Positions 1 to 64,000 of a stretch of 64,000 nt of DNA are shown in pieces; the stretch's first letter is position 1; every line of letters begins with the position of its first letter. The position numbers were made by a program, and so were the translations under genes. Source of the DNA: Kutzneria buriramensis (GTDB taxonomy: Bacteria > Actinomycetota > Actinomycetes > Mycobacteriales > Pseudonocardiaceae). Location of the stretch: NCBI RefSeq assembly GCF_003387475.1, contig NZ_QUNO01000015.1, forward strand, positions 248,001-312,000. The letters run 5' to 3'. The notes under the pieces are model-generated. The model did not search any database. It was not told the origin of the DNA and saw nothing but the letters and a program-made list of their open reading frames with translations.

Positions 1-812
1 AAAGTGGGCAGCTCGGTGTCGCCGAGCCGCTGGCTCGCGCCGCCCATGATCATGGTGCTGCCGTACACGCCGTGCAGCGGAATGCCCGGGAACACCTCGT
101 TGCGGAACAGGTCGTGGGTGTCGGTGTCCATGTGCGCCCCACCCCACATGATCAGCCGCACGTTCTCGGTGATCGCCGCGAGCAGGTCGTCCCGGCGCGC
201 CAACCGCTCCAGCAGCGGCGGCGTGGTCATCAGCACGCCGATCTCTTGGCTCAGCAGCACCTGTGAGGCTTGCTCGACAAGATGGTCGATGTACGCCTCG
301 GCCTGGGCCTGCTGCCCGGAGACGATGAGCCGGCGCACCCAGCGCGGATCCAGGTCGATGTTGAACATCAGGCCCCGCCGCGCCCGGGCGGCCATCCCGA
401 TGAAGTGCCCTACGGCGTGCGGGCCGGTCGGCAGCATTCCCAGCCAGTTCAGGCCGAGCGGCACGCCGAGCCGGTCCAGCGGCTCCAGCATGTGCGTGAT
501 CATCCGCTGCAGCCAGTCGTCCAGGAACACCACCCGCTTGGGCGCCCCGGTGGTGCCGCCGCTGTCGTACACGCCGACGATCTCGGCGGAATCCCCGTAG
601 CCGCGCGGGATCAGCTGCTCGGGCCGCACGTGCCGGAGCTCGTCGACGACGTTCGGGAACAGCCGGAGGTCGGCCACCGACCGCACGTCGACCCGCGGAT
701 CGAAGCCCAGCGACGACGCCTGCGCGAGCCAGAACGGCGATCCGGTGGCCGGGTCGAAGTGCCACCGCATCGCGCCGCGGATGAACTCGTCAGCATCGTC
801 GCTGTCCCACAC
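1..812 (-). CDS. Adenylate-forming (AMP-binding) enzyme, EhpF / phenylacetate-CoA ligase-like; C-terminus beyond window
   Basis: Reading the minus strand from a GTG at 812 gives about 270 residues with no stop before the window edge, so the 3' part is missing. The segment YDSGGTTGAPKRVVF is the phosphate-binding loop of ANL (acyl/aryl-CoA ligase) enzymes. Downstream, GVYGSTMIMGG resembles the adenine-binding region of the phenylacetate-CoA ligase branch. Such enzymes activate a carboxylate as acyl-AMP, probably in the cytoplasm. The compact N-terminus before the P-loop (about 75 residues) recalls EhpF-type enzymes annotated as phenazine biosynthesis proteins, but the substrate cannot be deduced. 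The start is uncertain: the GTG has no strong ribosome-binding site, and an ATG eleven bases upstream is in another frame. A secondary-metabolite cluster could lie to the left. Confidence 0.72.
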   Translation of the reverse strand, partial: MWDSDDADEFIRGAMRWHFDPATGSPFWLAQASSLGFDPRVDVRSVADLRLFPNVVDELRHVRPEQLIPRGYGDSAEIVGVYDSGGTTGAPKRVVFLDDWLQRMITHMLEPLDRLGVPLGLNWLGMLPTGPHAVGHFIGMAARARRGLMFNIDLDPRWVRRLIVSGQQAQAEAYIDHLVEQASQVLLSQEIGVLMTTPPLLERLARRDDLLAAITENVRLIMWGGAHMDTDTHDLFRNEVFPGIPLHGVYGSTMIMGGASQRLGDTELPT

Positions 813-905
813 GTGACGAACATAACCCGACGTCAGCGCCCGCGGAGTACACCTTCCGGGTGGACCGCGGGACCCCGCGGGCGGCTGCCGTTCGGGCCAA
901 GGGCG

Positions 906-2327
906 CTATCCGACGGTGAAGACGATGTCGGTGCGGTTGTCGGGCTGCCCGCTGTTGGTCTTCGCGAACACCGACACGAAGCACGGCCCGGCGGCGGCCA
1001 TGCCGTGGAAGTCGCCGACGTAGTATTGGCCGGCGTTGACGACCGGCGCCGCCGTGATGTCGAACGGGCCGGCCAACTTGCTTGTGCGCCAGGAGGTTCC
1101 GTTGGCGGAGGTGGCCAGCCAGTAGCTCGTGCCGGTGCTGTCGAGCTGGTAGTAGGTGACGCCGACGACGCCGTCGGAATTGACCGCCACCGCCGGCATG
1201 AACTGCTGCGCCGGCGAGGATCCGACCGGAACCGGCGCGGACCAGGTGGCGCCGCCGTCGGTGGAGGTGGCCAGCACGGCGCCGTCGTGATCGCCGGCGA
1301 ACTGCGAACCCTGCCACACCGCACGGAGTTCACCGTGCGGGCCGGCGGCCAGCTGCCCGAAGATGTCGTGCCCGTCGCGGACGCCCTTGCCGCCCGGCTC
1401 GGTGGTGCCGACGGACTTGACCGGCCCGACGACCGTCGGCGCGGACCACGTCTCGCCGTGGTCGGCGGAGCGGATCGACTGCCAGGACTGGTCGTAGCTG
1501 CCGTCCGGCTTGAGTTGGTAGTACGAGAAGAACGCGACCAGGTTGCCCTGTGTTGAACTGCCATGGGTTGAACTGCCTTGGGTTGAACTGTCTAGGGTTG
1601 AATTGCCTTGGGCGGTGGCCAGCCGGACGCCGGAGACGCCGTTGCCGGCGCCGAAGTCCACGACCTTGCGCGGCTCGCCCCACGTCGCGCCGCCGTCGGC
1701 GCTGTGCGCCAGGTAGATCGGCGCGGTGCCGTCGTTCAGGTTGATCCGGTCCCACGCCACGTAGACGTCGCGGCCGGTGGCGTAGATCGCCGGCAGGTCG
1801 TTCCAGATGTTCGAGGTGTCGCCGGTGCCCTCGCGGATGATCGTCGTCGGCGCGCCCCAGCTGCGGCCGCCGTCGCCGGACTTCACCACCAGCAGCGCGT
1901 GATCACCCTGCGGCGTGACGGTGTTCATGCTCAGCGAGACCAGGAAGACCATGCCGTTCGGGGCGATGGTCACCTGGGTGTCGGTGGCGCGGTCGAAGCC
2001 GCCGCCGGCGCAGGTGGACACCGCCGGTGTGGCCCGCGTCCAGGTGCGGCCGCCGTCGAAGGTGGCGGCGGTGACCAGGCCGTGGCCGCCGACGCCCGAC
2101 CACCGGTCGGTCTGCCAGGCGCTCACCATGTGCGCCGGGTTGCGCGGGTCGACCGCGATGTCCGGCTGCACCTCGGCGTTCGGGTAGTTGGTGCCGACCG
2201 GGTCCTTGTGGTCGCAGCCCGCCGGGTACGGGCTGGGCGCGGAGATCACTGTGGACGGCGTGGCGGCGTAGGCGGTCGGGGCCAGCAGCAGTAAGCCGGC
2301 CATGGCCGTGACCAGGTACTTTTTCAT
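906..2327 (-). CDS. Secreted BNR/Asp-box (sialidase-like beta-propeller) protein
   Basis: A 473-residue protein with a clean signal peptide (MKKYLVTAMAGLLLLAPTAYA). Repeated Asp-box motifs (SxDGGxTW, for example DGGRTWTRA, SGDGGRSWGAP, SADGGATWGEP, STDGGATWSAP) typify six-bladed propellers such as exo-alpha-sialidases and other BNR hydrolases. It is probably exported and acts on glycans outside the cell, but I could not assign the Arg triad or catalytic Tyr/Glu needed to call a true sialidase. A ribosome-binding site (AGGGGGGAA) lies a few bases before the ATG. Around residues 245-260 a Ser/Thr/Gln/Gly loop is built from a 15-bp DNA tandem repeat. It stands alone, followed by the adenylate-forming gene 94 bases downstream on the same strand. 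Confidence 0.85.
   Translation of the reverse strand: MKKYLVTAMAGLLLLAPTAYAATPSTVISAPSPYPAGCDHKDPVGTNYPNAEVQPDIAVDPRNPAHMVSAWQTDRWSGVGGHGLVTAATFDGGRTWTRATPAVSTCAGGGFDRATDTQVTIAPNGMVFLVSLSMNTVTPQGDHALLVVKSGDGGRSWGAPTTIIREGTGDTSNIWNDLPAIYATGRDVYVAWDRINLNDGTAPIYLAHSADGGATWGEPRKVVDFGAGNGVSGVRLATAQGNSTLDSSTQGSSTHGSSTQGNLVAFFSYYQLKPDGSYDQSWQSIRSADHGETWSAPTVVGPVKSVGTTEPGGKGVRDGHDIFGQLAAGPHGELRAVWQGSQFAGDHDGAVLATSTDGGATWSAPVPVGSSPAQQFMPAVAVNSDGVVGVTYYQLDSTGTSYWLATSANGTSWRTSKLAGPFDITAAPVVNAGQYYVGDFHGMAAAGPCFVSVFAKTNSGQPDNRTDIVFTVG
1552..1611 (+). repeat. Four tandem 15-bp units inside the BNR gene
   Basis: Four 15-bp units (1552-1566, 1567-1581, 1582-1596, 1597-1611) have the consensus GTTGAACTGCCTTGG with 1-3 mismatches. 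On the coding (minus) strand the unit keeps frame and encodes an STQGS-like pentapeptide (STLDS, STQGS, STHGS, STQG). The unit is a multiple of three, so copy number can change by slippage without breaking the protein. Confidence 0.9.
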
Positions 2328-2359
2328 GTAGTTCCCCCCTGCTCGGTGCCGCCGGCACC

Positions 2360-3061
2360 CTAACCCGGCGGCCGCTCGTCAAGGAAGAAAAGGCCCAAAC
2401 CAGTCACGATCAGCAGCGCCGCGCCCCAGGCCGCCATGTTGCCGACCAGCTCCGCGACCAGCGCGCCGACGCCCGCGCCGACGAGGAACGACAACACGAC
2501 CAGACCGAAGGCGCGGGCCTGCGTGGCGGCCTCGGCGTCGCGCCGGAAGACGGCGCGGTACGTGGCGCGGGCGGCGGTCCGGAGGTTGCCGGTGGTCATC
2601 GTGGTGTTCACCGACCACTCGCGGACCGTGCCGAATGTTGCGTTCTGCAAGGCGGCGACGAAGGCCACCGCCAGCACCACGGCCGAGCCGGCGAACCAGG
2701 TGGGGATCGCGCCCACCACCAGGAGAACGGCGATCTCGATCACCAGCGCGACCCGGATCGGGCGGCGCATCAGGGGCGCCACGCGGGGGTGGGTGAGCGT
2801 CTCGGCGGCGGCCACGCCCAGCACGAAGGCGATCAGCGGCGGCACGTGCCGCAGCGCGCCGGCGGCGTCCCCGTGCGCGGCGGCGACGCCCAGCAGCACC
2901 ACGTTGCCGGTCTGGGCGTTCGCGAACACGCCGCCGTGGGCGACGAACGTGAACGCGTCGAGGAAGCCGCCGGCGATGCCGAGCAGCACGATGAGACGCA
3001 GTGTCTTGGCAGTGATTACGTAATCCTGCCGCGCGTTCCGCGCGGGGCGAGGTCGCTCCAA
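2360..3061 (-). CDS. YoaK family (DUF1275) membrane protein
   Basis: A roughly 230-residue protein with about six membrane segments. The signature FLDAFTFVAHGGVFANAQTGNVV near the N-terminus matches the YoaK/DUF1275 family (GxxDAxxFL...FxxxQTGN). A second family motif, NTTMTTGNLR, lies in the middle. Function in the family is unknown. The start is doubtful: the longest frame begins at TTG 3061, and its first residues (RPRPARNARQ) are encoded by a dispersed palindromic repeat. That repeat also provides a purine-rich, ribosome-binding-like AGGGAAGAG before the TTG. A GTG farther in (VLLGIAGGF) is an alternative start. The gene lies downstream of the serine hydrolase on the same strand. Confidence 0.85.
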   Translation of the reverse strand: MERPRPARNARQDYVITAKTLRLIVLLGIAGGFLDAFTFVAHGGVFANAQTGNVVLLGVAAAHGDAAGALRHVPPLIAFVLGVAAAETLTHPRVAPLMRRPIRVALVIEIAVLLVVGAIPTWFAGSAVVLAVAFVAALQNATFGTVREWSVNTTMTTGNLRTAARATYRAVFRRDAEAATQARAFGLVVLSFLVGAGVGALVAELVGNMAAWGAALLIVTGLGLFFLDERPPG

Positions 3062-3157
3062 GGCCGGTCTCTTCCCTTGCGTTGTGTCGATCGATGGAAA
3101 GACTCGATCGACGCAACGCCGCGGTCCAGAGACCGGCGCGACCTCGCGGGCCTTGCC
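3028..3157 (-). repeat. Dispersed palindromic element, copy A
   Basis: About 130 bp sharing long blocks with 46451-46545, in inverse window orientation. The shared blocks are GCCGCGCGTTCCGCGCGGGGC, a GGTCTCTTCCCT segment and AGACCGGCGCGACCTCGCG. The outer arms form an inverted repeat (GCGAGGTCGC with GCGACCTCGC). The interior holds a second one, GCGTTGTGTCGATCGA against TCGATCGACGCAACGC, absent from copy B. It sits between the serine hydrolase stop and the YoaK frame and overlaps the latter's 5' end. Confidence 0.85.
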
Positions 3158-3169
3158 ATCTGCCGATAC

Positions 3170-4534
3170 CTATCTTGGCGGACAGACACGAAGAGCGCTT
3201 GCCCTGCCGCAGAAGTGGAGGTACGGCGAGCCGTCGGCCAGCTGGTAGAAGGACACCGGCAGCCAGTGGTCGCTGCCGGTCAGCGGCACCAGGTACACAT
3301 CCGGCTCCAGGGCGACCATCGGCAGGTCCTCCACCGGATCCGACACGTACTCCGCGAGCTTGCCCAGGGTGGTCACCCGCAGGATCGGCCCGCCGTCCCC
3401 GATCAGCACCTCGATCCGCTGCCCGGCCCGCTCGTACACGCCGACGTAGTCGGTGGGCAGCAGCCCCAGCGGCTCCGCCGGCGGCACCGGCTGCCGGGCC
3501 ATGTCGACGCCGACCTCCGCGAAGATCTCCCGGAAGAGGTCCTCGTACAAGTGAGGGGTCCGCCGGTTGGTGAGCAGCGCCACCGCCAACCCCTGCGACG
3601 GCAGCAGCACGAGGTGCGCCTGCTGGCCGATGGTCGAGCCGTCGTGTCCGATCAGGCACTGCCCGTCCCACACCAGCCGCGCCCAGCCCAGGCCCCACGT
3701 CTCGGCGAGCGAGTACTTGGCGTCCACTTGAACCTGTTCGGCCTGCATCTGTTCCAGTGACGACGTTGTCAGGAGTCCCCCGCCGCCGTCGAGGTGCAGT
3801 CGAGCGAACGTCATCAGGTCCGAGACGGTGGACGCGATGAGTCCCGCGGGGCCGATGGAACGCGGAAGCTGCCACTGCCGCACGGGAATCGTCCTACCAT
3901 CCTCAACCATGTGCCCCACCGCGGTGGAGCGCAGCAGCGCGTCCTCCGGCAGGGTGAGGGTGTCGGCCAGCCCCAGCGGATCGAACACCAGCTCGCGCAT
4001 GGCGGCGTCCCACACCTGCCCGGTCACCTGCTCGATCGCCCGCCCGGCCAGGCTGAATCCCGAGTTGCAGTACGACCAGGTGGCGCCGAGCGGGGAGTTC
4101 TGGGCCACGTCGGCGAGCTGGTCGACGTAGCGGGCGATGCAGTCGTCGCCGCGGCCGGTGTCGACGAACACGTCGCCGTCGATGCCACTCGTGTGGGTGA
4201 GTAGGTGACGAAGGCTCACCCGATCGGTCACGTCCCGGTCGCCCAGGGCGAGTTCCGGCAGCACCGCCGACACGGGCTTGTCGAGGTCCAGCCGGCCATC
4301 CTGAACCAGCCGCATGACCGCGGTGGTGACGAAGACCTTCGTGATGGACCCCAGGTGGAACACGGAATCCGGTCTGACCGGCGCGCCGGTCCGGCAGTTG
4401 AGCACGCCGGTCGCGGCGACCCCGGTCCAGGACGGGGAGGAGATCCCCAGTACCGCGCCCGGCACGCCGTGCCGCCGGGCCAGTTCGTCGAGCCTGCTCT
4501 GCCAGTGCTCCATACGCTGCACCGGAAGGAGCAT
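3170..4534 (-). CDS. Serine hydrolase, beta-lactamase class C / PBP-like family
   Basis: A 454-residue protein of the beta-lactamase (Pfam PF00144) fold. It has the SxxK nucleophile motif in HLGSITKVFVTT (about residue 85), the YxN motif as YCNSGF, and HDGST as the third-box HxG equivalent. The family covers class C beta-lactamases, DD-peptidases and esterases acting on acyl substrates via the Ser. No signal peptide is visible (MLLPVQRMEHW), so it is probably cytoplasmic and more likely an esterase/amidase than a periplasmic lactamase. An alternative start is the ATG at 4513 (MEHWQSR). About 100 C-terminal residues form an extra beta-rich domain, as in many actinobacterial homologues. Confidence 0.85.
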   Translation of the reverse strand: MLLPVQRMEHWQSRLDELARRHGVPGAVLGISSPSWTGVAATGVLNCRTGAPVRPDSVFHLGSITKVFVTTAVMRLVQDGRLDLDKPVSAVLPELALGDRDVTDRVSLRHLLTHTSGIDGDVFVDTGRGDDCIARYVDQLADVAQNSPLGATWSYCNSGFSLAGRAIEQVTGQVWDAAMRELVFDPLGLADTLTLPEDALLRSTAVGHMVEDGRTIPVRQWQLPRSIGPAGLIASTVSDLMTFARLHLDGGGGLLTTSSLEQMQAEQVQVDAKYSLAETWGLGWARLVWDGQCLIGHDGSTIGQQAHLVLLPSQGLAVALLTNRRTPHLYEDLFREIFAEVGVDMARQPVPPAEPLGLLPTDYVGVYERAGQRIEVLIGDGGPILRVTTLGKLAEYVSDPVEDLPMVALEPDVYLVPLTGSDHWLPVSFYQLADGSPYLHFCGRASALRVCPPR

Positions 4535-4576
4535 ACGGACGGCGCGGGTTCCCCCGCGCCGTCCTGTCAGGTCACT

Positions 4577-5944
4577 TCACCCCTGGTATTGCGCAAATGT
4601 CCTGGTGAAGTCCCAGGCGTTCTGCGACACCCCCGAACATGTGTCGTCGTTCGGGTAGGCGCCGGGGCACGGCCGGTCCCGGTTGGTCGCCCAGTAGGTG
4701 AACCGGCCCAGGTGGTGCTGGTTGGCGTAGGCCAGCATGGCCTGTGCGTTGGCCACCGACACGATCTCGCTGTTGTCGGTGATGCCGTTCATCGAGGACA
4801 GCCCGCTGTGCCGGTAGGCGACGTCGTCGCTGTAGTGGTACGCGTCGCGCACCGCCCGCTCCAGGCCGTCGGTGGCCTGCGCGGTCAGTCGTCCCATGTC
4901 CTGGCCGGCGCCGCCGAAGTCGAACGGCATGATCGTCCACACGTCCACGGTCAGCCCGGAGTTGGCCGCGCGGGTGATCAGGTCGTTGCCCGGGCCGTTC
5001 TGGCCGCTGCCGAGGGTGATGTACTCGACGATGCCCGGGTTGTTCGCCTTGACGATCTTCAGCGCGTCCACCAGCCGCTGCTGGATGGTGGTGTTGCCGT
5101 AGATGTCGCCCTCGAAGTCGAGGTCGATCGCCTTCAGGCCGTAGGTGTTGATCACCTTCTGGTACGCGCCGGCCAGGTCGCCCGCGTTGTTGCAGGACGC
5201 CTCGAGCTTGTTGCCCTCGGCGCCGCCGAACGACGGCACCACGTCGCCGCCGGCCGACCGGATGGTGTTGATGGTGTTCTGGTCCACGCCGCCGGTCAGC
5301 GGCCGGCCGCCGTCCCACATCGGGTTGCAGTACCCGTTGTTGAGCACGAAGGCCATCGTGAACCACTTGACGCCGGTGGCGCTCATGACCGTGCGCGGGT
5401 CCGGCGGGTTGCCCCAGCCGTTGAAGTAGTACGGCGCGACGGCCATCGCCCCGTTCGGCGGCGGAGGCGGCGGCGGGGGAGTGGTGCCGCCCGACGTCGA
5501 CCAGGTCTGGTTGGGCGAGCCGGCGCAGGTCCAGATCTGGAGCGGAGTCCCGTTGGCGGAGCTGTTGTTGGTGGCGTCCAGGCACTTGCCCAGGGCGCGG
5601 ATCGAGCCGTCGGAGCCGACCGTCCACTGCTGCGCCGCGGTGCCGTTGCAGTCCCACAGCTGCACCCTGGTGCCGTCGGCCGGGTTCGCGCCGGCCACGT
5701 CCAGGCACTTGCCCAGCGCCTGGATGCTGCCGTCGCCGCCGACGGTCCACTGCTGGGCGGTGGTGCCGTTGCAGTCGTAGAGCTGCACGGCGGTGCCGTT
5801 GGTGTTGTTGGCGCCGGCGACGTCGACGCACTTGCCGCCGAGGCCGGTGATCGCGCCGGTGGCCGCCGAGGCGACGCCCGGCAGGACCGCCATCGCGGCC
5901 ACGCCCAGCGCGCCGGTCAGCAGCGCCACGGACTTCCTGATCAT
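4577..5944 (-). CDS. Secreted GH18 chitinase with N-terminal ricin-B lectin (CBM13) module
   Basis: A 455-residue protein with signal peptide (1-28). A ricin-B module of three QxW-type repeats follows (about 30-150; QLYDCNGTTAQQW, QLWDCNGTAAQQW, QIWTCAGSPNQTW), then a Pro-rich linker and a GH18 barrel. The GH18 motif reads AIDLDFEGD, with Asp274, Asp276 and the acid Glu278. The first Asp of the usual DxxDxDxE is not conserved. It should hydrolyse chitin or related GlcNAc polymers by substrate-assisted catalysis outside the cell. It is the last gene of the overlapping operon, and its ATG overlaps the GH75 stop as ATGA, which implies coupled translation. Placing the lectin before the catalytic domain is the reverse of its two operon partners. 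Confidence 0.9.
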   Translation of the reverse strand: MIRKSVALLTGALGVAAMAVLPGVASAATGAITGLGGKCVDVAGANNTNGTAVQLYDCNGTTAQQWTVGGDGSIQALGKCLDVAGANPADGTRVQLWDCNGTAAQQWTVGSDGSIRALGKCLDATNNSSANGTPLQIWTCAGSPNQTWSTSGGTTPPPPPPPPNGAMAVAPYYFNGWGNPPDPRTVMSATGVKWFTMAFVLNNGYCNPMWDGGRPLTGGVDQNTINTIRSAGGDVVPSFGGAEGNKLEASCNNAGDLAGAYQKVINTYGLKAIDLDFEGDIYGNTTIQQRLVDALKIVKANNPGIVEYITLGSGQNGPGNDLITRAANSGLTVDVWTIMPFDFGGAGQDMGRLTAQATDGLERAVRDAYHYSDDVAYRHSGLSSMNGITDNSEIVSVANAQAMLAYANQHHLGRFTYWATNRDRPCPGAYPNDDTCSGVSQNAWDFTRTFAQYQG

Positions 5945-7005
5945 GCGACCGTCCACTTCTGGTTCGCGGAGCCGGCGCAGTCCCAGATCTGGAGCCGGGT
6001 TCCGTTGGCGGAGCTGTTGTTGGTGGCGTCCAGGCACTTGCCCAGGGCACGGACGGTGCCGTCGCCGGGGCGCGACCAGTTCTGCGCGGCGCTGCCGTTG
6101 CAGTCCCAGAGCTGGATCTTGGTGCCGTTGGCGGGATTCGCGCCGGCGACGTCGAGGCACTTGCCGAGGGCCTTGATCGTGCCGTCGGAGCCGGCGGTCC
6201 ACTGCTGGGCGGTGGTGCCGTTGCAGTCGTAGAGCTGCACGGCGGTGCCGTTGGTGTTGTTGGCGCCCGCGACGTCCACGCACTTGCCGCCGAGGCCGGT
6301 GATCGTGCCACCCGGAGGCGGCGGGGGCGGGTTGCCGCCACCGACGAACTGATTGGCGAGCTGCTGGCCCAGCGAGACGGCGCTGGCATGGCTCTCGATC
6401 GGGTTCACCTGGGAGTGCGGGAACACGATGTAGGTGACGCCGCTGTCGGTGCCGCCGTTGCGCGGGTCGGGGTTGATGCCCAGCGACTGCGCGGTGGCGT
6501 AGGAGGATTCTCCGATGATGCCGGTCGGACCGGTGTCGCCGACGACCGCGTAGGTCACCTGGTTGTTGTAGATCACCGCGACCACCGCGCCGCCGTCGAT
6601 GCCGGCCGTGCGGTAGTCCCAGGTGGGCGACGGGCTCGGCAGCACGATGTAGGGCAGCTTCGCGGCGTCCAGCGGCTGGTCCGTGGACGTGTGGAAAGCG
6701 GTGTCCGGGTAGAAGCAGCAGTCGGTCTGCTCGTTGCACTGCGCGGTGCGCTGGCCGTCGCAGTCGACGTCCATGTCCGCCTTGAAGAAGACGGCGCCAT
6801 TGGCCTGGCACACCGGGATCGTGGCCGCCTGGCCCTCGTCGGTGGCGTACTTGCCGTTGGAGATCTGCTGGCAGTTGGTGACCTTCGCGAGCAGCTGGCT
6901 CGCGGACGGGCCGCCCGGGTCGGCGGCCAACGCCTGCGGGGCGCCGGCGAAACTGGTCAGCGCCAACAGGAAGCCGGCGAGAACGGTCAGGAGTCGTCTT
7001 CTCAT
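5941..7005 (-). CDS. Secreted GH75 chitosanase with C-terminal ricin-B (CBM13) module
   Basis: A 354-residue protein with a signal peptide (about 1-28), a catalytic domain to about 220, a Pro/Gly linker and a three-repeat ricin-B module (about 233-353). GAVFFKADMDVDCDG, with Cys-rich CNEQTDCCFYPDT after it, is characteristic of the fungal-type chitosanase family GH75. The candidate catalytic pair, Asp157 (VVGDTGP) and Glu166 (IGESS), is nine residues apart as expected for the family. It should endo-hydrolyse chitosan, the deacetylated chitin of fungal walls, after export. Its ATG overlaps the stop of the GH16 gene (TGATG), so the three genes are one translational unit. Confidence 0.9.
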   Translation of the reverse strand: MRRRLLTVLAGFLLALTSFAGAPQALAADPGGPSASQLLAKVTNCQQISNGKYATDEGQAATIPVCQANGAVFFKADMDVDCDGQRTAQCNEQTDCCFYPDTAFHTSTDQPLDAAKLPYIVLPSPSPTWDYRTAGIDGGAVVAVIYNNQVTYAVVGDTGPTGIIGESSYATAQSLGINPDPRNGGTDSGVTYIVFPHSQVNPIESHASAVSLGQQLANQFVGGGNPPPPPPGGTITGLGGKCVDVAGANNTNGTAVQLYDCNGTTAQQWTAGSDGTIKALGKCLDVAGANPANGTKIQLWDCNGSAAQNWSRPGDGTVRALGKCLDATNNSSANGTRLQIWDCAGSANQKWTVA

Positions 7006-8249
7006 CAGCTGTTCACCGTCCACTTCTGGTTGGCGCCGCCGGAGCAGTCCCAGATCTGCAGCCGGGTGCCGTTGGCCGAGCTGTTCCCACTGGCGTCGAG
7101 GCACTTGTTGGCCTGGACGTTGACGATGTCGTTGGCCGCGGACACGGCCCAGTTCTGCGCGCCGGACCCGTTGCAGTCGTAGAGCTGGACGACGGTGCCG
7201 TTCGTGGTGGCGCCGCCGGAGACGTCCAGGCACTTGCCCAGGGCGCGGATGGTGCCGTCACCAGGATGCGACCACTGCTGGGCGCTGGTGCCGTTGCAGT
7301 CGTAGAGCTGCACGGCGGTGCCGTTGGCGTTGTTGGCGCCGGCCACGTCCACGCACTTGCCGCCGAGGCCGGTGATCGTGCCGCCGCCGCCCGGCGGGGG
7401 ACCGTTGTCGCTGGTGGTCACGTGCACGTAGTCGACGACGAGCTTGGCCGGGAACTGCGTGTTGCCGTCCGGGTTGCCGGGCCAGTAGCCGCCGACGGCC
7501 AGGTTCATGATGATGAAGAACGGGTGGTCGAACACCCAGCGGTTGCCGTTGATGTCGGCCGGAGTCCTTGTCTCGTAGGCGTTTCCGTCCACGGACCAGG
7601 TGATCCTGTTGGGCGACCAGTCGACGGCGAAGGTGTGGAATCCGTCGGCGAAGGCCTGGCCGTTCGGCAGCGTGTAGCCGGCGCCGACGCCGTTCGCGCC
7701 CGAGTAGCCGGGGCCGTGGATGGTGCCGTGCACCGAGCCCGGCTCGAAACCGACGTTCTCCATCACGTCGATCTCGCCGCTGTTCGGCCAGCCCACGTTC
7801 GGGTCGCCGATGTTGTCGCCCAGCATCCAGAACGCCGGCCACATGCCCTGGCCGCGCGGCAGCTGCATGCGCGTCTCGAAGTGGCCGTAGGCCTGGGTGA
7901 AGCGCTGCGCGGTGTTCAGCCGGGCGGAGGTGTACTGGCAGTATCCGTACCAGCAGTTGTTGTTGCCGGGGTTCTCCCGCTTGGCGGTGATCACCAGGTG
8001 GCCCTGGCCGTCCAGCGCGGCGTTGTTCGAGCCGGCCGTGTACCACTCGAGTTCGTGGTTGTTGACGTTGTCGCCGGTCTCGTAGCTCCACTTGCCGCCA
8101 TCGGCGGGACTGCCGGCCGGGCCGTCGAAGTCGTCGCTGAAGGTGGTGGCCAGCGGCGCGGCGGGCGCCGCCGACGCCGTCAGTCCGAACGGGACGATGG
8201 TGCTGGCCGCCAGGACGGCGGCGAGCACGAGGTTGCGTTTTCTGCGCAT
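7005..8249 (-). CDS. Secreted GH16 endo-beta-1,3-glucanase with C-terminal ricin-B (CBM13) module
   Basis: A 414-residue protein with signal peptide (about 1-27), GH16 domain (about 35-270), Pro/Gly linker and three-repeat ricin-B module (about 286-414). The catalytic motif GEIDVMEN places the nucleophile at Glu159 and the acid/base at Glu164. Insertion of the Met (ExDxxE) marks the laminarinase/beta-1,3-glucanase type. It should cleave beta-1,3-glucan outside the cell. I chose ATG 8249 because the signal peptide starts there; the frame stays open to 8507, but that upstream part has no signal character. It is the first gene of the three-gene operon and a paralogue of the GH16 gene at 8572-9402 (about 65-70 percent identical over the catalytic domain by eye). 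Confidence 0.92.
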   Translation of the reverse strand: MRRKRNLVLAAVLAASTIVPFGLTASAAPAAPLATTFSDDFDGPAGSPADGGKWSYETGDNVNNHELEWYTAGSNNAALDGQGHLVITAKRENPGNNNCWYGYCQYTSARLNTAQRFTQAYGHFETRMQLPRGQGMWPAFWMLGDNIGDPNVGWPNSGEIDVMENVGFEPGSVHGTIHGPGYSGANGVGAGYTLPNGQAFADGFHTFAVDWSPNRITWSVDGNAYETRTPADINGNRWVFDHPFFIIMNLAVGGYWPGNPDGNTQFPAKLVVDYVHVTTSDNGPPPGGGGTITGLGGKCVDVAGANNANGTAVQLYDCNGTSAQQWSHPGDGTIRALGKCLDVSGGATTNGTVVQLYDCNGSGAQNWAVSAANDIVNVQANKCLDASGNSSANGTRLQIWDCSGGANQKWTVNS

Positions 8250-8466
8250 GATTGAGGTCTCGCCTCTCGGGGGTACGGGGGGGGTTCGCACCGCAGGAGG
8301 CACCGGCCGGGCGGCGGATCCCGGCTGTTGGTGCGGCGGTTTTGCCTGCAGGGTGGGGAATTCGGTTTCGGCAGGGGTGGAAAGCCAACGGGCACAGGGG
8401 ATCGATCCGGTGGCGCATCGAGTATCGGAGGGATGCGCCGGATTTGGCAATGGCCTGGCGGGGAGT

Positions 8467-8486
8467 TTGTTCAAGACTAGGAACAA
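8467..8486. promoter_or_regulatory. Candidate operator upstream of the wall-lysis operon
   Basis: Inverted repeat TTGTTC-N8-GAACAA about 220 bp before the first operon start. The overlapping 10-mer TTTGTTCAAG recurs at 11249-11258, upstream of the ABC transporter. This would fit one regulator, perhaps the ROK protein, acting on both. Binding is inferred only. Confidence 0.35.
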
Positions 8487-8523
8487 GTCCCGCGACGTCA
8501 AGATCAACTAGGGCGCGCGGCGG

Positions 8524-8552
8524 CCCGCCCGGCGCGGATCACGCCGGGCGGG
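8524..8552 (-). terminator. Hairpin terminator after the second GH16 gene
   Basis: CCCGCCCGGCG (8524-8534) pairs perfectly with CGCCGGGCGGG (8542-8552) over a seven-base loop. It lies 19 bp beyond the stop of the minus-strand GH16 gene. There is no T-run, as is usual for actinobacterial terminators. Confidence 0.6.
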
Positions 8553-8571
8553 ACCGGAAAACCCTTATATG

Positions 8572-9402
8572 TCAGCCAGTGGTGACGTGTACATAGTCCA
8601 CGACGAGCTTGGCCGGGAACGGCGTGCTGCCGTTCGGGTCGCCCGGCCAGTAGCCGCCGACCGCCAGGTTCAGGATGATGTAGAACGGGTGGTTGAACGC
8701 CCACTGGCTGCCGTGCACGTCCGCGGGAGTCCTGGTCTCGTAGGCATGTCCGTCCACCGACCACGTGATCTTGTTCGGCGACCAGTCCACCGCGTAGGTG
8801 TGGAAGCCGTCGCCGAACACCGGCCCGTTGTAGGCGGCGCCGATGCCGTTGGAACCCGAGTAGCCCGGCCCGTGGATGGTGCCGTGCACGGTGTTCGGCT
8901 CCTTGCCGATGTTCTCCATGATGTCGATCTCGCCGCAGCTGGGCCAGCCGACGCTGCCGATGTTGGTGCCGAGCATCCAGAACGCCGGCCACATGCCCTG
9001 GCCCTTGGGGATCTGCATGCGGGCCTCGACGTGGCCGTACTGGCCGCTGAACTTGTTCTGGGTCGTCAGGCGGGCCGAGGTGTACTGGCACGGGCCGTAC
9101 CAGCAGTTGTGGCCGCCCTCCTTCTTGGCGGTGATCACCAGGTGGCCCTGGCCGTCCAGCGCGCCGTTGGCCGCGCCGGACGTGTACCACTCGCGTTCGT
9201 GGTTGTTGACATTGTCGCCGGTCTCGTAGTTCCACCGGCTGCCGTTGGCGGCACTGCCGGCGGCGCCGTTGAAGTCCTCGGTGAAGGACGCGGCCGTCGG
9301 CGCGGCGTCGCTGGACGTGGTCGCCGTGGCGCAGGTGAGAACCGCCAGGGCGGCGGCCGCGACGGCGGCCGTTACCCGGCGGGATCGGGCAAGTGACGTC
9401 AT
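8572..9402 (-). CDS. Secreted GH16 endo-beta-1,3-glucanase, single-domain
   Basis: A 276-residue GH16 enzyme without a lectin module. CGEIDIMENIG holds the catalytic Glu158 and Glu163, again with the ExDxxE spacing of beta-1,3-glucanases. The N-terminus (MTSLARSRRVTAAVAAAALAVLTC) is a signal sequence. Cys24 makes a lipoprotein possible, but the lipobox is poor (VLTC). GGAGG sits six bases before ATG 9402, which decides the start against the longer open frame to 9498. It is monocistronic, terminated at 8524-8552. The sequence is close to the catalytic domain of the gene at 7005-8249, suggesting local duplication with loss or gain of the CBM13 module. Confidence 0.92.
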   Translation of the reverse strand: MTSLARSRRVTAAVAAAALAVLTCATATTSSDAAPTAASFTEDFNGAAGSAANGSRWNYETGDNVNNHEREWYTSGAANGALDGQGHLVITAKKEGGHNCWYGPCQYTSARLTTQNKFSGQYGHVEARMQIPKGQGMWPAFWMLGTNIGSVGWPSCGEIDIMENIGKEPNTVHGTIHGPGYSGSNGIGAAYNGPVFGDGFHTYAVDWSPNKITWSVDGHAYETRTPADVHGSQWAFNHPFYIILNLAVGGYWPGDPNGSTPFPAKLVVDYVHVTTG

Positions 9403-9470
9403 TGTCGCCTCCAGGTCGAACTCACCGACTGTCGTAGGAGGCGGCGGCCGCCCACCGAGGGTGAGTGGCC

Positions 9471-9484
9471 CACGACAAGTCGTG
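9471..9484. promoter_or_regulatory. Perfect 14-bp palindrome upstream of the GH16 gene
   Basis: CACGACAAGTCGTG, 69 bp before ATG 9402 on the minus strand. The position suits an operator overlapping the promoter. The cognate regulator is unknown. Confidence 0.4.
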
Positions 9485-9544
9485 CAGGGTTCAGCCACCC
9501 TAGCGAACGGACATACTTCACGGCTAGATGCAAGTCATGACGAA

Positions 9545-9663
9545 TCCCCGCGAGTCGCGCTCTGGGACACACCGAATGTAAGCCTGGGGCAGAATTGAGC
9601 CGCCAGGCTCAGATCCGCCTGAAACCTACATTCGGTGTGTCTGTGAGCGCGACTCGCGGGGGT
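9545..9663. repeat. Long imperfect palindrome, full copy of the CGCGAGTCGCG family
   Basis: Arms of about 36 bp (9546-9581 and 9627-9662) pair with two or three mismatches over a loop of about 45 bases. Each arm carries CCCCGCGAGTCGCGCTC followed by ACACACCGAATGTA. A single degenerate arm recurs at 18709-18752. It lies between the 5' end of the GH16 gene and the 3' end of the ROK gene. No coding potential is apparent. Confidence 0.85.
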
Positions 9664-9677
9664 TGGCCGGGGTGGGG

Positions 9678-10904
9678 TCAGGCGACGCTGCGGGGGGATT
9701 CGCGGGGGTCGCCGCCGGCGTCCAGGAGGGCGGCGACCGGCAAGGTGGCGGCGCCGACGGCTACGGCGTCGGGGCCGAGTTTGCACATCTCTATCGAGGT
9801 TTGCTCATACGGGTGGCGCAGGGCGTGGTCGGCGGTGGAGCGCTTGACCGCTTCCAGCCACTGCTCGCCCAGGGCCAGCCCGGCCCAGCCGCCCATCACG
9901 ATGCGCTCCGGGTTGAACAGGTTGATCAGGTTGGCGATGCCGGCGCCGACGTAGCCGGCGGTCTCGTCGAGCACCCTGGCGGCGGTCTTGGACGTGTCGG
10001 CGGCGGCGATCAGCGCGGCCAGCGCGGCCTGCTCGTCGGTGTCGACGACGCCCCGCCCGCCGCGGGCCTTGCGGTAGCGGTCGAGGATGCCCTCCGCGCC
10101 GGCGTACGCCTCCAGGCAGCCCCGCGCCCCGCAGCGGCACTGCCGCCCGCCGTACACGATGGTGGTGTGCCCCCATTCGCCGGCGCTGCTGCTGTAGCCG
10201 GCGTAGGTCTGGCCGTCGGTGATCACGGCCGCGCCGACGCCGGAGCCGACGAGCACGATCACCGCGTGGCGCGCGCCCCGGCCGGCGCCGAACCACATCT
10301 CGGCCTGGCCCTGCGTCTTGGCTCCGTTGTCCAGGAACAGCGGCAGCCGGATGCCCTGGTCGCGCAGCATCGTCGGCAGCGGCACGGCGTCCCAGCCGAT
10401 GGTCTGGGCGTGCACCAGCGTGCGGGTGCCCTTCTCCACGGTCCCCGGCACGCCGATGCCCACGCCCAGCACGCTGCTCTCGGTGACGCCGGCGGCCTCG
10501 ATCACCTCGCGCAGGCCGTCGGCGGTGCGCGCGACCACCTCGGCCGGGTCGGGCTCCACCGAGTTCAGCTGGTGGTCCACGGCGGCCAGCCGGGTCATCG
10601 CCAGGTCGAACAGCTCCACCTTGACGCCGGTCTCGCCGACGTCGATGCCGACCACGTGGGCGTACTTGGGGTCGACCCGCAGCAGCACCCGGGGCCGCCC
10701 GCCGTCGGACTCCACCAGGCCCGCCTCCACGATCAGCCGATCCTCGACCAGCTCGGCGGTCACGTTGCTGACGGTGGCGGCCGACAGCCCGGTGAGCTGG
10801 CTCAGCTCGTGCCGGCTCAGCGGCCCGTCGAAGAACAGCTTCGACAGCAGCGTGGACCTGTTGTGGCGGCGAAGATCGCGAACCGTGGTGCGCTTTGGTT
10901 CCAT
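9678..10904 (-). CDS. ROK family transcriptional repressor
   Basis: A 408-residue protein with an N-terminal winged helix-turn-helix (about residues 10-70; LSRHELSQLTGLSAATVSNV) and a C-terminal ROK sugar-kinase-like domain. The ROK zinc site CRCGARGCLEAY (CxCGxxGCxE) is intact, as is the DVGETGVKVE phosphate-loop region. Such proteins (NagC, Mlc, XylR type) bind DNA unless occupied by a sugar or sugar-phosphate. I prefer ATG 10904; the frame is open to 11030 but the extra N-terminus has no family character. It is divergent from the Opp-type transporter and next to the glucanases, so it probably controls glucan or chitin-derived oligosaccharide use. Confidence 0.9.
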   Translation of the reverse strand: MEPKRTTVRDLRRHNRSTLLSKLFFDGPLSRHELSQLTGLSAATVSNVTAELVEDRLIVEAGLVESDGGRPRVLLRVDPKYAHVVGIDVGETGVKVELFDLAMTRLAAVDHQLNSVEPDPAEVVARTADGLREVIEAAGVTESSVLGVGIGVPGTVEKGTRTLVHAQTIGWDAVPLPTMLRDQGIRLPLFLDNGAKTQGQAEMWFGAGRGARHAVIVLVGSGVGAAVITDGQTYAGYSSSAGEWGHTTIVYGGRQCRCGARGCLEAYAGAEGILDRYRKARGGRGVVDTDEQAALAALIAAADTSKTAARVLDETAGYVGAGIANLINLFNPERIVMGGWAGLALGEQWLEAVKRSTADHALRHPYEQTSIEMCKLGPDAVAVGAATLPVAALLDAGGDPRESPRSVA

Positions 10905-11391
10905 GGGGTGCCCATCGACGGTGGGGACGTCTGCGTGACAGGATGCCGGACCGACTAAGTTAGCGCCATAATTTAACATCGCAACTAACCCTGGTCGGGT
11001 GAACCTGGCGGGGTTCCGGTCGGCGCGCACGTCCGTGTGGTGTCTCGGCAGCGAGGCTAGCCCACGAGTTCACATCTGCGGACGTTTGAGCCCGTGTGAC
11101 TGGCGGTTCGTCGCCACCCGCCACCCGTCGCGGTGACCGAACGGCCATCGAAGTCGACACGCACGGTACTGACATCGTAGCGCTCGGTGCGACTAGGCTG
11201 CCGGATGTCGTCAACCGGGACGGGCGAGCGGCCGCCCCAGCCTGGGTTTTTGTTCAAGGCTTAAATTTAGGGTTAATTTTGTGACCGCGCCGTTATTGAC
11301 GTGAGCTGTGACACGCAGGTTGACTCTGCCGCAACACGCGCCGCGTCGGCGGCGCCCGGTCCCACCTCCTCGCAGACGACAAGGAGGACCC
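10905..11391. promoter_or_regulatory. Divergent control region between the ROK regulator and the ABC transporter operon
   Basis: A 487-bp gap with no convincing gene. Near the ROK gene an inverted repeat GTTAG-N21-CTAAC (10959-10989) flanks an AT-rich core (CATAATTTAACAT). Near the transporter a second AT-rich patch (about 11247-11281, TTTGTTCAAG followed by TTAAATTTAGGGTTAA) stands out in GC-rich surroundings. Both are plausible ROK operators. AAGGAGG at 11381-11387 is the ribosome-binding site of the transporter's first gene. Confidence 0.5.
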
Positions 11392-13062
11392 ATGCGCGTC
11401 AGTCGCAGAGTGGTCTTCGCCGTAGCCGGCAGCATCATGGCGGCCTCCGCCCTCACCGCGTGCGGTGGCGGCTCGACCGCGAAGGGCAACGCGGACGGCG
11501 TGCTCAAGGTCGGCATGCCCAACGGTCCCCAGACCGACAACAACAACCCGTTCCTGTCCTCGTCGGCGGGCGCGTCGCTGGGATACCGGCGGATGATCTT
11601 CGAGCCGCTGACCATGTGGAACTCGGCCAAGCCGGCCGACAAGGCCAAGCCGTGGCTGGCCACCGACTGGTCCTGGTCGGCCGACTACAAGACGCTGAAC
11701 CTGACCACGCGCGACAACGTGAAGTGGTCGGACGGCCAGGCGTTCTCCGCCGACGACGTGGCCTACACGTTCAACCTGCTGAAGTCCACGCCGGCGCTGA
11801 ACAACAACGGCATCAAGTTCGGCGACATCACGGCCTCGGGCACGAACAAGCTGACCGTGACCTTCCCGACGCCGCAGTTCGTCAACCAGGTCAAGATCCT
11901 GTCGGACATCCCGATCGTGGCCAAGCACCAGTGGTCCTCGATCTCCGACCCGGCGACCGACCCGGTGAAGCAGCCGGTCGGCACCGGCCCGTACACGCTG
12001 AAGTCCTTCACGCCGCAGACGGTGACGCTGGACGTGCGCGACTCCTACTGGCAGGACCTGCCGAAGGTGAAGGAGATCCAGTACACCTCCTACACCGACA
12101 ACAACGCGCAGACCACCGCGCTGGCCACCGGCGCCTGCGAGTGGAGCTTCGTGTTCATCCCGAACTACAAGGCCGTCTACACCAGCAAGGACCCGGCGCA
12201 CTACCAGATCTACTTCCCGCCGAGCCTGGGCGTGCACGGCCTGTGGTTCAACACCACCAAGGCGCCCTACGACGACCCGACGCTGCGCCAGGCGATCAGC
12301 ATGGTGATCAACCGGGACGACATCTTCAACCAGGGCGAGGCCGGCTACTTCTACCCGGCGGTCACCAGCCCCACCGGCATCCCGACGCCGGCCGGCGAGT
12401 CCTTCATCGCGCCGGACTACAAGGGCCAGACCGTGAAGGTCGACGTGGCCGGGGCCAAGGCCAAGCTCACCGCGGCCGGCTACACCTACGACGGCAACAC
12501 GCTCAAGGACAAGACCGGCAAGCCGGTCACGCTGAACCTGAGCGACCCGGCCGGCTGGTCCGACTACCAGACCGACCTGGAGATCATCAAGGACAACGTG
12601 TCCAAGATCGGCATCACCGCCACGGTGGACAAGGCCAACCAGGACACCTGGACCAAGGACATCGACACCGGCACGTTCGACTCCGCGATGCACTGGACCG
12701 ACTCCGGCGCCACCCCGTACCAGATGTTCGCCAGCATCATGGACGGCGCGCTGTACAAGCCGGTCGGCACGCCGGGCGTGAACGGCAACTACGGCCGCTT
12801 CCAGAACCAGCAGGCCACCGACGCGCTCAACACCTACGTCAACGCGACGGACGACGCGACGCGCGCCACCGCGCTCAACCAGATCCAGAAGATCATGGTC
12901 GAGCAGCAGCCGATGATCCCGACCTCGGCGGCCAACGTGGGCGGCGAGTACAGCACCAAGAACTGGGTCGGCTGGCCGTCCACCAGCGACGAGTACGCTC
13001 CCGGGCAGCCCACCCTGATCAACGCCGAAGACATCGTTCTGCACCTGAGGCCGGCCTCCTGA
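11392..13062 (+). CDS. ABC transporter substrate-binding lipoprotein (family 5, oligopeptide/oligosaccharide type)
   Basis: A 556-residue extracytoplasmic solute-binding protein of SBP family 5. It has a signal peptide with lipobox LTAC, placing the lipidated Cys at residue 24. The family core is visible ([40 protein letters not shown]). Family 5 binds peptides, nickel or, in several lineages such as Thermotoga, beta-glucan oligosaccharides. The start at 11392 follows AAGGAGG; the frame is open from 11308 but that part looks non-coding. It leads an operon of binding protein, ATPase, two permeases and second ATPase, then a beta-glucosidase. That context favours beta-gluco-oligosaccharide import. 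Confidence 0.93.
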
Positions 13063-13063
13063 G

Positions 13064-14104
13064 ATGACTGACAAGACCGGTGAGGTCGTCCTGGAAGTAG
13101 ACGGTCTCAGCAAGCACTTCCCGGTGCGAAGGAAAGGCCGGGAGCTACTGACCCGCAAGGCACGCAGCGTGCACGCGGTCGACGACGTCAGCCTCACGCT
13201 GCGCCGCGGCCGGGTGACGGCGATGGTGGGCGAGTCCGGTTCGGGCAAGTCCACCGTCGCCAGGCTGCTGGCCCAGCTGCACAAGCCCACCTCGGGCGAG
13301 ATCCGGCTGCACGGCAAGCCGGTCGACACCAGAGGCGGGCGCCGGTTCCGGAGCTACGTCCGGCAGGTGCAGATGATCTTCCAGGACCCCTTCGGCTCCT
13401 TGAACCCCGTGCACACGGTGCGTTACCACCTCTCGAGGTCGCTGCGCATCCACGGCAACACAGGCGGGAATCTCGAGGAGGCGCTGCGTGAGCTGCTGAC
13501 CCGGGTGCAGCTCACGCCGCCGGAGCGCTACATCGACAAGTTCCCGCACGAGCTGTCCGGCGGGCAGCGCCAGCGCGTGGCCATCGCCCGCGCGCTCGGG
13601 GCCAACCCCGAGGCGCTGCTCGCCGACGAGCCGGTGTCCATGTTGGACGTCTCCATCCGGCTCGGCGTGCTGAACCTGTTGCGAGACCTGAAGGAACGCC
13701 TGAACCTGGCGATCCTGTACATCACGCACGACATCGCGTCGGCGCGCTACTTCGCCGACGAGACGCTGGTCATGTACGCGGGCCGGGTGGTGGAGGGCGG
13801 CGACAGCGAGACCGTCACCCAGAACCCGGCCCACCCCTACACCCAGCTGCTGATCGACTCCGCTCCCGACCCCGACCGGCCCGCCCGGGCCGACGAGGTC
13901 GGGGGCGAGCCGCCCAGCCTGATCCGGCCGCCGGCCGGCTGCCGGTTCAACCCGCGCTGCCCGCACGTGATGGAGCGGTGCAAGACGGATCTGCCGCCGC
14001 GGCTGGAGATCGGCGACACGCCCGGCCACTGGGCCGCCTGCTGGCTCTACGCCGAGGGCGTCGCGAAGCCGGCGCCGGTGGCGACCGGGGAGGCGGCCGG
14101 ATGA
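13064..14104 (+). CDS. ABC transporter ATP-binding protein, OppF/DppF type
   Basis: A 346-residue nucleotide-binding subunit. It has Walker [10 protein letters not shown], signature [10 protein letters not shown], Walker [13 protein letters not shown] and switch His in ITHDI. The C-terminal extension with [17 protein letters not shown] is the oligopeptide/dipeptide transporter C-terminal domain (a Cys motif). It energises import through the two permeases encoded next. It starts one base after the binding-protein stop and overlaps the first permease by 4 bp (ATGA). Confidence 0.93.
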
Positions 14105-15081
14105 GCTACCTCCTCAAGCGCATCGCGTTCTACATCTTCACCGCGTGGGCCGCGATCACCATCAACTTCTTCGTGCCGCGGCTGATCCCGGGCGACCCGG
14201 TGCAGGCGCTGATCTCCAAGGAGCGCGGCCAGCTCAACGCCGACGCCGTCCACTCGCTGTACGTCCTGTTCGGACTGGACAAGCAGCAGCCCCTGTGGCA
14301 GCAGTACCTCGACTACTGGGGCCAGCTGCTGCACGGCGACCTCGGGCTGTCGTTCACGTTCTTCCCGTCCCCGGTGTCCGAGGTGATCAGCTCCAGCCTG
14401 CCGTGGACGCTCGCGCTGGTCGGCATCACCACCGTGTGCAGCTTCCTGCTCGGCACCGGCCTCGGCGTGCTCGCCGGCTGGCGCCGCGGCAGCTGGGTCG
14501 ACCTGGTGCTGCCGGTGACCACCTTCCTGTCCTCGGTGCCGTACTTCTGGTTCGGCCTGATCATGATCGAGCTGCTGGCCGGCCCGGACAGCATCTTCCC
14601 GTCCTCGGGCGGCTACGACCCGGGCGTGACGCCCGGCTGGGACATCGACTTCATCGGCAGCGCGGTGCAGCACAGCCTGCTGCCGGCGCTGACCATCCTG
14701 ATCTCGTCGATGAGCGGCTGGATCCTGTCCATGCGCAACATGATGGTGACGGTGTCCTCCGAGGACTACATCACCGTCGCGCACGCCAAGGGCCTGTCCG
14801 ACCGGCGCGTGATGCTCGGCTACGCCGCGCGCAACGCGCTGCTGCCGAACGTCTCCGGTTTCGCGCTGTCGCTGGGCCTGATCGTCGGCGGCACGCTGCT
14901 GGTGGAGATCGTGTTCTCCTACCCGGGCGTGGGCTTCCAGCTGTTCCAGGCGGTCGGCGCCAAGGACTACCCGCTGATGCAGGGCATCTTCCTGATCATC
15001 ACGCTGTCCGTGCTAGCCGCCAACTTCATCGCCGACCTGGCCTACCTGGTGCTCGACCCGCGCACCCGCAAGGAGGGCTGA
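14101..15081 (+). CDS. ABC transporter permease, OppB/DppB type
   Basis: A 326-residue inner-membrane permease with the typical N-terminus ([28 protein letters not shown]). There are about six transmembrane segments and a cytoplasmic EAA loop ([29 protein letters not shown]). The ATG overlaps the upstream ATPase stop as ATGA. It forms the translocation pore with the next gene product. Confidence 0.93.
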
Positions 15082-15084
15082 GCC

Positions 15085-17051
<1,967 letters not shown>

Positions 17052-17082
17052 CCCGCGTACCGACACTGGAGGAGTGAAGTCC

Positions 17083-18501
17083 ATGGAAACCACGACCACG
17101 GCGGCCGTCGAAGCCGATCTGATTGCCAGTCTGCCGGCGAACTTCCGTTGGGGCGTGGCCACTTCCGCGTACCAGATCGAGGGGGCGGTCGACGAGGACG
17201 GCCGCACACCGTCCATCTGGGACACCTACTGCCGGGTGCCCGGGATGGTGCACAACGGCGAGAACGGCGACATCGCCTGCGACCACTACCACCGGATGCC
17301 CGAGGACGTCGCGCTGATCAAGGAGCTCGGCGTCGACACCTACCGGTTCTCGGTGGCGTGGCCGCGGGTCCAGCCGCGCGGCACGGGTCCCGTCAACGAG
17401 GCCGGCCTCGCGTTCTACGACCGGCTGGTCGACGAACTGCTGGCCAAGGGCATCGACCCGTGGGTGACGCTGTACCACTGGGACCTGCCGCAGGAGTTGG
17501 AGGACGCCGGCGGCTGGCCGGTGCGGGACACCGCGTACCGGTTCGCCGACTACGCCATGATGGTGTTCGACAAGCTGAGCGATCGGGTCAAGATCTGGAC
17601 CACGCTCAACGAGCCGTGGTGCACGGCGATGCTCGGGTACTACGAGGGGCGGCAGGCGCCGGGCCGGCGGAACTTCGGCGACGCCATCGCCGCCGTGCAC
17701 CACCTGCTGCTCGGGCACGGCCTGGCCACGCAGCGGATGCGCGAGGCCGCCCGTACGCCCGTCGAGCTGGGAATCACCCTGAACATGGGGTCGTCCTACC
17801 CGGCGACCGACAGCGCCGCCGACCGCGAGGCCGCCCGCCGCGCCGACGGCCTCGGCGCCCGGATCTACCTCGACCCGCTGCGCTACGGGCGGTACCCCAA
17901 GGACGTCGTCGCCGACCTGCTCCAGCGCGGGGTCGAGATCCCGATCAAGGACGGCGACCTGGAGACCATCTCCGCGCCCATCGACGTGCTCGGCGTCAAC
18001 TACTACTCCAGCCACCGGTACTCCGGTGTGGACGAGGACGGCAACAGCCGCGACGCCGACGGCGTCCCCGTCACCCGCGCCGTGCTGGCCGGGCTGCCGG
18101 TGACCGACATGGGCTGGGAGATCGTGCCCGCCGGCTTCACCGACCTGCTGGTGCGCCTCGGCCGGGAGTACCCGGGGCTGCCGATGGTCATCACCGAGAA
18201 CGGCTCCGCCTTCGCCGACGAGGCCGACGCCGACGACTACGTGCAGGACGACGACCGCGTCGCCTACTTCCAGTCGCACATCGGCGCCGTCGCCGCCGCG
18301 CGGCAGGCCGGGGCCGACGTGCGCGGATACTTCGCGTGGTCGCTGATGGACAACTTCGAATGGTCCTACGGCTATGCCAAGCGGTTCGGCATCGTCCGGG
18401 TCGATTACGAGACCCAGCAGCGCGTGCCCAAGGCCAGTGCCCTGTGGTACCGCGACACAATTAATGCCGCGCGTTCCGCGCGGGGCTCGGCCCCCCTTTA
18501 G
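17083..18501 (+). CDS. GH1 beta-glucosidase (cytoplasmic)
   Basis: A family 1 glycosidase of about 472 residues with no signal peptide. It has the N-terminal signature FRWGVATSAYQIEGA, the acid/base motif TLNEPW (about residue 170) and the nucleophile motif ITENG (about 370). It should release glucose from imported beta-gluco-oligosaccharides. GGAGGAG lies 10 bases before ATG 17083, and an in-frame GTG at 17074 is less likely. It sits 31 bp after the ABC ATPase and is probably co-transcribed. The last residues (AARSARGSAPL and the stop codon) are encoded by a dispersed repeat rather than family sequence. Confidence 0.94.
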   Translation: METTTTAAVEADLIASLPANFRWGVATSAYQIEGAVDEDGRTPSIWDTYCRVPGMVHNGENGDIACDHYHRMPEDVALIKELGVDTYRFSVAWPRVQPRGTGPVNEAGLAFYDRLVDELLAKGIDPWVTLYHWDLPQELEDAGGWPVRDTAYRFADYAMMVFDKLSDRVKIWTTLNEPWCTAMLGYYEGRQAPGRRNFGDAIAAVHHLLLGHGLATQRMREAARTPVELGITLNMGSSYPATDSAADREAARRADGLGARIYLDPLRYGRYPKDVVADLLQRGVEIPIKDGDLETISAPIDVLGVNYYSSHRYSGVDEDGNSRDADGVPVTRAVLAGLPVTDMGWEIVPAGFTDLLVRLGREYPGLPMVITENGSAFADEADADDYVQDDDRVAYFQSHIGAVAAARQAGADVRGYFAWSLMDNFEWSYGYAKRFGIVRVDYETQQRVPKASALWYRDTINAARSARGSAPL

Positions 18502-18610
18502 CCGGTGCCTCGCCCTTGCTGAATTTCGACCTCCGCATCGGCCTCCGCGGTGGGCGCGTCGGGTGGCGGCGGCCGAAATCCAGCAACCGTGCGAAGCACC
18601 GGCGGGGCCG
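18466..18610 (+). repeat. Dispersed palindromic element, copy C
   Basis: About 145 bp starting with GCCGCGCGTTCCGCGCGGGGC, a module shared with copies A and B. It continues with CTCGCCCTTGCTG, a central GCGTCGGGTGGCGGC and CCAGCAACCGTGCGAAGC. The latter part matches the reverse complement of 50373-50521. The arms around TTTCGACC and GGCCGAAA are inverted. It overlaps the 3' end of the GH1 gene and supplies its stop codon. Confidence 0.85.
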
Positions 18611-18708
18611 AGCGGCACATCGGCTGAGGGGTCGAACTTCTGGGTACGCGGCGGCGCGTAGTCCAGAGGGCCGGGTGCGGTGGTGGCGGCCGCCGCACCC
18701 GGGCAAAC

Positions 18709-18752
18709 CCCCCGCGAGTCCCGCTCACAGTCACACCGAATTCCGCTCTCAG
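18709..18752 (+). repeat. Half-copy of the CGCGAGTCGCG palindrome family
   Basis: CCCCCGCGAGTCCCGCTCAC followed by AGTCACACCGAATT matches one arm of 9545-9663 with a few changes. A second, degenerate CCGCTCTCAGACACATC follows. The opposite arm is missing. Confidence 0.7.
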
Positions 18753-18762
18753 ACACATCGTG

Positions 18763-18819
18763 ATGCAGGGAAGGACGCCTTCCCTGCGTTCAACGAGGGG
18801 AAGGCGTCCTTCCCTGCAT
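18763..18819. repeat. Perfect hairpin element (ATGCAGGGAAGG family), copy 1
   Basis: 22-bp arms (18763-18784, 18798-18819) are exact reverse complements around a 13-base loop. It is the same element as 48000-48056 and 56830-56890. Here the inner stem base pair is C-G where the other copies have A-T. Confidence 0.92.
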
Positions 18820-18940
18820 GGGAGAAACCCTCTCTGACGTTCGGGTGGGGGCGTTCAACGCCAGGAATGCCCCCACCCGAGCACCGCGTACCCCTATCGG
18901 GTGAGGTGCGGTCGGCCCAAGGGCTGGTTGACTTCCCCTC

Positions 18941-20125
18941 ATGACCTGGGGATCCCTTGCCGCCGCCGTCGCGCTGACGGCCGGCCTCGCCGCGCCCGCC
19001 ATCGCGGCGCCCGCCGACGCGCTGCCGGCGCCGGTGTGGATGTGCCACGCCTCCTGCGGACCGACCACCGCTACGTACCCGATCAGCCACGACCAAGTAC
19101 CCCTCGACACCACCGACGTCACCGGCGGCCCGCAGGCCACCGACTCGCCGAAGGTTGACTGCTTCTACGTCTACCCGACCGTCGACACGCTGCCGAACAT
19201 CGTGCCGGCGACGTCGGACGAGGAGTTCGCGCAGGCGATCGCGCAGGTGGGCATGCTGAACCCGCGCTGCCGGATCTTCATCCCGACCTACCGCCAGCGC
19301 ACGCTGCCGGAGCTGGCGCTGTCGCTGATCACCAAGATCCCACCGGACTACTCGACGGCCATCGGCGACGTGGAGCAGGCCTTCCAGTACTACTGGGACC
19401 ACGACAACACCGACCCCGCCACGGGCAAGCGCCGCGGCGTCGTGCTGCTGGGGCACTCCCAGGGCGCGGCGGCGCTGACGACGCTGGTCCAGGACAAGTT
19501 CGACGGCCACCCGGACATGCAGCGCCAGCTGGTGTCGGCGATCCTGCTCGGCGGCCACATCGTGGTCCCGACGGGCAAGATCGAGGGCGACGGCGACGCG
19601 AAGGCGACCTTCCAGCACGTGCCGGCCTGCCAGCTCGCCACCGAGACGGGCTGTGTCGTCGCCTATTCGAGCTACAAGCCGGGCGGGCAGGTGCCGACGC
19701 CGGACGCCGACCTGGTGCGCGTGGTCAACGACCCCAACCACCAGGTGCTGTGCGTGAACCCGGCCGGGCTGCTGGCCGGCACGAGCGGCCCCACGCCGCT
19801 GGACACCGTGCTGTACACACGCAAGCTCGTGGGCGGCAACGACCTTAACCCGTACGGGCGAATCAGCTCGCTGGGGCAGTCGCTCACGGTCCCGAACTAC
19901 CCGACCGGCTTCGCCCGCTACCACGGCACGCTGACCGGCCAGTGCAAGCAGACGCTGGACGGCACGAGCACCGTCTCCTGGCTGGATATCACCGGCGGCG
20001 ACGACCTCGTCGGTCCGCCGCAGGCCAACTTCTACGGCCTGCACGCGCTGGACTTCAACCTCACCGACGGCGACCTGAGCGAGCTCGTCGGCCGGCAGGC
20101 CACGGCCTGGACGGCGGGTACGTAA
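18941..20125 (+). CDS. Secreted alpha/beta-hydrolase-fold protein (DUF3089)
   Basis: A 394-residue protein with signal peptide (MTWGSLAAAVALTAGLAAPAIAA). The nucleophile elbow GHSQG (in VVLLGHSQGAAALTTL) and the segment VDCFYVYPTVDT are typical of the DUF3089 family, whose members resemble lipases/esterases. Six or more Cys residues suggest disulfides after export. The physiological substrate is unknown. No ribosome-binding site is obvious before ATG 18941; the upstream 400 bp are repeats. It is followed by 62 bp and then a small helical protein gene. Confidence 0.85.
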   Translation: MTWGSLAAAVALTAGLAAPAIAAPADALPAPVWMCHASCGPTTATYPISHDQVPLDTTDVTGGPQATDSPKVDCFYVYPTVDTLPNIVPATSDEEFAQAIAQVGMLNPRCRIFIPTYRQRTLPELALSLITKIPPDYSTAIGDVEQAFQYYWDHDNTDPATGKRRGVVLLGHSQGAAALTTLVQDKFDGHPDMQRQLVSAILLGGHIVVPTGKIEGDGDAKATFQHVPACQLATETGCVVAYSSYKPGGQVPTPDADLVRVVNDPNHQVLCVNPAGLLAGTSGPTPLDTVLYTRKLVGGNDLNPYGRISSLGQSLTVPNYPTGFARYHGTLTGQCKQTLDGTSTVSWLDITGGDDLVGPPQANFYGLHALDFNLTDGDLSELVGRQATAWTAGT

Positions 20126-20187
20126 CTTCGCCCGCCGCCCCCGATTACGTACCCCGCTCGTCCCGCGGCGACGCGAGCATTGGTCGC

Positions 20188-20469
20188 ATGGGGACGAAGC
20201 AGGACGTGATCAGCCGTGCGGAGATGTGCTGGGGCATCCCGCAGAGCGAGCACCACCGGTCCGAGGACGCGGTGGCGCTCACGGAGCAGGCGGTGGCGGA
20301 GCTCAAGCGGCGAGCCGAGGAGGACCCCGGCAACGCCGCCCACGACCAGCGGCTGTCGTGGGCGCTGATCAACCTGGCGCAGCTGCTGTCGGCACAGCAC
20401 GAGCACGCCCGTGCCGACGCGGCCGCGCTGGAGAGCGTCACGATCATGCGCCGGATGCTGGCGCGATGA
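20188..20469 (+). CDS. Small helical (tetratricopeptide-like) protein
   Basis: A 93-residue, mainly helical protein (EDAVALTEQAVAELKRRAEEDPGNAAHDQRLSWALINLAQLL) with the spacing of one or two TPR-like hairpins. I do not recognise a named family. The coding frame keeps strong GC3 bias and its stop overlaps the next ATG as ATGA, which supports a real gene translationally coupled to the methyltransferase-like gene. No clear ribosome-binding site precedes ATG 20188, so the transcript may be leaderless. A partner role for the downstream protein or the LAL regulator is possible but unproven. Confidence 0.7.
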   Translation: MGTKQDVISRAEMCWGIPQSEHHRSEDAVALTEQAVAELKRRAEEDPGNAAHDQRLSWALINLAQLLSAQHEHARADAAALESVTIMRRMLAR

Positions 20470-21329
20470 CCGGGGCGCTCCTGGGGCTGCACCGCGCCGC
20501 CGCGACGCTCTCGGCGTACTCGGCGGCGGTGCAGCTCGGCCTGATCGACTACATCGACCGCACGCCGGCGACCGTCGACGATCTGGCGATGTCCTGCGGC
20601 GCAAGCGTTCGCGGCGTACGGGTGGTGCTGGCGGCGCTGGTCGACAGCGGGCTGGTCACCCGCCGCCCCGACGGCCGCTACGAGCCGGTGACGGCCGGGC
20701 TCGCCGGAGTGCACCCGCTGCTGCCGTGGCGGGACCAGGTGACGGACTCGGTCCGCACGGGTCTGCCCGCAAGGGAGGCCGAAAGGGACGTGATCACCGT
20801 GCTGCTGCACGGGATGCGTGCCGACGTGGTGACCGAGCTGCCGGCCGCGACCAGGGTGCTGGACGTCAGCGTGGACGGGGCGCCGTGCGGGGTGGCGCTG
20901 GCCGCGCGGGATCCGCGGTGCCGGGTCAGCGTGCTGGACGTGCCGGCCAACCGCCGGGCCGCCGCCGGGCCCCGGTTCGACTTCCTCCCCGGCGGACTGT
21001 TCGACGCCCAGCCCGCGGCCGACGAGTACGACCTGGTTGTGCTGTCGGGCGTCTGCCACCTGCTGGACGCGGACTGCGCCGCCGAGCTGATCCGCCGCTA
21101 CACGCCGGCGGTCCGCAGAGGCGGCGCGCTGACGGTGATCGACACCCTCGCCGGCTCGCAGGGCGCCGCCACGCACGAGCTGTCCCTGCTGCTGCGCACC
21201 CGCGGCGGCACCATCCACGCGCCGGCCGACTACCAGCGCTGGCTCGTGGACGCCGGGCTGGTCGCGGCGACGCGCGTGGACGTGGGCCGGCAGCCGGCGC
21301 TGACCGTGCTGACCGGGCTCAAACCCTAG
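20466..21329 (+). CDS. Methyltransferase-family protein (O-methyltransferase fold, probably degenerate SAM site)
   Basis: A 287-residue protein. The first 85 residues form a winged-helix dimerisation domain (AVQLGLIDYIDRTPATVDDLAMSCGASVRGVRVVLAALV), as in class I O-methyltransferases such as acetylserotonin or polyketide methyltransferases. The C-terminal Rossmann part follows. The expected motif I (DVGGGxG) reads VLDVSVDGAPCGVAL, so the glycine-rich SAM loop is lost; motif II VSVLDVP is present. It may have lost catalysis and act as a regulator or binding protein. It is coupled to the upstream small gene by ATGA, with the LAL regulator 24 bp downstream. Confidence 0.75.
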   Translation: MTGALLGLHRAAATLSAYSAAVQLGLIDYIDRTPATVDDLAMSCGASVRGVRVVLAALVDSGLVTRRPDGRYEPVTAGLAGVHPLLPWRDQVTDSVRTGLPAREAERDVITVLLHGMRADVVTELPAATRVLDVSVDGAPCGVALAARDPRCRVSVLDVPANRRAAAGPRFDFLPGGLFDAQPAADEYDLVVLSGVCHLLDADCAAELIRRYTPAVRRGGALTVIDTLAGSQGAATHELSLLLRTRGGTIHAPADYQRWLVDAGLVAATRVDVGRQPALTVLTGLKP

Positions 21330-21337
21330 CCCGATTG

Positions 21338-21353
21338 GTGCATACTGTGCCGA
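21338..21353 (+). promoter_or_regulatory. Possible -10 element for leaderless transcription of the LAL gene
   Basis: TGCATACT (extended -10, TGN-TANNNT-like) ends 7 bases before GTG 21354. No ribosome-binding site is present, as expected for a leaderless actinobacterial mRNA. This is inference from position only. Confidence 0.35.
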
Positions 21354-24086
21354 GTGGAGCCGAGGCTGGTTGGCCGTGATCGCGAACTGGGGATCATCGA
21401 CGAGGCGATCGGCGCGGTCCGGGCCGGCGAGGGCCGCGTGCTGCTGGTGTCCGGGCAGGCCGGCATCGGCAAGTCGCGGCTGGCGCTCAGCGCGTTGCAG
21501 CGGGCCAAGGAGCACGGCTTCGCGGTGCTGACGGGCTCGTCGAGTCCGTTGCAGGCCGGCCTCGCGTACGCGCCGATCGTGGAGGCGCTGCGCCGCTACC
21601 TGGCCACCCGGCCCGAGTCGGCGCTGTTGGACGGCCTGCACGACATCGCCGGCCTGATCCCGGATCCGCGGCTGCCGCAGGCGCCCCGCTCCGGCGATCC
21701 GGACCTGGAACGCACCAGGATGTTCGAGGCCGTGCTGCGCCTGATGGAGCGGATCACGGCCGACCGGCCGGCGCTGTTCGTGGTCGACGACCTGCACTGG
21801 GCCGACCGCGGCACGATCGAGCTGCTGCACCACCTGGGCCGGGGGAGTCGGCGGCGTCGCCTGCTGATGCTGTGCGGCTACCGCAGCGCGGAGCCGGGTG
21901 GCCCGCTCGCGGCGCTGGCGATGACCATCAGGCGCGACGAGTCCGGCGTCGATCTGGCGCTGGAACCGTTGTCCGACAACGCGGTCGGCGAACTCGTCGG
22001 CGACCTGCTGGGTGCCGAGCCGAAGGCCGAGTTCCTGCGCGAGGTGACCGCACGCGCCCAGGGCGTGCCGCTGTTCGTCACGGCATTGGTCGGCGGCGGC
22101 TCGGTCACCGACGTGCCGGTGATCGTCCGCGATGTCGTGCTGGATCGGTTGCAGCGCTTGGACGATCGGGCGCGCCGGTTGCTGGAGCTGATCGCCGTCT
22201 CCGCCGGCACGCCACGGCTGCTGCGGGCGGTGTGGTCGGAGGACGGCTTCGACTCGGTGTTGCGGCAACTGTTCGACCAGGGCCTGATCGAGGAGCTGGT
22301 CGACGGCCCGGTGCTGACCGTTCGCGTTTCGCACCCGCTCTACGCCGAGGTTGCCTACGCGGAACTGACTGTGGGACAACGGCGTTCGCTGCACGCGAGC
22401 ATCGCCGCCGCGCTGGACAAGACCGACGTCTTCGCGGCGGCGCCGCACTACCGCGACGCCGGCGATCTCGTCGATCCCGAGCGGGCGTGCGAAGTCCTTT
22501 ACGCGGCGGGGAAACGCGCGCTCGGCGTGCACGACGCGCAGGAGGCCGTGGACTACCTGAGCGTGGCGCTGAATCACGCCCGCGCCGCCGGCCGGGACGA
22601 CCTGATGCCGGAGCTGATGACGGATCTGGCCCGTGCGCTGCAAGCCACCGGCCACCTCGACGACGCCGCTTCCCTCTGGCACCTGGCGGATTCCATCGCG
22701 CAGCACGCCGGCGACACGTTCCGGCAGCGCCTGCTGGGCTACTACCGGTCGATGCTCGAGGCGGAGCGCGGCAATCTCCAGGCGTTGCCGGGGCCGGTGG
22801 CGTTCGACGACAAGGAGGATCCGCCGATCGGGCTGATGGTGCACTGGCTCGTCGCGATCCGGTCGGCCGACATGGCGATGCTGTGGCAGGTGCTGGACAA
22901 GATGCTCGACCTGCTCCGGTCCCAGGACAGCGACGAGGCACGGTCGGTCGCGCACTTCGGCGCGAGCGTCGCCGCGCGCCTGCGCGGCGACTACGCCGGC
23001 GCGTACGCGCAGAACCTGCTGTCGCTGGAGGCCGCCGGGCGCCTCAGAACCGAGGAGCGCGAGCAGTACCGGTACGCGCCGGCGCTTCAGATGCCGGTGC
23101 TGTCGATCCTGCGCGGCGACATCCCGGGCGCGGTGCGGACCGTCGAGAACCCCGGTGCCGCGGAGGTTCAGTTCTACCTGCCCGGAGCGACGCACTACGT
23201 GGCCTACGTCAGGACGATCGTCACGTTCGTCGCCGGCGATCTGCCCGGCGCGCTCGCGGTCGCGGACGCCAGCCTGGAGCTCGCCAAGCACGTCGGCGAG
23301 GACTGGATCGTCGTCCGGGCGCTGGCCGCCCGCGCGTTTCTGTTGGCGGAGCAGGGAGAGCTCGACCGTGCGGCCACGGATCTGGAGGCTGCGCGGGCAC
23401 TTTTCGACCCCGCGCACGACGACATCGTGATGGCGACCGACCTCGCCGGGACCGCCTACGCCCTGCGCGTCGAGACGGCCGTCGCCGACACAGTGTACCT
23501 GCCGCCGCGTCCGCTCGGCGACATGCTGGTGGACTGGCTGCGTGTCGCCTACGTCGGTTACCTCGCGGTGGCACGCAAGGATCTTGCCGCCGCCCGTCGG
23601 GCGGTGGATCACCTGCGGATCGCCGGCAAGACCGCGCTGTTCCTGGACGCGCTCGCGAACCGCCAGGAGGGTCTGACGCTGGCGTTGACCGGTGATCACG
23701 CGACGGCCCGGGACCTGCTCCGGCGCGCCGCCACGAGCCTGTACGGCATGGGCGCGCCGCTGCTGGCCGCGCAGGCCGAGGTCGAGGCCCTGGAGCTCGA
23801 CGACAACCCCGACCCGGACGCGATCTCCCGCTGTGCCAACGCACTGGCCGGCCTGAAGCCGTGGATCGCCCGCGTGCAGGCGCTTTCCGGCGTGCAGGCG
23901 CTGAGCAAGCGCGAACGCGAAGTCGTGCGGCTGGTGGGGGAGGGCCTGACCAACGGCCAGATCGCCGAGCGGCTGTTCCTCAGCGAACGGACCGTGGAGA
24001 CGCACCTGCACAACAGCTACAAGAAGTTGCGGCTCACCACACGGCCGATGCTCACCCAGTGGGCGCTTGAGCACACCGACGACTGA
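21354..24086 (+). CDS. Large ATP-binding LuxR (LAL / MalT-like) transcriptional regulator
   Basis: A 910-residue regulator. Its N-terminal AAA/STAND ATPase has Walker A GQAGIGKS (34-41) and Walker B LFVVDDLHWAD. A long TPR-like helical middle region follows, then a C-terminal LuxR helix-turn-helix (LSKREREVVRLVGEGLTNGQIAERLFLSERTVETHL). LAL regulators are ligand- and ATP-dependent activators, often of secondary-metabolite or sugar genes. The start is a GTG without ribosome-binding site. The 3' end overlaps the convergent YcaO gene by 35 bp. The nearest candidates for control are the methyltransferase-like and YcaO genes, but the target is unknown. Confidence 0.9.
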   Translation: MEPRLVGRDRELGIIDEAIGAVRAGEGRVLLVSGQAGIGKSRLALSALQRAKEHGFAVLTGSSSPLQAGLAYAPIVEALRRYLATRPESALLDGLHDIAGLIPDPRLPQAPRSGDPDLERTRMFEAVLRLMERITADRPALFVVDDLHWADRGTIELLHHLGRGSRRRRLLMLCGYRSAEPGGPLAALAMTIRRDESGVDLALEPLSDNAVGELVGDLLGAEPKAEFLREVTARAQGVPLFVTALVGGGSVTDVPVIVRDVVLDRLQRLDDRARRLLELIAVSAGTPRLLRAVWSEDGFDSVLRQLFDQGLIEELVDGPVLTVRVSHPLYAEVAYAELTVGQRRSLHASIAAALDKTDVFAAAPHYRDAGDLVDPERACEVLYAAGKRALGVHDAQEAVDYLSVALNHARAAGRDDLMPELMTDLARALQATGHLDDAASLWHLADSIAQHAGDTFRQRLLGYYRSMLEAERGNLQALPGPVAFDDKEDPPIGLMVHWLVAIRSADMAMLWQVLDKMLDLLRSQDSDEARSVAHFGASVAARLRGDYAGAYAQNLLSLEAAGRLRTEEREQYRYAPALQMPVLSILRGDIPGAVRTVENPGAAEVQFYLPGATHYVAYVRTIVTFVAGDLPGALAVADASLELAKHVGEDWIVVRALAARAFLLAEQGELDRAATDLEAARALFDPAHDDIVMATDLAGTAYALRVETAVADTVYLPPRPLGDMLVDWLRVAYVGYLAVARKDLAAARRAVDHLRIAGKTALFLDALANRQEGLTLALTGDHATARDLLRRAATSLYGMGAPLLAAQAEVEALELDDNPDPDAISRCANALAGLKPWIARVQALSGVQALSKREREVVRLVGEGLTNGQIAERLFLSERTVETHLHNSYKKLRLTTRPMLTQWALEHTDD

Positions 24087-25308
24087 CCCGCAGGCTGCGG
24101 CAGTCGGTCGAGCGGTTCAGCCCCGGCACGAACACGTTGACCACGGCCACGTTGCGCGTCGAGTACTGCTCCCGCGCGTACGGGGTGAATCCCTTGCTCT
24201 GCAACAGCTCCACCAGCACGTCCAGGTGCTGGCGCGGCGTGGTGGGCCCGTCGGCGCCGACGAACTCGACCGACGTCGCGTCCGGCAGCTTGCCGGTGAA
24301 GTCGGGTAACCGGCGGACGGTCGGCGTGGTCTGGCACTGGATCAGCTCGGTCAGCGCCCGAGCGGCCGCGACGTGGCCGCACAGCCCGGCAGCGCTGCCG
24401 ACCGCCGTCGGCGAGCCGCCGGATTCCGGTGCCTGGAAGGCGAAGTACGCGGGCACGCCGACGTCCGAGGTCATGTCGATGAGGTGCACCGAGCGTCCGG
24501 ACCGGTCGGCGGCGGTGATCAGCAGGTCGGCGAGGTCGTCGGGCAGCGTCGCCGGATCGACGGCGCACAGCGGCGGCGTGTGCTGGCCGATGAACTGCTC
24601 GGCGACCAGCTGCGCCAGCGCGTCCCGCTCGATCGCCTCGTTGACGGCGTGCACCAGGGCCTCCGCCGCGTACGACCCGGCGGCCCAGCCGCTGGTCTCC
24701 AGGCACCGGTCGGCGGCGGTGTAGTCGTAGAAGTCGTCCGCCTTGAGCCGAGTCGCCTCGCCCTGCCGCCCGCGGTACTCGGGGATGGTCAGGAACACCG
24801 GCACGTCGACGTCGGGGCTGCCGTCCAGCGCCTGGTAGCGGACGCAGCCCAGCTCGCGCGCCGGGCCCTCGCCCAGCCGCCGGACCAGCGGATCCGCCGC
24901 CAGCGGGCCGTTGGCCACCTCGTGCGCGTCGCGTAGCCGGACCTGGCGGTTGCGCAGCCCGTCCAGGCCGCTCAGGTAGTGCTCCAGCGCCTCGAACAGC
25001 GCGCCAACCCGGGCCGTCTCACGGTCGCCGCGGCCGATGCCGTCGGCTGCCTCCATGCCGACGCCACAGTGCCGCAGCGAGCACCGCCAGCTGCCGGGAT
25101 CGGCGTCCAGCAGCGGACTGAAGTCCGCAGTGAGGCCGAGCTCGCCGACCGCCGCCAGACCACGTGCGAGTGCGGTGTCGAGGGGCAGGCCCCGCTCCGC
25201 CGGTACCGGCATCACGTGCAACGTCAAACTCCCGTCGTGCTGGGTGCGCCCACGGTCTTGGTGTGCAGGAGCGGCCGGTGGCGGTGCCAGATACGACAAC
25301 GCTGACAT
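24052..25308 (-). CDS. YcaO-domain protein (possible RiPP cyclodehydratase or thioamidation-type enzyme)
   Basis: A 418-residue protein with YcaO ATP-binding features: an acidic patch in ARVGALFEALEHY, a second in ALVHAVNEAIERDALAQ (ExxER), and downstream AAARALTELIQCQT. YcaO enzymes phosphorylate backbone amides, forming azol(in)es, thioamides or amidines in RiPPs, or modify other substrates. I see no ThiF/E1 partner, azoline dehydrogenase, TfuA or obvious precursor peptide next to it, so the role is open. GC3 bias supports the start near 25308. It is convergent with and overlaps the LAL regulator gene, and divergent palindromes lie upstream. Confidence 0.85.
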   Translation of the reverse strand: MSALSYLAPPPAAPAHQDRGRTQHDGSLTLHVMPVPAERGLPLDTALARGLAAVGELGLTADFSPLLDADPGSWRCSLRHCGVGMEAADGIGRGDRETARVGALFEALEHYLSGLDGLRNRQVRLRDAHEVANGPLAADPLVRRLGEGPARELGCVRYQALDGSPDVDVPVFLTIPEYRGRQGEATRLKADDFYDYTAADRCLETSGWAAGSYAAEALVHAVNEAIERDALAQLVAEQFIGQHTPPLCAVDPATLPDDLADLLITAADRSGRSVHLIDMTSDVGVPAYFAFQAPESGGSPTAVGSAAGLCGHVAAARALTELIQCQTTPTVRRLPDFTGKLPDATSVEFVGADGPTTPRQHLDVLVELLQSKGFTPYAREQYSTRNVAVVNVFVPGLNRSTDCRSLRVSRRCAQAPTG

Positions 25309-25404
25309 CGGTAAGGACTTTTACCAAGACACGGGCCAAGTCTTGCTCGGCTTTCGGGTCGAACGGGCAGCGGATCGACGGGTGATCAGACACCCCCTAG
25401 TGGT

Positions 25405-25458
25405 TGGTCAGACCATGTGATCGTGTCGCACTTGACCAGGTCATCGGTGGTTCAAGTG
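25405..25458. promoter_or_regulatory. Palindromes upstream of the YcaO gene
   Basis: An 11-bp palindrome TGGTCAGACCA (25405-25415) and an inverted repeat CACTTGA-N16-TCAAGTG (25429-25435, 25452-25458) lie between the YcaO 5' end and the GlxA 3' end. The region is less GC-rich than its neighbours. Candidate operators; no regulator can be assigned. Confidence 0.4.
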
Positions 25459-25505
25459 GTTGATACACCGGATACCGGCCTAGTTGGTCGGGCGTACGCC
25501 GCACG

Positions 25506-26414
25506 CTACGGACGCGCCGGTTCCCGGGACCGCAGCCGCCGCAACATCCGGGCGTCCTCGAACCCGACGTCGCGCGCGGCCGCCTCCATGGTCGAGCCCT
25601 GCCCGAGCAGGTGCTCGGCCCGTTCGATCCGCAGCAGCTGCTGGTAGCGCAGCGGCGTCAAACCAGTGGCCTGGCTGAACAGTCGGGTCACCGTCCGCTC
25701 GCTGCACCCGACCGCCCGCGCCAGCTCGGCCAGCGGCAACCGGTCGACGAAGTTGGCGTCGATGTGGTCCTGCAACCGGTGCACGGTGTCGCTGAGGTGC
25801 GACCGGTGCCGCAGCATCGCGCTGGCCTGCCGCGCATCTCCGTTGCGGCGCGCGTAGATCACCATCTCCCGCGCGATGCGGGCGGCCATCGCCGGCCCGT
25901 GCGCCGCCGCCACGAGGTGCAGCGCCAGGTCGATGCCGGAGGCGATGCCGGCGGAGGTGACGATCCGGCCGTCGATCACGTACAGCACGTCCCGCACGAC
26001 CGTGGCCGTCGGGTACCGCGTGGCCAGCTCGTCCTGGAGTTCATGGTGGGTGGTGCACCGCCGGCCGTCCAGCAGGCCGGCCCGGCCCAACTGCTCGGCG
26101 CCGGAGCAGACGCTGGCGACGGTGCCGGGGAACTCCCGCAGCACCGTCATCAGCGCCGGCCCGAGCCGGGACGTCCGGCTCAGCCGGTCACCGGCACACC
26201 CCGGCACGACGACCAGGTCGTCGGGGCCGAGGTCCGGAATCGCCGTCGACGCCTGCACGGTCAGCCCCTGCGCGGTCGGCACCACGTCGGTGTCGGCCAG
26301 GTAGACCAGCTCGTAGTCGAGCCCGAACTTGGCCGCGGCGGAGAACACGTGCGCCGGCCCGGACAGGTCGAGCAGGTGCAGGTTCGGGGCGAGCAGGAAG
26401 GCGACGGTGGGCAT
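25506..26414 (-). CDS. GlxA family transcriptional regulator (DJ-1/PfpI plus AraC HTH)
   Basis: A 302-residue protein with an N-terminal DJ-1/PfpI-like domain (VAFLLAPNLHLLDLSGPAHVF, nucleophile-elbow Cys in ASVCSGAEQLGRAG) and a C-terminal AraC helix-turn-helix (LPLAELARAVGCSERTVTRLFSQATGLTPLRYQQLLRIERA). GlxA-type regulators commonly sit beside an isochorismatase-family hydrolase, as here. The ligand is unknown. Transcribed leftward downstream of the hydrolase, with a 50-residue frame between them. Confidence 0.9.
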   Translation of the reverse strand: MPTVAFLLAPNLHLLDLSGPAHVFSAAAKFGLDYELVYLADTDVVPTAQGLTVQASTAIPDLGPDDLVVVPGCAGDRLSRTSRLGPALMTVLREFPGTVASVCSGAEQLGRAGLLDGRRCTTHHELQDELATRYPTATVVRDVLYVIDGRIVTSAGIASGIDLALHLVAAAHGPAMAARIAREMVIYARRNGDARQASAMLRHRSHLSDTVHRLQDHIDANFVDRLPLAELARAVGCSERTVTRLFSQATGLTPLRYQQLLRIERAEHLLGQGSTMEAAARDVGFEDARMLRRLRSREPARP

Positions 26415-26426
26415 GATCTGGTCAGC

Positions 26427-26579
26427 CTAGGGGGTGTCGCGTGGATCGTGGTCGATGAGAGTCGGGATCGAGGTGGTTCCTGGCGGCGCTGCGAAAACGG
26501 CCTCATACCGAGCGTATTTGGACGCTGTCGCGGTGCCGTCAGGGGCCGCGTCGGCGCGGCTGTCGCGGTCGTGACTCAC
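26427..26579 (-). CDS. Small ORF coupled to the isochorismatase-family gene
   Basis: A 50-residue frame starting at GTG 26579, whose first bases overlap the hydrolase stop (GTGA), and ending 12 bp before the GlxA start. Third codon positions are mostly G or C. I recognise no family. It fills the gap between two co-directional genes, so it could be a real small protein or chance. Confidence 0.4.
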   Translation of the reverse strand: MSHDRDSRADAAPDGTATASKYARYEAVFAAPPGTTSIPTLIDHDPRDTP

Positions 26580-27127
26580 GGGACACCCCCTAGCTCCGCG
26601 ATGGTGGAGATGGTGGCGAACCGGCCGCTCAGCGCGTACTCGGTCCGTTCGATGATCTCGTCCACGCCGAGCTCGCCGACGCCGCTGCGGTGCGGGATCG
26701 GGAAGGTCGCCGTCGCCTCGGTGACGAAGGTGACGCCGAAGCCCAGGTCGGCGGCGACGCGGGCGGTGGTCTCGCAGCACTGCTCGGTCTGGATGCCGCA
26801 GATCACCAGCTCGCGGATGCCCTTCTCGGTCAGGGTCTGCTGGAGGTTGGTGGTGGTGAACGCGTTGCGGGACGTCTTGACCAGCACCGGCTCGCGCGGC
26901 ACCGGCTCCAGTCCGTCCATCAGCCGCACGAACCCCTGCGCCGGGTCGAACACGTCGCCGGTGCCGGGCTCGGCGTGCAGCACCCACACCACGAGGTCGC
27001 CGACCTTGCGGGCCAACGAGACCAGCTCGCCGGCGCGGGCGGCGACGTCCGGAGTGGACACTCGCCGCCAGCTCTCCCGCTGCCGGAACGACTCCTGCAC
27101 GTCGATCACGATCAATGCCTTGGTCAC
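26576..27127 (-). CDS. Isochorismatase-family cysteine hydrolase
   Basis: A 183-residue alpha/beta hydrolase with the family triad: Asp in IVIDVQESF (about residue 9), Lys in LVKTSRNAF (about 84) and Cys in CGIQTEQCCETTARVA (about 118, with the preceding cis-peptide region). Related enzymes are nicotinamidases, N-carbamoylsarcosine amidases and ureidoacrylate hydrolases. The nearby GlxA-type regulator suggests an amide- or nitrogen-related substrate. It probably heads an operon running leftward to the regulator. Confidence 0.88.
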   Translation of the reverse strand: MTKALIVIDVQESFRQRESWRRVSTPDVAARAGELVSLARKVGDLVVWVLHAEPGTGDVFDPAQGFVRLMDGLEPVPREPVLVKTSRNAFTTTNLQQTLTEKGIRELVICGIQTEQCCETTARVAADLGFGVTFVTEATATFPIPHRSGVGELGVDEIIERTEYALSGRFATISTIAELGGVP

Positions 27128-27196
27128 GCAGGAGATCGTGCCCGCCTCGGGAGCGCCGGGACAGGCACGGTCAGGGCGTCATGCGGAACGATCCGG

Positions 27197-28828
27197 TCAC
27201 GACACCGACCAGGTGCCGGCGGCGGTGGTCTCGTCCACGTCCGAGGTCCGCACGGTGATCGCGACCTGCCAGGCGCCGGGCAGCGGGATCTGGGCCTCGG
27301 CGGCGCGGTAGCGGCCCTGGCCGACGCGCTGCATTTCGATCTTCAGCGGGCCGACGTCGCGCTCCTTCAGCGTCAGGGCGACGGTCAGCTCGGCGACGTT
27401 CTCGGGCTTGCCGGTCGGGTCCTCCACGGTGACGTCCAGCAGGTTGGGGCCGGTGCGCGCGGGGGTGATGTAGACCTTGAGGCTGCCCTTGCCACCGGGC
27501 CCGCCGGTGTCGAACGGCAGGGTCTGGCCGTCCGGCGTGGCCTGCACGACCGGCGTGGTCGCCGCCTCGGCGGTGCGCGCCGGCTCGGCGTTGACCAGGG
27601 CGGCGGTGAGGCCGAGCACGATCACCGCGCCGGCCGTCTCCACCAGGATCGGCCGCCGCAGCTTGCCGACGTGCGAGCGGACCCACTTCCGCGAGAAGTA
27701 GGCGGCGCTCAGCACCACCAGCACGGCGGCGATCTTCACCAGCAGCAGCCGGCCGTAGTCGGTGTCGAAGAAGCCGGCCCAGCTGCCCAGCTGCCGCCAG
27801 CTCTGGTACGTCCCGGTCGCCACCAGCGCCGCCACGCACAGGAACGCCACCTGCGAGAACCGCTGCGCGGCCTCCTGTGGCGGCTTGGCCCGCCACAGCA
27901 CCACGAGCCCGCCGACCCACACGCCCATCGCGTCCAGGTGCAGCACGTCCACCGGCAGCGCGAGGTCGGCCTGCAACCCGGCGGCGGCGTGCCCGGACAT
28001 CGACCACGTCCAGGCCAGCGCGTTGAGCAGCAGCACGCCGACGCCGCCGAACACGGCCCGCCGGTTCGGGGTCCACTCGACGGTGGCCAGCATCTCGCCG
28101 AGGTACGGCGCGGCCAGCGCCAGCAGCACGATTCGCACGATCACGCCGGTGCCCAGCGCGATGTCCAAAGTGGACGAGAACAGGTTTCCGTCGAACAGGC
28201 GGTCCAGCCCGGCCCCAGCGCCGTACGGGCCTTGCAACAGCGCCGCGCCGACGGTGGCGAACAGCAGCGCCAGCCAGGAGCCGCCGATCAGCCGCCGGAC
28301 GCCCCGGTGCACGGAACCGGCCGGCCAGCACCAGAACACGAACGCCACCGCACCGACCAGCAGCGCGAACGACGCGTACTCCAGGCCGCGGAACGTCCAG
28401 TACACAATGGACACCGTCAGGCTGCCGGAGGACGGCGCGGCAACGGGTGCCGCGGCCGAGGTGTGGCCGATGGAGAACGTGAACGCGCCGGAGATCGGGT
28501 GCGAGTCGGCGGAGACCACGTGCCAGGACACGGTGAACGTGCCCTGCGCCTTGGAGGTCAGCGGCACACCGACGGTGTCGCCGCGGCCGTCGATGTGATC
28601 GGCCTTGCCGTTGTCGGCGGAGGAGCCGTCCGGGGCGATCACGTGCACGCCGTCCGGCTCCACCTGCACGGCCTCGCCGAACGTCAGCGTGACGCGGGAC
28701 GGCGCGGAGTCCACGACCGTGCCGTTGGTCGGCGTGGTCGATTCCAGCACGGCGTGCGCAGACGCCTGGCCGGCGGTCGCGACCATCGCCGCGAACACAC
28801 CGGCCAGCACCAGGAGCAGAGCTCTCAT
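27197..28828 (-). CDS. Copper resistance protein, CopC-CopD fusion with C-terminal FixH/YtkA-like domain
   Basis: A 543-residue protein. A signal peptide precedes a CopC domain whose N-terminal His after cleavage (SAHAVLESTTPTNG) and later SWHVVSADSHPISGAFTFSIG are the expected copper ligands. Eight or so membrane helices form the CopD domain (about 150-420). An exported C-terminal domain (about 430-543; KVYITPARTGPNLLDVTVEDP) follows. It should bind and move copper across the membrane. The ATG overlaps the stop of the anti-sigma/YcnI gene as ATGA, so the two are coupled. Confidence 0.9.
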   Translation of the reverse strand: MRALLLVLAGVFAAMVATAGQASAHAVLESTTPTNGTVVDSAPSRVTLTFGEAVQVEPDGVHVIAPDGSSADNGKADHIDGRGDTVGVPLTSKAQGTFTVSWHVVSADSHPISGAFTFSIGHTSAAAPVAAPSSGSLTVSIVYWTFRGLEYASFALLVGAVAFVFWCWPAGSVHRGVRRLIGGSWLALLFATVGAALLQGPYGAGAGLDRLFDGNLFSSTLDIALGTGVIVRIVLLALAAPYLGEMLATVEWTPNRRAVFGGVGVLLLNALAWTWSMSGHAAAGLQADLALPVDVLHLDAMGVWVGGLVVLWRAKPPQEAAQRFSQVAFLCVAALVATGTYQSWRQLGSWAGFFDTDYGRLLLVKIAAVLVVLSAAYFSRKWVRSHVGKLRRPILVETAGAVIVLGLTAALVNAEPARTAEAATTPVVQATPDGQTLPFDTGGPGGKGSLKVYITPARTGPNLLDVTVEDPTGKPENVAELTVALTLKERDVGPLKIEMQRVGQGRYRAAEAQIPLPGAWQVAITVRTSDVDETTAAGTWSVS

Positions 28829-30222
28829 GCCTGCGGCGCCCGCCGCCGCAGGGCCAGCACCGCGAGCGCGCCGGCCACGAGTCCGATGACCGTGCCGAGA
28901 ATGCCGAACACCAGGGGCAGCGAGCTGTCCGAAGCGGACGTCGTGGACGCCGTCGGGGTGACCGCCGCGGCGGCCGTGGTGGCGCCCTTCGGCGTCAGCT
29001 GCACGGTCGGGGCCGGGTGCTCCGGCTCCGCGCCGCCCGCGCCGGAGGTGTCGATCCACCGCACCACGTCGCCGTTGTCGTAGGTCTGCACGGCCTTGAA
29101 CACCAGCTTGTCCGTGTCGGTGGGCAGCGGCCCGAGCGAGACCTCGAACTCCTCGAAGTTGTCCGGGCCGATCTTGCCCCCGGTCCAGGTGATCTTGGAG
29201 ACCGCCTCGGTGATGTCCCCGTCGTCGGACTTGATCGGCGTGGCCAGCTTGGTCTTGTCGATCTGGGCGGTCCAGCCCGGCACCGCCTTCGTCTCCACGG
29301 AGGCGATCGGGTGGTCGGCCGGGAAGGTCACCTCCAGCTGAGTGGTGGAGGCCTTGTCCTCCTCGTTCGGCACCCGGAAGGCGATCTTGGTGTAGCTGCC
29401 CTGCGTAGCGGTGCTCGGCTGCGCCGTGACGTGCGCGTAGGCGCTGCCGGTCACGGCGAGCAGCCCGCCCAGCACGACCGAGCCGAGCACGCCGAGCCGC
29501 TTCGCTGTCCTCATCGGGAACCTCCATGTCGAACGAGCCGTCGCCCTACCGGTCGCTCCGGAGTCGCGATTGGTTCCCAGCAGTGCCACCAGAATCAGAC
29601 CGACCGCCAGTGGGATGTGCGTCACCAGGCGGCTCCACCCGACCGCGTGCGCGCCGAGGTCGAAGGTGGACACCAGTACCAGCACGCCCACCACGCTGCC
29701 CAGCAGCGGCAGCTGCGCGCGGGCCCGGCGCGGGTCGGCGGCCACGAACGCCAGCACCACGCCGATCGCGAAGTTGAAGGCGGACGTCTCGTGGTCCATG
29801 TGCCCGCCCATCATCATCGGGTCGTCCTGGCCGAGCAGCTCGACCACGGCGACGACGGCCTGGGCGAGGGCGGCGAGCACGAGCCCGATGCGGACCAGCG
29901 CGTAGGAGAGCAGGCCCCGGCGGGGGGAGTGGGAGAGAGAGGCCTGGTCGTCGCCGGTCGGCGGCAGCCGCAGGGCGGCGCGGGCCAGATCCGGCTCCTG
30001 CGCCGGCAGCTCGACCCGGTCGAGCACCGCGTCCACCAGGTCGCGCTCCTCGCCCGCGGGCGACAACACGGTCAGCCGGTTCACCCGGGCCGCCCGGTCC
30101 TGCCAGCGCGCGCACGGGCCGCAGCCCCGTACGTGCCCGTCCACGTCCGTCATGGCCACGCCGGGGAGGGCTTCCCCGTCCATGGCCGCCGAGAGCGCCT
30201 CGCGCGCGATGCGACAGTCCAC
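28825..30222 (-). CDS. Zinc-finger anti-sigma-like membrane protein fused in frame to YcnI (DUF1775)
   Basis: One uninterrupted frame of about 465 residues. The N-terminal part starts at GTG 30222 (VDCRIAREALSAAMDGE) and carries a zf-HC2 signature with DGHVRGCGPC. About five membrane helices follow. Without any stop the frame continues into a complete YcnI protein (from ATG 29514): signal-like segment, DUF1775 copper-binding domain (AHVTAQPSTATQGSYTKIAFRVP) and C-terminal membrane helix. A ribosome-binding GGAGG precedes the internal ATG, so YcnI could also be made alone. In related genomes these are usually separate genes. The divergent SigC-like gene supports an anti-sigma role for the N-terminal part. 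Confidence 0.8.
   Translation of the reverse strand: MDCRIAREALSAAMDGEALPGVAMTDVDGHVRGCGPCARWQDRAARVNRLTVLSPAGEERDLVDAVLDRVELPAQEPDLARAALRLPPTGDDQASLSHSPRRGLLSYALVRIGLVLAALAQAVVAVVELLGQDDPMMMGGHMDHETSAFNFAIGVVLAFVAADPRRARAQLPLLGSVVGVLVLVSTFDLGAHAVGWSRLVTHIPLAVGLILVALLGTNRDSGATGRATARSTWRFPMRTAKRLGVLGSVVLGGLLAVTGSAYAHVTAQPSTATQGSYTKIAFRVPNEEDKASTTQLEVTFPADHPIASVETKAVPGWTAQIDKTKLATPIKSDDGDITEAVSKITWTGGKIGPDNFEEFEVSLGPLPTDTDKLVFKAVQTYDNGDVVRWIDTSGAGGAEPEHPAPTVQLTPKGATTAAAAVTPTASTTSASDSSLPLVFGILGTVIGLVAGALAVLALRRRAPQA
29504..29530 (-). promoter_or_regulatory. Internal ribosome-binding site and start for the YcnI part
   Basis: GGAGG, seven bases before ATG 29514, lies inside the longer frame. The ATG opens a typical signal peptide (MRTAKRLGVLGSVVLGG...AYA), so independent initiation of YcnI is plausible. 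Confidence 0.6.
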
Positions 30223-30237
30223 GGTGAGCCAGGTCGT

Positions 30238-30260
30238 CGGGAACGGCCGGAAAGTTCCCG
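30238..30260. promoter_or_regulatory. Inverted repeat in the divergent sigma/anti-sigma promoter region
   Basis: CGGGAAC-N9-GTTCCCG. On the minus strand the GGGAAC half could also serve as an ECF -35 element (GGAAC) for the anti-sigma operon, with a weak CGAC about 17 bases on. Confidence 0.45.
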
Positions 30261-30286
30261 TGAACCCGTCAGTAACCCCTGGCGTA
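30261..30286 (+). promoter_or_regulatory. ECF-type promoter of the SigC-like gene
   Basis: TGAACC (30261-30266), a 16-base spacer and CGTA (30283-30286) match the AAC/CGT pattern of ECF sigma promoters. Transcription would start within a few bases of GTG 30296, giving a leaderless and possibly self-activated mRNA. Confidence 0.55.
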
Positions 30287-30295
30287 TGTGTGACC

Positions 30296-30838
30296 GTGGG
30301 CTTCGACGACGCCGAGATCACCCAGCACGCCCTCGCCGCGCAGCGCGGCGACCGGGCGGCCGCCGCCGAGTTCGTGCGGTCGACGCAGCGGCAGCTGCGC
30401 CGGCTGATGGCCTACCTGGGCGACCCGGGCCAGGCCGACGACCTCGCGCAGGAGACGTACCTGCGGGCGTTCGCGGCGCTGCCCCGCTACGAGGGCCGCT
30501 CGCCGGCCCGGATGTGGCTGCTGGCCATCGCCCGCCGCGTCGCCGCCGACCACATCCGCGCGGCGCAGCGGTCACCCCGCACGACCAGCGCCGACGCGTG
30601 GCTGGACACCGAGGTCGCCGGCCCGGAGGGGCTGGTGGCGCTGCGTGCGGCGATCGACGCGCTGGACCCGGAGCGGCGCGAGGCGTTCGTGCTGACCAGG
30701 GTGGTCGGCCTGTCCTACGTCGAGGCGGCCGAGGTCTGCGACTGCCCGGTCGGCACGATCCGGTCCCGGGTGTTCCGGGCGCGCGGCGAGCTGGTCGACA
30801 CGCTGGCCCCGGACACCCGCCTGGAGATCGCCCGCTGA
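30296..30838 (+). CDS. sigC: ECF RNA polymerase sigma factor, SigC-like
   Basis: A protein of about 180 residues. Region 2 (AYLGDPGQADDLAQETYLRAFAALPRYEGRSPARMWLLAIARRVAADHIR) and region 4 (LDPERREAFVLTRVVGLSYVEAAEVCDCPVGTIRSRVFRAR) closely follow mycobacterial SigC, including the CxCPVGTIRSRV helix. It directs RNA polymerase to a small regulon, here presumably the divergent anti-sigma/YcnI and CopCD genes. SigC has been linked to copper homeostasis in mycobacteria, which fits the neighbours. Starts at GTG 30290 or 30296 are both possible; I prefer 30296 because a promoter-like pair ends just before it. Confidence 0.85.
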   Translation: MGFDDAEITQHALAAQRGDRAAAAEFVRSTQRQLRRLMAYLGDPGQADDLAQETYLRAFAALPRYEGRSPARMWLLAIARRVAADHIRAAQRSPRTTSADAWLDTEVAGPEGLVALRAAIDALDPERREAFVLTRVVGLSYVEAAEVCDCPVGTIRSRVFRARGELVDTLAPDTRLEIAR

Positions 30839-30934
30839 GACGCGCGACACACCCGATCAAGATCACCCGAACGGTCCTACCGGGCCGGTAAGCTGCCGCC
30901 ACTTGCCGCCCAGCTTCCCCTGTGAGGACCACGC

Positions 30935-31663
30935 ATGGCCCCGAAGATCACCGTTGTCGTGCCGACGTACAACGAGCGGGACAACCTGCCCGTGCTGGTC
31001 GGCCGGCTGCGCGAGCTCGGCGTGGCGAACCTGCACGTCCTCGTGGTGGACGACAACTCGCCGGACGGCACCGGCGACGTCGCCGACGGCCTCGCGGCAG
31101 AGGGACCGACGGAGGGCGACCTCGGCGTGCTGCACCGGACGGAGAAGGACGGTCTGGGCCGCGCCTACATCGCCGGCATCGGCCGCGCGCTGGACGAGGG
31201 CGCGGACGTGGTGATCCAGATGGACGCCGACCTGTCGCACCCGACCGACCGCATCCCGGCCATGGTGGACAAGCTGCTGACCACCGACGCCGGCGTGGTG
31301 CTGGGCTCGCGCTACGTGGAGGGCGGTCGGACCGCGGCGGAGTGGCCGTGGCACCGCAAGGCGCTGTCGGCGTGGGCGAACTTCTACGTCAACGCGATCC
31401 TGCGGCTCAAGGTCAAGGACGCCACCGCCGGCTTCAAGGCCTGGCGGGCCAGCACGCTCCGGGCCATCGACCTGCCCACGATCCGCAGCAACGGCTACTC
31501 GTTCCAGGTCGAGATGAACTACCGCACGGTCAAGAAGGGCCTGCGCATCCTCGAGGTGCCGATCGTGTTCGAGGAGCGGGCCGAGGGCGCGTCGAAGATG
31601 ACGCTGGCGGTGCAGTTGGAGTCCGCGATCACGCCCTGGAAGCTCCTGTTCGGACGGATGTAG
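30935..31663 (+). CDS. ppm1: Polyprenol monophosphomannose synthase (DPM1-like GT2)
   Basis: A 242-residue GT2 glycosyltransferase with VVVPTYNERDNLPVLV, VDDNSPDGTGDVAD, catalytic DADLSHPTDRIPAMV, GSRYVEGG and QVEMNYRTVKKG. This is the dolichol/polyprenol-phosphate mannosyltransferase set. It transfers mannose from GDP-mannose to polyprenol phosphate at the membrane, supplying lipomannan and protein O-mannosylation. It has the catalytic domain only, with no fused N-acyltransferase as in the Mycobacterium tuberculosis Ppm1. Its 3' end overlaps the convergent kinase gene by 35 bp. Confidence 0.92.
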   Translation: MAPKITVVVPTYNERDNLPVLVGRLRELGVANLHVLVVDDNSPDGTGDVADGLAAEGPTEGDLGVLHRTEKDGLGRAYIAGIGRALDEGADVVIQMDADLSHPTDRIPAMVDKLLTTDAGVVLGSRYVEGGRTAAEWPWHRKALSAWANFYVNAILRLKVKDATAGFKAWRASTLRAIDLPTIRSNGYSFQVEMNYRTVKKGLRILEVPIVFEERAEGASKMTLAVQLESAITPWKLLFGRM

Positions 31664-33236
31664 TCCACACCGCCGCCATGGCGGCGATCACGCCGGTGAC
31701 CGCGCAGCCGATCCCGTACGGCAGCGAGGGTTCGTGCTCGGTGAGCACGGCGACCAGCAGCCACACGCCGCTCCCGAGCAGCGCGCCCAGCGGCACCGCG
31801 CCGACGAACGTGCCGACGCCGCCGCGTCCCCGTCGGACGGTCCGCAGCATGGATTCCAGGTACGCCAAGGCGAACAGGCAGGCCAGGAGGCTGCCCGCGC
31901 CCATCGCACTGGCCAGCGGGAACTGCTGCGCCTGGGCCGGGAACTCCTGGCTGCCGGTGACCGTGGTCAGCTTGCCGGTGACCGTGCCGCCGACCAGCCA
32001 CCGGGTCAGGGCCGGGAACTGCACCGAGTCCTGGCCGCTGGCGCTGGCGATCGGGAAGCCGGCGAAGGACAGCGACATCGTCGCCGGCCCGCCGGTGATC
32101 GGTATCGGCAGGCTCAGGTCCACACTGGACAGTTGCCCCGGGCCGACGCCGGTGACGGACAGCTGGGTGACGGCGCTGCGCGGGCCCGGGTTCGGTGACA
32201 GGAACGCCACCGCGACCATGGCCAGCAATGACAGCGCGGCGACCAGCGCGGGCAGCAGCGCCGACTTGCGCTCCGGCGTCGGCTCCTCGATGTGGGTCGC
32301 GGTCAGCGTAGGTTCCGGCGCGGCGGTCGGGCGGACCCGCCCGGCGCTGCCGGTCACGCGGGGCGTGAGGTGCACGGGAATTCCCGTCCGCTGCAACCAT
32401 CCGTGGCCGAACGTGGCGTCGGCGGCGGCCGCGAGATCCGCCGCGAACGCCTCGGCGTCCCGGTAGCGCTGGTCGGTTTCCCTTGCCAGGGACCGCATCA
32501 CGACCCGGGCCAGGGGCGCGGGCACGTTGCTGATCGGGCGCGGGTCGCCGAAGATGTGCTGGCGCATCATGCTCAGCGCGCCGCGGTCCGTGGCGAACGG
32601 CAGCGTGCCGGACAGCAGCTCGTACAGCACGGTGCCGGCGGAGTACACGTCCGCGGCCGGCGTCAGCGGGTTGCCGGACGCCTGCTCCGGCGAGATGTAC
32701 GCGGGCGTGCCCAGCACCTCGCCGCCGTGCGTCACCAGCGTCGCGCCCTCGCTGATCACCTGCGCGATACCGAAGTCGGCCACCTTCAGCACACCCTGCC
32801 GGGTGAACAACAGGTTCTTAGGCTTGACGTCCAGGTGCAGCACGCCCGCCCGGTGCGCCGCGTGCAGGCCGGCCAGCGTGGCCAGTACGATCGCGCAGGC
32901 GGCGTCGGGCGTGACGCCGCCGCCGTGGAAGCGGTCGAACACCGTGCCGCCGTCGAGCTTCTCCATCACCAGCAGGCTGTCCCGGCCGGTCTGCACGTAG
33001 TCGTACACCGGCACGATGTGTGGATGGTCAAGGCTGGCAAGGACTTTCGCCTCGCGGTCGAACCGGCTGCCCATGCCCGGCTTGTCCAGCAGCTCCGCCG
33101 GCAGCTGCTTGATCGCCACGTGACGGCCCAGCGACCGGTGCACGCCGGCGTACACGACGCCCATGCCGCCGGCGCCGATCACCGATCCGACCTGGTACTG
33201 CGGCAAGGCATGGACGACGTTGGCGGGCGCGGTCAC
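31629..33236 (-). CDS. Serine/threonine protein kinase with multi-span membrane C-terminus
   Basis: A 535-residue Hanks-type kinase. It has a glycine loop (VIGAGGMGVVYAG), the Lys in HVAIKQLP, catalytic loop HLDVKPKN (the usual Arg of HRD is Leu), DFG in VADFGIAQ, and APE-like SPEQA. After the kinase domain (about 1-270) come a linker, one membrane helix at about 325-345, an exported beta-rich segment (about 350-430) and further helices. The missing Arg in HRD makes it a non-RD kinase. GTG 33236 overlaps the stop of the upstream secreted-protein gene (GTGA), so the two are coupled and may form a sensor pair. Confidence 0.9.
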   Translation of the reverse strand: MTAPANVVHALPQYQVGSVIGAGGMGVVYAGVHRSLGRHVAIKQLPAELLDKPGMGSRFDREAKVLASLDHPHIVPVYDYVQTGRDSLLVMEKLDGGTVFDRFHGGGVTPDAACAIVLATLAGLHAAHRAGVLHLDVKPKNLLFTRQGVLKVADFGIAQVISEGATLVTHGGEVLGTPAYISPEQASGNPLTPAADVYSAGTVLYELLSGTLPFATDRGALSMMRQHIFGDPRPISNVPAPLARVVMRSLARETDQRYRDAEAFAADLAAAADATFGHGWLQRTGIPVHLTPRVTGSAGRVRPTAAPEPTLTATHIEEPTPERKSALLPALVAALSLLAMVAVAFLSPNPGPRSAVTQLSVTGVGPGQLSSVDLSLPIPITGGPATMSLSFAGFPIASASGQDSVQFPALTRWLVGGTVTGKLTTVTGSQEFPAQAQQFPLASAMGAGSLLACLFALAYLESMLRTVRRGRGGVGTFVGAVPLGALLGSGVWLLVAVLTEHEPSLPYGIGCAVTGVIAAMAAVWTTSVRTGASRA

Positions 33237-34015
33237 CCGGTCACCTCACGGGTCAGCGTGACGCTGGTGGTCGCGTCCTCGGCGACCGGCGGCAGCGGAT
33301 GCGGGGTCAGGTAGCCGAGCACCATGCCGATCAGCGTGGTTCCGACCACGATCGGTATCTCCACACTGGGTTCCGGCGGGATTATCCGCAGCACCGACAG
33401 CGACACCACGGCCACCAGGCCGGTGCCGAAGCCGGCCGGCAGGAAGCGCAGCGCGCGCCGCAGCCGGTTCGCCGGCAGCTTGTGCCGGGCCAGCGCGAGC
33501 AGGCAGGCCGCCCACGCGGCGATGGTCAGCAGCAGCACCGCGATGCCGAAAACCCCGTACACGGAAAGGATCGAGCCCCGCACGTCGGTGACGGTGTCCA
33601 CCGCGACCAGCGCGTTGCGGTCCACATCGAACAGCTGAACCGATGCGGGCAGCAGCCCGATCGCCTGCCCGTCGAGGTCGGCGAGGTCGAGCCCGAAGGT
33701 GCGGGTGACCCGGCCGTGCGGGGCGACGTCGAACGGCAGAGTCGTGTCGTACGCGAAGAAGGTGAGCGCCAGCGCCGTGCCGGCCAGCCGCACGCTGCGC
33801 ACGTGCACCGCCGCGCCGCCGTTGTTGACCACGGTGACCGACAGCTGCACCGGCCGGTCCGGGACGATCACCATGGTGTGCCCGTTGATGTCCTGACCGT
33901 CGATCGTGGCCGTCAGCGTCAGCGGATCATCCGACGCCTGGGCGGCGGCCGGTCCGGCTCCCGCGAGGATCAGGCCGGCCGCGAAGGCAACCGCGACACC
34001 GGTACGACGTCTCAT
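33233..34015 (-). CDS. Secreted/membrane protein of unknown function, coupled to the kinase
   Basis: A 260-residue protein with a signal peptide (MRRRTGVAVAFAAGLILAGAGPAAAQA), an exported Ig-like beta domain (about 28-145; VNNGGAAVHVRSVRL) and three or so membrane helices near the C-terminus. No family is recognised. The layout, an exported domain then helices, resembles the C-terminal half of the adjacent kinase, and the genes overlap by 4 bp. It may be a ligand-binding partner of the kinase. Confidence 0.8.
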   Translation of the reverse strand: MRRRTGVAVAFAAGLILAGAGPAAAQASDDPLTLTATIDGQDINGHTMVIVPDRPVQLSVTVVNNGGAAVHVRSVRLAGTALALTFFAYDTTLPFDVAPHGRVTRTFGLDLADLDGQAIGLLPASVQLFDVDRNALVAVDTVTDVRGSILSVYGVFGIAVLLLTIAAWAACLLALARHKLPANRLRRALRFLPAGFGTGLVAVVSLSVLRIIPPEPSVEIPIVVGTTLIGMVLGYLTPHPLPPVAEDATTSVTLTREVTG

Positions 34016-34108
34016 CGAGGACTCCCAGTTGAGCCGGGCTTGACTGGCGGGAGATGCTACCGCCGGCAGGCCGCGTTTGGGCCGAACGCACCACAGTGGA
34101 TGGGGACG

Positions 34109-35005
34109 ATGCGGATTCTTGTTCGCACAGTGACGATGGCGGCGCTCTGCGTGGGCGTCGCCGCGCCGGCGACGGCCTTCGCGGCGGTCGCGCCGCCGTC
34201 GGTGACCGTGGCCCCGGCCAGCGGTCCGGCCGGCAGCGACTTCACCATTCGCTGGGGCGGTTTCGCCGGATGCGGTTCGGTGGCTTTCACCTGGGCGGGA
34301 GCCCCCTTTGTGACCGGCACGTCGCCCGCCGGCGTCACCGGCAGCGGCAGCGTGGTGGCGACCGCGCCGGCCGATGCCAAACCCGGTACGTACGCGATCG
34401 CGGGCACCTGTACCAACCCGAACGGAGCCAAGGAATCGGGTGGGTCGCGCTTCACCGTTACGGTGACAACAACCACAACCACGACTCCGCCGCCGACGAC
34501 GACAACCGTGCCCACGCAACCGGTTCCGACGACCACGCCGCCGCCGGCCACCATCCCGACCCGCCCCACCACGACGACGCCACCCGCCAGCACGACCACG
34601 ACGACCACCACAACCGCCGACACGCCAACGAGTTCCGCGCCGCCGTCGGTGACCGACGAGCCGAAGACCAACGGCGGCCTGACGCTGGACCACAGCAGCG
34701 TCCAGCCCGGCGACCCGCTTTCGGCCTCCGGTACCGGTTGCGAGCCGGGGCACGACGTCACGCTGACTTCGGACGGCGAGCGAGTCGGCACCGGGCGTGC
34801 CGACAGCGGGGGCGCCTTCCACGCGCCGGTCGAGTTCACGAAGATCGAGCCGGGGCGGCACACCATCACCGCGGACTGCGGTGTGGTGCTCACCGGCGTC
34901 GTCGACCAGGCCGTGACCAGTTCCGCCAACGACTACTCGTCGACGCTGCTGGTGCTGGTGTTCTTCGTGCTGGGCGGGATCGTGTTCGTGCGCTTCGCCT
35001 ACTGA
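34109..35005 (+). CDS. Secreted protein with two Ig-like domains, Thr/Pro stalk and C-terminal membrane anchor
   Basis: A 298-residue protein with a signal peptide (about 1-26), a first beta-sandwich domain (about 28-117; VTVAPASGPAGSDFTIRWGGFAGCG) and a Thr/Pro-rich stalk of about 70 residues. A second beta domain (about 193-268; LDHSSVQPGDPLSASGTGCEPGHDVTLTSDG) and a final transmembrane helix with a short basic/aromatic end follow. The stalk could be O-mannosylated; the mannosyl donor synthase is encoded nearby. Surface exposure is likely; function unknown. The last 7 bp overlap the convergent response-regulator gene. Confidence 0.82.
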   Translation: MRILVRTVTMAALCVGVAAPATAFAAVAPPSVTVAPASGPAGSDFTIRWGGFAGCGSVAFTWAGAPFVTGTSPAGVTGSGSVVATAPADAKPGTYAIAGTCTNPNGAKESGGSRFTVTVTTTTTTTPPPTTTTVPTQPVPTTTPPPATIPTRPTTTTPPASTTTTTTTTADTPTSSAPPSVTDEPKTNGGLTLDHSSVQPGDPLSASGTGCEPGHDVTLTSDGERVGTGRADSGGAFHAPVEFTKIEPGRHTITADCGVVLTGVVDQAVTSSANDYSSTLLVLVFFVLGGIVFVRFAY

Positions 35006-35667
35006 GCCCGCAGATAGGTCAGCACCGCGGCGACCCTCCGGTGCAGCTGGGTCTCGGCGGTGAGGCCCAGCTTGGCGAAGGTGGCGTTGACGTGCTTCTC
35101 CACGGTCGACTCGGACAGCGTCAGCGCCTCCGCGATGGCCTTGTTCGTGCGCCCTTCGGCCATATGCCGCAACACTTCCAGCTCGCGTGCGGTCAAATCG
35201 CGCAAGGGTGAGCCGACGGCGCGGCGGTGGGCGCCGAGCAGCACCTCGACGATGCTGGGGTCCACAACGGACCGTCCGGCGACCACCTCGCGCACGGCCC
35301 GCACCAGCTCGTCCAGCTCGCCGACGCGCTCCTTGAGCAGGTACGCCAGGCCGTTGGTGCCGTGCTGGAACAGATCGAACACGTACTGCTCGTCGGCGTG
35401 CTGCGAGAGGATCACGACGCCGATGTGCGGGAACGCGGCCCGGATCCGGTGCGCGGCGACGATGCCCTCGGTCCGGTGCGTCGGCGGCATCCTGATGTCC
35501 GCGATGACGGCGTCCGGCTGGTGCCGCTGAACGGCGTGCAGCAGCTCGACGGCGTTGCCGACGGCGTCGAGCACGGTGATCTCGCCGCTGTCGGCGAGCA
35601 GCCGCCGGGTGCCCTCCCGAACGAGGTAGTGGTCGTCGGCGAGCACGACGCTCGTCGGTTCACGCAT
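34999..35667 (-). CDS. NarL/LuxR-type response regulator
   Basis: A 222-residue regulator with receiver domain (VVLADDHYLVREGTRRLL, phospho-Asp in VIADIRMPP) and a LuxR helix-turn-helix (LTARELEVLRHMAEGRTNKAIAEALTLSESTVEKHV). ATG 35667 overlaps the end of the histidine kinase gene by 8 bp, so the pair forms one two-component system. A longer frame to 35721 is open but lies inside the kinase gene. Targets are unknown. Confidence 0.92.
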   Translation of the reverse strand: MREPTSVVLADDHYLVREGTRRLLADSGEITVLDAVGNAVELLHAVQRHQPDAVIADIRMPPTHRTEGIVAAHRIRAAFPHIGVVILSQHADEQYVFDLFQHGTNGLAYLLKERVGELDELVRAVREVVAGRSVVDPSIVEVLLGAHRRAVGSPLRDLTARELEVLRHMAEGRTNKAIAEALTLSESTVEKHVNATFAKLGLTAETQLHRRVAAVLTYLRAQ

Positions 35668-37597
35668 TGGTCGTCTCCCGCCGACGGTGTGGCAGCACAG
35701 CCCGCACCATGGTGCCGCCACCGGGCCGCGGCTCGATCACCAGGTGCCCACCGACGGTGTCGACCCGGTCACGCATCTCGGTCAGCCCCGATCCGCCGCG
35801 ATAGCCGTCCGCGCAGCCGACGCCGTCGTCGCCGACCTCGATCTCCAGCCGGTCGCCGCCGCCGGCCAGCCGGATCGTCACCTGCCGGGCGTCGGCGTGC
35901 TTGAGCACGTTGGTCAGCGCCTCCGACACCAGGAAGAACGCCGACTCCTCGATGTCCGTGGGGAAGCGGCCCAGTTCGGGGGCGTCGATGGCGATCGGGA
36001 TGGGCAGCCGGCGGGCCGTCGACTCGACGGCGGCGAGCAGTCCGCGGTCGGTCAGCACCGGCGGGTGGATGCCGTGCGCCAGCTCCCGCAGCCCGTCGAT
36101 GATCCGGTACGCGTCGTCCTGGATGCCGGTCAGCTCGGTGTCGATCCCCATGCCGCGCCGGGCCTGGTTGCGGACCAGCCGCAGCCGGGCCACCAGCGCC
36201 ACCAGCTCCTGCTGGATGCCGTCGTGCAGGCTGCGTTCGATGCGCCGCCGCGCGGTGTCCTGGGCCTGCACGATCCGTGCCCGCGACGCCGCCAGCTCCG
36301 CCGCCCGCTCGGACAGCTGCACGGCCAGCGCCGCCTGGTCCGCCAGCGACTGGAGGATGCCCAGGTCGGCGTCGTCCACGCCGCCCCACTCCTGGCGCGG
36401 CTCGACCAGCAGCCGGCCGACCAGCCGCCCCTGGTGCCGCAGCTCGAACACCAGCGGCTCGACGCCCGCCGGCGTGCCGGCCTGAGCCAGTAGGCGGTCG
36501 CCGGCGTGCATCGACGCGAACGGGAACCGGAGCGTGTCCACGACCAGGTCGCAGATCACCGCGGGCACCTCGGCCGGCGCGAGGCTGTCCCGCAGCCGGC
36601 CGGTCAACGACCGGGCGGCCGCGTACGGGGTCGCCCGCCGGCCGTAGATCAGCCGGTCTACTCCGGCGCCCACCCATCGTGAGAGCGGCACCAGCAGGGT
36701 CCCGGCCAGCGTCGCCAGCACCGCGACGACGGTCGCCTCCGGCGGCAGGAACGCCACCGCAGCGCCGATCGGCACCGCCAGCACGGCGACCACCGTCGCG
36801 CGACGCGCGGCGAGGTCCAGCCTGGACACCCGGTCGCGGGCGATGACCGTCACGAGCACCACCGGCCACAGCACCGTCATCACGTACGCCAGCGCGAACC
36901 TCGGTCCGGCGGGAAGCACGTTGAACGTCCACAGCACGCACTCCCCCTCCCACAGCACGTACATCGGGATCAGCAGCCCGGCCTGCCGGCGCTGCACCGG
37001 GTTCATCCGCCGGAACGCCACCGACAGGCCGCTGACCAGCACAAACGCGATGACCACGTACGGTGTCACGTACGGGTACCCGGCGGCGAGGGGCAGCCAG
37101 CCGACGACGGGATTCGGCACACCGTAGACAGTCGACGCCGTCGAGGACGACAGGAACACGTCCACCAGGGCGAACGCCGCCACCCCGCCGACGTACCACC
37201 GCCAGCCCCGGCCGGGGAGCCGCCCGTCCGGCAGCCACACCGCCAACGTGATGCTCACCCAGTTGCTGGCCGACAGCCCGAGCGCCAGCAGCCCCAGCTC
37301 GACGGTGCCGCCGTGCCAGGCCATCAGCGCCAACATCGCGAGGAACACCAGCACGCCGACGCCGCGGAGCAGCAGCACCCATGCGATCACCCGCCCGGCC
37401 CGCCGCGTGACCAGCGCCACCGCAGCCATCGAGAAACACACGGTTTCGATGGCCAGCTGCACGCCTTCCCAGCGGAAGGTCGGCACGACGCCCGGCGGCG
37501 TGCGCCAGCCGTAGATCACGGCCAGCGCGACCGCGCCGAGCACCAGCACCGCGGCCAGGCCGGTGGCCAGATCGATCTCCCTGGTGCGCGCGGACAC
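35660..37597 (-). CDS. Membrane sensor histidine kinase, NarL/DesK class
   Basis: A 645-residue kinase with about eight to ten N-terminal membrane helices (1-290), a GAF-like linker (about 320-420) and a HisKA_3 dimerisation helix with the phospho-His in RIERSLHDGIQQELV. The HATPase domain (LTNVLKHADARQVTIRLAGG, VGDDGVGCADG, GGSGLTEMRDRVDTVGG) ends the protein. GTG 37597 follows GAGGGGAG. It is partner of the response regulator gene overlapping its 3' end. The signal is unknown; it could be membrane-embedded as there is no large external domain. Confidence 0.92.
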   Translation of the reverse strand: MSARTREIDLATGLAAVLVLGAVALAVIYGWRTPPGVVPTFRWEGVQLAIETVCFSMAAVALVTRRAGRVIAWVLLLRGVGVLVFLAMLALMAWHGGTVELGLLALGLSASNWVSITLAVWLPDGRLPGRGWRWYVGGVAAFALVDVFLSSSTASTVYGVPNPVVGWLPLAAGYPYVTPYVVIAFVLVSGLSVAFRRMNPVQRRQAGLLIPMYVLWEGECVLWTFNVLPAGPRFALAYVMTVLWPVVLVTVIARDRVSRLDLAARRATVVAVLAVPIGAAVAFLPPEATVVAVLATLAGTLLVPLSRWVGAGVDRLIYGRRATPYAAARSLTGRLRDSLAPAEVPAVICDLVVDTLRFPFASMHAGDRLLAQAGTPAGVEPLVFELRHQGRLVGRLLVEPRQEWGGVDDADLGILQSLADQAALAVQLSERAAELAASRARIVQAQDTARRRIERSLHDGIQQELVALVARLRLVRNQARRGMGIDTELTGIQDDAYRIIDGLRELAHGIHPPVLTDRGLLAAVESTARRLPIPIAIDAPELGRFPTDIEESAFFLVSEALTNVLKHADARQVTIRLAGGGDRLEIEVGDDGVGCADGYRGGSGLTEMRDRVDTVGGHLVIEPRPGGGTMVRAVLPHRRRETTNA

Positions 37598-37723
37598 GAC
37601 GAGCTCCCCTCAGTGCCATCTGGAGGCTCGCCTCCAGATCCGACGGTGGCTCGCCTGCTCGTCAGCCGCGCGCCGCCGAGTCAGTATTGCCGAGTCGGTC
37701 ACGGCAGGTCAGGGGGTTTGCCG

Positions 37724-39052
37724 TTACGGGCAGCCGGGGAAAGCACGCTGGGGGAGTTGGCGGGCGACGGACCGGCTGGCGTTCCACTCGCGCCAGTCGT
37801 CCGCCGACAGCGGCTGCCAGGGCGTCGCACACGCCTTTAGCCGGTCGGGCAGCCCGTCCAGCGCCGGCAGGATGTCCACCGACAGCTCCGACAGGTACAG
37901 CGTGTCCAGCCGCTGCGTCTGCTGCCAGCGCTGCACGTCCTGTCGCGCCACCAGGTACTCCGGGTTGAGCGCCGCCAGCACCAGCAGCGAGGCGACCGCC
38001 GTGCCGAGCATCGCCTTCGGCACCCAGCGGCCGCTCAGCCGCACGCCGGCGGCGATCACCAGCAGGTACACCAGGCCCAGCCACACCTCGCACACCTCAA
38101 CCAGCAGGCGCAGCACCGTGAAGCCGTACGCCTCCTGGTACGCCCACATGCGACTCAACGCCGACGCCACCACGACCAGCGTCAGCACCGACAACGCGCC
38201 GAGGATTCCCCGCAGCCACAACCGATCCGCCGCCGACTCGCGCGGGGCGATCCGTGCGGTGACGCCGATGACCGCGAGCGTCAGCACCGTGACGGCGCTC
38301 AGCTGCCAGAAGCCGGTGCGGGCGTACTGGGCGTAGGTCAGGTCGGCGGTCCGCAGCACGTAGGCGCTGCCGCCGAACCAGGAAACCACCTGCACGCCAA
38401 CGAAAACCGCGAACAGCGTCACCAGCATGCCGACCGGGACCGTCCACTCCAGCCGCCGCACCACCGTCGGCAGAGGCTTGATCTGTTTGGTGCGGACGAA
38501 CGGCCTCAGCGCCCCAGCGGCGATCAGACCGCCGCCGCAGAACAGGAAAAGCGTCCGAACCGTGGAGGCCGCGTCCACCGTGGGCACACTGTCGCTCAGC
38601 AGCGCCGCGAAATCCGGGTCGGCCGCGCCGAACAGCGCCCCGAAGACCACCACCATGCCGACGCCGATCGAGACCGACACCGTCATCCGACCGCCGCCGC
38701 GGAACCGGCGGAATCCCTTGCCTATGGAGGGAAACGACGTCGCCGCGCCGGACACCAGCGCCGTCACGGAGCGGCCGCCGCTGACCGCGAGCGAGGCCGT
38801 GACCAGCGCCGCCAGCAGGCACAGCACGAACAGCCACTCGGCCGCCCGCAGCGTGCCGACGCCGACCAGCAGCACGGTCGCCGCCGCCCAGCCGACGCTG
38901 ATCAGCTTCGGCCGCCGGATCTGCGTGCACACCACCACGATCAGCAGCAGCGCCGCGATCAGCCAGCCGATGCCGGGTCTGTCCAGCGGCACCAGCGCCG
39001 CCGTGAGCACGCCCGCCAGCAGGACGGGCCACGGTTTCGGGCTCGGGTTCAT
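37724..39052 (-). CDS. Polytopic membrane protein, DUF4173/DUF4153 family
   Basis: A 442-residue protein with about eleven hydrophobic helices and a C-terminal exported tail (about 370-442; NPEYLVARQDVQRWQQTQRLDTLYLSELSVDILPAL). The central FFVGVQVVSWFGG-like segment and ADLTYAQYARTGFWQLSAVTVLTL match the DUF4173 family. Function is unknown. It lies 79 bp downstream of the OmpR-type two-component genes on the same strand and may belong to that operon. Confidence 0.85.
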   Translation of the reverse strand: MNPSPKPWPVLLAGVLTAALVPLDRPGIGWLIAALLLIVVVCTQIRRPKLISVGWAAATVLLVGVGTLRAAEWLFVLCLLAALVTASLAVSGGRSVTALVSGAATSFPSIGKGFRRFRGGGRMTVSVSIGVGMVVVFGALFGAADPDFAALLSDSVPTVDAASTVRTLFLFCGGGLIAAGALRPFVRTKQIKPLPTVVRRLEWTVPVGMLVTLFAVFVGVQVVSWFGGSAYVLRTADLTYAQYARTGFWQLSAVTVLTLAVIGVTARIAPRESAADRLWLRGILGALSVLTLVVVASALSRMWAYQEAYGFTVLRLLVEVCEVWLGLVYLLVIAAGVRLSGRWVPKAMLGTAVASLLVLAALNPEYLVARQDVQRWQQTQRLDTLYLSELSVDILPALDGLPDRLKACATPWQPLSADDWREWNASRSVARQLPQRAFPGCP

Positions 39053-39131
39053 GGTGACTCCAAGGCAGGCGTCATCGCCGTCGCACCGCAGCGGTGGACG
39101 GGAACTAGGAGGAAAGATCAGGAAAAGACCG

Positions 39132-40154
39132 TCAGGCGTCCGGCAGCGTCACGCGGATGCGGCAGCCGCTGCGGCCGGGGTCGACCACGGCGATGGTGCC
39201 GCCGTGCAGGTCCACCACCCACTGGGCGATGGCCAGCCCCAGGCCGGTGCCGCCGTCGCCGGAGCGCTCGCCGCGGGTGAAGCGCTCGAACACGCGGTGC
39301 CGGTCGGCGGCCGCGATGCCGGGCCCCTCGTCGATCACCTCGATGACCGTGTGGTCGCCGTGTTCCGTGGCCAGCACCCGCACGAGACCGTTGCGGGGAC
39401 CGTGCCGCGAGGCGTTGTCCAGCAGGTTGGCGACGACCTGGTGCAGCCGGCCGCGGTCGGCGTACGCGTGGGCGTCGGCCGGCTCGACCTTCACCTCGAA
39501 CCGGGTGCCGCGGCCGGCGACCTCGGCCTCGGCGACCATGTCGGCCAGCAGCGGCGCCAGCGGCAGCCGCTCCCGGGCCAGCGTCAGCACGCCGGCGTCC
39601 AACCGGGACAGGTCGAGCAGCTCCTCGACGAGCCGCCCGAGCCGCTGGGTCTGGGCCAGCGCGGTGCTCATGGTCGACGGGTCGGCCGGGGTCACGCCGT
39701 CGACGATGTTCTCCAGCACGGCCCGCAGCGCCGTGATGGGCGTGCGCAGCTCGTGCGACACGTTGGCGATGAGGTCCCGGCGCTGCTGGTCGGCCGCGCC
39801 CAGGTCGGCGGCCATCTGGTTGAAGGCGGCAGCGAGTTCGCCGACCTCGTCGCGGGCGGTGGCCCGGACCCGGACCTCGTAGTCGCCGCGGGCGATGGCC
39901 TTCGCCGACGCCGTCATCTCGCGCAGCGGCAGGGTCATGCCGTGCGCCAGCAGCTGCGAGGTGAGCAGCGCCAGCGCGATGGCCATGATGGACGTGGCCG
40001 GCGGCAGCCAGCCGATCCGCCACCAGAAGAAGGCCAGCGCGGCGGCGCCGGAGACGACCACCACGATGCCCAGCTTGAGCTTGATCGACCGCGCCGGGTC
40101 CAGCGGCCGGGGCAGCATCCGCAGCAGCGCCACCACGCGGTTGATCACCTTCAC
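39132..40154 (-). CDS. HAMP-containing sensor histidine kinase
   Basis: A 340-residue kinase with two close N-terminal membrane helices (about 25-70), a HAMP domain (PLREMTASAKAIARGDYEVRV), HisKA phospho-His in IANVSHELRTPITALRA, and HATPase motifs NLLDNASRH, DEGPGI and GTGLGLAIAQWVVDLHGG. There is almost no extracytoplasmic loop, so it probably senses membrane or intramembrane signals, or a partner protein. Its ATG overlaps the response regulator stop (ATGA). Confidence 0.93.
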   Translation of the reverse strand: MKVINRVVALLRMLPRPLDPARSIKLKLGIVVVVSGAAALAFFWWRIGWLPPATSIMAIALALLTSQLLAHGMTLPLREMTASAKAIARGDYEVRVRATARDEVGELAAAFNQMAADLGAADQQRRDLIANVSHELRTPITALRAVLENIVDGVTPADPSTMSTALAQTQRLGRLVEELLDLSRLDAGVLTLARERLPLAPLLADMVAEAEVAGRGTRFEVKVEPADAHAYADRGRLHQVVANLLDNASRHGPRNGLVRVLATEHGDHTVIEVIDEGPGIAAADRHRVFERFTRGERSGDGGTGLGLAIAQWVVDLHGGTIAVVDPGRSGCRIRVTLPDA

Positions 40155-40837
40155 CGCGGGACCTCCAGGGCGTAGCCGACGCCGTGCACGGTCCGGATCA
40201 GGTCCGCCCCGAGCTTGCGTCGCAATGCCTTGACGTGGCTGTCCACGGTGCGCGTGCCGGCGGCCTCGCCCCAGCCCCAGACCTCGGCCAGCAGGCGTTC
40301 GCGGGGGAGCACCGCCCGCGGCCGCCCGGCCAGGTGCACCAGCAGCTGGAACTCCGTCGGCGTCAGGTGCACCTCGTCGCCGGCCCGGTGCACCCGCCGC
40401 TCGACCACGTCGATCACCAGGTCGGCGAGCACGATCTTGCGGCCGTCCAGCTGCGCGGCCCGGCCGGCCCGGCGCAGCAGGGCGTGCACCCGGGCCGCCA
40501 GCTCCCGGATGGAGAACGGCTTGGTCAGGTAGTCGTCGGCCCCCACCGCCAGCCCGACCAGCAGGTCGGTCTCCTCGTCACGGGCGGTCAGCATCAGCAC
40601 CGGCACCGGCCGCTCGGCCTGGATCCGCCGGCACACCTCCAGCCCGTCGAAACCGGGCAGCATCACGTCCAGCACCACCAGGTCCGGCTGCCGGGCCGCC
40701 GCCATGGCCACCGCGGACGGCCCGTCCGCGGCGATGTCCACGTCGAAGCCCTCCGCCCGCAGCCGCGCGGCCACCGACTGGGCGATCGTCGGCTCGTCGT
40801 CGACGACCAGCACGCGCCGCTGCTGTCCCTCTCCCAT
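40151..40837 (-). CDS. OmpR/PhoB-type response regulator
   Basis: A 228-residue regulator with receiver acid pocket (VLVVDDEP), phospho-Asp in LVVLDVMLPG, Lys in DDYLTKPF, and a winged-helix DNA-binding domain (HLTPTEFQLLVHLAGRPRAVLPRERLLAEVWG, DSHVKALRRKLG). It is the first gene of the leftward unit regulator, kinase, DUF4173 protein. It is divergent from the second Ser/Thr kinase gene 33 bp away, so the promoters overlap. Confidence 0.93.
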   Translation of the reverse strand: MGEGQQRRVLVVDDEPTIAQSVAARLRAEGFDVDIAADGPSAVAMAAARQPDLVVLDVMLPGFDGLEVCRRIQAERPVPVLMLTARDEETDLLVGLAVGADDYLTKPFSIRELAARVHALLRRAGRAAQLDGRKIVLADLVIDVVERRVHRAGDEVHLTPTEFQLLVHLAGRPRAVLPRERLLAEVWGWGEAAGTRTVDSHVKALRRKLGADLIRTVHGVGYALEVPR

Positions 40838-40870
40838 GGAGCCGACCCTAGACGCGGGCCGTGGAGAGCG

Positions 40871-42361
40871 ATGGCGGAAGATGTGAAGGTCTCGTGGAGG
40901 GGGTTCGGCAGCGTGAACCGGGTGGTGGCCGATCGGTACGTGATCGTCGGCGAGCTGGGCCGGGGCGGCATGGGCGTGGTGTGGCGCGCCGACGACCGGG
41001 TGATCGGGCGGCAGGTCGCGCTCAAGGAGATCCAGGTCCCGCCGGGCGGCATGGACCGGGTGCTGCGGGAGGCGCGCACCGCCGGCCGCCTGAACGATCC
41101 GGGCGTGGTCACGGTGTACGACGTGCTGACCGACCGCGGCTCCACGTTCGTGGTGATGGAGTTGGTGGAGGCCCCGACACTGGCCGACATCATGGCCGCG
41201 CAGGGTCCGCTGGACCCGAACCGGGTGGCCGCCATCGGGCTGGCGCTGCTGTCCGCGCTGGAGGTCGCGCACGCGGCCGGCGTCGTGCACCGGGATGTCA
41301 AGCCCAGCAACGTGATGCTGCTGCCGGGCGACCGCGTGAAGCTGGCGGACTTCGGTATCGCCCGCGCGATGGACGATCCCGGTCACACCGCCAGCGGGGT
41401 GCTCGGCTCGCCCGGATACATGGCGCCGGAGCTGTTCAACGGCGGCCTTCCCGGCCCCGCCTCGGACTTGTGGGCGCTCGGCGCGACCCTGTTCCACGCC
41501 GTGGAGGGCTTCGGGCCGTTCCACCGCGAGACGACCGCGGCCACCCTGCACGCGATCATGTACGAGGAGCCGCACCTGCGGCTGTGCCAGGGCCCGCTGG
41601 CCGACGTGATCATGGGGCTGCTGACCGCCGATCCGTACCAGCGGTGGTCGCCCGCCAACGTCCGGCAGGTGCTGTCCGGCGGGCCGCCGCTGACGCCGAC
41701 GCGGCCGGTGGACCCGTGGCAGGAGGAGCCGAAACCGGGGCGGCGCAAGGCTTTTCTCATCGGTGGCGCGACCGCCGCGGTGGTCGCGGTGACGGCGACG
41801 TCGGCGGTGCTGCTGTCCAATTCGGGCGAACAGGACGGTGTCGCCTCGGCTGCGGCGATCACCTCCGCCACGACCACGACGGTCACGCCGGCGACCGTCG
41901 CCGCCACGACCACCACGACGACGCACACCACGACGAAGACCACCACCACGACGTCCAGCAAGCCGTTGGCGTTGCTGCTGCTGACCCGCTACACCAACCC
42001 GAAGGGCTTCCACTTCAGCGGCACGCCCAAGGTCGCGGTGCCGACCGGGTTCAGGATGGAGGGGGCGCTCGGCTCGCTGGTGGCGACGCCGGAGCCCGGC
42101 ACGGTGAAGCTCTACGCGTGCAAGACGAAGGCCACCGACGACCACTTCAGCTCGCTGGACCCGACCGGCAAGTGCGAGGGGCAGACCACGCTCGGCCTGC
42201 TCGGCTACGTCTACGAGACCAAGCCGTCCGGCGTCGTCACGCACCCGCTGTACCGGTGCGAGTCCGCCGGCATGCACCTGGACTCGGTGGTGGCGAACTG
42301 CGAGAACCCCAAGGTCACCAACCAGGGGCCGCTGGGCTACGTGGTGTCCACCGGCGGCTAG
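40871..42361 (+). CDS. Serine/threonine protein kinase with exported C-terminal domain
   Basis: A 496-residue RD-type kinase with glycine loop (ELGRGGMGVVWRAD), VALKEI Lys, catalytic HRDVKPSN, DFGIARAM and SPGYMAPE. One membrane helix (about 295-318) leads to a Thr-rich stalk and an exported domain (about 370-496) with four Cys. That domain contains two similar halves ending GLLGYVYETKPSGVVTHPLYRC and QGPLGYVVSTGG. It has no PASTA repeats. The external domain presumably senses a ligand. The short divergent spacing from the OmpR-type regulator suggests linked control. Confidence 0.92.
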   Translation: MAEDVKVSWRGFGSVNRVVADRYVIVGELGRGGMGVVWRADDRVIGRQVALKEIQVPPGGMDRVLREARTAGRLNDPGVVTVYDVLTDRGSTFVVMELVEAPTLADIMAAQGPLDPNRVAAIGLALLSALEVAHAAGVVHRDVKPSNVMLLPGDRVKLADFGIARAMDDPGHTASGVLGSPGYMAPELFNGGLPGPASDLWALGATLFHAVEGFGPFHRETTAATLHAIMYEEPHLRLCQGPLADVIMGLLTADPYQRWSPANVRQVLSGGPPLTPTRPVDPWQEEPKPGRRKAFLIGGATAAVVAVTATSAVLLSNSGEQDGVASAAAITSATTTTVTPATVAATTTTTTHTTTKTTTTTSSKPLALLLLTRYTNPKGFHFSGTPKVAVPTGFRMEGALGSLVATPEPGTVKLYACKTKATDDHFSSLDPTGKCEGQTTLGLLGYVYETKPSGVVTHPLYRCESAGMHLDSVVANCENPKVTNQGPLGYVVSTGG

Positions 42362-42476
42362 CGGGTCTTCGGCCGGGCGGTGACGGCTTTTTTGACGTCA
42401 CGCGCCGGCCGGCCGTCACGTAACGTCATGGTTGTCGCGCCCCTGTTTCACCCCCCGTAACGGGGTCGCGCTCCTG

Positions 42477-42513
42477 CTGCCCCGGCTCCTCCACCCTTCT
42501 GGAGCCGGGGCAG
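42477..42513. terminator. Bidirectional hairpin terminator
   Basis: CTGCCCCGGCTCC (42477-42489) and GGAGCCGGGGCAG (42501-42513) pair perfectly over an 11-base loop, between the ends of the convergent kinase and oxidoreductase genes. A weaker TGACGGC/GCCGTCA pair with a T6 run lies at about 42380-42420. Confidence 0.75.
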
Positions 42514-42517
42514 CCTC

Positions 42518-45500
42518 TTACCTGACGACCTCGACCTTGCCCAGTTTGGCGGTCAGCTCGCCGAGCCGCGCCCGGTACCGGTGCACCGACTCGACCTTGA
42601 TCTCCTCATAGCCGCGCACCAGGTCCGGCAGCGCGGCGATCTCCAGCGCCAGCTCCTCCGGCGCGCCGCCCAGCCGGCCGACGACGGTCACGTACTCGTC
42701 GATCAGCTCCCGCTCCAGCCGGCGCAATGCGGTGCGCCCGAACACGTCCAGCCAGCTGCCGCGGACGCGGCGCATCGACCGCAGCACGCGGAAGGCCGGC
42801 CCGGCCGTGCGGCCCAGCGCCAGCTTGCGGCGCATGCCCAGGGCCCGCAGCAGCGGCGGGTGCAACATGAACCGGACCTTCGCGTCCGGCCCGAACTGCT
42901 GGCGCACCGCCGGATCGAGGTGCAGGCGCGCCACCTCGTACTCGTCCTTGTACGCCATCAGCTTGTAGAGCTGACGCGCCACGACCTCCCGCACGGCGTC
43001 GTTCTCCACGCGGGTGAGAACGTCGACGTACCGGCGGGCGTAGCGCGCGTCCTGGTAGCCGATCAGGTCGGCGGTCCGGTCGAGCGCGGCCGGCGAGTCG
43101 ACACCGGCGAGGATTTCCCTTGCCTGGGCGAGGAAAGGCTCCGCGCGAAGCAGTCCGTCGTCGGCGGTCTCGCGGGCCGGCCACCCCGGTTCGAGCACCA
43201 GCTTGCGGCCGGCCCGGAAGGCCTGGACGGTGGTGGCGACGCCGACGCCGTTCTGCTCGATGGCCTTCTCGATGGAGGCGGCGCTCATCGGCAGCAGACC
43301 GGCCTGGTAGGCCGCGCCGATCACCAGGAAGTTGGCCGCGGTGGTGTTGCCGAACAGCTCGGCCGCCACCCGGAGCGCGTCCACGGTGACCATCCGGCCG
43401 CCGATCGTGCGCTCCGCGATCGAGCCGAGAAGCGTTGCGCTGGCCGGCAGAACCGCCGACGGGTCGGTCACGGTCGCGCCGGTCGGCGTCTGGCTGGTGG
43501 AGACCACCGCGACCGTCCGGTCCGGGGCGCAGCGGTCCAGATTGGACGGCGCCGTGGCGGCGAGCGCGTCGAACGCCAGGTACGCGTCGGCCGCGCCGAG
43601 CCCGACCAGGCCGGGACGCTCCCGGTGCTCCGGGCCGATCCGCAGGTGTGACACCACCGCGCCGGCCTTCTGGCTCAGGCCCGTCTGGTCCATCGCGCGG
43701 GCGTCCATGCCGTCCAGCAGCGCCGCCCCGGCCAGCACCTGATTCGCCGTCACCACGCCGGTTCCGCCGACGCCGACCAGCACCAGGTTGGCCTGCCCCG
43801 GCCGCTGCGCCGGCTCCGGCAGGTCGCCCGTCAGCTCCGGCGCGCGGACCTTCGCCTTGGCGGGGCCGGGAATCACCGTCATGAACGACGGACAGTCGCC
43901 CAGCAGGCAGGAGAAGTCCTTGTTGCAGGACGTCTGGTCGATCCGCGTCTTGCGGCCGAACTCCGTCTCCACCGGCTCCACGCTGAGGCAGTTGGACTTC
44001 GCGCCGCAGTCGCCGCAGCCCTCGCACACCGCCTCGTTGATGAATACCCGCTGTGGCGGCTCGGGGGCCTTGCCGCGCTTGCGCTTGCGGCGCGTCTCGG
44101 CGGCGCAGGCCTGGTCGTACAACAGAACCGTGGTCCCGGAGACGGCCCGCAGCTCGCGTTGTACGGCATCGAGATCGTCACGGTGCCGTACGGTCACGCC
44201 CCGCGCCCATGCCGTGCCGCGCGGGTACTTGCCCGGATCATCCGTCACCACAACGGTTTTCGCCACGCCTTCGGCGTGCAGCAGGTGCGTCACGCCGACC
44301 GGGTCGATCGCGCCCTCCGCGTCCTGGCCGCCGGTCATCGCCACCGCGCTGTTGTAGAGCAGCTTGAACGTGATGTTGGTGCCGGCCGAGATCGCCTGCC
44401 GGATCGCGAGGCTGCCGGAGTGGAAGAAGGTGCCGTCGCCCAGGTTCTGGAACATGTGCCCGGCGCCGCTGAACGGGGCCGCGCCGACCCAGGTCGCGCC
44501 CTCGCCGCCCATCTGCGTCATGCCGAGGCTGCGGTCCATGAACGTCGTCATCGCGTGGCAGCCGATGCCCGCGCCGGCCAGGGATCCCTCCGGCACGACC
44601 GTGGACCGGTTGTGCGGGCAGCCGGAGCAGAAGAACGGCGTGCGGCTCACCGGCGTCAGCGTCAGCTGCGGAGGACGCTTGCGCGGCAACGGATGCACCG
44701 CGTCCGCGCCGAACCGCTCGGTCAGGAACTTCGTCAGCGACAGGGCGAGCCGGTCGGCGTCGAGCTCGCCGTGCACCGGGATCAGGTCCTTGCCGCGCAC
44801 CCGCGGCCGGGTCGGCAGGTCGTACAGGGCGTCCCGGACCAGCGGCTCCACCAGCGCCCGCTTGTCCTCGACGACCACGATCTCGTCCAGGCCGTCGGCG
44901 AACTCGCGCACCGTCTCCCGGTCCAGCGGGTGCACCATTCCCAGGCGCAGCAACCGGACGCGATGGATCTGCTCGTCGATGCCGAGCCGGTGCAGCGCCT
45001 CGCGAAGCTCCACATAGGACCGGCCGACGCCGACGAAGCCGATCTTCGCCCCGTCGGTGGCGCCCTCGATCCGGTTGATGCCGTTGGCCCGCGCGAACGC
45101 CGTGGCGGCGGCCAGCCGGCCGTCCAGCACCTCGCGCTCCATCGCGACCGCCGACGGGATGTCCACGCCCGGCCGCCGGGTCGGCGCCCACGGGCGGCCC
45201 AGCCAGCTGAACTCCGGCTCGTGGATCTCCAGCGGCGCGGCGACGTCCACCACCTCGGTGGCGTCGGCGATGCTGGTCAGCACCGTCATGCCGACCCAGG
45301 CGCCGCTGTACCGGGACATCTCGATGCCCAGCCGGCCCAGCCTCAGCACGTCCGCCACCGACGCCGGCGCCAGCACCGGCATCAGCGACTCGGCCAGCGC
45401 CAGCGCCGAGTTCGACGGCAGCGTCGACGACTTGGACGCCGGGTCGTCGCCGGCCACCACCAGCACGCCGCCCCGCGGCGTCGTGCCCATCCAGTTGCCG

Positions 45501-45871
45501 TGCTTGAAGGCGTCCGACGAGCGGTCCACGCCCGGGGCCTTGCCGTACCAGAGGCCGAAGACGCCCTCGAAGCTCGGGTCGGGGAGCTGGGTGCTCAGCT
45601 GCGAGCCGTAGACCACGGTCGCCGCGAGCTCCTCGTTGACGCCGGGCACGAACTTGATGTCGTGGCGGGCCAGCTCGTCGGACCGCTGGAGCAGGAGCTG
45701 GTCGAGGCCGGCCAGCGGCGAGCCCCGGTAGCCCGAGACCAGCCCGGCCGTGCGCCAGCCGCGGGCGCGGTCGGCCTCGCTCTGCTCGACGAGCAGCCGG
45801 GCGAGCGCGTGCACACCGTTGAGCAACTGCCGTTCGGACAACCCCGACACCTCCCTGCGCAGGTTGACCAC
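42518..45871 (-). CDS. Indolepyruvate:ferredoxin oxidoreductase, fused alpha/beta/gamma type
   Basis: A protein of about 1117 residues. The N-terminal pyrimidine-binding half (GFVSGYRG-like LVSGYRGSPLAGLDQ) is followed by the TPP region (GDGTFFHSGSLAIRQAI), Fe-S motifs CEGCGDCGAKSNC and CNKDFSCLLGDC, and the gamma domain (VGVGGTGVVTANQVLAGAALLDG). It oxidatively decarboxylates aryl pyruvates from aromatic amino acids to acyl-CoA, reducing ferredoxin. The start is uncertain: GTG 45871 fits family length, and a TTG about 30 bases downstream has a better ribosome-binding site (AGGGAGG). The longer open frame to 46228 overlaps the divergent regulator. The AsnC gene alongside is the expected partner. 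Confidence 0.9.
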   Translation of the reverse strand: MVNLRREVSGLSERQLLNGVHALARLLVEQSEADRARGWRTAGLVSGYRGSPLAGLDQLLLQRSDELARHDIKFVPGVNEELAATVVYGSQLSTQLPDPSFEGVFGLWYGKAPGVDRSSDAFKHGNWMGTTPRGGVLVVAGDDPASKSSTLPSNSALALAESLMPVLAPASVADVLRLGRLGIEMSRYSGAWVGMTVLTSIADATEVVDVAAPLEIHEPEFSWLGRPWAPTRRPGVDIPSAVAMEREVLDGRLAAATAFARANGINRIEGATDGAKIGFVGVGRSYVELREALHRLGIDEQIHRVRLLRLGMVHPLDRETVREFADGLDEIVVVEDKRALVEPLVRDALYDLPTRPRVRGKDLIPVHGELDADRLALSLTKFLTERFGADAVHPLPRKRPPQLTLTPVSRTPFFCSGCPHNRSTVVPEGSLAGAGIGCHAMTTFMDRSLGMTQMGGEGATWVGAAPFSGAGHMFQNLGDGTFFHSGSLAIRQAISAGTNITFKLLYNSAVAMTGGQDAEGAIDPVGVTHLLHAEGVAKTVVVTDDPGKYPRGTAWARGVTVRHRDDLDAVQRELRAVSGTTVLLYDQACAAETRRKRKRGKAPEPPQRVFINEAVCEGCGDCGAKSNCLSVEPVETEFGRKTRIDQTSCNKDFSCLLGDCPSFMTVIPGPAKAKVRAPELTGDLPEPAQRPGQANLVLVGVGGTGVVTANQVLAGAALLDGMDARAMDQTGLSQKAGAVVSHLRIGPEHRERPGLVGLGAADAYLAFDALAATAPSNLDRCAPDRTVAVVSTSQTPTGATVTDPSAVLPASATLLGSIAERTIGGRMVTVDALRVAAELFGNTTAANFLVIGAAYQAGLLPMSAASIEKAIEQNGVGVATTVQAFRAGRKLVLEPGWPARETADDGLLRAEPFLAQAREILAGVDSPAALDRTADLIGYQDARYARRYVDVLTRVENDAVREVVARQLYKLMAYKDEYEVARLHLDPAVRQQFGPDAKVRFMLHPPLLRALGMRRKLALGRTAGPAFRVLRSMRRVRGSWLDVFGRTALRRLERELIDEYVTVVGRLGGAPEELALEIAALPDLVRGYEEIKVESVHRYRARLGELTAKLGKVEVVR

Positions 45872-45971
45872 GATTCCACGTCGCCGCGGGCCCAGACGCA
45901 AGATGAGGGTCGTCCGATTGAGCGATATGCTCAGCGAAGGTGGCCGAGCCGACGACGGGGTGAGCAGAACG

Positions 45972-46439
45972 GTGACTCTCGACACACTGGACCTGCGGAT
46001 ACTCCGTGAGCTGGTGCGACGGCCCCGCGCCGGCATCACCGAGCTGGCCACCATGCTCGGCGTCGCCCGCAACACCGCGCACGCCCGCGTCCAGCGCCTG
46101 GAGCGCGAGGGCGTCATCGGCGCACGCGGCCGCGAGGTCGACATGGCCGCGCTCGGGCTGGAGGTCACCGCGTTCGTCACGCTGGAGGTCGCCCAGGGCC
46201 GGCTCAACGAGGCCGTCACCGGGCTCAAGGCCGTGCCTTATGTCCTGGAGGCGCACGGCATCGCCGGCGCCGGCGACCTGCTGGTCCGGGTCGTCGCCCG
46301 CAGCAACCGCCACCTGCAACAGGTCGTCGCCGCCGTGCTCGCCTGCCCCGGCGTGCTGCGCAGCACCACCGCCGTGTCGCTCACCGAGCCCGTGAGCTAC
46401 CGCGTTGATCCACTTTTCGGTGTCGTGCAAACGGAGTGA
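45972..46439 (+). CDS. Lrp/AsnC family transcriptional regulator
   Basis: A protein of about 155 residues with an AsnC helix-turn-helix (LDLRILRELVRRPRAGITELATMLGVARNTAHARVQRLEREGVI) and an RAM effector domain (about 65-145). Such regulators sense amino acids. It is divergent from the indolepyruvate oxidoreductase and probably controls it. GTG 45972 is preceded by GGGGTGAG; GTG 45960 and ATG 45927 are in-frame alternatives. Confidence 0.9.
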   Translation: MTLDTLDLRILRELVRRPRAGITELATMLGVARNTAHARVQRLEREGVIGARGREVDMAALGLEVTAFVTLEVAQGRLNEAVTGLKAVPYVLEAHGIAGAGDLLVRVVARSNRHLQQVVAAVLACPGVLRSTTAVSLTEPVSYRVDPLFGVVQTE

Positions 46440-46450
46440 TCTGGTCGGGT

Positions 46451-46545
46451 GGCATCGCGAGGTCGCGCCGGTCTGAAGGACTGCGGGCTGAGCCGAGGGA
46501 AGAGACCGGACCTTCAGCGACCGAGCCCCGCGCGGAACGCGCGGC
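46451..46545 (+). repeat. Dispersed palindromic element, copy B
   Basis: Shares with 3028-3157 (reverse orientation) the blocks CGCGAGGTCGCGCCGGTCT, AGGGAAGAGACCGG and GCCCCGCGCGGAACGCGCGGC. The interior is shorter (about 20 bp instead of 50). It sits 12 bp after the AsnC stop and before the small DUF gene. A frame runs through it into that gene, as in copy A. Confidence 0.85.
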
Positions 46546-46604
46546 AAAGACACCGTGACTCAGGCCTCGTTGCGATCACACGTCGCCGGCGCACACCCTG
46601 CGAC

Positions 46605-46811
46605 ATGGACTTCTTCATCGACCTCGAGGCGGAGGAGCTCCGCCGCCGGGCCGAGGTGATCAAGGCGGTGGGCCCCGACTGGGACCCGGCGGAGCTGCTG
46701 CGCGGCGAGATGGAGGCGTACCGCCTGCTGTTCTCGAACCTGGATCCGGGGCAGCGGGCGGTCTACGACCAGCTGGTCGAGGCCGGCGTCATCCCGCCGT
46801 ACCAGGACTAG
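46605..46811 (+). CDS. Small conserved protein (possibly DUF6400)
   Basis: A 68-residue acidic, helical protein (MDFFIDLEAEELRRRAEVIKAVGPDWDPAELLRGEMEAYRLLF...) that looks like a small family conserved in actinomycetes; the DUF6400 label is from memory. The start is set at ATG 46605. The frame is open upstream through the palindromic repeat, but that part is unlikely to be native. It ends immediately before the convergent DUF5997 gene (46812). Confidence 0.75.
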   Translation: MDFFIDLEAEELRRRAEVIKAVGPDWDPAELLRGEMEAYRLLFSNLDPGQRAVYDQLVEAGVIPPYQD

Positions 46812-47255
46812 CTAGCGGCCCTTCGGCCCGGACCGGGGACCCCGTCGCTTGGTCTTCGCCGGGGCGGGCGCGGGCTTCGGCGGCTCGGCGGCCTTCTCCT
46901 TGAGCCGCTGGGTCTCCTGCCGGAACTCGGCCTGCGTCTCCCGCTCCCGCACCAGCCAGTCCGGGTTGCCGGCCTTCAGCTCGTCGATCTCGGCCGTGGT
47001 CAGCGGGTCGGTGAAGCCGGCCCGGGTCAGGCCGCCGATGGAGATGCCCAGCTTGGCCGCCACCACCTGGCGCGGGTGCGGGCCGTTGCGGCGCAGCTCC
47101 CGCAGCCACTCCGGCGGCTCGGCCTGCAGCGCGTTGAGCTCGTCGCGCGAGACCACGCCGTCCTGGAACTCCGGCGGGGTGGCTCCGAGGTACACGCCCA
47201 GCTTCTTCGCCGCGGTCGCCGGCTTCATCGTCTGGGGCGTCTTCTGCGACGTCAT
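46812..47255 (-). CDS. DUF5997 family protein
   Basis: A 147-residue protein beginning MTSQKTPQTMKPATAAKKLGVYLGATPPEFQ, the typical N-terminus of actinobacterial DUF5997 proteins. A predicted DNA-binding-like segment (RQVVAAKLGISIGGLTRAGF) follows, and the C-terminus is a Pro/Lys/Arg tail. Function is unknown. ATG 47255 is preferred, with GTG 47261 two codons upstream. It is divergent by about 30 bp from the LysR-effector-domain gene, so both probably share a promoter region. Confidence 0.85.
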   Translation of the reverse strand: MTSQKTPQTMKPATAAKKLGVYLGATPPEFQDGVVSRDELNALQAEPPEWLRELRRNGPHPRQVVAAKLGISIGGLTRAGFTDPLTTAEIDELKAGNPDWLVRERETQAEFRQETQRLKEKAAEPPKPAPAPAKTKRRGPRSGPKGR

Positions 47256-47286
47256 GGCCACAGACTACGGCCGGTAGGCTGACCTG

Positions 47287-47991
47287 GTGACAGCGCCCGC
47301 ATCGTTCCGGCTCGCCTACGTGCCGGGTGTGACGCCCGCCAAGTGGGTCCGGACCTGGCGGGAGCGGCTGCCCGAGGTGCCGCTGACGCTCGTTCGGGTG
47401 ACGGCGACAGAGGCACAGGACGCGGTGCGCGGTCGGGACGCCGACGCGGCGCTGCTGCGGCTGCCCGTTGACCGCACTGACCTGCACGCGATCCCGCTGT
47501 ACACGGAGACGACCGTGGTGGTCGTCCCCAAGGACCACTTCCTGGCCGCCGCCGACGAACTGTCCGAAGAGGAGCTCGCCGACGAGATCGTCCTGCACCC
47601 GCTGGACGACGTGCTGGCGTGGGAGTCGCTGCCGGGCAAGCCGGCGCTGGAACGCCCGGCGAGCACCGAGGACGCCGTCGAGCTGGTGTCGGCCGGGGTG
47701 GGGCTGGTGGTGCTGCCGCAGTCGCTGGCCCGCCTGCACCACCGCAAGGACCTCACGTACCGGCCGCTGCTCACCGCTCCGGCCTCGCAGGTCGCGCTGT
47801 CCTGGCTGGCCGAGGAGACCTCGGATCTGATGGAGCAGTTCATCGGCATCGTCCGCGGGCGGACGGTGAACAGCTCCCGTGGCGCGCAAGCCGAACCGGC
47901 CAAGCCCGAAAAGCCGGCCGCCAAGCGACCGTTGGCCAGGAAGAAGCCGGCCGCCCAACCTCGCGGCAAGGGCAAACCCCGCCGCCGCTGA
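47287..47991 (+). CDS. LysR-type effector-binding domain protein lacking the DNA-binding domain
   Basis: A 234-residue protein with the periplasmic-binding fold of LysR regulators (FRLAYVPGVTPAKWVRTWRERLPEVPLTLVRV, ALLRLPVDRTDLHAIPLYTETTVVVVPKDHFLA). It has no helix-turn-helix at the N-terminus; it starts directly at GTG 47287. The last 35 residues are a Lys/Pro/Ala-rich basic tail (KPAAKRPLARKKPAAQPRGKGKPRRR). That tail could contact nucleic acid. The neighbouring DUF5997 protein, with a helix-turn-helix-like stretch, could provide DNA binding in trans. Confidence 0.85.
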   Translation: MTAPASFRLAYVPGVTPAKWVRTWRERLPEVPLTLVRVTATEAQDAVRGRDADAALLRLPVDRTDLHAIPLYTETTVVVVPKDHFLAAADELSEEELADEIVLHPLDDVLAWESLPGKPALERPASTEDAVELVSAGVGLVVLPQSLARLHHRKDLTYRPLLTAPASQVALSWLAEETSDLMEQFIGIVRGRTVNSSRGAQAEPAKPEKPAAKRPLARKKPAAQPRGKGKPRRR

Positions 47992-47999
47992 CACCCCCG

Positions 48000-48056
48000 A
48001 TGCAGGGAAGGACGCCTTACCCTCGATCAACGCGGGTAAGGCGTCCTTCCCTGCAT
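48000..48056. repeat. Perfect hairpin element (ATGCAGGGAAGG family), copy 2
   Basis: 23-bp arms (48000-48022, 48034-48056) are exact reverse complements around an 11-base loop. It sits 9 bp past one stop codon and 15 bp before the convergent one, so it could terminate both genes. Confidence 0.92.
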
Positions 48057-48071
48057 CCCGGGAGCGCCGAG

Positions 48072-48920
48072 TCAGCTCTTGTTCGCCGCCAGGTGGGCCA
48101 GCAGCAGCGGGATCACCCGGTCCGCGGCCTCCTCCGGCAGCCAGTGGCTGGCCCCGGTGAACTCCACGAACTCGTACGGACCGTCGACCCAGGCGGCGGT
48201 CGCCTCCGCGGCGGTCCGCCCCAGCGCCCGGTCCTCGCTGCCCCAGAGGTACAGCGTCGGCGCGGACACCCGCCCGGCCGGGATGTCCAGGTCATCGGTG
48301 GCCACGGCCCGGTACCAGCTCAGCGCGGCGGTCAGCGCCCCCGGCTCGGAGAGCCGCTTCACGTTGCGCTCCACCAGTTCCGACGACACCGCGCCGCCGT
48401 AGGCCGCCCGCAGCCGGTCGCCGTTGTCGCCGAGGATGGCCTGCTCGGCCCCGCCGACCTGGCTGCGGAAGAACCGCACGTAATCGAGCTTGTCGTACTG
48501 CTCCTGGTCGGACGCGATCGCGGCGTGCAGCGCCTGCGGATGCGGCGTGGCCAGCACGGTGAACGACCTGAGCCGGTCGGAGTGCGCACCGGCCAGCGCC
48601 CAGCCGACGATGCCGCCCCAGTCGTGGCAGACGAGGTGGAAGCGGTGCGCGTCCTGGGAATCGGCGAAGCCCAGGGCGTCGGCCACCAGGTTGTCCACGA
48701 CGTAGTCGGCGATCTCGGTGGGCCGGGCGCCGGGGGAGTAGCCGCGCTGGTCGACGGCCACCGCCCGGTAGCCGGCCTCGCCGAGCGCGACCAGCTCCTC
48801 GGTCCAGCAGTCGGCGAACTCGGGGTAGCCGTGCAGCAGCAGCACGAACTCGCCGTCCGCCGGACCGGCGGCGAGCGCGTCGAACACGTGCTCGCCGAGC
48901 GTGATCGTCAGTGATTCCAT
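48072..48920 (-). CDS. Alpha/beta hydrolase, epoxide hydrolase-like
   Basis: A 282-residue enzyme with HGYP oxyanion motif (LLHGYPEFADCW), nucleophile Asp in VCHDWGG, and late acid and His (LWGSEDRALG, GASHWLPEEA). The DWGG elbow and HGxP motif are those of epoxide hydrolases and haloalkane dehalogenases; the substrate is unknown. It is transcribed leftward, and the quinone reductase gene lies just upstream on the same strand (20 bp gap), so they may be co-transcribed. Confidence 0.9.
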   Translation of the reverse strand: MESLTITLGEHVFDALAAGPADGEFVLLLHGYPEFADCWTEELVALGEAGYRAVAVDQRGYSPGARPTEIADYVVDNLVADALGFADSQDAHRFHLVCHDWGGIVGWALAGAHSDRLRSFTVLATPHPQALHAAIASDQEQYDKLDYVRFFRSQVGGAEQAILGDNGDRLRAAYGGAVSSELVERNVKRLSEPGALTAALSWYRAVATDDLDIPAGRVSAPTLYLWGSEDRALGRTAAEATAAWVDGPYEFVEFTGASHWLPEEAADRVIPLLLAHLAANKS

Positions 48921-48940
48921 ACCGGCGAGTCTGCCGGAGA

Positions 48941-49771
48941 TCAGCGCAGCGCCGCCGCGATCGAGGACGCCAGCGACGTGGTCGGGTGCCCGATCAGCCT
49001 CGACAGGTCACCCGAGTTGTCGATCAGCGCGCCCTGCGCCAGGCTCTGGTCGATCTCCACCAGCAGGTCGACGACGTGCGGCGGCAGTCCGGCGTCGGTC
49101 AGGGCCTGCCGGTGCCCGGCGGGCGTCAGGTCCTGGTACGCGATCGGCTTGCCGACGACGTCGGTCAGCGCGGCGGCCAGGTCGAAGTAGCTCCACGCCA
49201 CGTCGCCGGCGAGCTCGTACACCTTGTTCTCGTGGCCGGCGCTCGTCAGCACGGCGACCGCGGCCTCGGCGTAGTCGGCGCGGGCGGCGGTGGCCAGCGT
49301 GCCCTGCCCGCCGCTGCGGGCGAAGGACCCGGTCGCGGCGGCCTGCTGGAAGGTCGGGTCGTACATCTCCGTGTACCAGCTGTTGCGCAGGAACGTGAAC
49401 GGGATGCCGGACTCGCGGATCATCTGCTCGGTCGCCTTGTGCTCGGCGGCCAGGCTCAGCGGGCTGGTGTCGGCGTGCAGCACGCTGGTGTACACGAGGT
49501 GCGGGACGCCGGCCGCCTTGGCCGCGTCGACCACGGCCCGGTGCTGGTCGACGCGCTTGCCGACCTCGCTGCCCGAGATGAACAGCACCTTGTCCGCGCC
49601 GTCGAACGCGCCGGCCAGGCTGGCCGGGTCGTCGTAGCTGCCGACCCGCGTGGCCACGCCGAGGTCGGCGGCCTTGGCCGGGTCGCGGACCAGGCCCACG
49701 GTGTCGGCGGCCGGGAGGCCGGACAGGACGAGACGGCCCAGGGCGCCGGTGGCGCCGGTCACGACGATCAT
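48941..49771 (-). CDS. NmrA/SDR family NAD(P)H:quinone oxidoreductase, QorB/YtfG-like
   Basis: A 276-residue Rossmann-fold protein beginning MIVVTGATGALGRLVL (TGATGxxG dinucleotide motif), with SGSEVGKRVDQHRAVVDAAKAAGVPHLVYTSVLHAD and FLRNSWYTEMY as in QorB. It should reduce quinones with NADPH in the cytoplasm. AAGGAG precedes ATG 49771, which decides the start against the longer frame to 49837. It is divergent from an HxlR regulator, the usual redox-responsive pairing. Confidence 0.9.
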   Translation of the reverse strand: MIVVTGATGALGRLVLSGLPAADTVGLVRDPAKAADLGVATRVGSYDDPASLAGAFDGADKVLFISGSEVGKRVDQHRAVVDAAKAAGVPHLVYTSVLHADTSPLSLAAEHKATEQMIRESGIPFTFLRNSWYTEMYDPTFQQAAATGSFARSGGQGTLATAARADYAEAAVAVLTSAGHENKVYELAGDVAWSYFDLAAALTDVVGKPIAYQDLTPAGHRQALTDAGLPPHVVDLLVEIDQSLAQGALIDNSGDLSRLIGHPTTSLASSIAAALR

Positions 49772-49812
49772 CTGACTTGCTCCTTCGATCCAGGGCTGTA
49801 CCGTCACGAGGA

Positions 49813-49837
49813 TTGCACTAACTTTTAGAAAGTGCAA
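49813..49837. promoter_or_regulatory. Candidate HxlR (QorR-type) operator
   Basis: Perfect inverted repeat TTGCACT-N11-AGTGCAA in the 96-bp divergent gap, within an AT-rich core (AACTTTTAGAA). The position would block both promoters. Confidence 0.65.
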
Positions 49838-49867
49838 ACCCTAGGTGTGTGCTGTGTGTGAGCTACC

Positions 49868-50266
49868 ATGGTTGACATGAGCGAGCCCGCCGTGGAGGAG
49901 CAAGGCAGCCTCGAGTTCGACGTGTTCGCCCGCAACTGCACGTCGCGGGCGACGCTGGAGCACGTCACGGGCCGGTGGGGGATCCTGGCGCTGGCGGCGC
50001 TGCGCGACGGCACGCTGCGGTTCAACGCGCTGCGGCGGCGGGTGGACGGGGTCAGCGAGAAGATGCTCGCCCAGACCCTCCAGGCGCTGGAGCGGGACGG
50101 TTTCGTGCGCCGCGACGCGCAGGCCACGATCCCGCCGCGGGTGGACTACAGCCTGACCCCGCTCGGGGAGGCGACCGCGACCCGGCTGTTCGACCTCATC
50201 GAGTTCGTCGAGGACCGCATGCTGGAGGTCACCGCCAACCAGGCCGCCTACGACGCCAAGAAGTAG
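49868..50266 (+). CDS. HxlR family (DUF24) redox-sensing regulator
   Basis: A 132-residue winged-helix protein (ILALAALRDGTLRFNALRRRVDGVSEKMLAQTLQALERDGFVRRDA). Cys in FARNCTSR near the N-terminus occupies the position of the redox-active Cys of QorR/HypR-type HxlR proteins. It probably represses the divergent quinone reductase until oxidised or modified by quinones. ATG 49868 is preferred; ATG 49877 is possible. Confidence 0.9.
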   Translation: MVDMSEPAVEEQGSLEFDVFARNCTSRATLEHVTGRWGILALAALRDGTLRFNALRRRVDGVSEKMLAQTLQALERDGFVRRDAQATIPPRVDYSLTPLGEATATRLFDLIEFVEDRMLEVTANQAAYDAKK

Positions 50267-50372
50267 CGACCACCTCCGCGCCCCGCGCCGGCCGAATCGC
50301 CAGGTCCCGCCGACAAGCAGCCGCGAGGCCCTGTCGACGAGTAGCCCCGGGTCCCGCCGGCGACCAGTCGCG

Positions 50373-50521
50373 AGGCCCCGCCGACGCTTCGCACGGTTGC
50401 TGGCTTTCGACCGGCCGCCACCCGACGCGTCCACCCAGGAAGCCGACGCGGCCGGTCGAAAGCCAGCAAGGGCGAGGCGTCGGCTTAGAAGGGGCCGAGC
50501 CGCACGAGCGAAGCGAGTGCC
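50373..50521 (-). repeat. Dispersed palindromic element, copy D
   Basis: The reverse complement matches 18466-18610 over GGCTCGGCCCC, GCCTCGCCCTTGCTG, GCGTCGGGTGGCGGC and CCAGCAACCGTGCGAAGC. The outer end is GGCACTCGCTTCGCTCGTGC instead of the GCGCGTTCCGCGC module of copy C. An internal inverted repeat pairs CTTTCGACCGGCCGC with GCGGCCGGTCGAAAG. Confidence 0.85.
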
Positions 50522-50531
50522 AAAGATACAA

Positions 50532-50565
50532 AAGGGCCCCGCACCGGTGACGGAGCGGGGCCCTT
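50532..50565 (-). terminator. Terminator of the cold-shock gene
   Basis: AAGGGCCCCGC (50532-50542) pairs with GCGGGGCCCTT (50555-50565). Read on the minus strand the hairpin is followed by TTTTG, a typical intrinsic terminator 35 bp after the csp stop. Confidence 0.8.
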
Positions 50566-50570
50566 CCTCT

Positions 50571-50612
50571 ACGCCTGCTCAGATGGCGCGTACGCCTGCT
50601 CAGATGGCGCGG
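50571..50612. repeat. 21-bp tandem duplication over the cold-shock gene stop
   Basis: ACGCCTGCTCAGATGGCGCG occurs twice in tandem (50571-50590 and 50592-50611). The proximal copy holds the last codons and stop of the cold-shock gene; the distal copy is a non-coding duplicate. Confidence 0.9.
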
Positions 50613-50803
50613 ACCTGCTGGGCCTGCGGGCCCTTCTGGCCCTGGCCGATCTCGAACTCCACGCGCTGCCCCTCGTCCAGGGTCTTGAAGCCGTTGCCCT
50701 GGATCTCCGAGTAGTGCACGAAGACATCGGGACCGCCGCCGTCCTGCGCGATGAACCCGAAGCCCTTTTCGCTGTTAAACCACTTAACACTGCCCTGCGC
50801 CAT
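50600..50803 (-). CDS. Cold-shock domain protein, CspA family
   Basis: A 67-residue OB-fold protein with RNP1 (KGFGFIAQD) and RNP2-like (VFVHYSEI) motifs and the standard start [18 protein letters not shown]. It binds single-stranded RNA/DNA and acts as an RNA chaperone. ATG 50803 is the family start; the frame is open to 50839. A strong terminator follows. Long AT-richer leader sequence (TTAAACCACTTAACAC) lies within the first codons. Confidence 0.95.
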
Positions 50804-51106
50804 ACCACTAACTCCCTGTAAGCCGAGCCAGGCCATCACAACGAAAAGCCCCGGTCTCAGCGCACATCATGCCATCATCCGGGCCGTTCGCGGAGGCCGC
50901 GGCGCGGATGAGTTCGCGTTTCTCGCCCGATAGGGGAGTTTTCGCAGGTCAGGTGGTGTGGGCCCGGTACTGTGCGGCACCGCGGTCCCCGCGCGGCGTG
51001 CCTCGATCGGGCTAACCCGCGCCGCCGAACGGCCTGATCAACAGGCCTCCTCGGCGCTCGGGCGGCACCGCCGTGACACCATGGCGGCAGCATCTCAGGG
51101 GGAGAC
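50804..51106. other. Intergenic region upstream of the cold-shock gene
   Basis: 303 bp without a credible gene. It must hold the csp promoter and 5' leader (minus strand) and the promoter of the membrane protein gene. CAGGGGGAG just before 51107 is the latter's ribosome-binding site. I see no further conserved structure. Confidence 0.5.
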
Positions 51107-52165
51107 ATGACGGACAATCCGGAGCCGCAGTTCCAGTTCCAGTACCAGCAGCCGTGGGCTCCGCCGCAGCCCGGCGTGATCCCGCTGCGGCCACTCGACC
51201 TGGGGGCCCTGTTCGGCGGCTCGTTCAAGGTCATGTTCCGCGAGTGGAAGCCGATGATCCTGGTGCCCTTCGTCGCCAACCTGGTCGTGGGCGGCGTCGA
51301 GGTCCCCCTGCTGGCGTCCGCCTTCGCCGACTTCCCCGACGTCACGCGGCCGCCGGTGACCTTCGACGGCGTCTGGCCGTTCCTGCGCGACATCCTGGTC
51401 ATGGTGGTCGTCTCGTTGGTGCTCGGCCTGCTCGCCTGGCTGGTGACGCAGGTGATCGCCACCGTCACGGTCAGCCGGGCGGTGCTCGGCCGGCACACCA
51501 CGATCGGCCAGGCGCTGCGCGTCGGTGCGCCCCGGATGCTGCCGCTGTTCGGCCTGGCCGCGCTGATCTGGCTGATCGTCGCGGCCTGTTCGGTGCTGCC
51601 GTTCACCGTCGTGCTGGTGCTGGCCGCGGTCGCCCGGTCCGCCGGCCTCATCCTGCTGGCCTTCCTGGTGGGGCTGATCGGCCTGTGCGCCGGCGCCTAC
51701 TTCTACACCACGTTCGCGCTCGCGCAGGCCGCGCTGATCATGGAGCCGCAACCGGTACTGACCGCGTTGCGGCGGTCCCGCTGGCTGGTCCGCGACAACT
51801 GGTGGCGGATCTTCGGCATCACGCTGCTCGCCTCGCTGATGGTGTCGGTGGTGAGCTACGTGGCGCAGACGCCGCTCCAGTTCACGTCGGCCATCTCCAG
51901 CGCGTACACGATCAATCCGGCCGGTGAGGCCAACGCGGCCGAGCTGATCCGGTCGGCGCTGAGCCCGGCCACGATGATCGTCTACGTCTTCGTGACGGCG
52001 CTGGTCGCCGCGGTCGGCCAGCCGTTCATCAACGGCGTGACCACCCTGCTCTACCACGACATGCGCATCCGCAAGGAGAGCTTCCACCAGCCGCTGCTGG
52101 CGATGTCCCAGCTGCCCGACGACCTCAGCCCGCAGCCGACATCGCATCCCGAAGCCACGATGTGA
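51107..52165 (+). CDS. Polytopic membrane protein (glycerophosphodiesterase membrane-domain-like)
   Basis: A 352-residue protein with a Gln/Pro-rich N-terminus (PEPQFQFQYQQPWAPPQPG) and about six membrane helices. The pattern IPLRPLDLGALFGGSFKVMFREWKPMI, plus ALRRSRWLVRDNWWRIFGITLLASL, matches actinobacterial proteins annotated as glycerophosphoryl diester phosphodiesterase membrane domain or DUF7847. Enzymatic function is not evident. The ribosome-binding site is CAGGGGGAG. The 3' end overlaps the convergent soxG by 41 bp. Confidence 0.82.
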   Translation: MTDNPEPQFQFQYQQPWAPPQPGVIPLRPLDLGALFGGSFKVMFREWKPMILVPFVANLVVGGVEVPLLASAFADFPDVTRPPVTFDGVWPFLRDILVMVVVSLVLGLLAWLVTQVIATVTVSRAVLGRHTTIGQALRVGAPRMLPLFGLAALIWLIVAACSVLPFTVVLVLAAVARSAGLILLAFLVGLIGLCAGAYFYTTFALAQAALIMEPQPVLTALRRSRWLVRDNWWRIFGITLLASLMVSVVSYVAQTPLQFTSAISSAYTINPAGEANAAELIRSALSPATMIVYVFVTALVAAVGQPFINGVTTLLYHDMRIRKESFHQPLLAMSQLPDDLSPQPTSHPEATM

Positions 52166-52607
52166 GGTAGCCCGCGAACGACGGTCGCACCAGCAGCCGG
52201 TACGTCGGCGCGGCGTCGACCTGGTGCAGGATCACGTTCGCCCGGGCCAGCATGGTCTGGGCGCAGCGGCCCGGTCCGAACGCGCGCGGGTGCAGGTCGA
52301 TGGCGCAGCCCTGCTCCAGCACGTCCCGCGCGTCCGGCCCGGACAGCTCGTAGACGACGCGATTCGCCGACACGTCCACGACCGAGCCGGGGGTGTCGCC
52401 GAGCGCGGTCCGCAGCTGGTCCTCGGACGCGCCGAACACCAGCCACTCGTCCGGGCCGAGCCACAGCACGGCCTCGGATCCGGTGTTGGGCACCACCGGC
52501 AGCGGCGTGCCGAGCAGCTCCCCGATCCGGGTCGCGGCCGGGGCGATCGGGTCGACGCGCAGGTCGACCTGCCGCGGCAGCGCGATTTCGCGCAGGTCAA
52601 CCGTCAC
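52125..52607 (-). CDS. soxG: Sarcosine oxidase gamma subunit
   Basis: A 160-residue protein. VLWLGPDEWLVFG, SANRVVYELSGPDARDVLEQGCAIDLHPRAF and HQVDAAPTYRLLVRPSFAGYLTSWL are hallmark segments of the gamma subunit of heterotetrameric sarcosine oxidase. The complex oxidises sarcosine to glycine, passing the methyl group to tetrahydrofolate and making H2O2. It starts 11 bp inside the soxA 3' end, the last gene of soxBDAG. Confidence 0.93.
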   Translation of the reverse strand: MTVDLREIALPRQVDLRVDPIAPAATRIGELLGTPLPVVPNTGSEAVLWLGPDEWLVFGASEDQLRTALGDTPGSVVDVSANRVVYELSGPDARDVLEQGCAIDLHPRAFGPGRCAQTMLARANVILHQVDAAPTYRLLVRPSFAGYLTSWLRDAMSAAG

Positions 52608-55305
52608 GGCGCGCCCCCTCCGGGTCGTAGAAGATCGGCTCGGTGATGGTCGCGGCGATCGTCCGGTCCCGCAGCGGCGCGAGCACGGTCCGCCCGATCA
52701 GCTGTCGGCCGCCCTTGACCAGCGCCAGCGCGAAGGTCCGCTCGAGGGCGGCGCTGTGGTAGCTGGACGTCACGTGGCCGAGCATCGGCACCGGGGGTGT
52801 GAGCGGCGTGTCCGGGGCGATCAGCTGCGCGCCCTCGGGCAGCAGCTCGTCCGGGTCGGTCGGCAGCAGGCCGACCAGCTGCTTGCGGTCCGGCCTGGTG
52901 GCGTCGGGGCGCTGATAGGAGCGCTTGCCGACGAAGTCCTTGCGTGGCGAGACGATCCACTCCATGCCGAGGTCCTGCGGGGTCACCGTGCCGTCGGTGT
53001 CCTGGCCGACGATCACGTACCCCTTCTCGGCCCGCAGCACGTGCATGGTCTCGGTGCCATACGGGGTCGGCAGTCCCGTTGCCATCACGGCGTCCCAGAC
53101 CCGCGCGCCGGCGCGGCCGTCCACGTTGATCTCGAACGCCAGCTCGCCGGAGAAGGAGACGCGGGCGATGCGGGCCGGCGTGCCGTCAGCCAGAAATGCG
53201 TCCTTGAACGTCATGAAGTCGAAGGCGTCCTGGGAGCAGTCCACGTCCGGCGCGACGATCGCCAGCACCACGCGGGCCTGCGGGCCGACGACCGCGATCG
53301 TCGCCCACTGCTCGGTGACGGACGTGAACCAGACCTCGAGGTCCGGCCACTCGGTCTGCGCCCACTCCTCGAACCAGTCCAGCACCGCCGCCGCGTTGCC
53401 GGTGGTCGTCGTCGCGAGGAAACGGTCCTCGGCCACGCGCATCACGACGCCGTCGTCGAACACCATGCCGTCGGCCTTGCACAGCAGGCCGTACCGGCAG
53501 TGCCCGACCTTCAGCTTGGCGAACGCGTTGGTGTACACCCGGTTCAGGAACTCGCCGGCGTCCGGGCCCTGGATGTCGATCTTCCCCAGCGTGGACGCGT
53601 CCATCACCGCCACGTCGGTCCGCGCCGCCCGGCACTCCCTCAGCACGGCGGCCTTCATGTCCTCGCCGGGCTGCGGGTAGTACCAGGGGCGCTTCCACTG
53701 GCCGACGTTCTCGAACACCGCCCCGTTGCGTACATGCCAGTCGTGCATCGGCGTTTTCCGCACGGGGTCGTGGAGTTCGCCGCGATCCCTGCCCGCCAGC
53801 AACGCGAACGACACCGGCGTGTAGGGCGGGCGGTAGGTGGTCGTGCCCTGCGGCGACTCGGCGCCGAGCAGCTGCGCGATCACGCCGATCGCCGCGAAGC
53901 CGGAGGTCTTGCCCTGGTCGTGCGCGGTGCCGATGGTCGTGTAGCGCTTCACGTGCTCCACCGACCGCATGCCCGCCCCGGTGGCGCGCCGCACGTCCGC
54001 GACGGTCACGTCCCGTTGCAGGTCGACGAACTGCCGACCCTCCGGGCCGTCGACGAACCACACCGGGTGCGGGTCGGTTATGACTTCCCTTGCGGTGTAA
54101 GGGGCTGCTGGCTTCTCGCCGTCGAAGCCGGTCATCTTCGCCGCTTCGATGCCCGCGCTGAAGCCTTCGTCGAGGCAACCCGTCAGGTCGTACACGGCAT
54201 TCGCGGCGCCCACGATGTGCTGTGCCTGTACGGACTTGTCCGGCACGAAGGCGGCTTTTCGCTCGTCGTAACGGGTCTTGCCCTGCGACTGGGAGAACAG
54301 GTGCACGGCCGGGTTCCAGCCGCCGGACACCGCCAGCACATCGCAGGCGATCTCCCGGTCGCCGACCCGCACGCCGCCGATCCGTTGCGTGCCAAGGGCC
54401 TGCCGTACCGTTGAGCCCGCGAGCACCTCGATACCCAGCTCCCGGGCGCGGTTCACGAGCTCCGCCGGCGGTTCGGATCGACTGTCCACAATGGTCGACA
54501 CGCGGCCGGCGAGGTCGAACGCCGTCCCGTACGCGCCGTCGTTCGTCGTGGCCACCACGATGTTCTCGCCCGGCAGGGCCGCGTAGCGGTTGACGTACTG
54601 GCGGACAGCCGAGGCGAGCATGATGCCGGGCAGGTCGTTGTCCACGAACACCAGCGGCCGCTCGTGTGCGCCGGTCGCCAGCACCACATGCTTGGCGCGG
54701 ACGTGCCAGAGACGGGTTTTCGACGCGCACGCAACGAAGTTCTGGTCGTAGTAGCCGAACGCCGTGGTACCGGTGAGGACCCTGGTCTCGGGGAGGGCGT
54801 CCAGTTCCTCGACCGCGTCGGCGAGCCAGTCCAGCAGCCGGTTCTCGGTCAGCAGCGAGCCGCCGAGCTCGCGCTGCTCGTCGGCGAGGATCGTGCGCGC
54901 CCCGGTCCGGCCGGCCGCCAACGCCGCCGCCACCCCCGCCGGGCCACCGCCGACCACCAGCACGTCACAGTGCGCGTTTCGCTTGTCGTAGCGGGCGGCA
55001 TCCGGCTCGTCGGTGAGCCTTCCCTTGCCGCGCAGGGTGGTCGCCGCCAGGCCGTCGACCAGCTCGACGGTGGTGGCCAGCTGCATCGGATCGTCCAGCT
55101 GCACCAACGCGTTCGGCTCGTCCACGCCCGCCGCGAAGATCCCGCGCGGCCGCCCGAGGTAGGTGCTCGGCGCGACCGTGAGCAGGCCGTTCGCGATCAT
55201 CGCCGACGCCAGTGTGTCGCCGGCGCAGCCCGTGTGCTCGATGCCGTCCACCGTGAAGCGCAACGGCTTCGTGCGGTCGATGCGACCGCCCTCGGGGAGT
55301 CTCAT
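52597..55305 (-). CDS. soxA: Sarcosine oxidase alpha subunit
   Basis: A 902-residue subunit. The N-terminal ferredoxin-like domain (GCAGDTLASAMIANGL) is followed by an NAD/FAD Rossmann domain (DVLVVGGGPAGVAAALAAGRTGA) and a second nucleotide motif. A C-terminal aminomethyltransferase-like folate domain (RAARTDVAVMDASTLGKIDIQGPDAGEFLNRVYTN) completes it. It is somewhat shorter than the 960-residue enzymes described for Corynebacterium. ATG 55305 overlaps the soxD stop by 4 bp. Confidence 0.95.
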   Translation of the reverse strand: MRLPEGGRIDRTKPLRFTVDGIEHTGCAGDTLASAMIANGLLTVAPSTYLGRPRGIFAAGVDEPNALVQLDDPMQLATTVELVDGLAATTLRGKGRLTDEPDAARYDKRNAHCDVLVVGGGPAGVAAALAAGRTGARTILADEQRELGGSLLTENRLLDWLADAVEELDALPETRVLTGTTAFGYYDQNFVACASKTRLWHVRAKHVVLATGAHERPLVFVDNDLPGIMLASAVRQYVNRYAALPGENIVVATTNDGAYGTAFDLAGRVSTIVDSRSEPPAELVNRARELGIEVLAGSTVRQALGTQRIGGVRVGDREIACDVLAVSGGWNPAVHLFSQSQGKTRYDERKAAFVPDKSVQAQHIVGAANAVYDLTGCLDEGFSAGIEAAKMTGFDGEKPAAPYTAREVITDPHPVWFVDGPEGRQFVDLQRDVTVADVRRATGAGMRSVEHVKRYTTIGTAHDQGKTSGFAAIGVIAQLLGAESPQGTTTYRPPYTPVSFALLAGRDRGELHDPVRKTPMHDWHVRNGAVFENVGQWKRPWYYPQPGEDMKAAVLRECRAARTDVAVMDASTLGKIDIQGPDAGEFLNRVYTNAFAKLKVGHCRYGLLCKADGMVFDDGVVMRVAEDRFLATTTTGNAAAVLDWFEEWAQTEWPDLEVWFTSVTEQWATIAVVGPQARVVLAIVAPDVDCSQDAFDFMTFKDAFLADGTPARIARVSFSGELAFEINVDGRAGARVWDAVMATGLPTPYGTETMHVLRAEKGYVIVGQDTDGTVTPQDLGMEWIVSPRKDFVGKRSYQRPDATRPDRKQLVGLLPTDPDELLPEGAQLIAPDTPLTPPVPMLGHVTSSYHSAALERTFALALVKGGRQLIGRTVLAPLRDRTIAATITEPIFYDPEGARRDG

Positions 55306-55544
55306 CGCACGATCTCGTGGGTAGCGGTGTTACGGACAAGGTTGAACCACCGGCGACATCCGGCCGAGTGCGACCAGCGCTCCGCGAACTCACCCTTGGG
55401 ATTGTCCCGTACGAACAGGTATTCGCCCCACTGCTCGTCGGTCAACTCCGCCGGCCGCTCCGGGTACGGCACGCCGGCCTGGCCGCCGTAGTGGAACTCC
55501 GTCTCGTCGCGGTCGCCGCACCAGGGGCACGGGATCAGCAGCAT
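55302..55544 (-). CDS. soxD: Sarcosine oxidase delta subunit
   Basis: An 80-residue protein with zinc motif CPWCGDRDETEFHYGGQAG and later SAGCRRWFNLVRNTATHEI, as in SoxD. It is a structural zinc-binding subunit of the heterotetramer. It lies 12 bp after soxB and overlaps soxA. Confidence 0.95.
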   Translation of the reverse strand: MLLIPCPWCGDRDETEFHYGGQAGVPYPERPAELTDEQWGEYLFVRDNPKGEFAERWSHSAGCRRWFNLVRNTATHEIVR

Positions 55545-55556
55545 CTCCTACCTCCT

Positions 55557-56762
55557 CTAGTGGGCGACGGCCGCGGCGCCGTGCTCGTCGATCAGCGCGC
55601 CGGAAGTGAAGCGCTCCAACGCGAACGGCTCGTTCAGCGGGTGGGCCTTGCCGGTGGCCAGGGTGTGCGCGTACGTCCAGCCGGACGCCGGCGTCGCCTT
55701 GAAACCGCCGGTCCCCCAGCCGCAGTTGACGAACAGGTTGTCCACGGGGGTCGGGCCGATCACCGGCGACGCGTCCGGCGTGACGTCCACGATGCCGCCC
55801 CAGGTGCGCAGCACGTGCGCCCGGGCGAAGATCGGGAACAGCTCCAGCGCGGCGGCCATCTGCTGCTCGATCACGTGCACCGAACCGCGCTGCGCGTAGG
55901 AGTTGTACGGGTCGATGCCCGCGCCCATGACGAGCTCGCCCTTGTGCGCCTGGCTGACGTAGACGTGCACGTGGTTCGACATCACCACGCAGGGATGCAC
56001 CGGTTCCAGCAGTTCGGAGACCAATGCCTGCAACGGATGGCTCTGCACCGGCAGCCGGACGCCCGCCAGGCTCGCCAGCACGCTGCTGTGCCCGGCCGCC
56101 GCCAGCCCGACCCGGCCGGCCATGATCGGCCCCAGGTTCGTCTCCACACCGATGACCTTGTTGCCGTGCTTGCGAAAACCCGTGACCTCGCAGCCCTGGA
56201 TCAGGTCCACGCCCAGCTCGTCGGCCCGCCGCGCGAACGCCCACGCGACGTGATCATGCTTGGCGATGCCCGCGCGCGGCTGGAGCGTCGCGCCGAGCAC
56301 CGGATAGCGCACGTCCGGCGACGTGTTGACGATCGGGCAGAACTTGCGGACCTCGTCCGGGTCCAGCCACTCCGCGTCCACCCCGTTGAGGCGGTTCGCG
56401 TTCACGCGGCGGGATCCCTCGCGGACGTCCTGGAGCGTGTGCGCCAGGTTCAGCACGCCCCGCTGGCTGAACAGGATGTCGTAGTCCAGCTCCGCCGACA
56501 GGCCCTCCCACAGCTTCAGGGCGTGTTCGTAGATCGCCGCGGACTCGTCCCACAGGTAGTTGGAGCGGATGATCGTCGTGTTGCGGGCCATGTTGCCGCC
56601 GGCCAGCCAGCCCTTCTCGAGGACGGCGACGTTGCGGATGCCGTGGTTGGCGGCCAGGTAGTACGCGGTGGCCAGGCCGTGCCCGCCGCCGCCGACGATC
56701 ACCACGTCGTAGCCGGCCCGAGGCTCGGGATTCCGCCACAGCCGGTCGGGATGCTCGGACAT
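55557..56762 (-). CDS. soxB: Sarcosine oxidase beta subunit
   Basis: A 401-residue flavoprotein with FAD motif [43 protein letters not shown] (covalent FMN site region) and [16 protein letters not shown] / [15 protein letters not shown]. It carries the sarcosine-oxidising site with covalent FMN. GGAGG five bases before ATG 56762 sets the start. The composite operator at 56787-56822 lies directly upstream. It heads soxBDAG. Confidence 0.96.
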
Positions 56763-56786
56763 GACCACCTCCGGGTAGCCTGCGCT

Positions 56787-56822
56787 GTTGCAGATTAAGC
56801 GCACTGTTGCGTCTTCCACAAC
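56787..56822 (+). promoter_or_regulatory. Composite operator 1 (soxB promoter)
   Basis: GTTGCA-N13-GTTGCG-N6-ACAAC, starting 25 bp before the soxB ATG. It has the same architecture and exact spacers as 57730-57765 and 59414-59449. The last two elements form an IclR-like palindrome. The bound regulator is probably the IclR protein at 56898-57671. Confidence 0.75.
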
Positions 56823-56829
56823 ACCCGGC

Positions 56830-56890
56830 TTATGCAGGGAAGGACGCCTTACCTGCGTTCACCGCGGGTAAGGCGTCCTTCCCTGCATAA
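56830..56890. repeat. Perfect hairpin element (ATGCAGGGAAGG family), copy 3
   Basis: 24-bp arms (56830-56853, 56867-56890; TTATGCAGGGAAGG...) are exact reverse complements around a 13-base loop. It lies 7 bp after the IclR stop, acting as its likely terminator, and upstream of the soxB operator. Confidence 0.92.
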
Positions 56891-56897
56891 AGAGGAC

Positions 56898-57671
56898 CTA
56901 GCCGGTGTGGCCGATGCGGTGGCTGATCTCCTTGGCCCCGTCGGCCGCCAGCCGGGCGACCTCGGCGAACCGGTCGGTCGTCAGCCGGTACGAAGGGCCT
57001 GACACGCTCAGTGCCGCCACCACGTTGCCGTCCATGCCGCGGATCGGCACGGCCACGGCGTTGAGGCCGATCTCCAGCTCGTCGCCGGTGCTGGCCCAGC
57101 CGGCGACCAGGGCGGCGTCGAGCTCGGCGCGCAGCAGCCCGGGGTCGGTGATGGTGCGCGGTGTGTACATGGTCAGCGGCCGGGCCATCAGCTCCTCGCG
57201 CAGCGGCGCCGGCTGGTTGGCCAGCAGCACCTTGCCGCTTGAGGTGGCGTGCAGCGGTGTGCGCTGGCCGACCCAGTTGATGGTCGCCACGGTGGCGCTG
57301 CCCCGGACCTGGCTGACGTTGATGGCGTAGCCCTCGTCGAGGATCGCGACGTTGACGGTCTCGCCGACCTGCGCGGCCAGCCGCTCGCACACCGGCCGGC
57401 TCTCCCGGGACAGATCCATCTGTGCGGCGGTGGCCCCGGCCAGCCGCACGATGCCGAAGCCGAGCCGGTACTTGCCGCGGTCGCCGGTCTGCTCGACCAG
57501 CCCCCGGCTGTCCAGCACCGACACCAGCCGGAACGCGGTGGACTTGTGCACCCCCAGCTCGGCGGCCAGTTCGGTGATGCCCATCTCGCCGTGCAGCGCC
57601 AGGAACTCCAGCACGGACACCGCGCGGTCGACCGACTGCACCAGTGCGGCCGATCCCTCGCTTGAAGCCAT
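56898..57671 (-). CDS. IclR family transcriptional regulator of the choline/sarcosine genes
   Basis: A 257-residue IclR protein with N-terminal winged helix-turn-helix (MGITELAAELGVHKSTAFRLVSVL) and effector domain (GETVNVAILDEGYAINVSQVRG, LHATSSGKVLLANQP). It lies between soxBDAG and the Rieske/ferredoxin reductase genes and shares the divergent 104-bp gap with the latter, which contains one of three composite operators. It is probably the regulon's ligand-responsive regulator, like GbcR-type control of betaine genes in function, though not in family. Confidence 0.92.
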   Translation of the reverse strand: MASSEGSAALVQSVDRAVSVLEFLALHGEMGITELAAELGVHKSTAFRLVSVLDSRGLVEQTGDRGKYRLGFGIVRLAGATAAQMDLSRESRPVCERLAAQVGETVNVAILDEGYAINVSQVRGSATVATINWVGQRTPLHATSSGKVLLANQPAPLREELMARPLTMYTPRTITDPGLLRAELDAALVAGWASTGDELEIGLNAVAVPIRGMDGNVVAALSVSGPSYRLTTDRFAEVARLAADGAKEISHRIGHTG

Positions 57672-57729
57672 GCACGCACTGTAGTCGAGCGGATGGAGCC
57701 TTGACGGCGCATCACCCGGTGCTCACTCT

Positions 57730-57765
57730 GTTGCGTGCAGCACGACGAGTTGTGCTATACGCAAC
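57730..57765 (+). promoter_or_regulatory. Composite operator 2 (IclR / Rieske divergent promoter)
   Basis: GTTGCG-N13-GTTGTG-N6-GCAAC, with the outer GTTGCGT and ACGCAAC also forming a long inverted repeat. It sits 10 bp before the Rieske ATG and would permit control of both divergent genes. Confidence 0.8.
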
Positions 57766-57775
57766 TGGAGGCCCG

Positions 57776-58231
57776 ATGACCGAGTGCGTGTCTGAACCGA
57801 CCATGACGCGAGGCCGCGCCGTGCATCGGCGCGCGATTTCGGAGCCGGAGCCTGCGGAGTCTGCGAAATCGAGTGACGATGCACGGCTTGAGGCGGCCGA
57901 GCCACGCGCGGCAATGATCACTGTGTGCAGAGTGGATCAGCTGCCGCCTGGTGAGGCGGTCAGAGTCGCCGCCGTCGACCCGCCCATCGCCGTCTTCCAC
58001 ACGGAGGACGGCGAGTTCTATGCCGTCGACGACACCTGCACGCACCAGGACGCCTCGCTCGCCGACGGCTGGCTGGAGGGCTGCACGGTGGAGTGCCCGC
58101 TGCACGCGTCCTGCTTCGACCTGCGCACCGGCCGGCCCAGCGGCCCGCCGGCGACCACACCCATCCGCACCTACCCGGTGGTCGTCGAGGACGGCGTGAT
58201 CCGGGTGGCCTACGGCGAGGTGGCCTGCTGA
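57776..58231 (+). CDS. Rieske-type [2Fe-2S] ferredoxin
   Basis: A protein of 151 residues from ATG 57776 (with GGAGG before it), or 105 from ATG 57914 (MITVCRVDQLPPGEAV), the usual family start. The Rieske site is CTHQDASLADGWLEGCTVECPLHASCFD (CxH...CxxH). It should carry electrons from the adjacent reductase to an oxygenase such as a betaine demethylase. The 46-residue N-terminal extension is encoded by a long palindrome (57811-57898) and is probably not native. The stop overlaps the reductase ATG (TGATG). Confidence 0.9.
   Translation: MTECVSEPTMTRGRAVHRRAISEPEPAESAKSSDDARLEAAEPRAAMITVCRVDQLPPGEAVRVAAVDPPIAVFHTEDGEFYAVDDTCTHQDASLADGWLEGCTVECPLHASCFDLRTGRPSGPPATTPIRTYPVVVEDGVIRVAYGEVAC
57811..57898. 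repeat. Long inverted repeat inside the 5' part of the Rieske gene
   Basis: GTGCATCG (57821-57828) and CGATTTCG (57834-57841) pair with CGAAATCG (57864-57871) and CGATGCAC (57877-57884). Flanking GGCCGC.. and ..GCGGCC continue the stem. It separates the first ATG and its ribosome-binding site from the conserved start at 57914. Confidence 0.85.
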
Positions 58232-59388
58232 TGCGCACGGCGGCGGTGGTCGGCGCGTCGCTGGCCGGCCTGTCCACGGCCCGCGCCCTGCGCCAGCAGG
58301 GCTTCGACGGCCGGCTGGTGATCGTCGGCGACGAGCCGCACCGGCCGTACGACCGGCCCCCGCTGTCCAAGGAGTTCCTGGCCGGCAAGGCGGCGGACAT
58401 CGGCCTGCGCACCCCGGACGACGAGGCCCTGGACTTCGACTGGCGGCTCGGCACGCGGGCGCTGAGCCTCAACCCCCGCGACCGGTCGCTGCAACTGTCC
58501 AACGGTCAGACGCTGCGCTGCGACGGCGTGGTGATCGCGACCGGCGCCCGCGCGAGATGGCTGCCGGGCACGGAAGGCGTCACCGGCGTGCATGTGCTGC
58601 GCACGTTGGACGACGCGATCCGGCTGCGCAGCGAGCTCGTGCCAGGCGTGCGGCTGGTGGTGGTAGGGGCCGGCTTCATCGGCGCCGAAGTGGCGTCGAC
58701 CGCCCGCTACCTGGGCGCGGACGTCACGGTGATCGAGGCGGAGCCGCTGCCGCTGAGCCGCCAGTTCGGCAAGGAACTGGGCATGGTCTGCGCCGGCCTG
58801 CACGCCGATCACGGCGTCCACCTGATCACCGGCGTCTCGGTGAAGCGCATCCTCGGCGCGGCCCGCGTGCGAAGCGTGGAACTGGACGACGGCCGCCAGA
58901 TTCCGGCGGAGGTCGTGGTGGTCGGCATCGGGGCGGTGCCGAACATCGAGTGGCTCGCCGGATCCGGCCTCCAGTTGGAGAACGGCGTCGTCACGGACGC
59001 CGCGTGCGCGACCGGTCTGCCGGAGGTGGTGGCGGTCGGCGACGTCGCGGCGTCGTACAGCGTGCACGCCCACGGGCGGCACCGGTCGGAGCACTGGACC
59101 AACGCCCTGGAACAGCCTGTGACGGCGGCGGCGACGCTGCTCGGCGATCCGCGACCTCACCTCTCCGTGCCGTATTTCTGGTCCGACCAGTACGGCGTGC
59201 GCATCCAGTTCGCCGGCGTCCGGTCCGAGGGCGACACCGTCCGGGTGATCGAGGGCGACACCGACCGGCGGAGCTTCCTCGCCGGCTACGAACGTGATGG
59301 CCTGCTGGTCGGGGTGCTGGCGATGAACCAGCCGAAGCTGTTCGCCCGCTGGCGACGGCAGCTGGCCAAGCCGGTGGTGGCCCCTTGA
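58231..59388 (+). CDS. FAD-dependent ferredoxin reductase
   Basis: A 385-residue reductase with FAD motif AAVVGASLAGLSTARALR, YDRPPLSKEFL, NAD motif VVVGAGFIGAEVASTARYLGADVTVIE, and AVGDVAAS. It is of the BphA4/ThcD type that reduces Rieske ferredoxins with NAD(P)H. The C-terminal reductase domain has SEHWTNALEQ. Translationally coupled to the Rieske gene, it forms an electron chain for an oxygenase not present in this window. Confidence 0.93.
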   Translation: MRTAAVVGASLAGLSTARALRQQGFDGRLVIVGDEPHRPYDRPPLSKEFLAGKAADIGLRTPDDEALDFDWRLGTRALSLNPRDRSLQLSNGQTLRCDGVVIATGARARWLPGTEGVTGVHVLRTLDDAIRLRSELVPGVRLVVVGAGFIGAEVASTARYLGADVTVIEAEPLPLSRQFGKELGMVCAGLHADHGVHLITGVSVKRILGAARVRSVELDDGRQIPAEVVVVGIGAVPNIEWLAGSGLQLENGVVTDAACATGLPEVVAVGDVAASYSVHAHGRHRSEHWTNALEQPVTAAATLLGDPRPHLSVPYFWSDQYGVRIQFAGVRSEGDTVRVIEGDTDRRSFLAGYERDGLLVGVLAMNQPKLFARWRRQLAKPVVAP

Positions 59389-59413
59389 CGGAGGCCCCGC
59401 CACCGTCGATGCT

Positions 59414-59449
59414 GTTGCGAACTCAGCGTGCCGTTGCGTAATCAGCAAC
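59414..59449 (+). promoter_or_regulatory. Composite operator 3 (aldehyde dehydrogenase promoter)
   Basis: GTTGCG-N13-GTTGCG-N6-GCAAC, 20 bp before GTG 59470. The spacers are identical to the other two copies. GTTGCGTAATCAGCAAC is its palindromic half. Confidence 0.8.
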
Positions 59450-59469
59450 AACCCTGATCGGGGGTCCCC

Positions 59470-60933
59470 GTGGCGGAACTGTTCATCGGCGGGCACTGGA
59501 CCACCGGGCGCGAGACCCGCCCGGTGCTCAACCCGTTCGACGGCAGCGTGCTCACGACCGTCGCCGAGGCCGACACGAACGACGCCCTGGCGGCGGTCGC
59601 CGCGGCGAGATCCGCCTTCGACGCGGGCCCGTGGCCCAAGACCTCCGCCGCCGAGCGCGGCGCGCTGCTGAACGCCGTCGCCGACCTGCTGCTGCGGGAC
59701 CGGGACGAAATCGCCCGTACGGAGACCCTCGACACCGGCAAGACGCTCGGCGAGAGCGTGGCCGACGTGGACGACGTGGTCCGCGTCTTCCGCTACTACG
59801 CCGACCTCGCCGACAAGCACCCCGGCCGGGTCGTCGACACCGGCATCGCCACCGCGCAGAGCCGGATCGTGTACGAGCCGGTCGGCGTCTGCGCGCTGAT
59901 CACGCCGTGGAACTACCCGCTGCTCCAGGCGTCCTGGAAGATCGCGCCCGCGCTGGCCGCCGGCAACACCGTGGTGGTCAAGCCGAGCGAGGTGACGCCG
60001 CTGACCACCGTCGCGCTGGTCCGGCTGATCGAGGAGGCCGGCGTCCCGGCCGGCGTGGTCAACCTGGTGCTGGGCGCCGGCGCCACCGTCGGCGCGGCGC
60101 TGGCCGAGAGCCACGACGTGGACCTGGTGTCGTTCACCGGCGGCCTGGCCACCGGCCAGCGGATCATGATCGTGGCCGCCGGCAACATCAAGAAGGTCGC
60201 GCTGGAACTGGGCGGCAAGAACCCCAACATCGTGTTCGCCGACGCCGACCTGACCACCGCCAAGGACCAGGCGCTCAACGCCGTCTTCCTGCACGCCGGC
60301 CAGGTCTGCTCGGCCGGGGCGCGGCTTCTGGTGCAGGACAGCGTCTACGACGAGTTCGTCGCCGAGATCGCCGCCCGTGCCGACCGGATCCGCATCGGCA
60401 ACGGGCTCGACGAGACAAGCCAGAGTGGCCCGCTGGTCTCGGCCGAACACCGGGCCAAGATCGAACGCTACGTGGAGTCGGCGATCGCCGAGGGCGCCAA
60501 GCTGCTCGCCGGCGGACGTCGGCCCGAGGAACCCGAGCTCCAGCAGGGCTTCTTCTACCGCCCCACGGTGTTCGCGGACTGCCGCCGCGACATGACCGTC
60601 GTGCGCGAGGAGACGTTCGGGCCCATCCTCACCGCCGAGCGCTTCGCCACCGAGGAGGAGGCGATCGAACTCGGCAACGACACCGACTACGGCCTGGCCG
60701 GCGCGGTGTGGACGCGGGACGCCGGCCGAGCCGCGCGCGTGGCCGGCGCCCTGCGGCACGGCACCGTCTGGATCAACGACTACCACCCCTACCTGCCGCA
60801 GGCGGAATGGGGCGGCTTCAAGCGATCCGGCATCGGCCGCGAGCTCGGACCCACCGGTCTCGACGAGTACCGCGAGGCGAAACACGTCTACACCAACACC
60901 GATCCGAAACCACTCGGCCTGTTCCCGGGGTGA
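59470..60933 (+). CDS. betB: Betaine-aldehyde dehydrogenase-type ALDH
   Basis: A 487-residue NAD(P)-dependent aldehyde dehydrogenase with [29 protein letters not shown], catalytic Glu in [12 protein letters not shown], nucleophile Cys in [13 protein letters not shown] and [13 protein letters not shown]. It should oxidise betaine aldehyde to glycine betaine, given the choline dehydrogenase-like gene next to it. The substrate is inferred from context. GTG 59470 is used. Its stop overlaps the next ATG. Confidence 0.9.
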
Positions 60934-62576
60934 TGAGGATGTACGACTTCGTGGTCGTCGGCGGCGGATCCGCCGGCAGCTGCCTGGCCAACCGACTGTC
61001 CGCCGACGCGAGCGTGAAGGTGCTGGTGCTGGAGGCCGGCCGCCCCGACTACATCTGGGACGTGCTGGTGCACATGCCGGCGGCGCTCACCATGCCCATC
61101 GGAAACCGCTTCTACGACTGGAAGTACGAGTCCGAGCCGGAGCCGGCGATGGGCGGCCGGCGCATCTACCACGCGCGCGGCAAGGTGCTGGGCGGCTCGT
61201 CCAGCATCAACGGCATGATCTTCCAGCGCGGCAACCCGCTGGACTATGAGCGGTGGGGCGCGGACGAGGGCATGAAGTCCTGGGACTACGCGCACTGCCT
61301 GCCGTACTTCAAGAAGATGGAGAACTGCCTGGCCGGCGCCGACGAGTGGCGCGGCGGCGACGGGCCGCTGGTGCTGGAGCGCGGGCCGGCCGACAGCCCG
61401 CTGTTCAAGGCGTTCTTCCAGGCCGTGCAGGAGGCCGGCTACCCGCTGACCAAGGACGTCAACGGGTACCAGCAGGAGGGCTTCGCCCCGTTCGACCGCA
61501 ACCTGCACCGCGGCCGCCGGCTCAGCGCCGCCCGCGCGTACCTGCACCCGGTGCGCAACCGTCCCAACCTGACGGTCAAGACCCGGGCCTTCACCACCCG
61601 GATCCTGTTCGAGGGCACCAAGGCCGTCGGCGTCGAGTACGTCCAAGGCGGACGGACGCAGCAGGTGCGGGCCAACGAGGTGATCCTCTGCGGCGGCGCG
61701 ATCAACTCGCCCCAGCTGCTCCAGCTCTCCGGTGTGGGCAACGCCGCGGAGCTTCAGGAGCTGGGCGTCGACGTGGTGCACGACCTGCCCGGCGTGGGGG
61801 AGAACCTCCAGGACCACCTCGAGGTCTACATCCAGTACGCCTGCACCAAGCCGGTCTCGGTCGCGCCGTACATGAAGTGGTACAACAAGCCGCTGGTCGG
61901 CCTGAAGTGGTTGTTCCGCAAGGGACCCGGCGCCACGAACCACTTCGAGGGCGGCGGCTTCGTGCGCAGCAACGACGATGTCGCCTACCCGAACCTGATG
62001 TTCCACTTCCTGCCCATCGCCGTGCGCTACGACGGCTCGCTGCCGGCCGGCGACCACGGCTACCAGGTGCACGTGGGCCCGATGTACTCCGACGCCCGCG
62101 GCTCCGTGAAGATCACGTCGAAGGACCCGCGGGTCAAGCCGGCGCTGCGGTTCAACTACCTGACCACCGAGCAGGACCGCCGCGAGTGGGTCGAGGCCGT
62201 CCGCGTCGCGCGGAACATCCTCACCCAGCACGCCTTCGACTCCTACAGCGGCGGCGAGATCTCACCCGGGCCGTCGGTCCAGACCGACGAGGAGATCCTG
62301 GCCTGGGTGGCCAAGGACGGCGAGACGGCGCTGCACCCCTCGTGCACGTGCCGGATGGGGGTGGACGAGCAGTCCGTCGTGGACCCCGAATCCCTTCGGG
62401 TGCACGGGGTCGACGGGCTGCGGGTCGTCGACGCGTCGGTGATGCGCTACGTCACCAACGGCAACATCTACGCGCCGACCATGATGATCGCGGAGAAGTC
62501 CGCGGACCTGATCCTCGGCCGGCAGCCCCTGCCGCCGGTCGAGGTGGAGTTCTACCGCCACCGGGAGCAGTCATGA
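60933..62576 (+). CDS. betA: GMC oxidoreductase, choline dehydrogenase-like
   Basis: A 547-residue GMC flavoprotein with FAD motif [22 protein letters not shown] signature 1 ([28 protein letters not shown]) and catalytic His region HPSCTCRMG. Signature 2 is [16 protein letters not shown]. It should oxidise choline to betaine aldehyde. ATG 60933 overlaps the aldehyde dehydrogenase stop (TGATG); ATG 60939 is possible. It is coupled to the permease by ATGA. Confidence 0.9.
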
Positions 62577-64000
62577 GTGTCGGCAATTCCTCCAACGACG
62601 ACGGCCATGGGGTAACGGAGTTAGGGTACAAGCAGGAGTTCGAGAGAACCCTGGGCAACTTCCACACCTTCGCGGCCGGTATCAGCTACATCTCCATCCT
62701 CACCGGCACGTTCCAGATGTTCTACTTCGGCTTCTCCGTCGGCGGCCCGGCCAACTGGTGGTCGTGGCCGATGGTCTTCGCCGGCCAGCTGATGGTGGCG
62801 CTGTGCTTCGCCGAGCTGTCGGCCCGTTACCCTGTCGCGGGCTCGATCTACAACTGGTCCAAGAAGCTCGGCAACCCGCACGTGGCCTGGCTGGCCGGGT
62901 GGATGATGCTGGTGGCCTCGATCGTCACGGTGGCGTCGGTGGCGCTGGCCTACCAGATCACGCTGCCGCAGATCGCCGACTTCTTCCAGATCGCGCCGGA
63001 CAGCGCGGTGAACGCGGTCATCCTGGGCTCGGTGCTGATCGTGTTCAGCACGGTGGTGAACGCGTGGAGCACCAAGCTGATGGCGCGGATCAACAGCGCC
63101 GGCGTGTTCATCGAGCTGATCGCCGCGGTGCTGCTGGTGGTGCTGTTCGCGTTCGAGATCGTGCGCGGGCCGCAGATCGTGCTGGACACCGCCCACAAGG
63201 GCGACGGCGTGACACTGGGCTACTTCGGTGCCTTCCTGGTCGGCTCGCTGGCGTCCGCGTACGTCATGTACGGCTTCGACACCGCCAGCTCCCTGGGCGA
63301 GGAAACCGTTGACCCGCGCAAGAACGCGCCGCGGGCCATCCTGCGCGCGCTCATCGCCTCGTTCGTCATCGGCGGCCTGATCCTGCTGCTGGCGCTGATG
63401 GCCGTGCGCAACATCAACGCGCCGGAGCTGAGCACCATCGGCCTCCAGTACATCGTGATCGATGTGCTGGGATCGGGGTTGGGCAAGGTGTTCCTGGTCG
63501 CGGTCGCCATCGCGATCACCGTCTGCATCCTCGCCGTGCACACCGCCGCCATCCGCATGACGTTCGCGATGGCCCGGGACAACAACCTGCCGGCCGGTTC
63601 GTGGCTGGCCAAGGTGCACGGCAAGCAGCGCACCCCGGTCCGGCCGGCGGTGCTCATCGGCCTCATCGCGATCGTGCTGCTGGTGGTCAACATCGGCCAG
63701 CCGCAGATCTTCCAGCTGGTCACCAGCATCGGCGTGGTGCTGATCTACGTGGCCTATCTGCTGGTGACGCTGCCGATGCTGATCGCGCGGCTGCGCGGCA
63801 CCTGGCCGGGCAAGGACGCGCCGGCCAAGGGCTTCTCGTTGGGGCGCTGGGGATTGCCGGTGAACATCCTGGCCGTGCTGTGGGGCGCGGGCATGGCGAT
63901 CAACCTCGGCTGGCCGCGTAGCGAGGTCTACAACCCGACCCCGCCGTTCCACTGGTTCCTCCAGTGGGGTGCGGTGCTGTTCGTGGGTCTGGTGGCGGCG
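62573..64000 (+). CDS. APC family amino acid/choline-type permease, C-terminus beyond window
   Basis: At least 476 residues, open at the window end. It starts at ATG 62573, overlapping the betA stop as ATGA. The N-terminus ([33 protein letters not shown]) and later [46 protein letters not shown] are features of the APC superfamily (amino acid permease 2 / GABA-permease type). About eleven membrane helices are visible. Operon context suggests uptake of choline, betaine or a related amine. Confidence 0.9.

Follow-up and report, generated by a model that had tools for sequence, protein, structure and literature searches.

Three copies of a 36-bp element in the 64-kb window (the whole 64,000-nucleotide stretch of DNA analysed here, from a soil actinobacterium) are probably tandem-palindrome operators of the IclR-family regulator encoded among them, most likely an autoregulated repressor that is released by a compound of the pathway it controls. 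Each copy fits GTTGCR-N13-GTTGYG-N6-RCAAC without mismatch on the plus strand (56787-56822, 57730-57765 and 59414-59449), exactly where the original prediction had placed a three-copy composite element. The features of the locus are the following:

52125..52607, minus strand: soxG, sarcosine oxidase gamma subunit (Pfam SoxG above cut-off; TIGR01375 110.7 bits, below its cut-off of 143.95)
52597..55305, minus strand: soxA, sarcosine oxidase alpha subunit (TIGR01372 1184.7 bits, cut-off 1164)
55302..55544, minus strand: soxD, sarcosine oxidase delta subunit (TIGR01374 121.0 bits, cut-off 116.5)
55557..56762, minus strand: soxB, sarcosine oxidase beta subunit (TIGR01373 641.6 bits, cut-off 529.45)
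56787..56822, minus strand: putative operator 1, upstream of soxB (exact match; profile 13.9 bits, E 1.17, weak)
56898..57671, minus strand: IclR-family regulator, 257 aa (Pfam IclR_C 7.1e-41 and HTH_IclR 9.7e-15, both above cut-off)
57730..57765, no strand assigned: putative operator 2, in the iclR/Rieske divergent gap (exact match; profile 28.2 bits, E 3.1e-5)
57776..58231, plus strand: Rieske ferredoxin gene, presumed start (Pfam Rieske 1.1e-22; NF007422 above cut-off)
58231..59388, plus strand: ferredoxin reductase (Pfam Pyr_redox_2 and Reductase_C; NCBIfam matches under cut-off)
59414..59449, plus strand: putative operator 3, upstream of betB (exact match; profile 20.6 bits, E 0.008)
59470..60933, plus strand: betB-like aldehyde dehydrogenase (TIGR01804 633.2 bits, just under the cut-off of 668.6)
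60942..62576, plus strand: betA, choline dehydrogenase (TIGR01810 855 bits, cut-off 732.1)
62606..64000 and 102 bases beyond the window, plus strand: amino-acid-permease-type transporter (L100:1606-3102; Pfam AA_permease_2 1.1e-40)

The regulator belongs to the IclR family by both of its domains (HTH_IclR 54.5 bits with a cut-off of 22, IclR_C 140.1 bits with a cut-off of 24). Against NCBIfam it reached no equivalog cut-off; its best match there, BhcR (NF045644), scored 183 bits, below the cut-off of 350, and the PcaR/PcaU/PobR subfamily (TIGR02431) 155.1 bits, below 284.75. The Rieske frame is open from the ATG at 57776, 10 bases past the element, and the family match starts near 57914; that the in-frame stretch 57806-57913 is of mobile origin was considered and rejected, as it is present in single copy in the genome besides its own inverted repeat. 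Past the end of the window the betB cluster continues through the permease to a gene with DAO, FAO_M, GCV_T and GCV_T_C domains, which we take to be a dimethylglycine oxidase (a name that no model assigned), and then to a Rieske oxygenase, which alone in the genome matches PF00848. The NCBIfam model that fits this oxygenase best is the glycine betaine monooxygenase GbcA (6.5e-65), with 219 bits, far short of the 670 required for an equivalog. Operator 3 may thus drive betB, betA, the permease, the dimethylglycine oxidase and the betaine oxygenase, their co-transcription being suggested by the spacing of the genes, while operator 2 may serve iclR together with the electron donors of the oxygenase and operator 1 the sarcosine oxidase. 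Since the betB cluster runs on to dimethylglycine-oxidase-like and GbcA-like genes, the three operators could govern the whole route from choline to glycine. The predicted regulon for choline, betaine and sarcosine breakdown is in this respect supported, the sites preceding such genes in relatives as well, but its extent had been understated.

Each element is laid out as GTTGCG-N5-box 2, two bases, box 3-N5-CGCAAC, which amounts to two tandem 17-bp palindromes, roughly symmetric overall, with centres 19 bp apart. The middle copy has four recognisable boxes, and its reverse complement fits the pattern with 1 mismatch; the gap copies of relatives likewise show four, and in one relative (G019) both palindromes are complete. 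In the soxB and betB copies three boxes are clear and one inner box is degenerate, which is why only boxes 1, 3 and 4 had been counted before. Read towards soxB, the soxB copy begins with an intact, gene-distal palindrome, GTTGTG-N5-CGCAAC, followed by one with a degenerate first box and with GCAAC as its last; in the betB copy it is the second box that is degenerate, and the intact palindrome is gene-proximal. The palindrome of the original prediction is real, while the supposed loose direct repeat beside it forms the outer arm of another palindrome, itself partly degenerate, and the suggested room for two dimers would be provided by the tandem arrangement itself. The geometry is sharply defined: among 82 occurrences of GTTGYG-N-CRCAAC with N from 2 to 60 in 54 loci around IclR relatives, 39 have N=24, the distance between the outer arms, and 27 have N=5, that inside a single 17-bp palindrome, the other 57 values of N sharing 16 with at most 3 at any one, and four scrambled-arm controls gave 0 at both N=24 and N=5. 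The outer boxes hold more information than the inner ones in the motif table made from 17 iclR/Rieske gaps.

IclR proteins are described as repressors, activators or both, bind DNA as dimers or tetramers, and as a rule are autoregulated and control an adjacent operon or two (PMC8222616). In the present case two IclR dimers would sit about two helical turns apart on each element, probably as one tetramer, and would repress soxB, betB, the Rieske ferredoxin gene and iclR itself by covering their promoters, until a pathway compound, for which betaine, dimethylglycine and sarcosine are the candidates, binds to the C-terminal domain and releases the DNA. The gap element ends 10 bases from the Rieske ATG (57776, the presumed start) and 58 from the iclR ATG (57671), the betB element 20 bases from the betB GTG (59470) and the soxB element 24 bases from the soxB ATG (56762), distances which suit a repressor that covers a promoter or start site. 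The region 56600-59600 gave no sigma-70-like promoter, and so none overlapping the elements, and no terminator with a T tract; with no sigma-70-like hexamer pair in that region, the covering of promoters is something that we infer.

The same IclR could instead be an activator, switched on by the pathway compound, at a three-box operator of the PcaU/PobR kind in which a palindrome is accompanied by an external direct half-site. External direct half-sites are reported for PcaU, PobR and HmgR, and three-box sites are predicted in 32 orthologous groups (PMC8222616), so that the single degenerate inner box of the soxB and betB copies would find a precedent; this reading nevertheless seems unlikely to us, given the four boxes of the gap copies and the two complete palindromes of G019. 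It would also have the protein act from copies 10-24 bases from start codons. Activators usually do not bind there.

The element is conserved in relatives. An IclR match was present in 216 of 297 genomes of the family, and 53 of these (54 stretches of 20 kb) were examined: 41 of the 54 stretches around IclR orthologues carry one or more strict sites and 13 carry none, six of the latter (L085, L086, L090, L091, L095 and L098) having no site under a looser rule either. Among six other genomes of the same genus, the gap element is found in five, the soxB element in five and the betB element in four; in one (G126) the betB copy is weak and partial (15.2 bits, E 0.44), and another (G087), in which the IclR is at just 58%, has no strict site. 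The 58 loci examined hold 56 strict sites, and 52 of these are followed by iclR or a pathway gene within 260 bp: 24 in iclR/Rieske gaps, 10 before dimethylglycine-oxidase-like genes (one shared with soxB), 7 before betB, 6 before soxB, 3 before betA, and one each before a Rieske gene alone and iclR alone. The remaining four (L073, L076, L082 and L088) are left unassigned on this criterion. As the loci were picked around IclR, closeness to pathway genes is partly built into these counts; placement just before their starts is not. Further afield, both site-bearing Nocardioides loci have one site before betB, and a locus from another family of the same order (L169) has one before a dimethylglycine-oxidase-like gene. 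A phylum scan with stricter filters (E up to 0.005) found matches in 2 of 296 genomes, one of them the genome studied here; either the motif in its present form is narrowly distributed or that scan is insensitive.

The element also follows the gene for this IclR clade. With a profile built from 23 element copies and E up to 0.1, matches were found in 19 of 19 chosen genomes that carry the IclR and in 1 of 19 that lack it (Fisher p 1.1e-9, relatedness of the genomes being ignored), the sole match in the second group being a partial one (E 0.09) that has no neighbour among nine reference proteins. The genomes with IclR were of our own choosing, and two of them (G016 and G271) contributed sites to the profile; those without come from the 20 listed of 81, one at 74% completeness having been passed over. 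The same holds inside three genera (g8, g21 and g26), where members without the IclR gave no match and every IclR-bearing member searched gave one. Seven matches that do not lie beside a listed IclR were opened: six precede a Rieske ferredoxin gene, five of these six with an IclR (49-57% identity) in the locus, and near the seventh (L153, in an IclR-bearing genome) all nine reference proteins are missing. A helix in the recognition region, VHKS(T/S)A(F/S)RL, is kept in all 13 orthologues examined, including one from Streptomyces (L012) which keeps it yet has no site in its 6 kb. The genome holds 21 other IclR matches, and none of the 11 compared keeps the helix, the nearest (L158) reading VHKSTVLRL. 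The presence of the site with the orthologue and the kept helix are correlations; they make the local IclR a well-supported candidate binder, as had been proposed, and the ends of the 17-bp palindrome, the tandem spacing and the link to one IclR clade also agree with the operator being of IclR type.

That the elements are operators of another DNA-binding protein, co-inherited with the cluster, we consider improbable. Assignment to IclR comes from comparison of sequences, and some sites in relatives have no IclR close by in the stretch examined, for instance before dimethylglycine-oxidase-like genes, as another binder would permit; presence and absence nonetheless track the IclR gene, also within g8, g21 and g26, 24 of the 56 sites occupy the gap adjoining iclR, and the length and half-site type match those of IclR motifs (PMC8222616).

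The element could also be recovered unprompted. The 54 stretches yielded 30 iclR/Rieske gaps, reduced to 17 non-redundant ones by leaving out 4 near-identical Kutzneria gaps and 9 gaps sharing 10-mers; a motif search of width 36 to which the pattern was not supplied (60 starts for the real set, 20 for each shuffled set) returned the element with a score of 766, against 257-263 in five mononucleotide-shuffled sets. The matrix of these 17 gap sites includes the middle copy of the window and neither of the other two. When run over the 64-kb window, it placed the betB and soxB copies (28.1 and 25.1) directly behind the middle one, the best non-overlapping place scoring only 2.1. The 23-copy profile, with E up to 10, gave 7 matches in the genome, 4 of them at this locus (operator 2 counting once for each strand). 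The other three are partial and lie elsewhere (C6:595682, C27:87655 and C14:103856, at 15.4, 14.4 and 12.7 bits), so that the soxB copy, at 13.9 bits, is lower than two of the partial matches. Two of the latter, C6:595682 and C27:87655, lie inside frames predicted by a mechanical gene caller, as do two matches to the pattern with 2 mismatches (C2:403565 and C2:15689), and no match outside the locus is claimed as a further target. G019 has five further sites of its own: those on C1 and C3 and at C4:485019 lie inside predicted frames, C4:447781 is at a frame edge, and L051:3345 is at the 5' end of a frame where soxA matches at 29%.

In the whole genome (11,968,322 bases in 65 contigs) the exact pattern occurs only at the three sites of this locus, and no dinucleotide-shuffled window among 100 held three exact matches (mean 0.00). 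When up to 2 mismatches were allowed, as the original prediction had proposed, 10 matches were obtained on both strands together and 8 for a reversed control pattern, which puts those outside the locus at background level. Sites are thus neither scattered at random over the genome nor missing from orthologous loci, and their uniqueness, their unprompted recovery and their conservation before the same genes in relatives bear out the view that the element is under selection. Chance or a dispersed repeat, for which only the similar frequencies with mismatches (10 and 8) could speak, can be dismissed in the face of three exact matches with unlike spacers inside 2.7 kb of a genome of about 12 Mb, the results of the shuffles, the peaks in arm spacing and the recurrence of the element before these genes in further genera.

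For the breakdown of choline and betaine in actinobacteria, these observations supply a sharp DNA motif, a candidate for the regulator and a list of its targets. We lean somewhat towards the broader view that they represent an undescribed regulon common to much of one actinobacterial family, in which the complete aerobic conversion of choline to glycine, by way of betaine, dimethylglycine and sarcosine, is under the control of a single IclR clade. The operator would be fitted to a tetramer, with outer arms 36 bp across and nearly fixed and inner boxes free to decay, and would in addition serve the promoters that diverge towards iclR and towards the genes for the betaine oxygenase's electron donors. 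The operators form a natural series, ranging from a pair of complete palindromes to outer arms whose inner boxes have decayed, which might be used to test how an IclR tetramer reads DNA. Seen from outside the field the regulon is ordinary, as is its form of gene control, yet the case is clear and can be tested.

A record-level search of the open-access literature found no paper on an IclR regulator of choline or betaine breakdown. Regulators of these pathways are known from elsewhere: GbdR of Pseudomonas aeruginosa is an activator of the AraC type rather than an IclR protein, and SoxR of Bacillus thuringiensis is, as far as we are aware, not an IclR protein either. GbdR answers to glycine betaine, a candidate effector here (PMC3572970), and SoxR controls sarcosine oxidase genes, as the present regulator would, though it works with sigma-54 (PMC4941409). 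Within the IclR family, the operators of PcaU, PobR and HmgR likewise combine a palindrome with an outside half-site (PMC8222616), whereas here that half-site is part of another palindrome, which some relatives (G019) have in complete form, and the pathway is different. The closest likeness is to the group 1 motif of Suvorova and Gelfand (2021), in its GTT-11-AAC subgroup with the consensus GTTYCRYW3RYGRAAC, and to the tandem sites, 18-22 nt from centre to centre, that they report in 94 orthologous groups (PMC8222616); the words choline, betaine, sarcosine, dimethylglycine and Rieske are absent from the main text of that paper. The 17-bp palindrome, bounded by GTT and AAC (here GTTG...CAAC), is the same, and the 19 bp between centres falls within their range, while the inner bases differ, GTTGYG/CRCAAC standing here in place of GTTYCR, with G rather than Y after GTT. 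The tandem layout is thus one already described for the IclR family, and the present operators are of that type with other bases beside GTT.

Between operator 1, the copy of the putative IclR operator that stands before soxB, and the stop codon of iclR lies an inverted repeat (56830-56890), terminator-like in its position and lacking a T tract, with arms that were read by eye:

56830-56853 and 56867-56890, inverted-repeat arms, 24 bases each

From its predicted start codon the Rieske ferredoxin gene opens with an additional in-frame stretch (57776-57913), which contains an inverted repeat of its own and is present in one copy genome-wide. Such a stretch is likewise present in the same-genus genome G126, where 159 bases separate the predicted operator from the Rieske match; it is missing from the relatives G109, G142 and G057, in each of which that distance is 12 bases.

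G126 also has an additional IclR gene elsewhere in its genome, carrying its own copy of the element:

L122:4940-4975, element copy at the second IclR gene of G126, 22.7 bits against the profile of element copies

Next to them lies no betaine gene but one coding for a protein of the metallo-beta-lactamase fold. At seven other loci in the genomes compared (L053, L054, L055, L057, L059, L060 and L077) a second IclR gene, with 50 to 53% identity, adjoins betA, and at L054, L055 and L059 the element also stands upstream of betA. A weaker copy is found in Nocardioides iriomotensis (L014:16363-16398); on one side of it lies a DAO-domain gene, on the other the gene for an OpuAC protein, the binding protein of an ABC transporter of glycine-betaine type.
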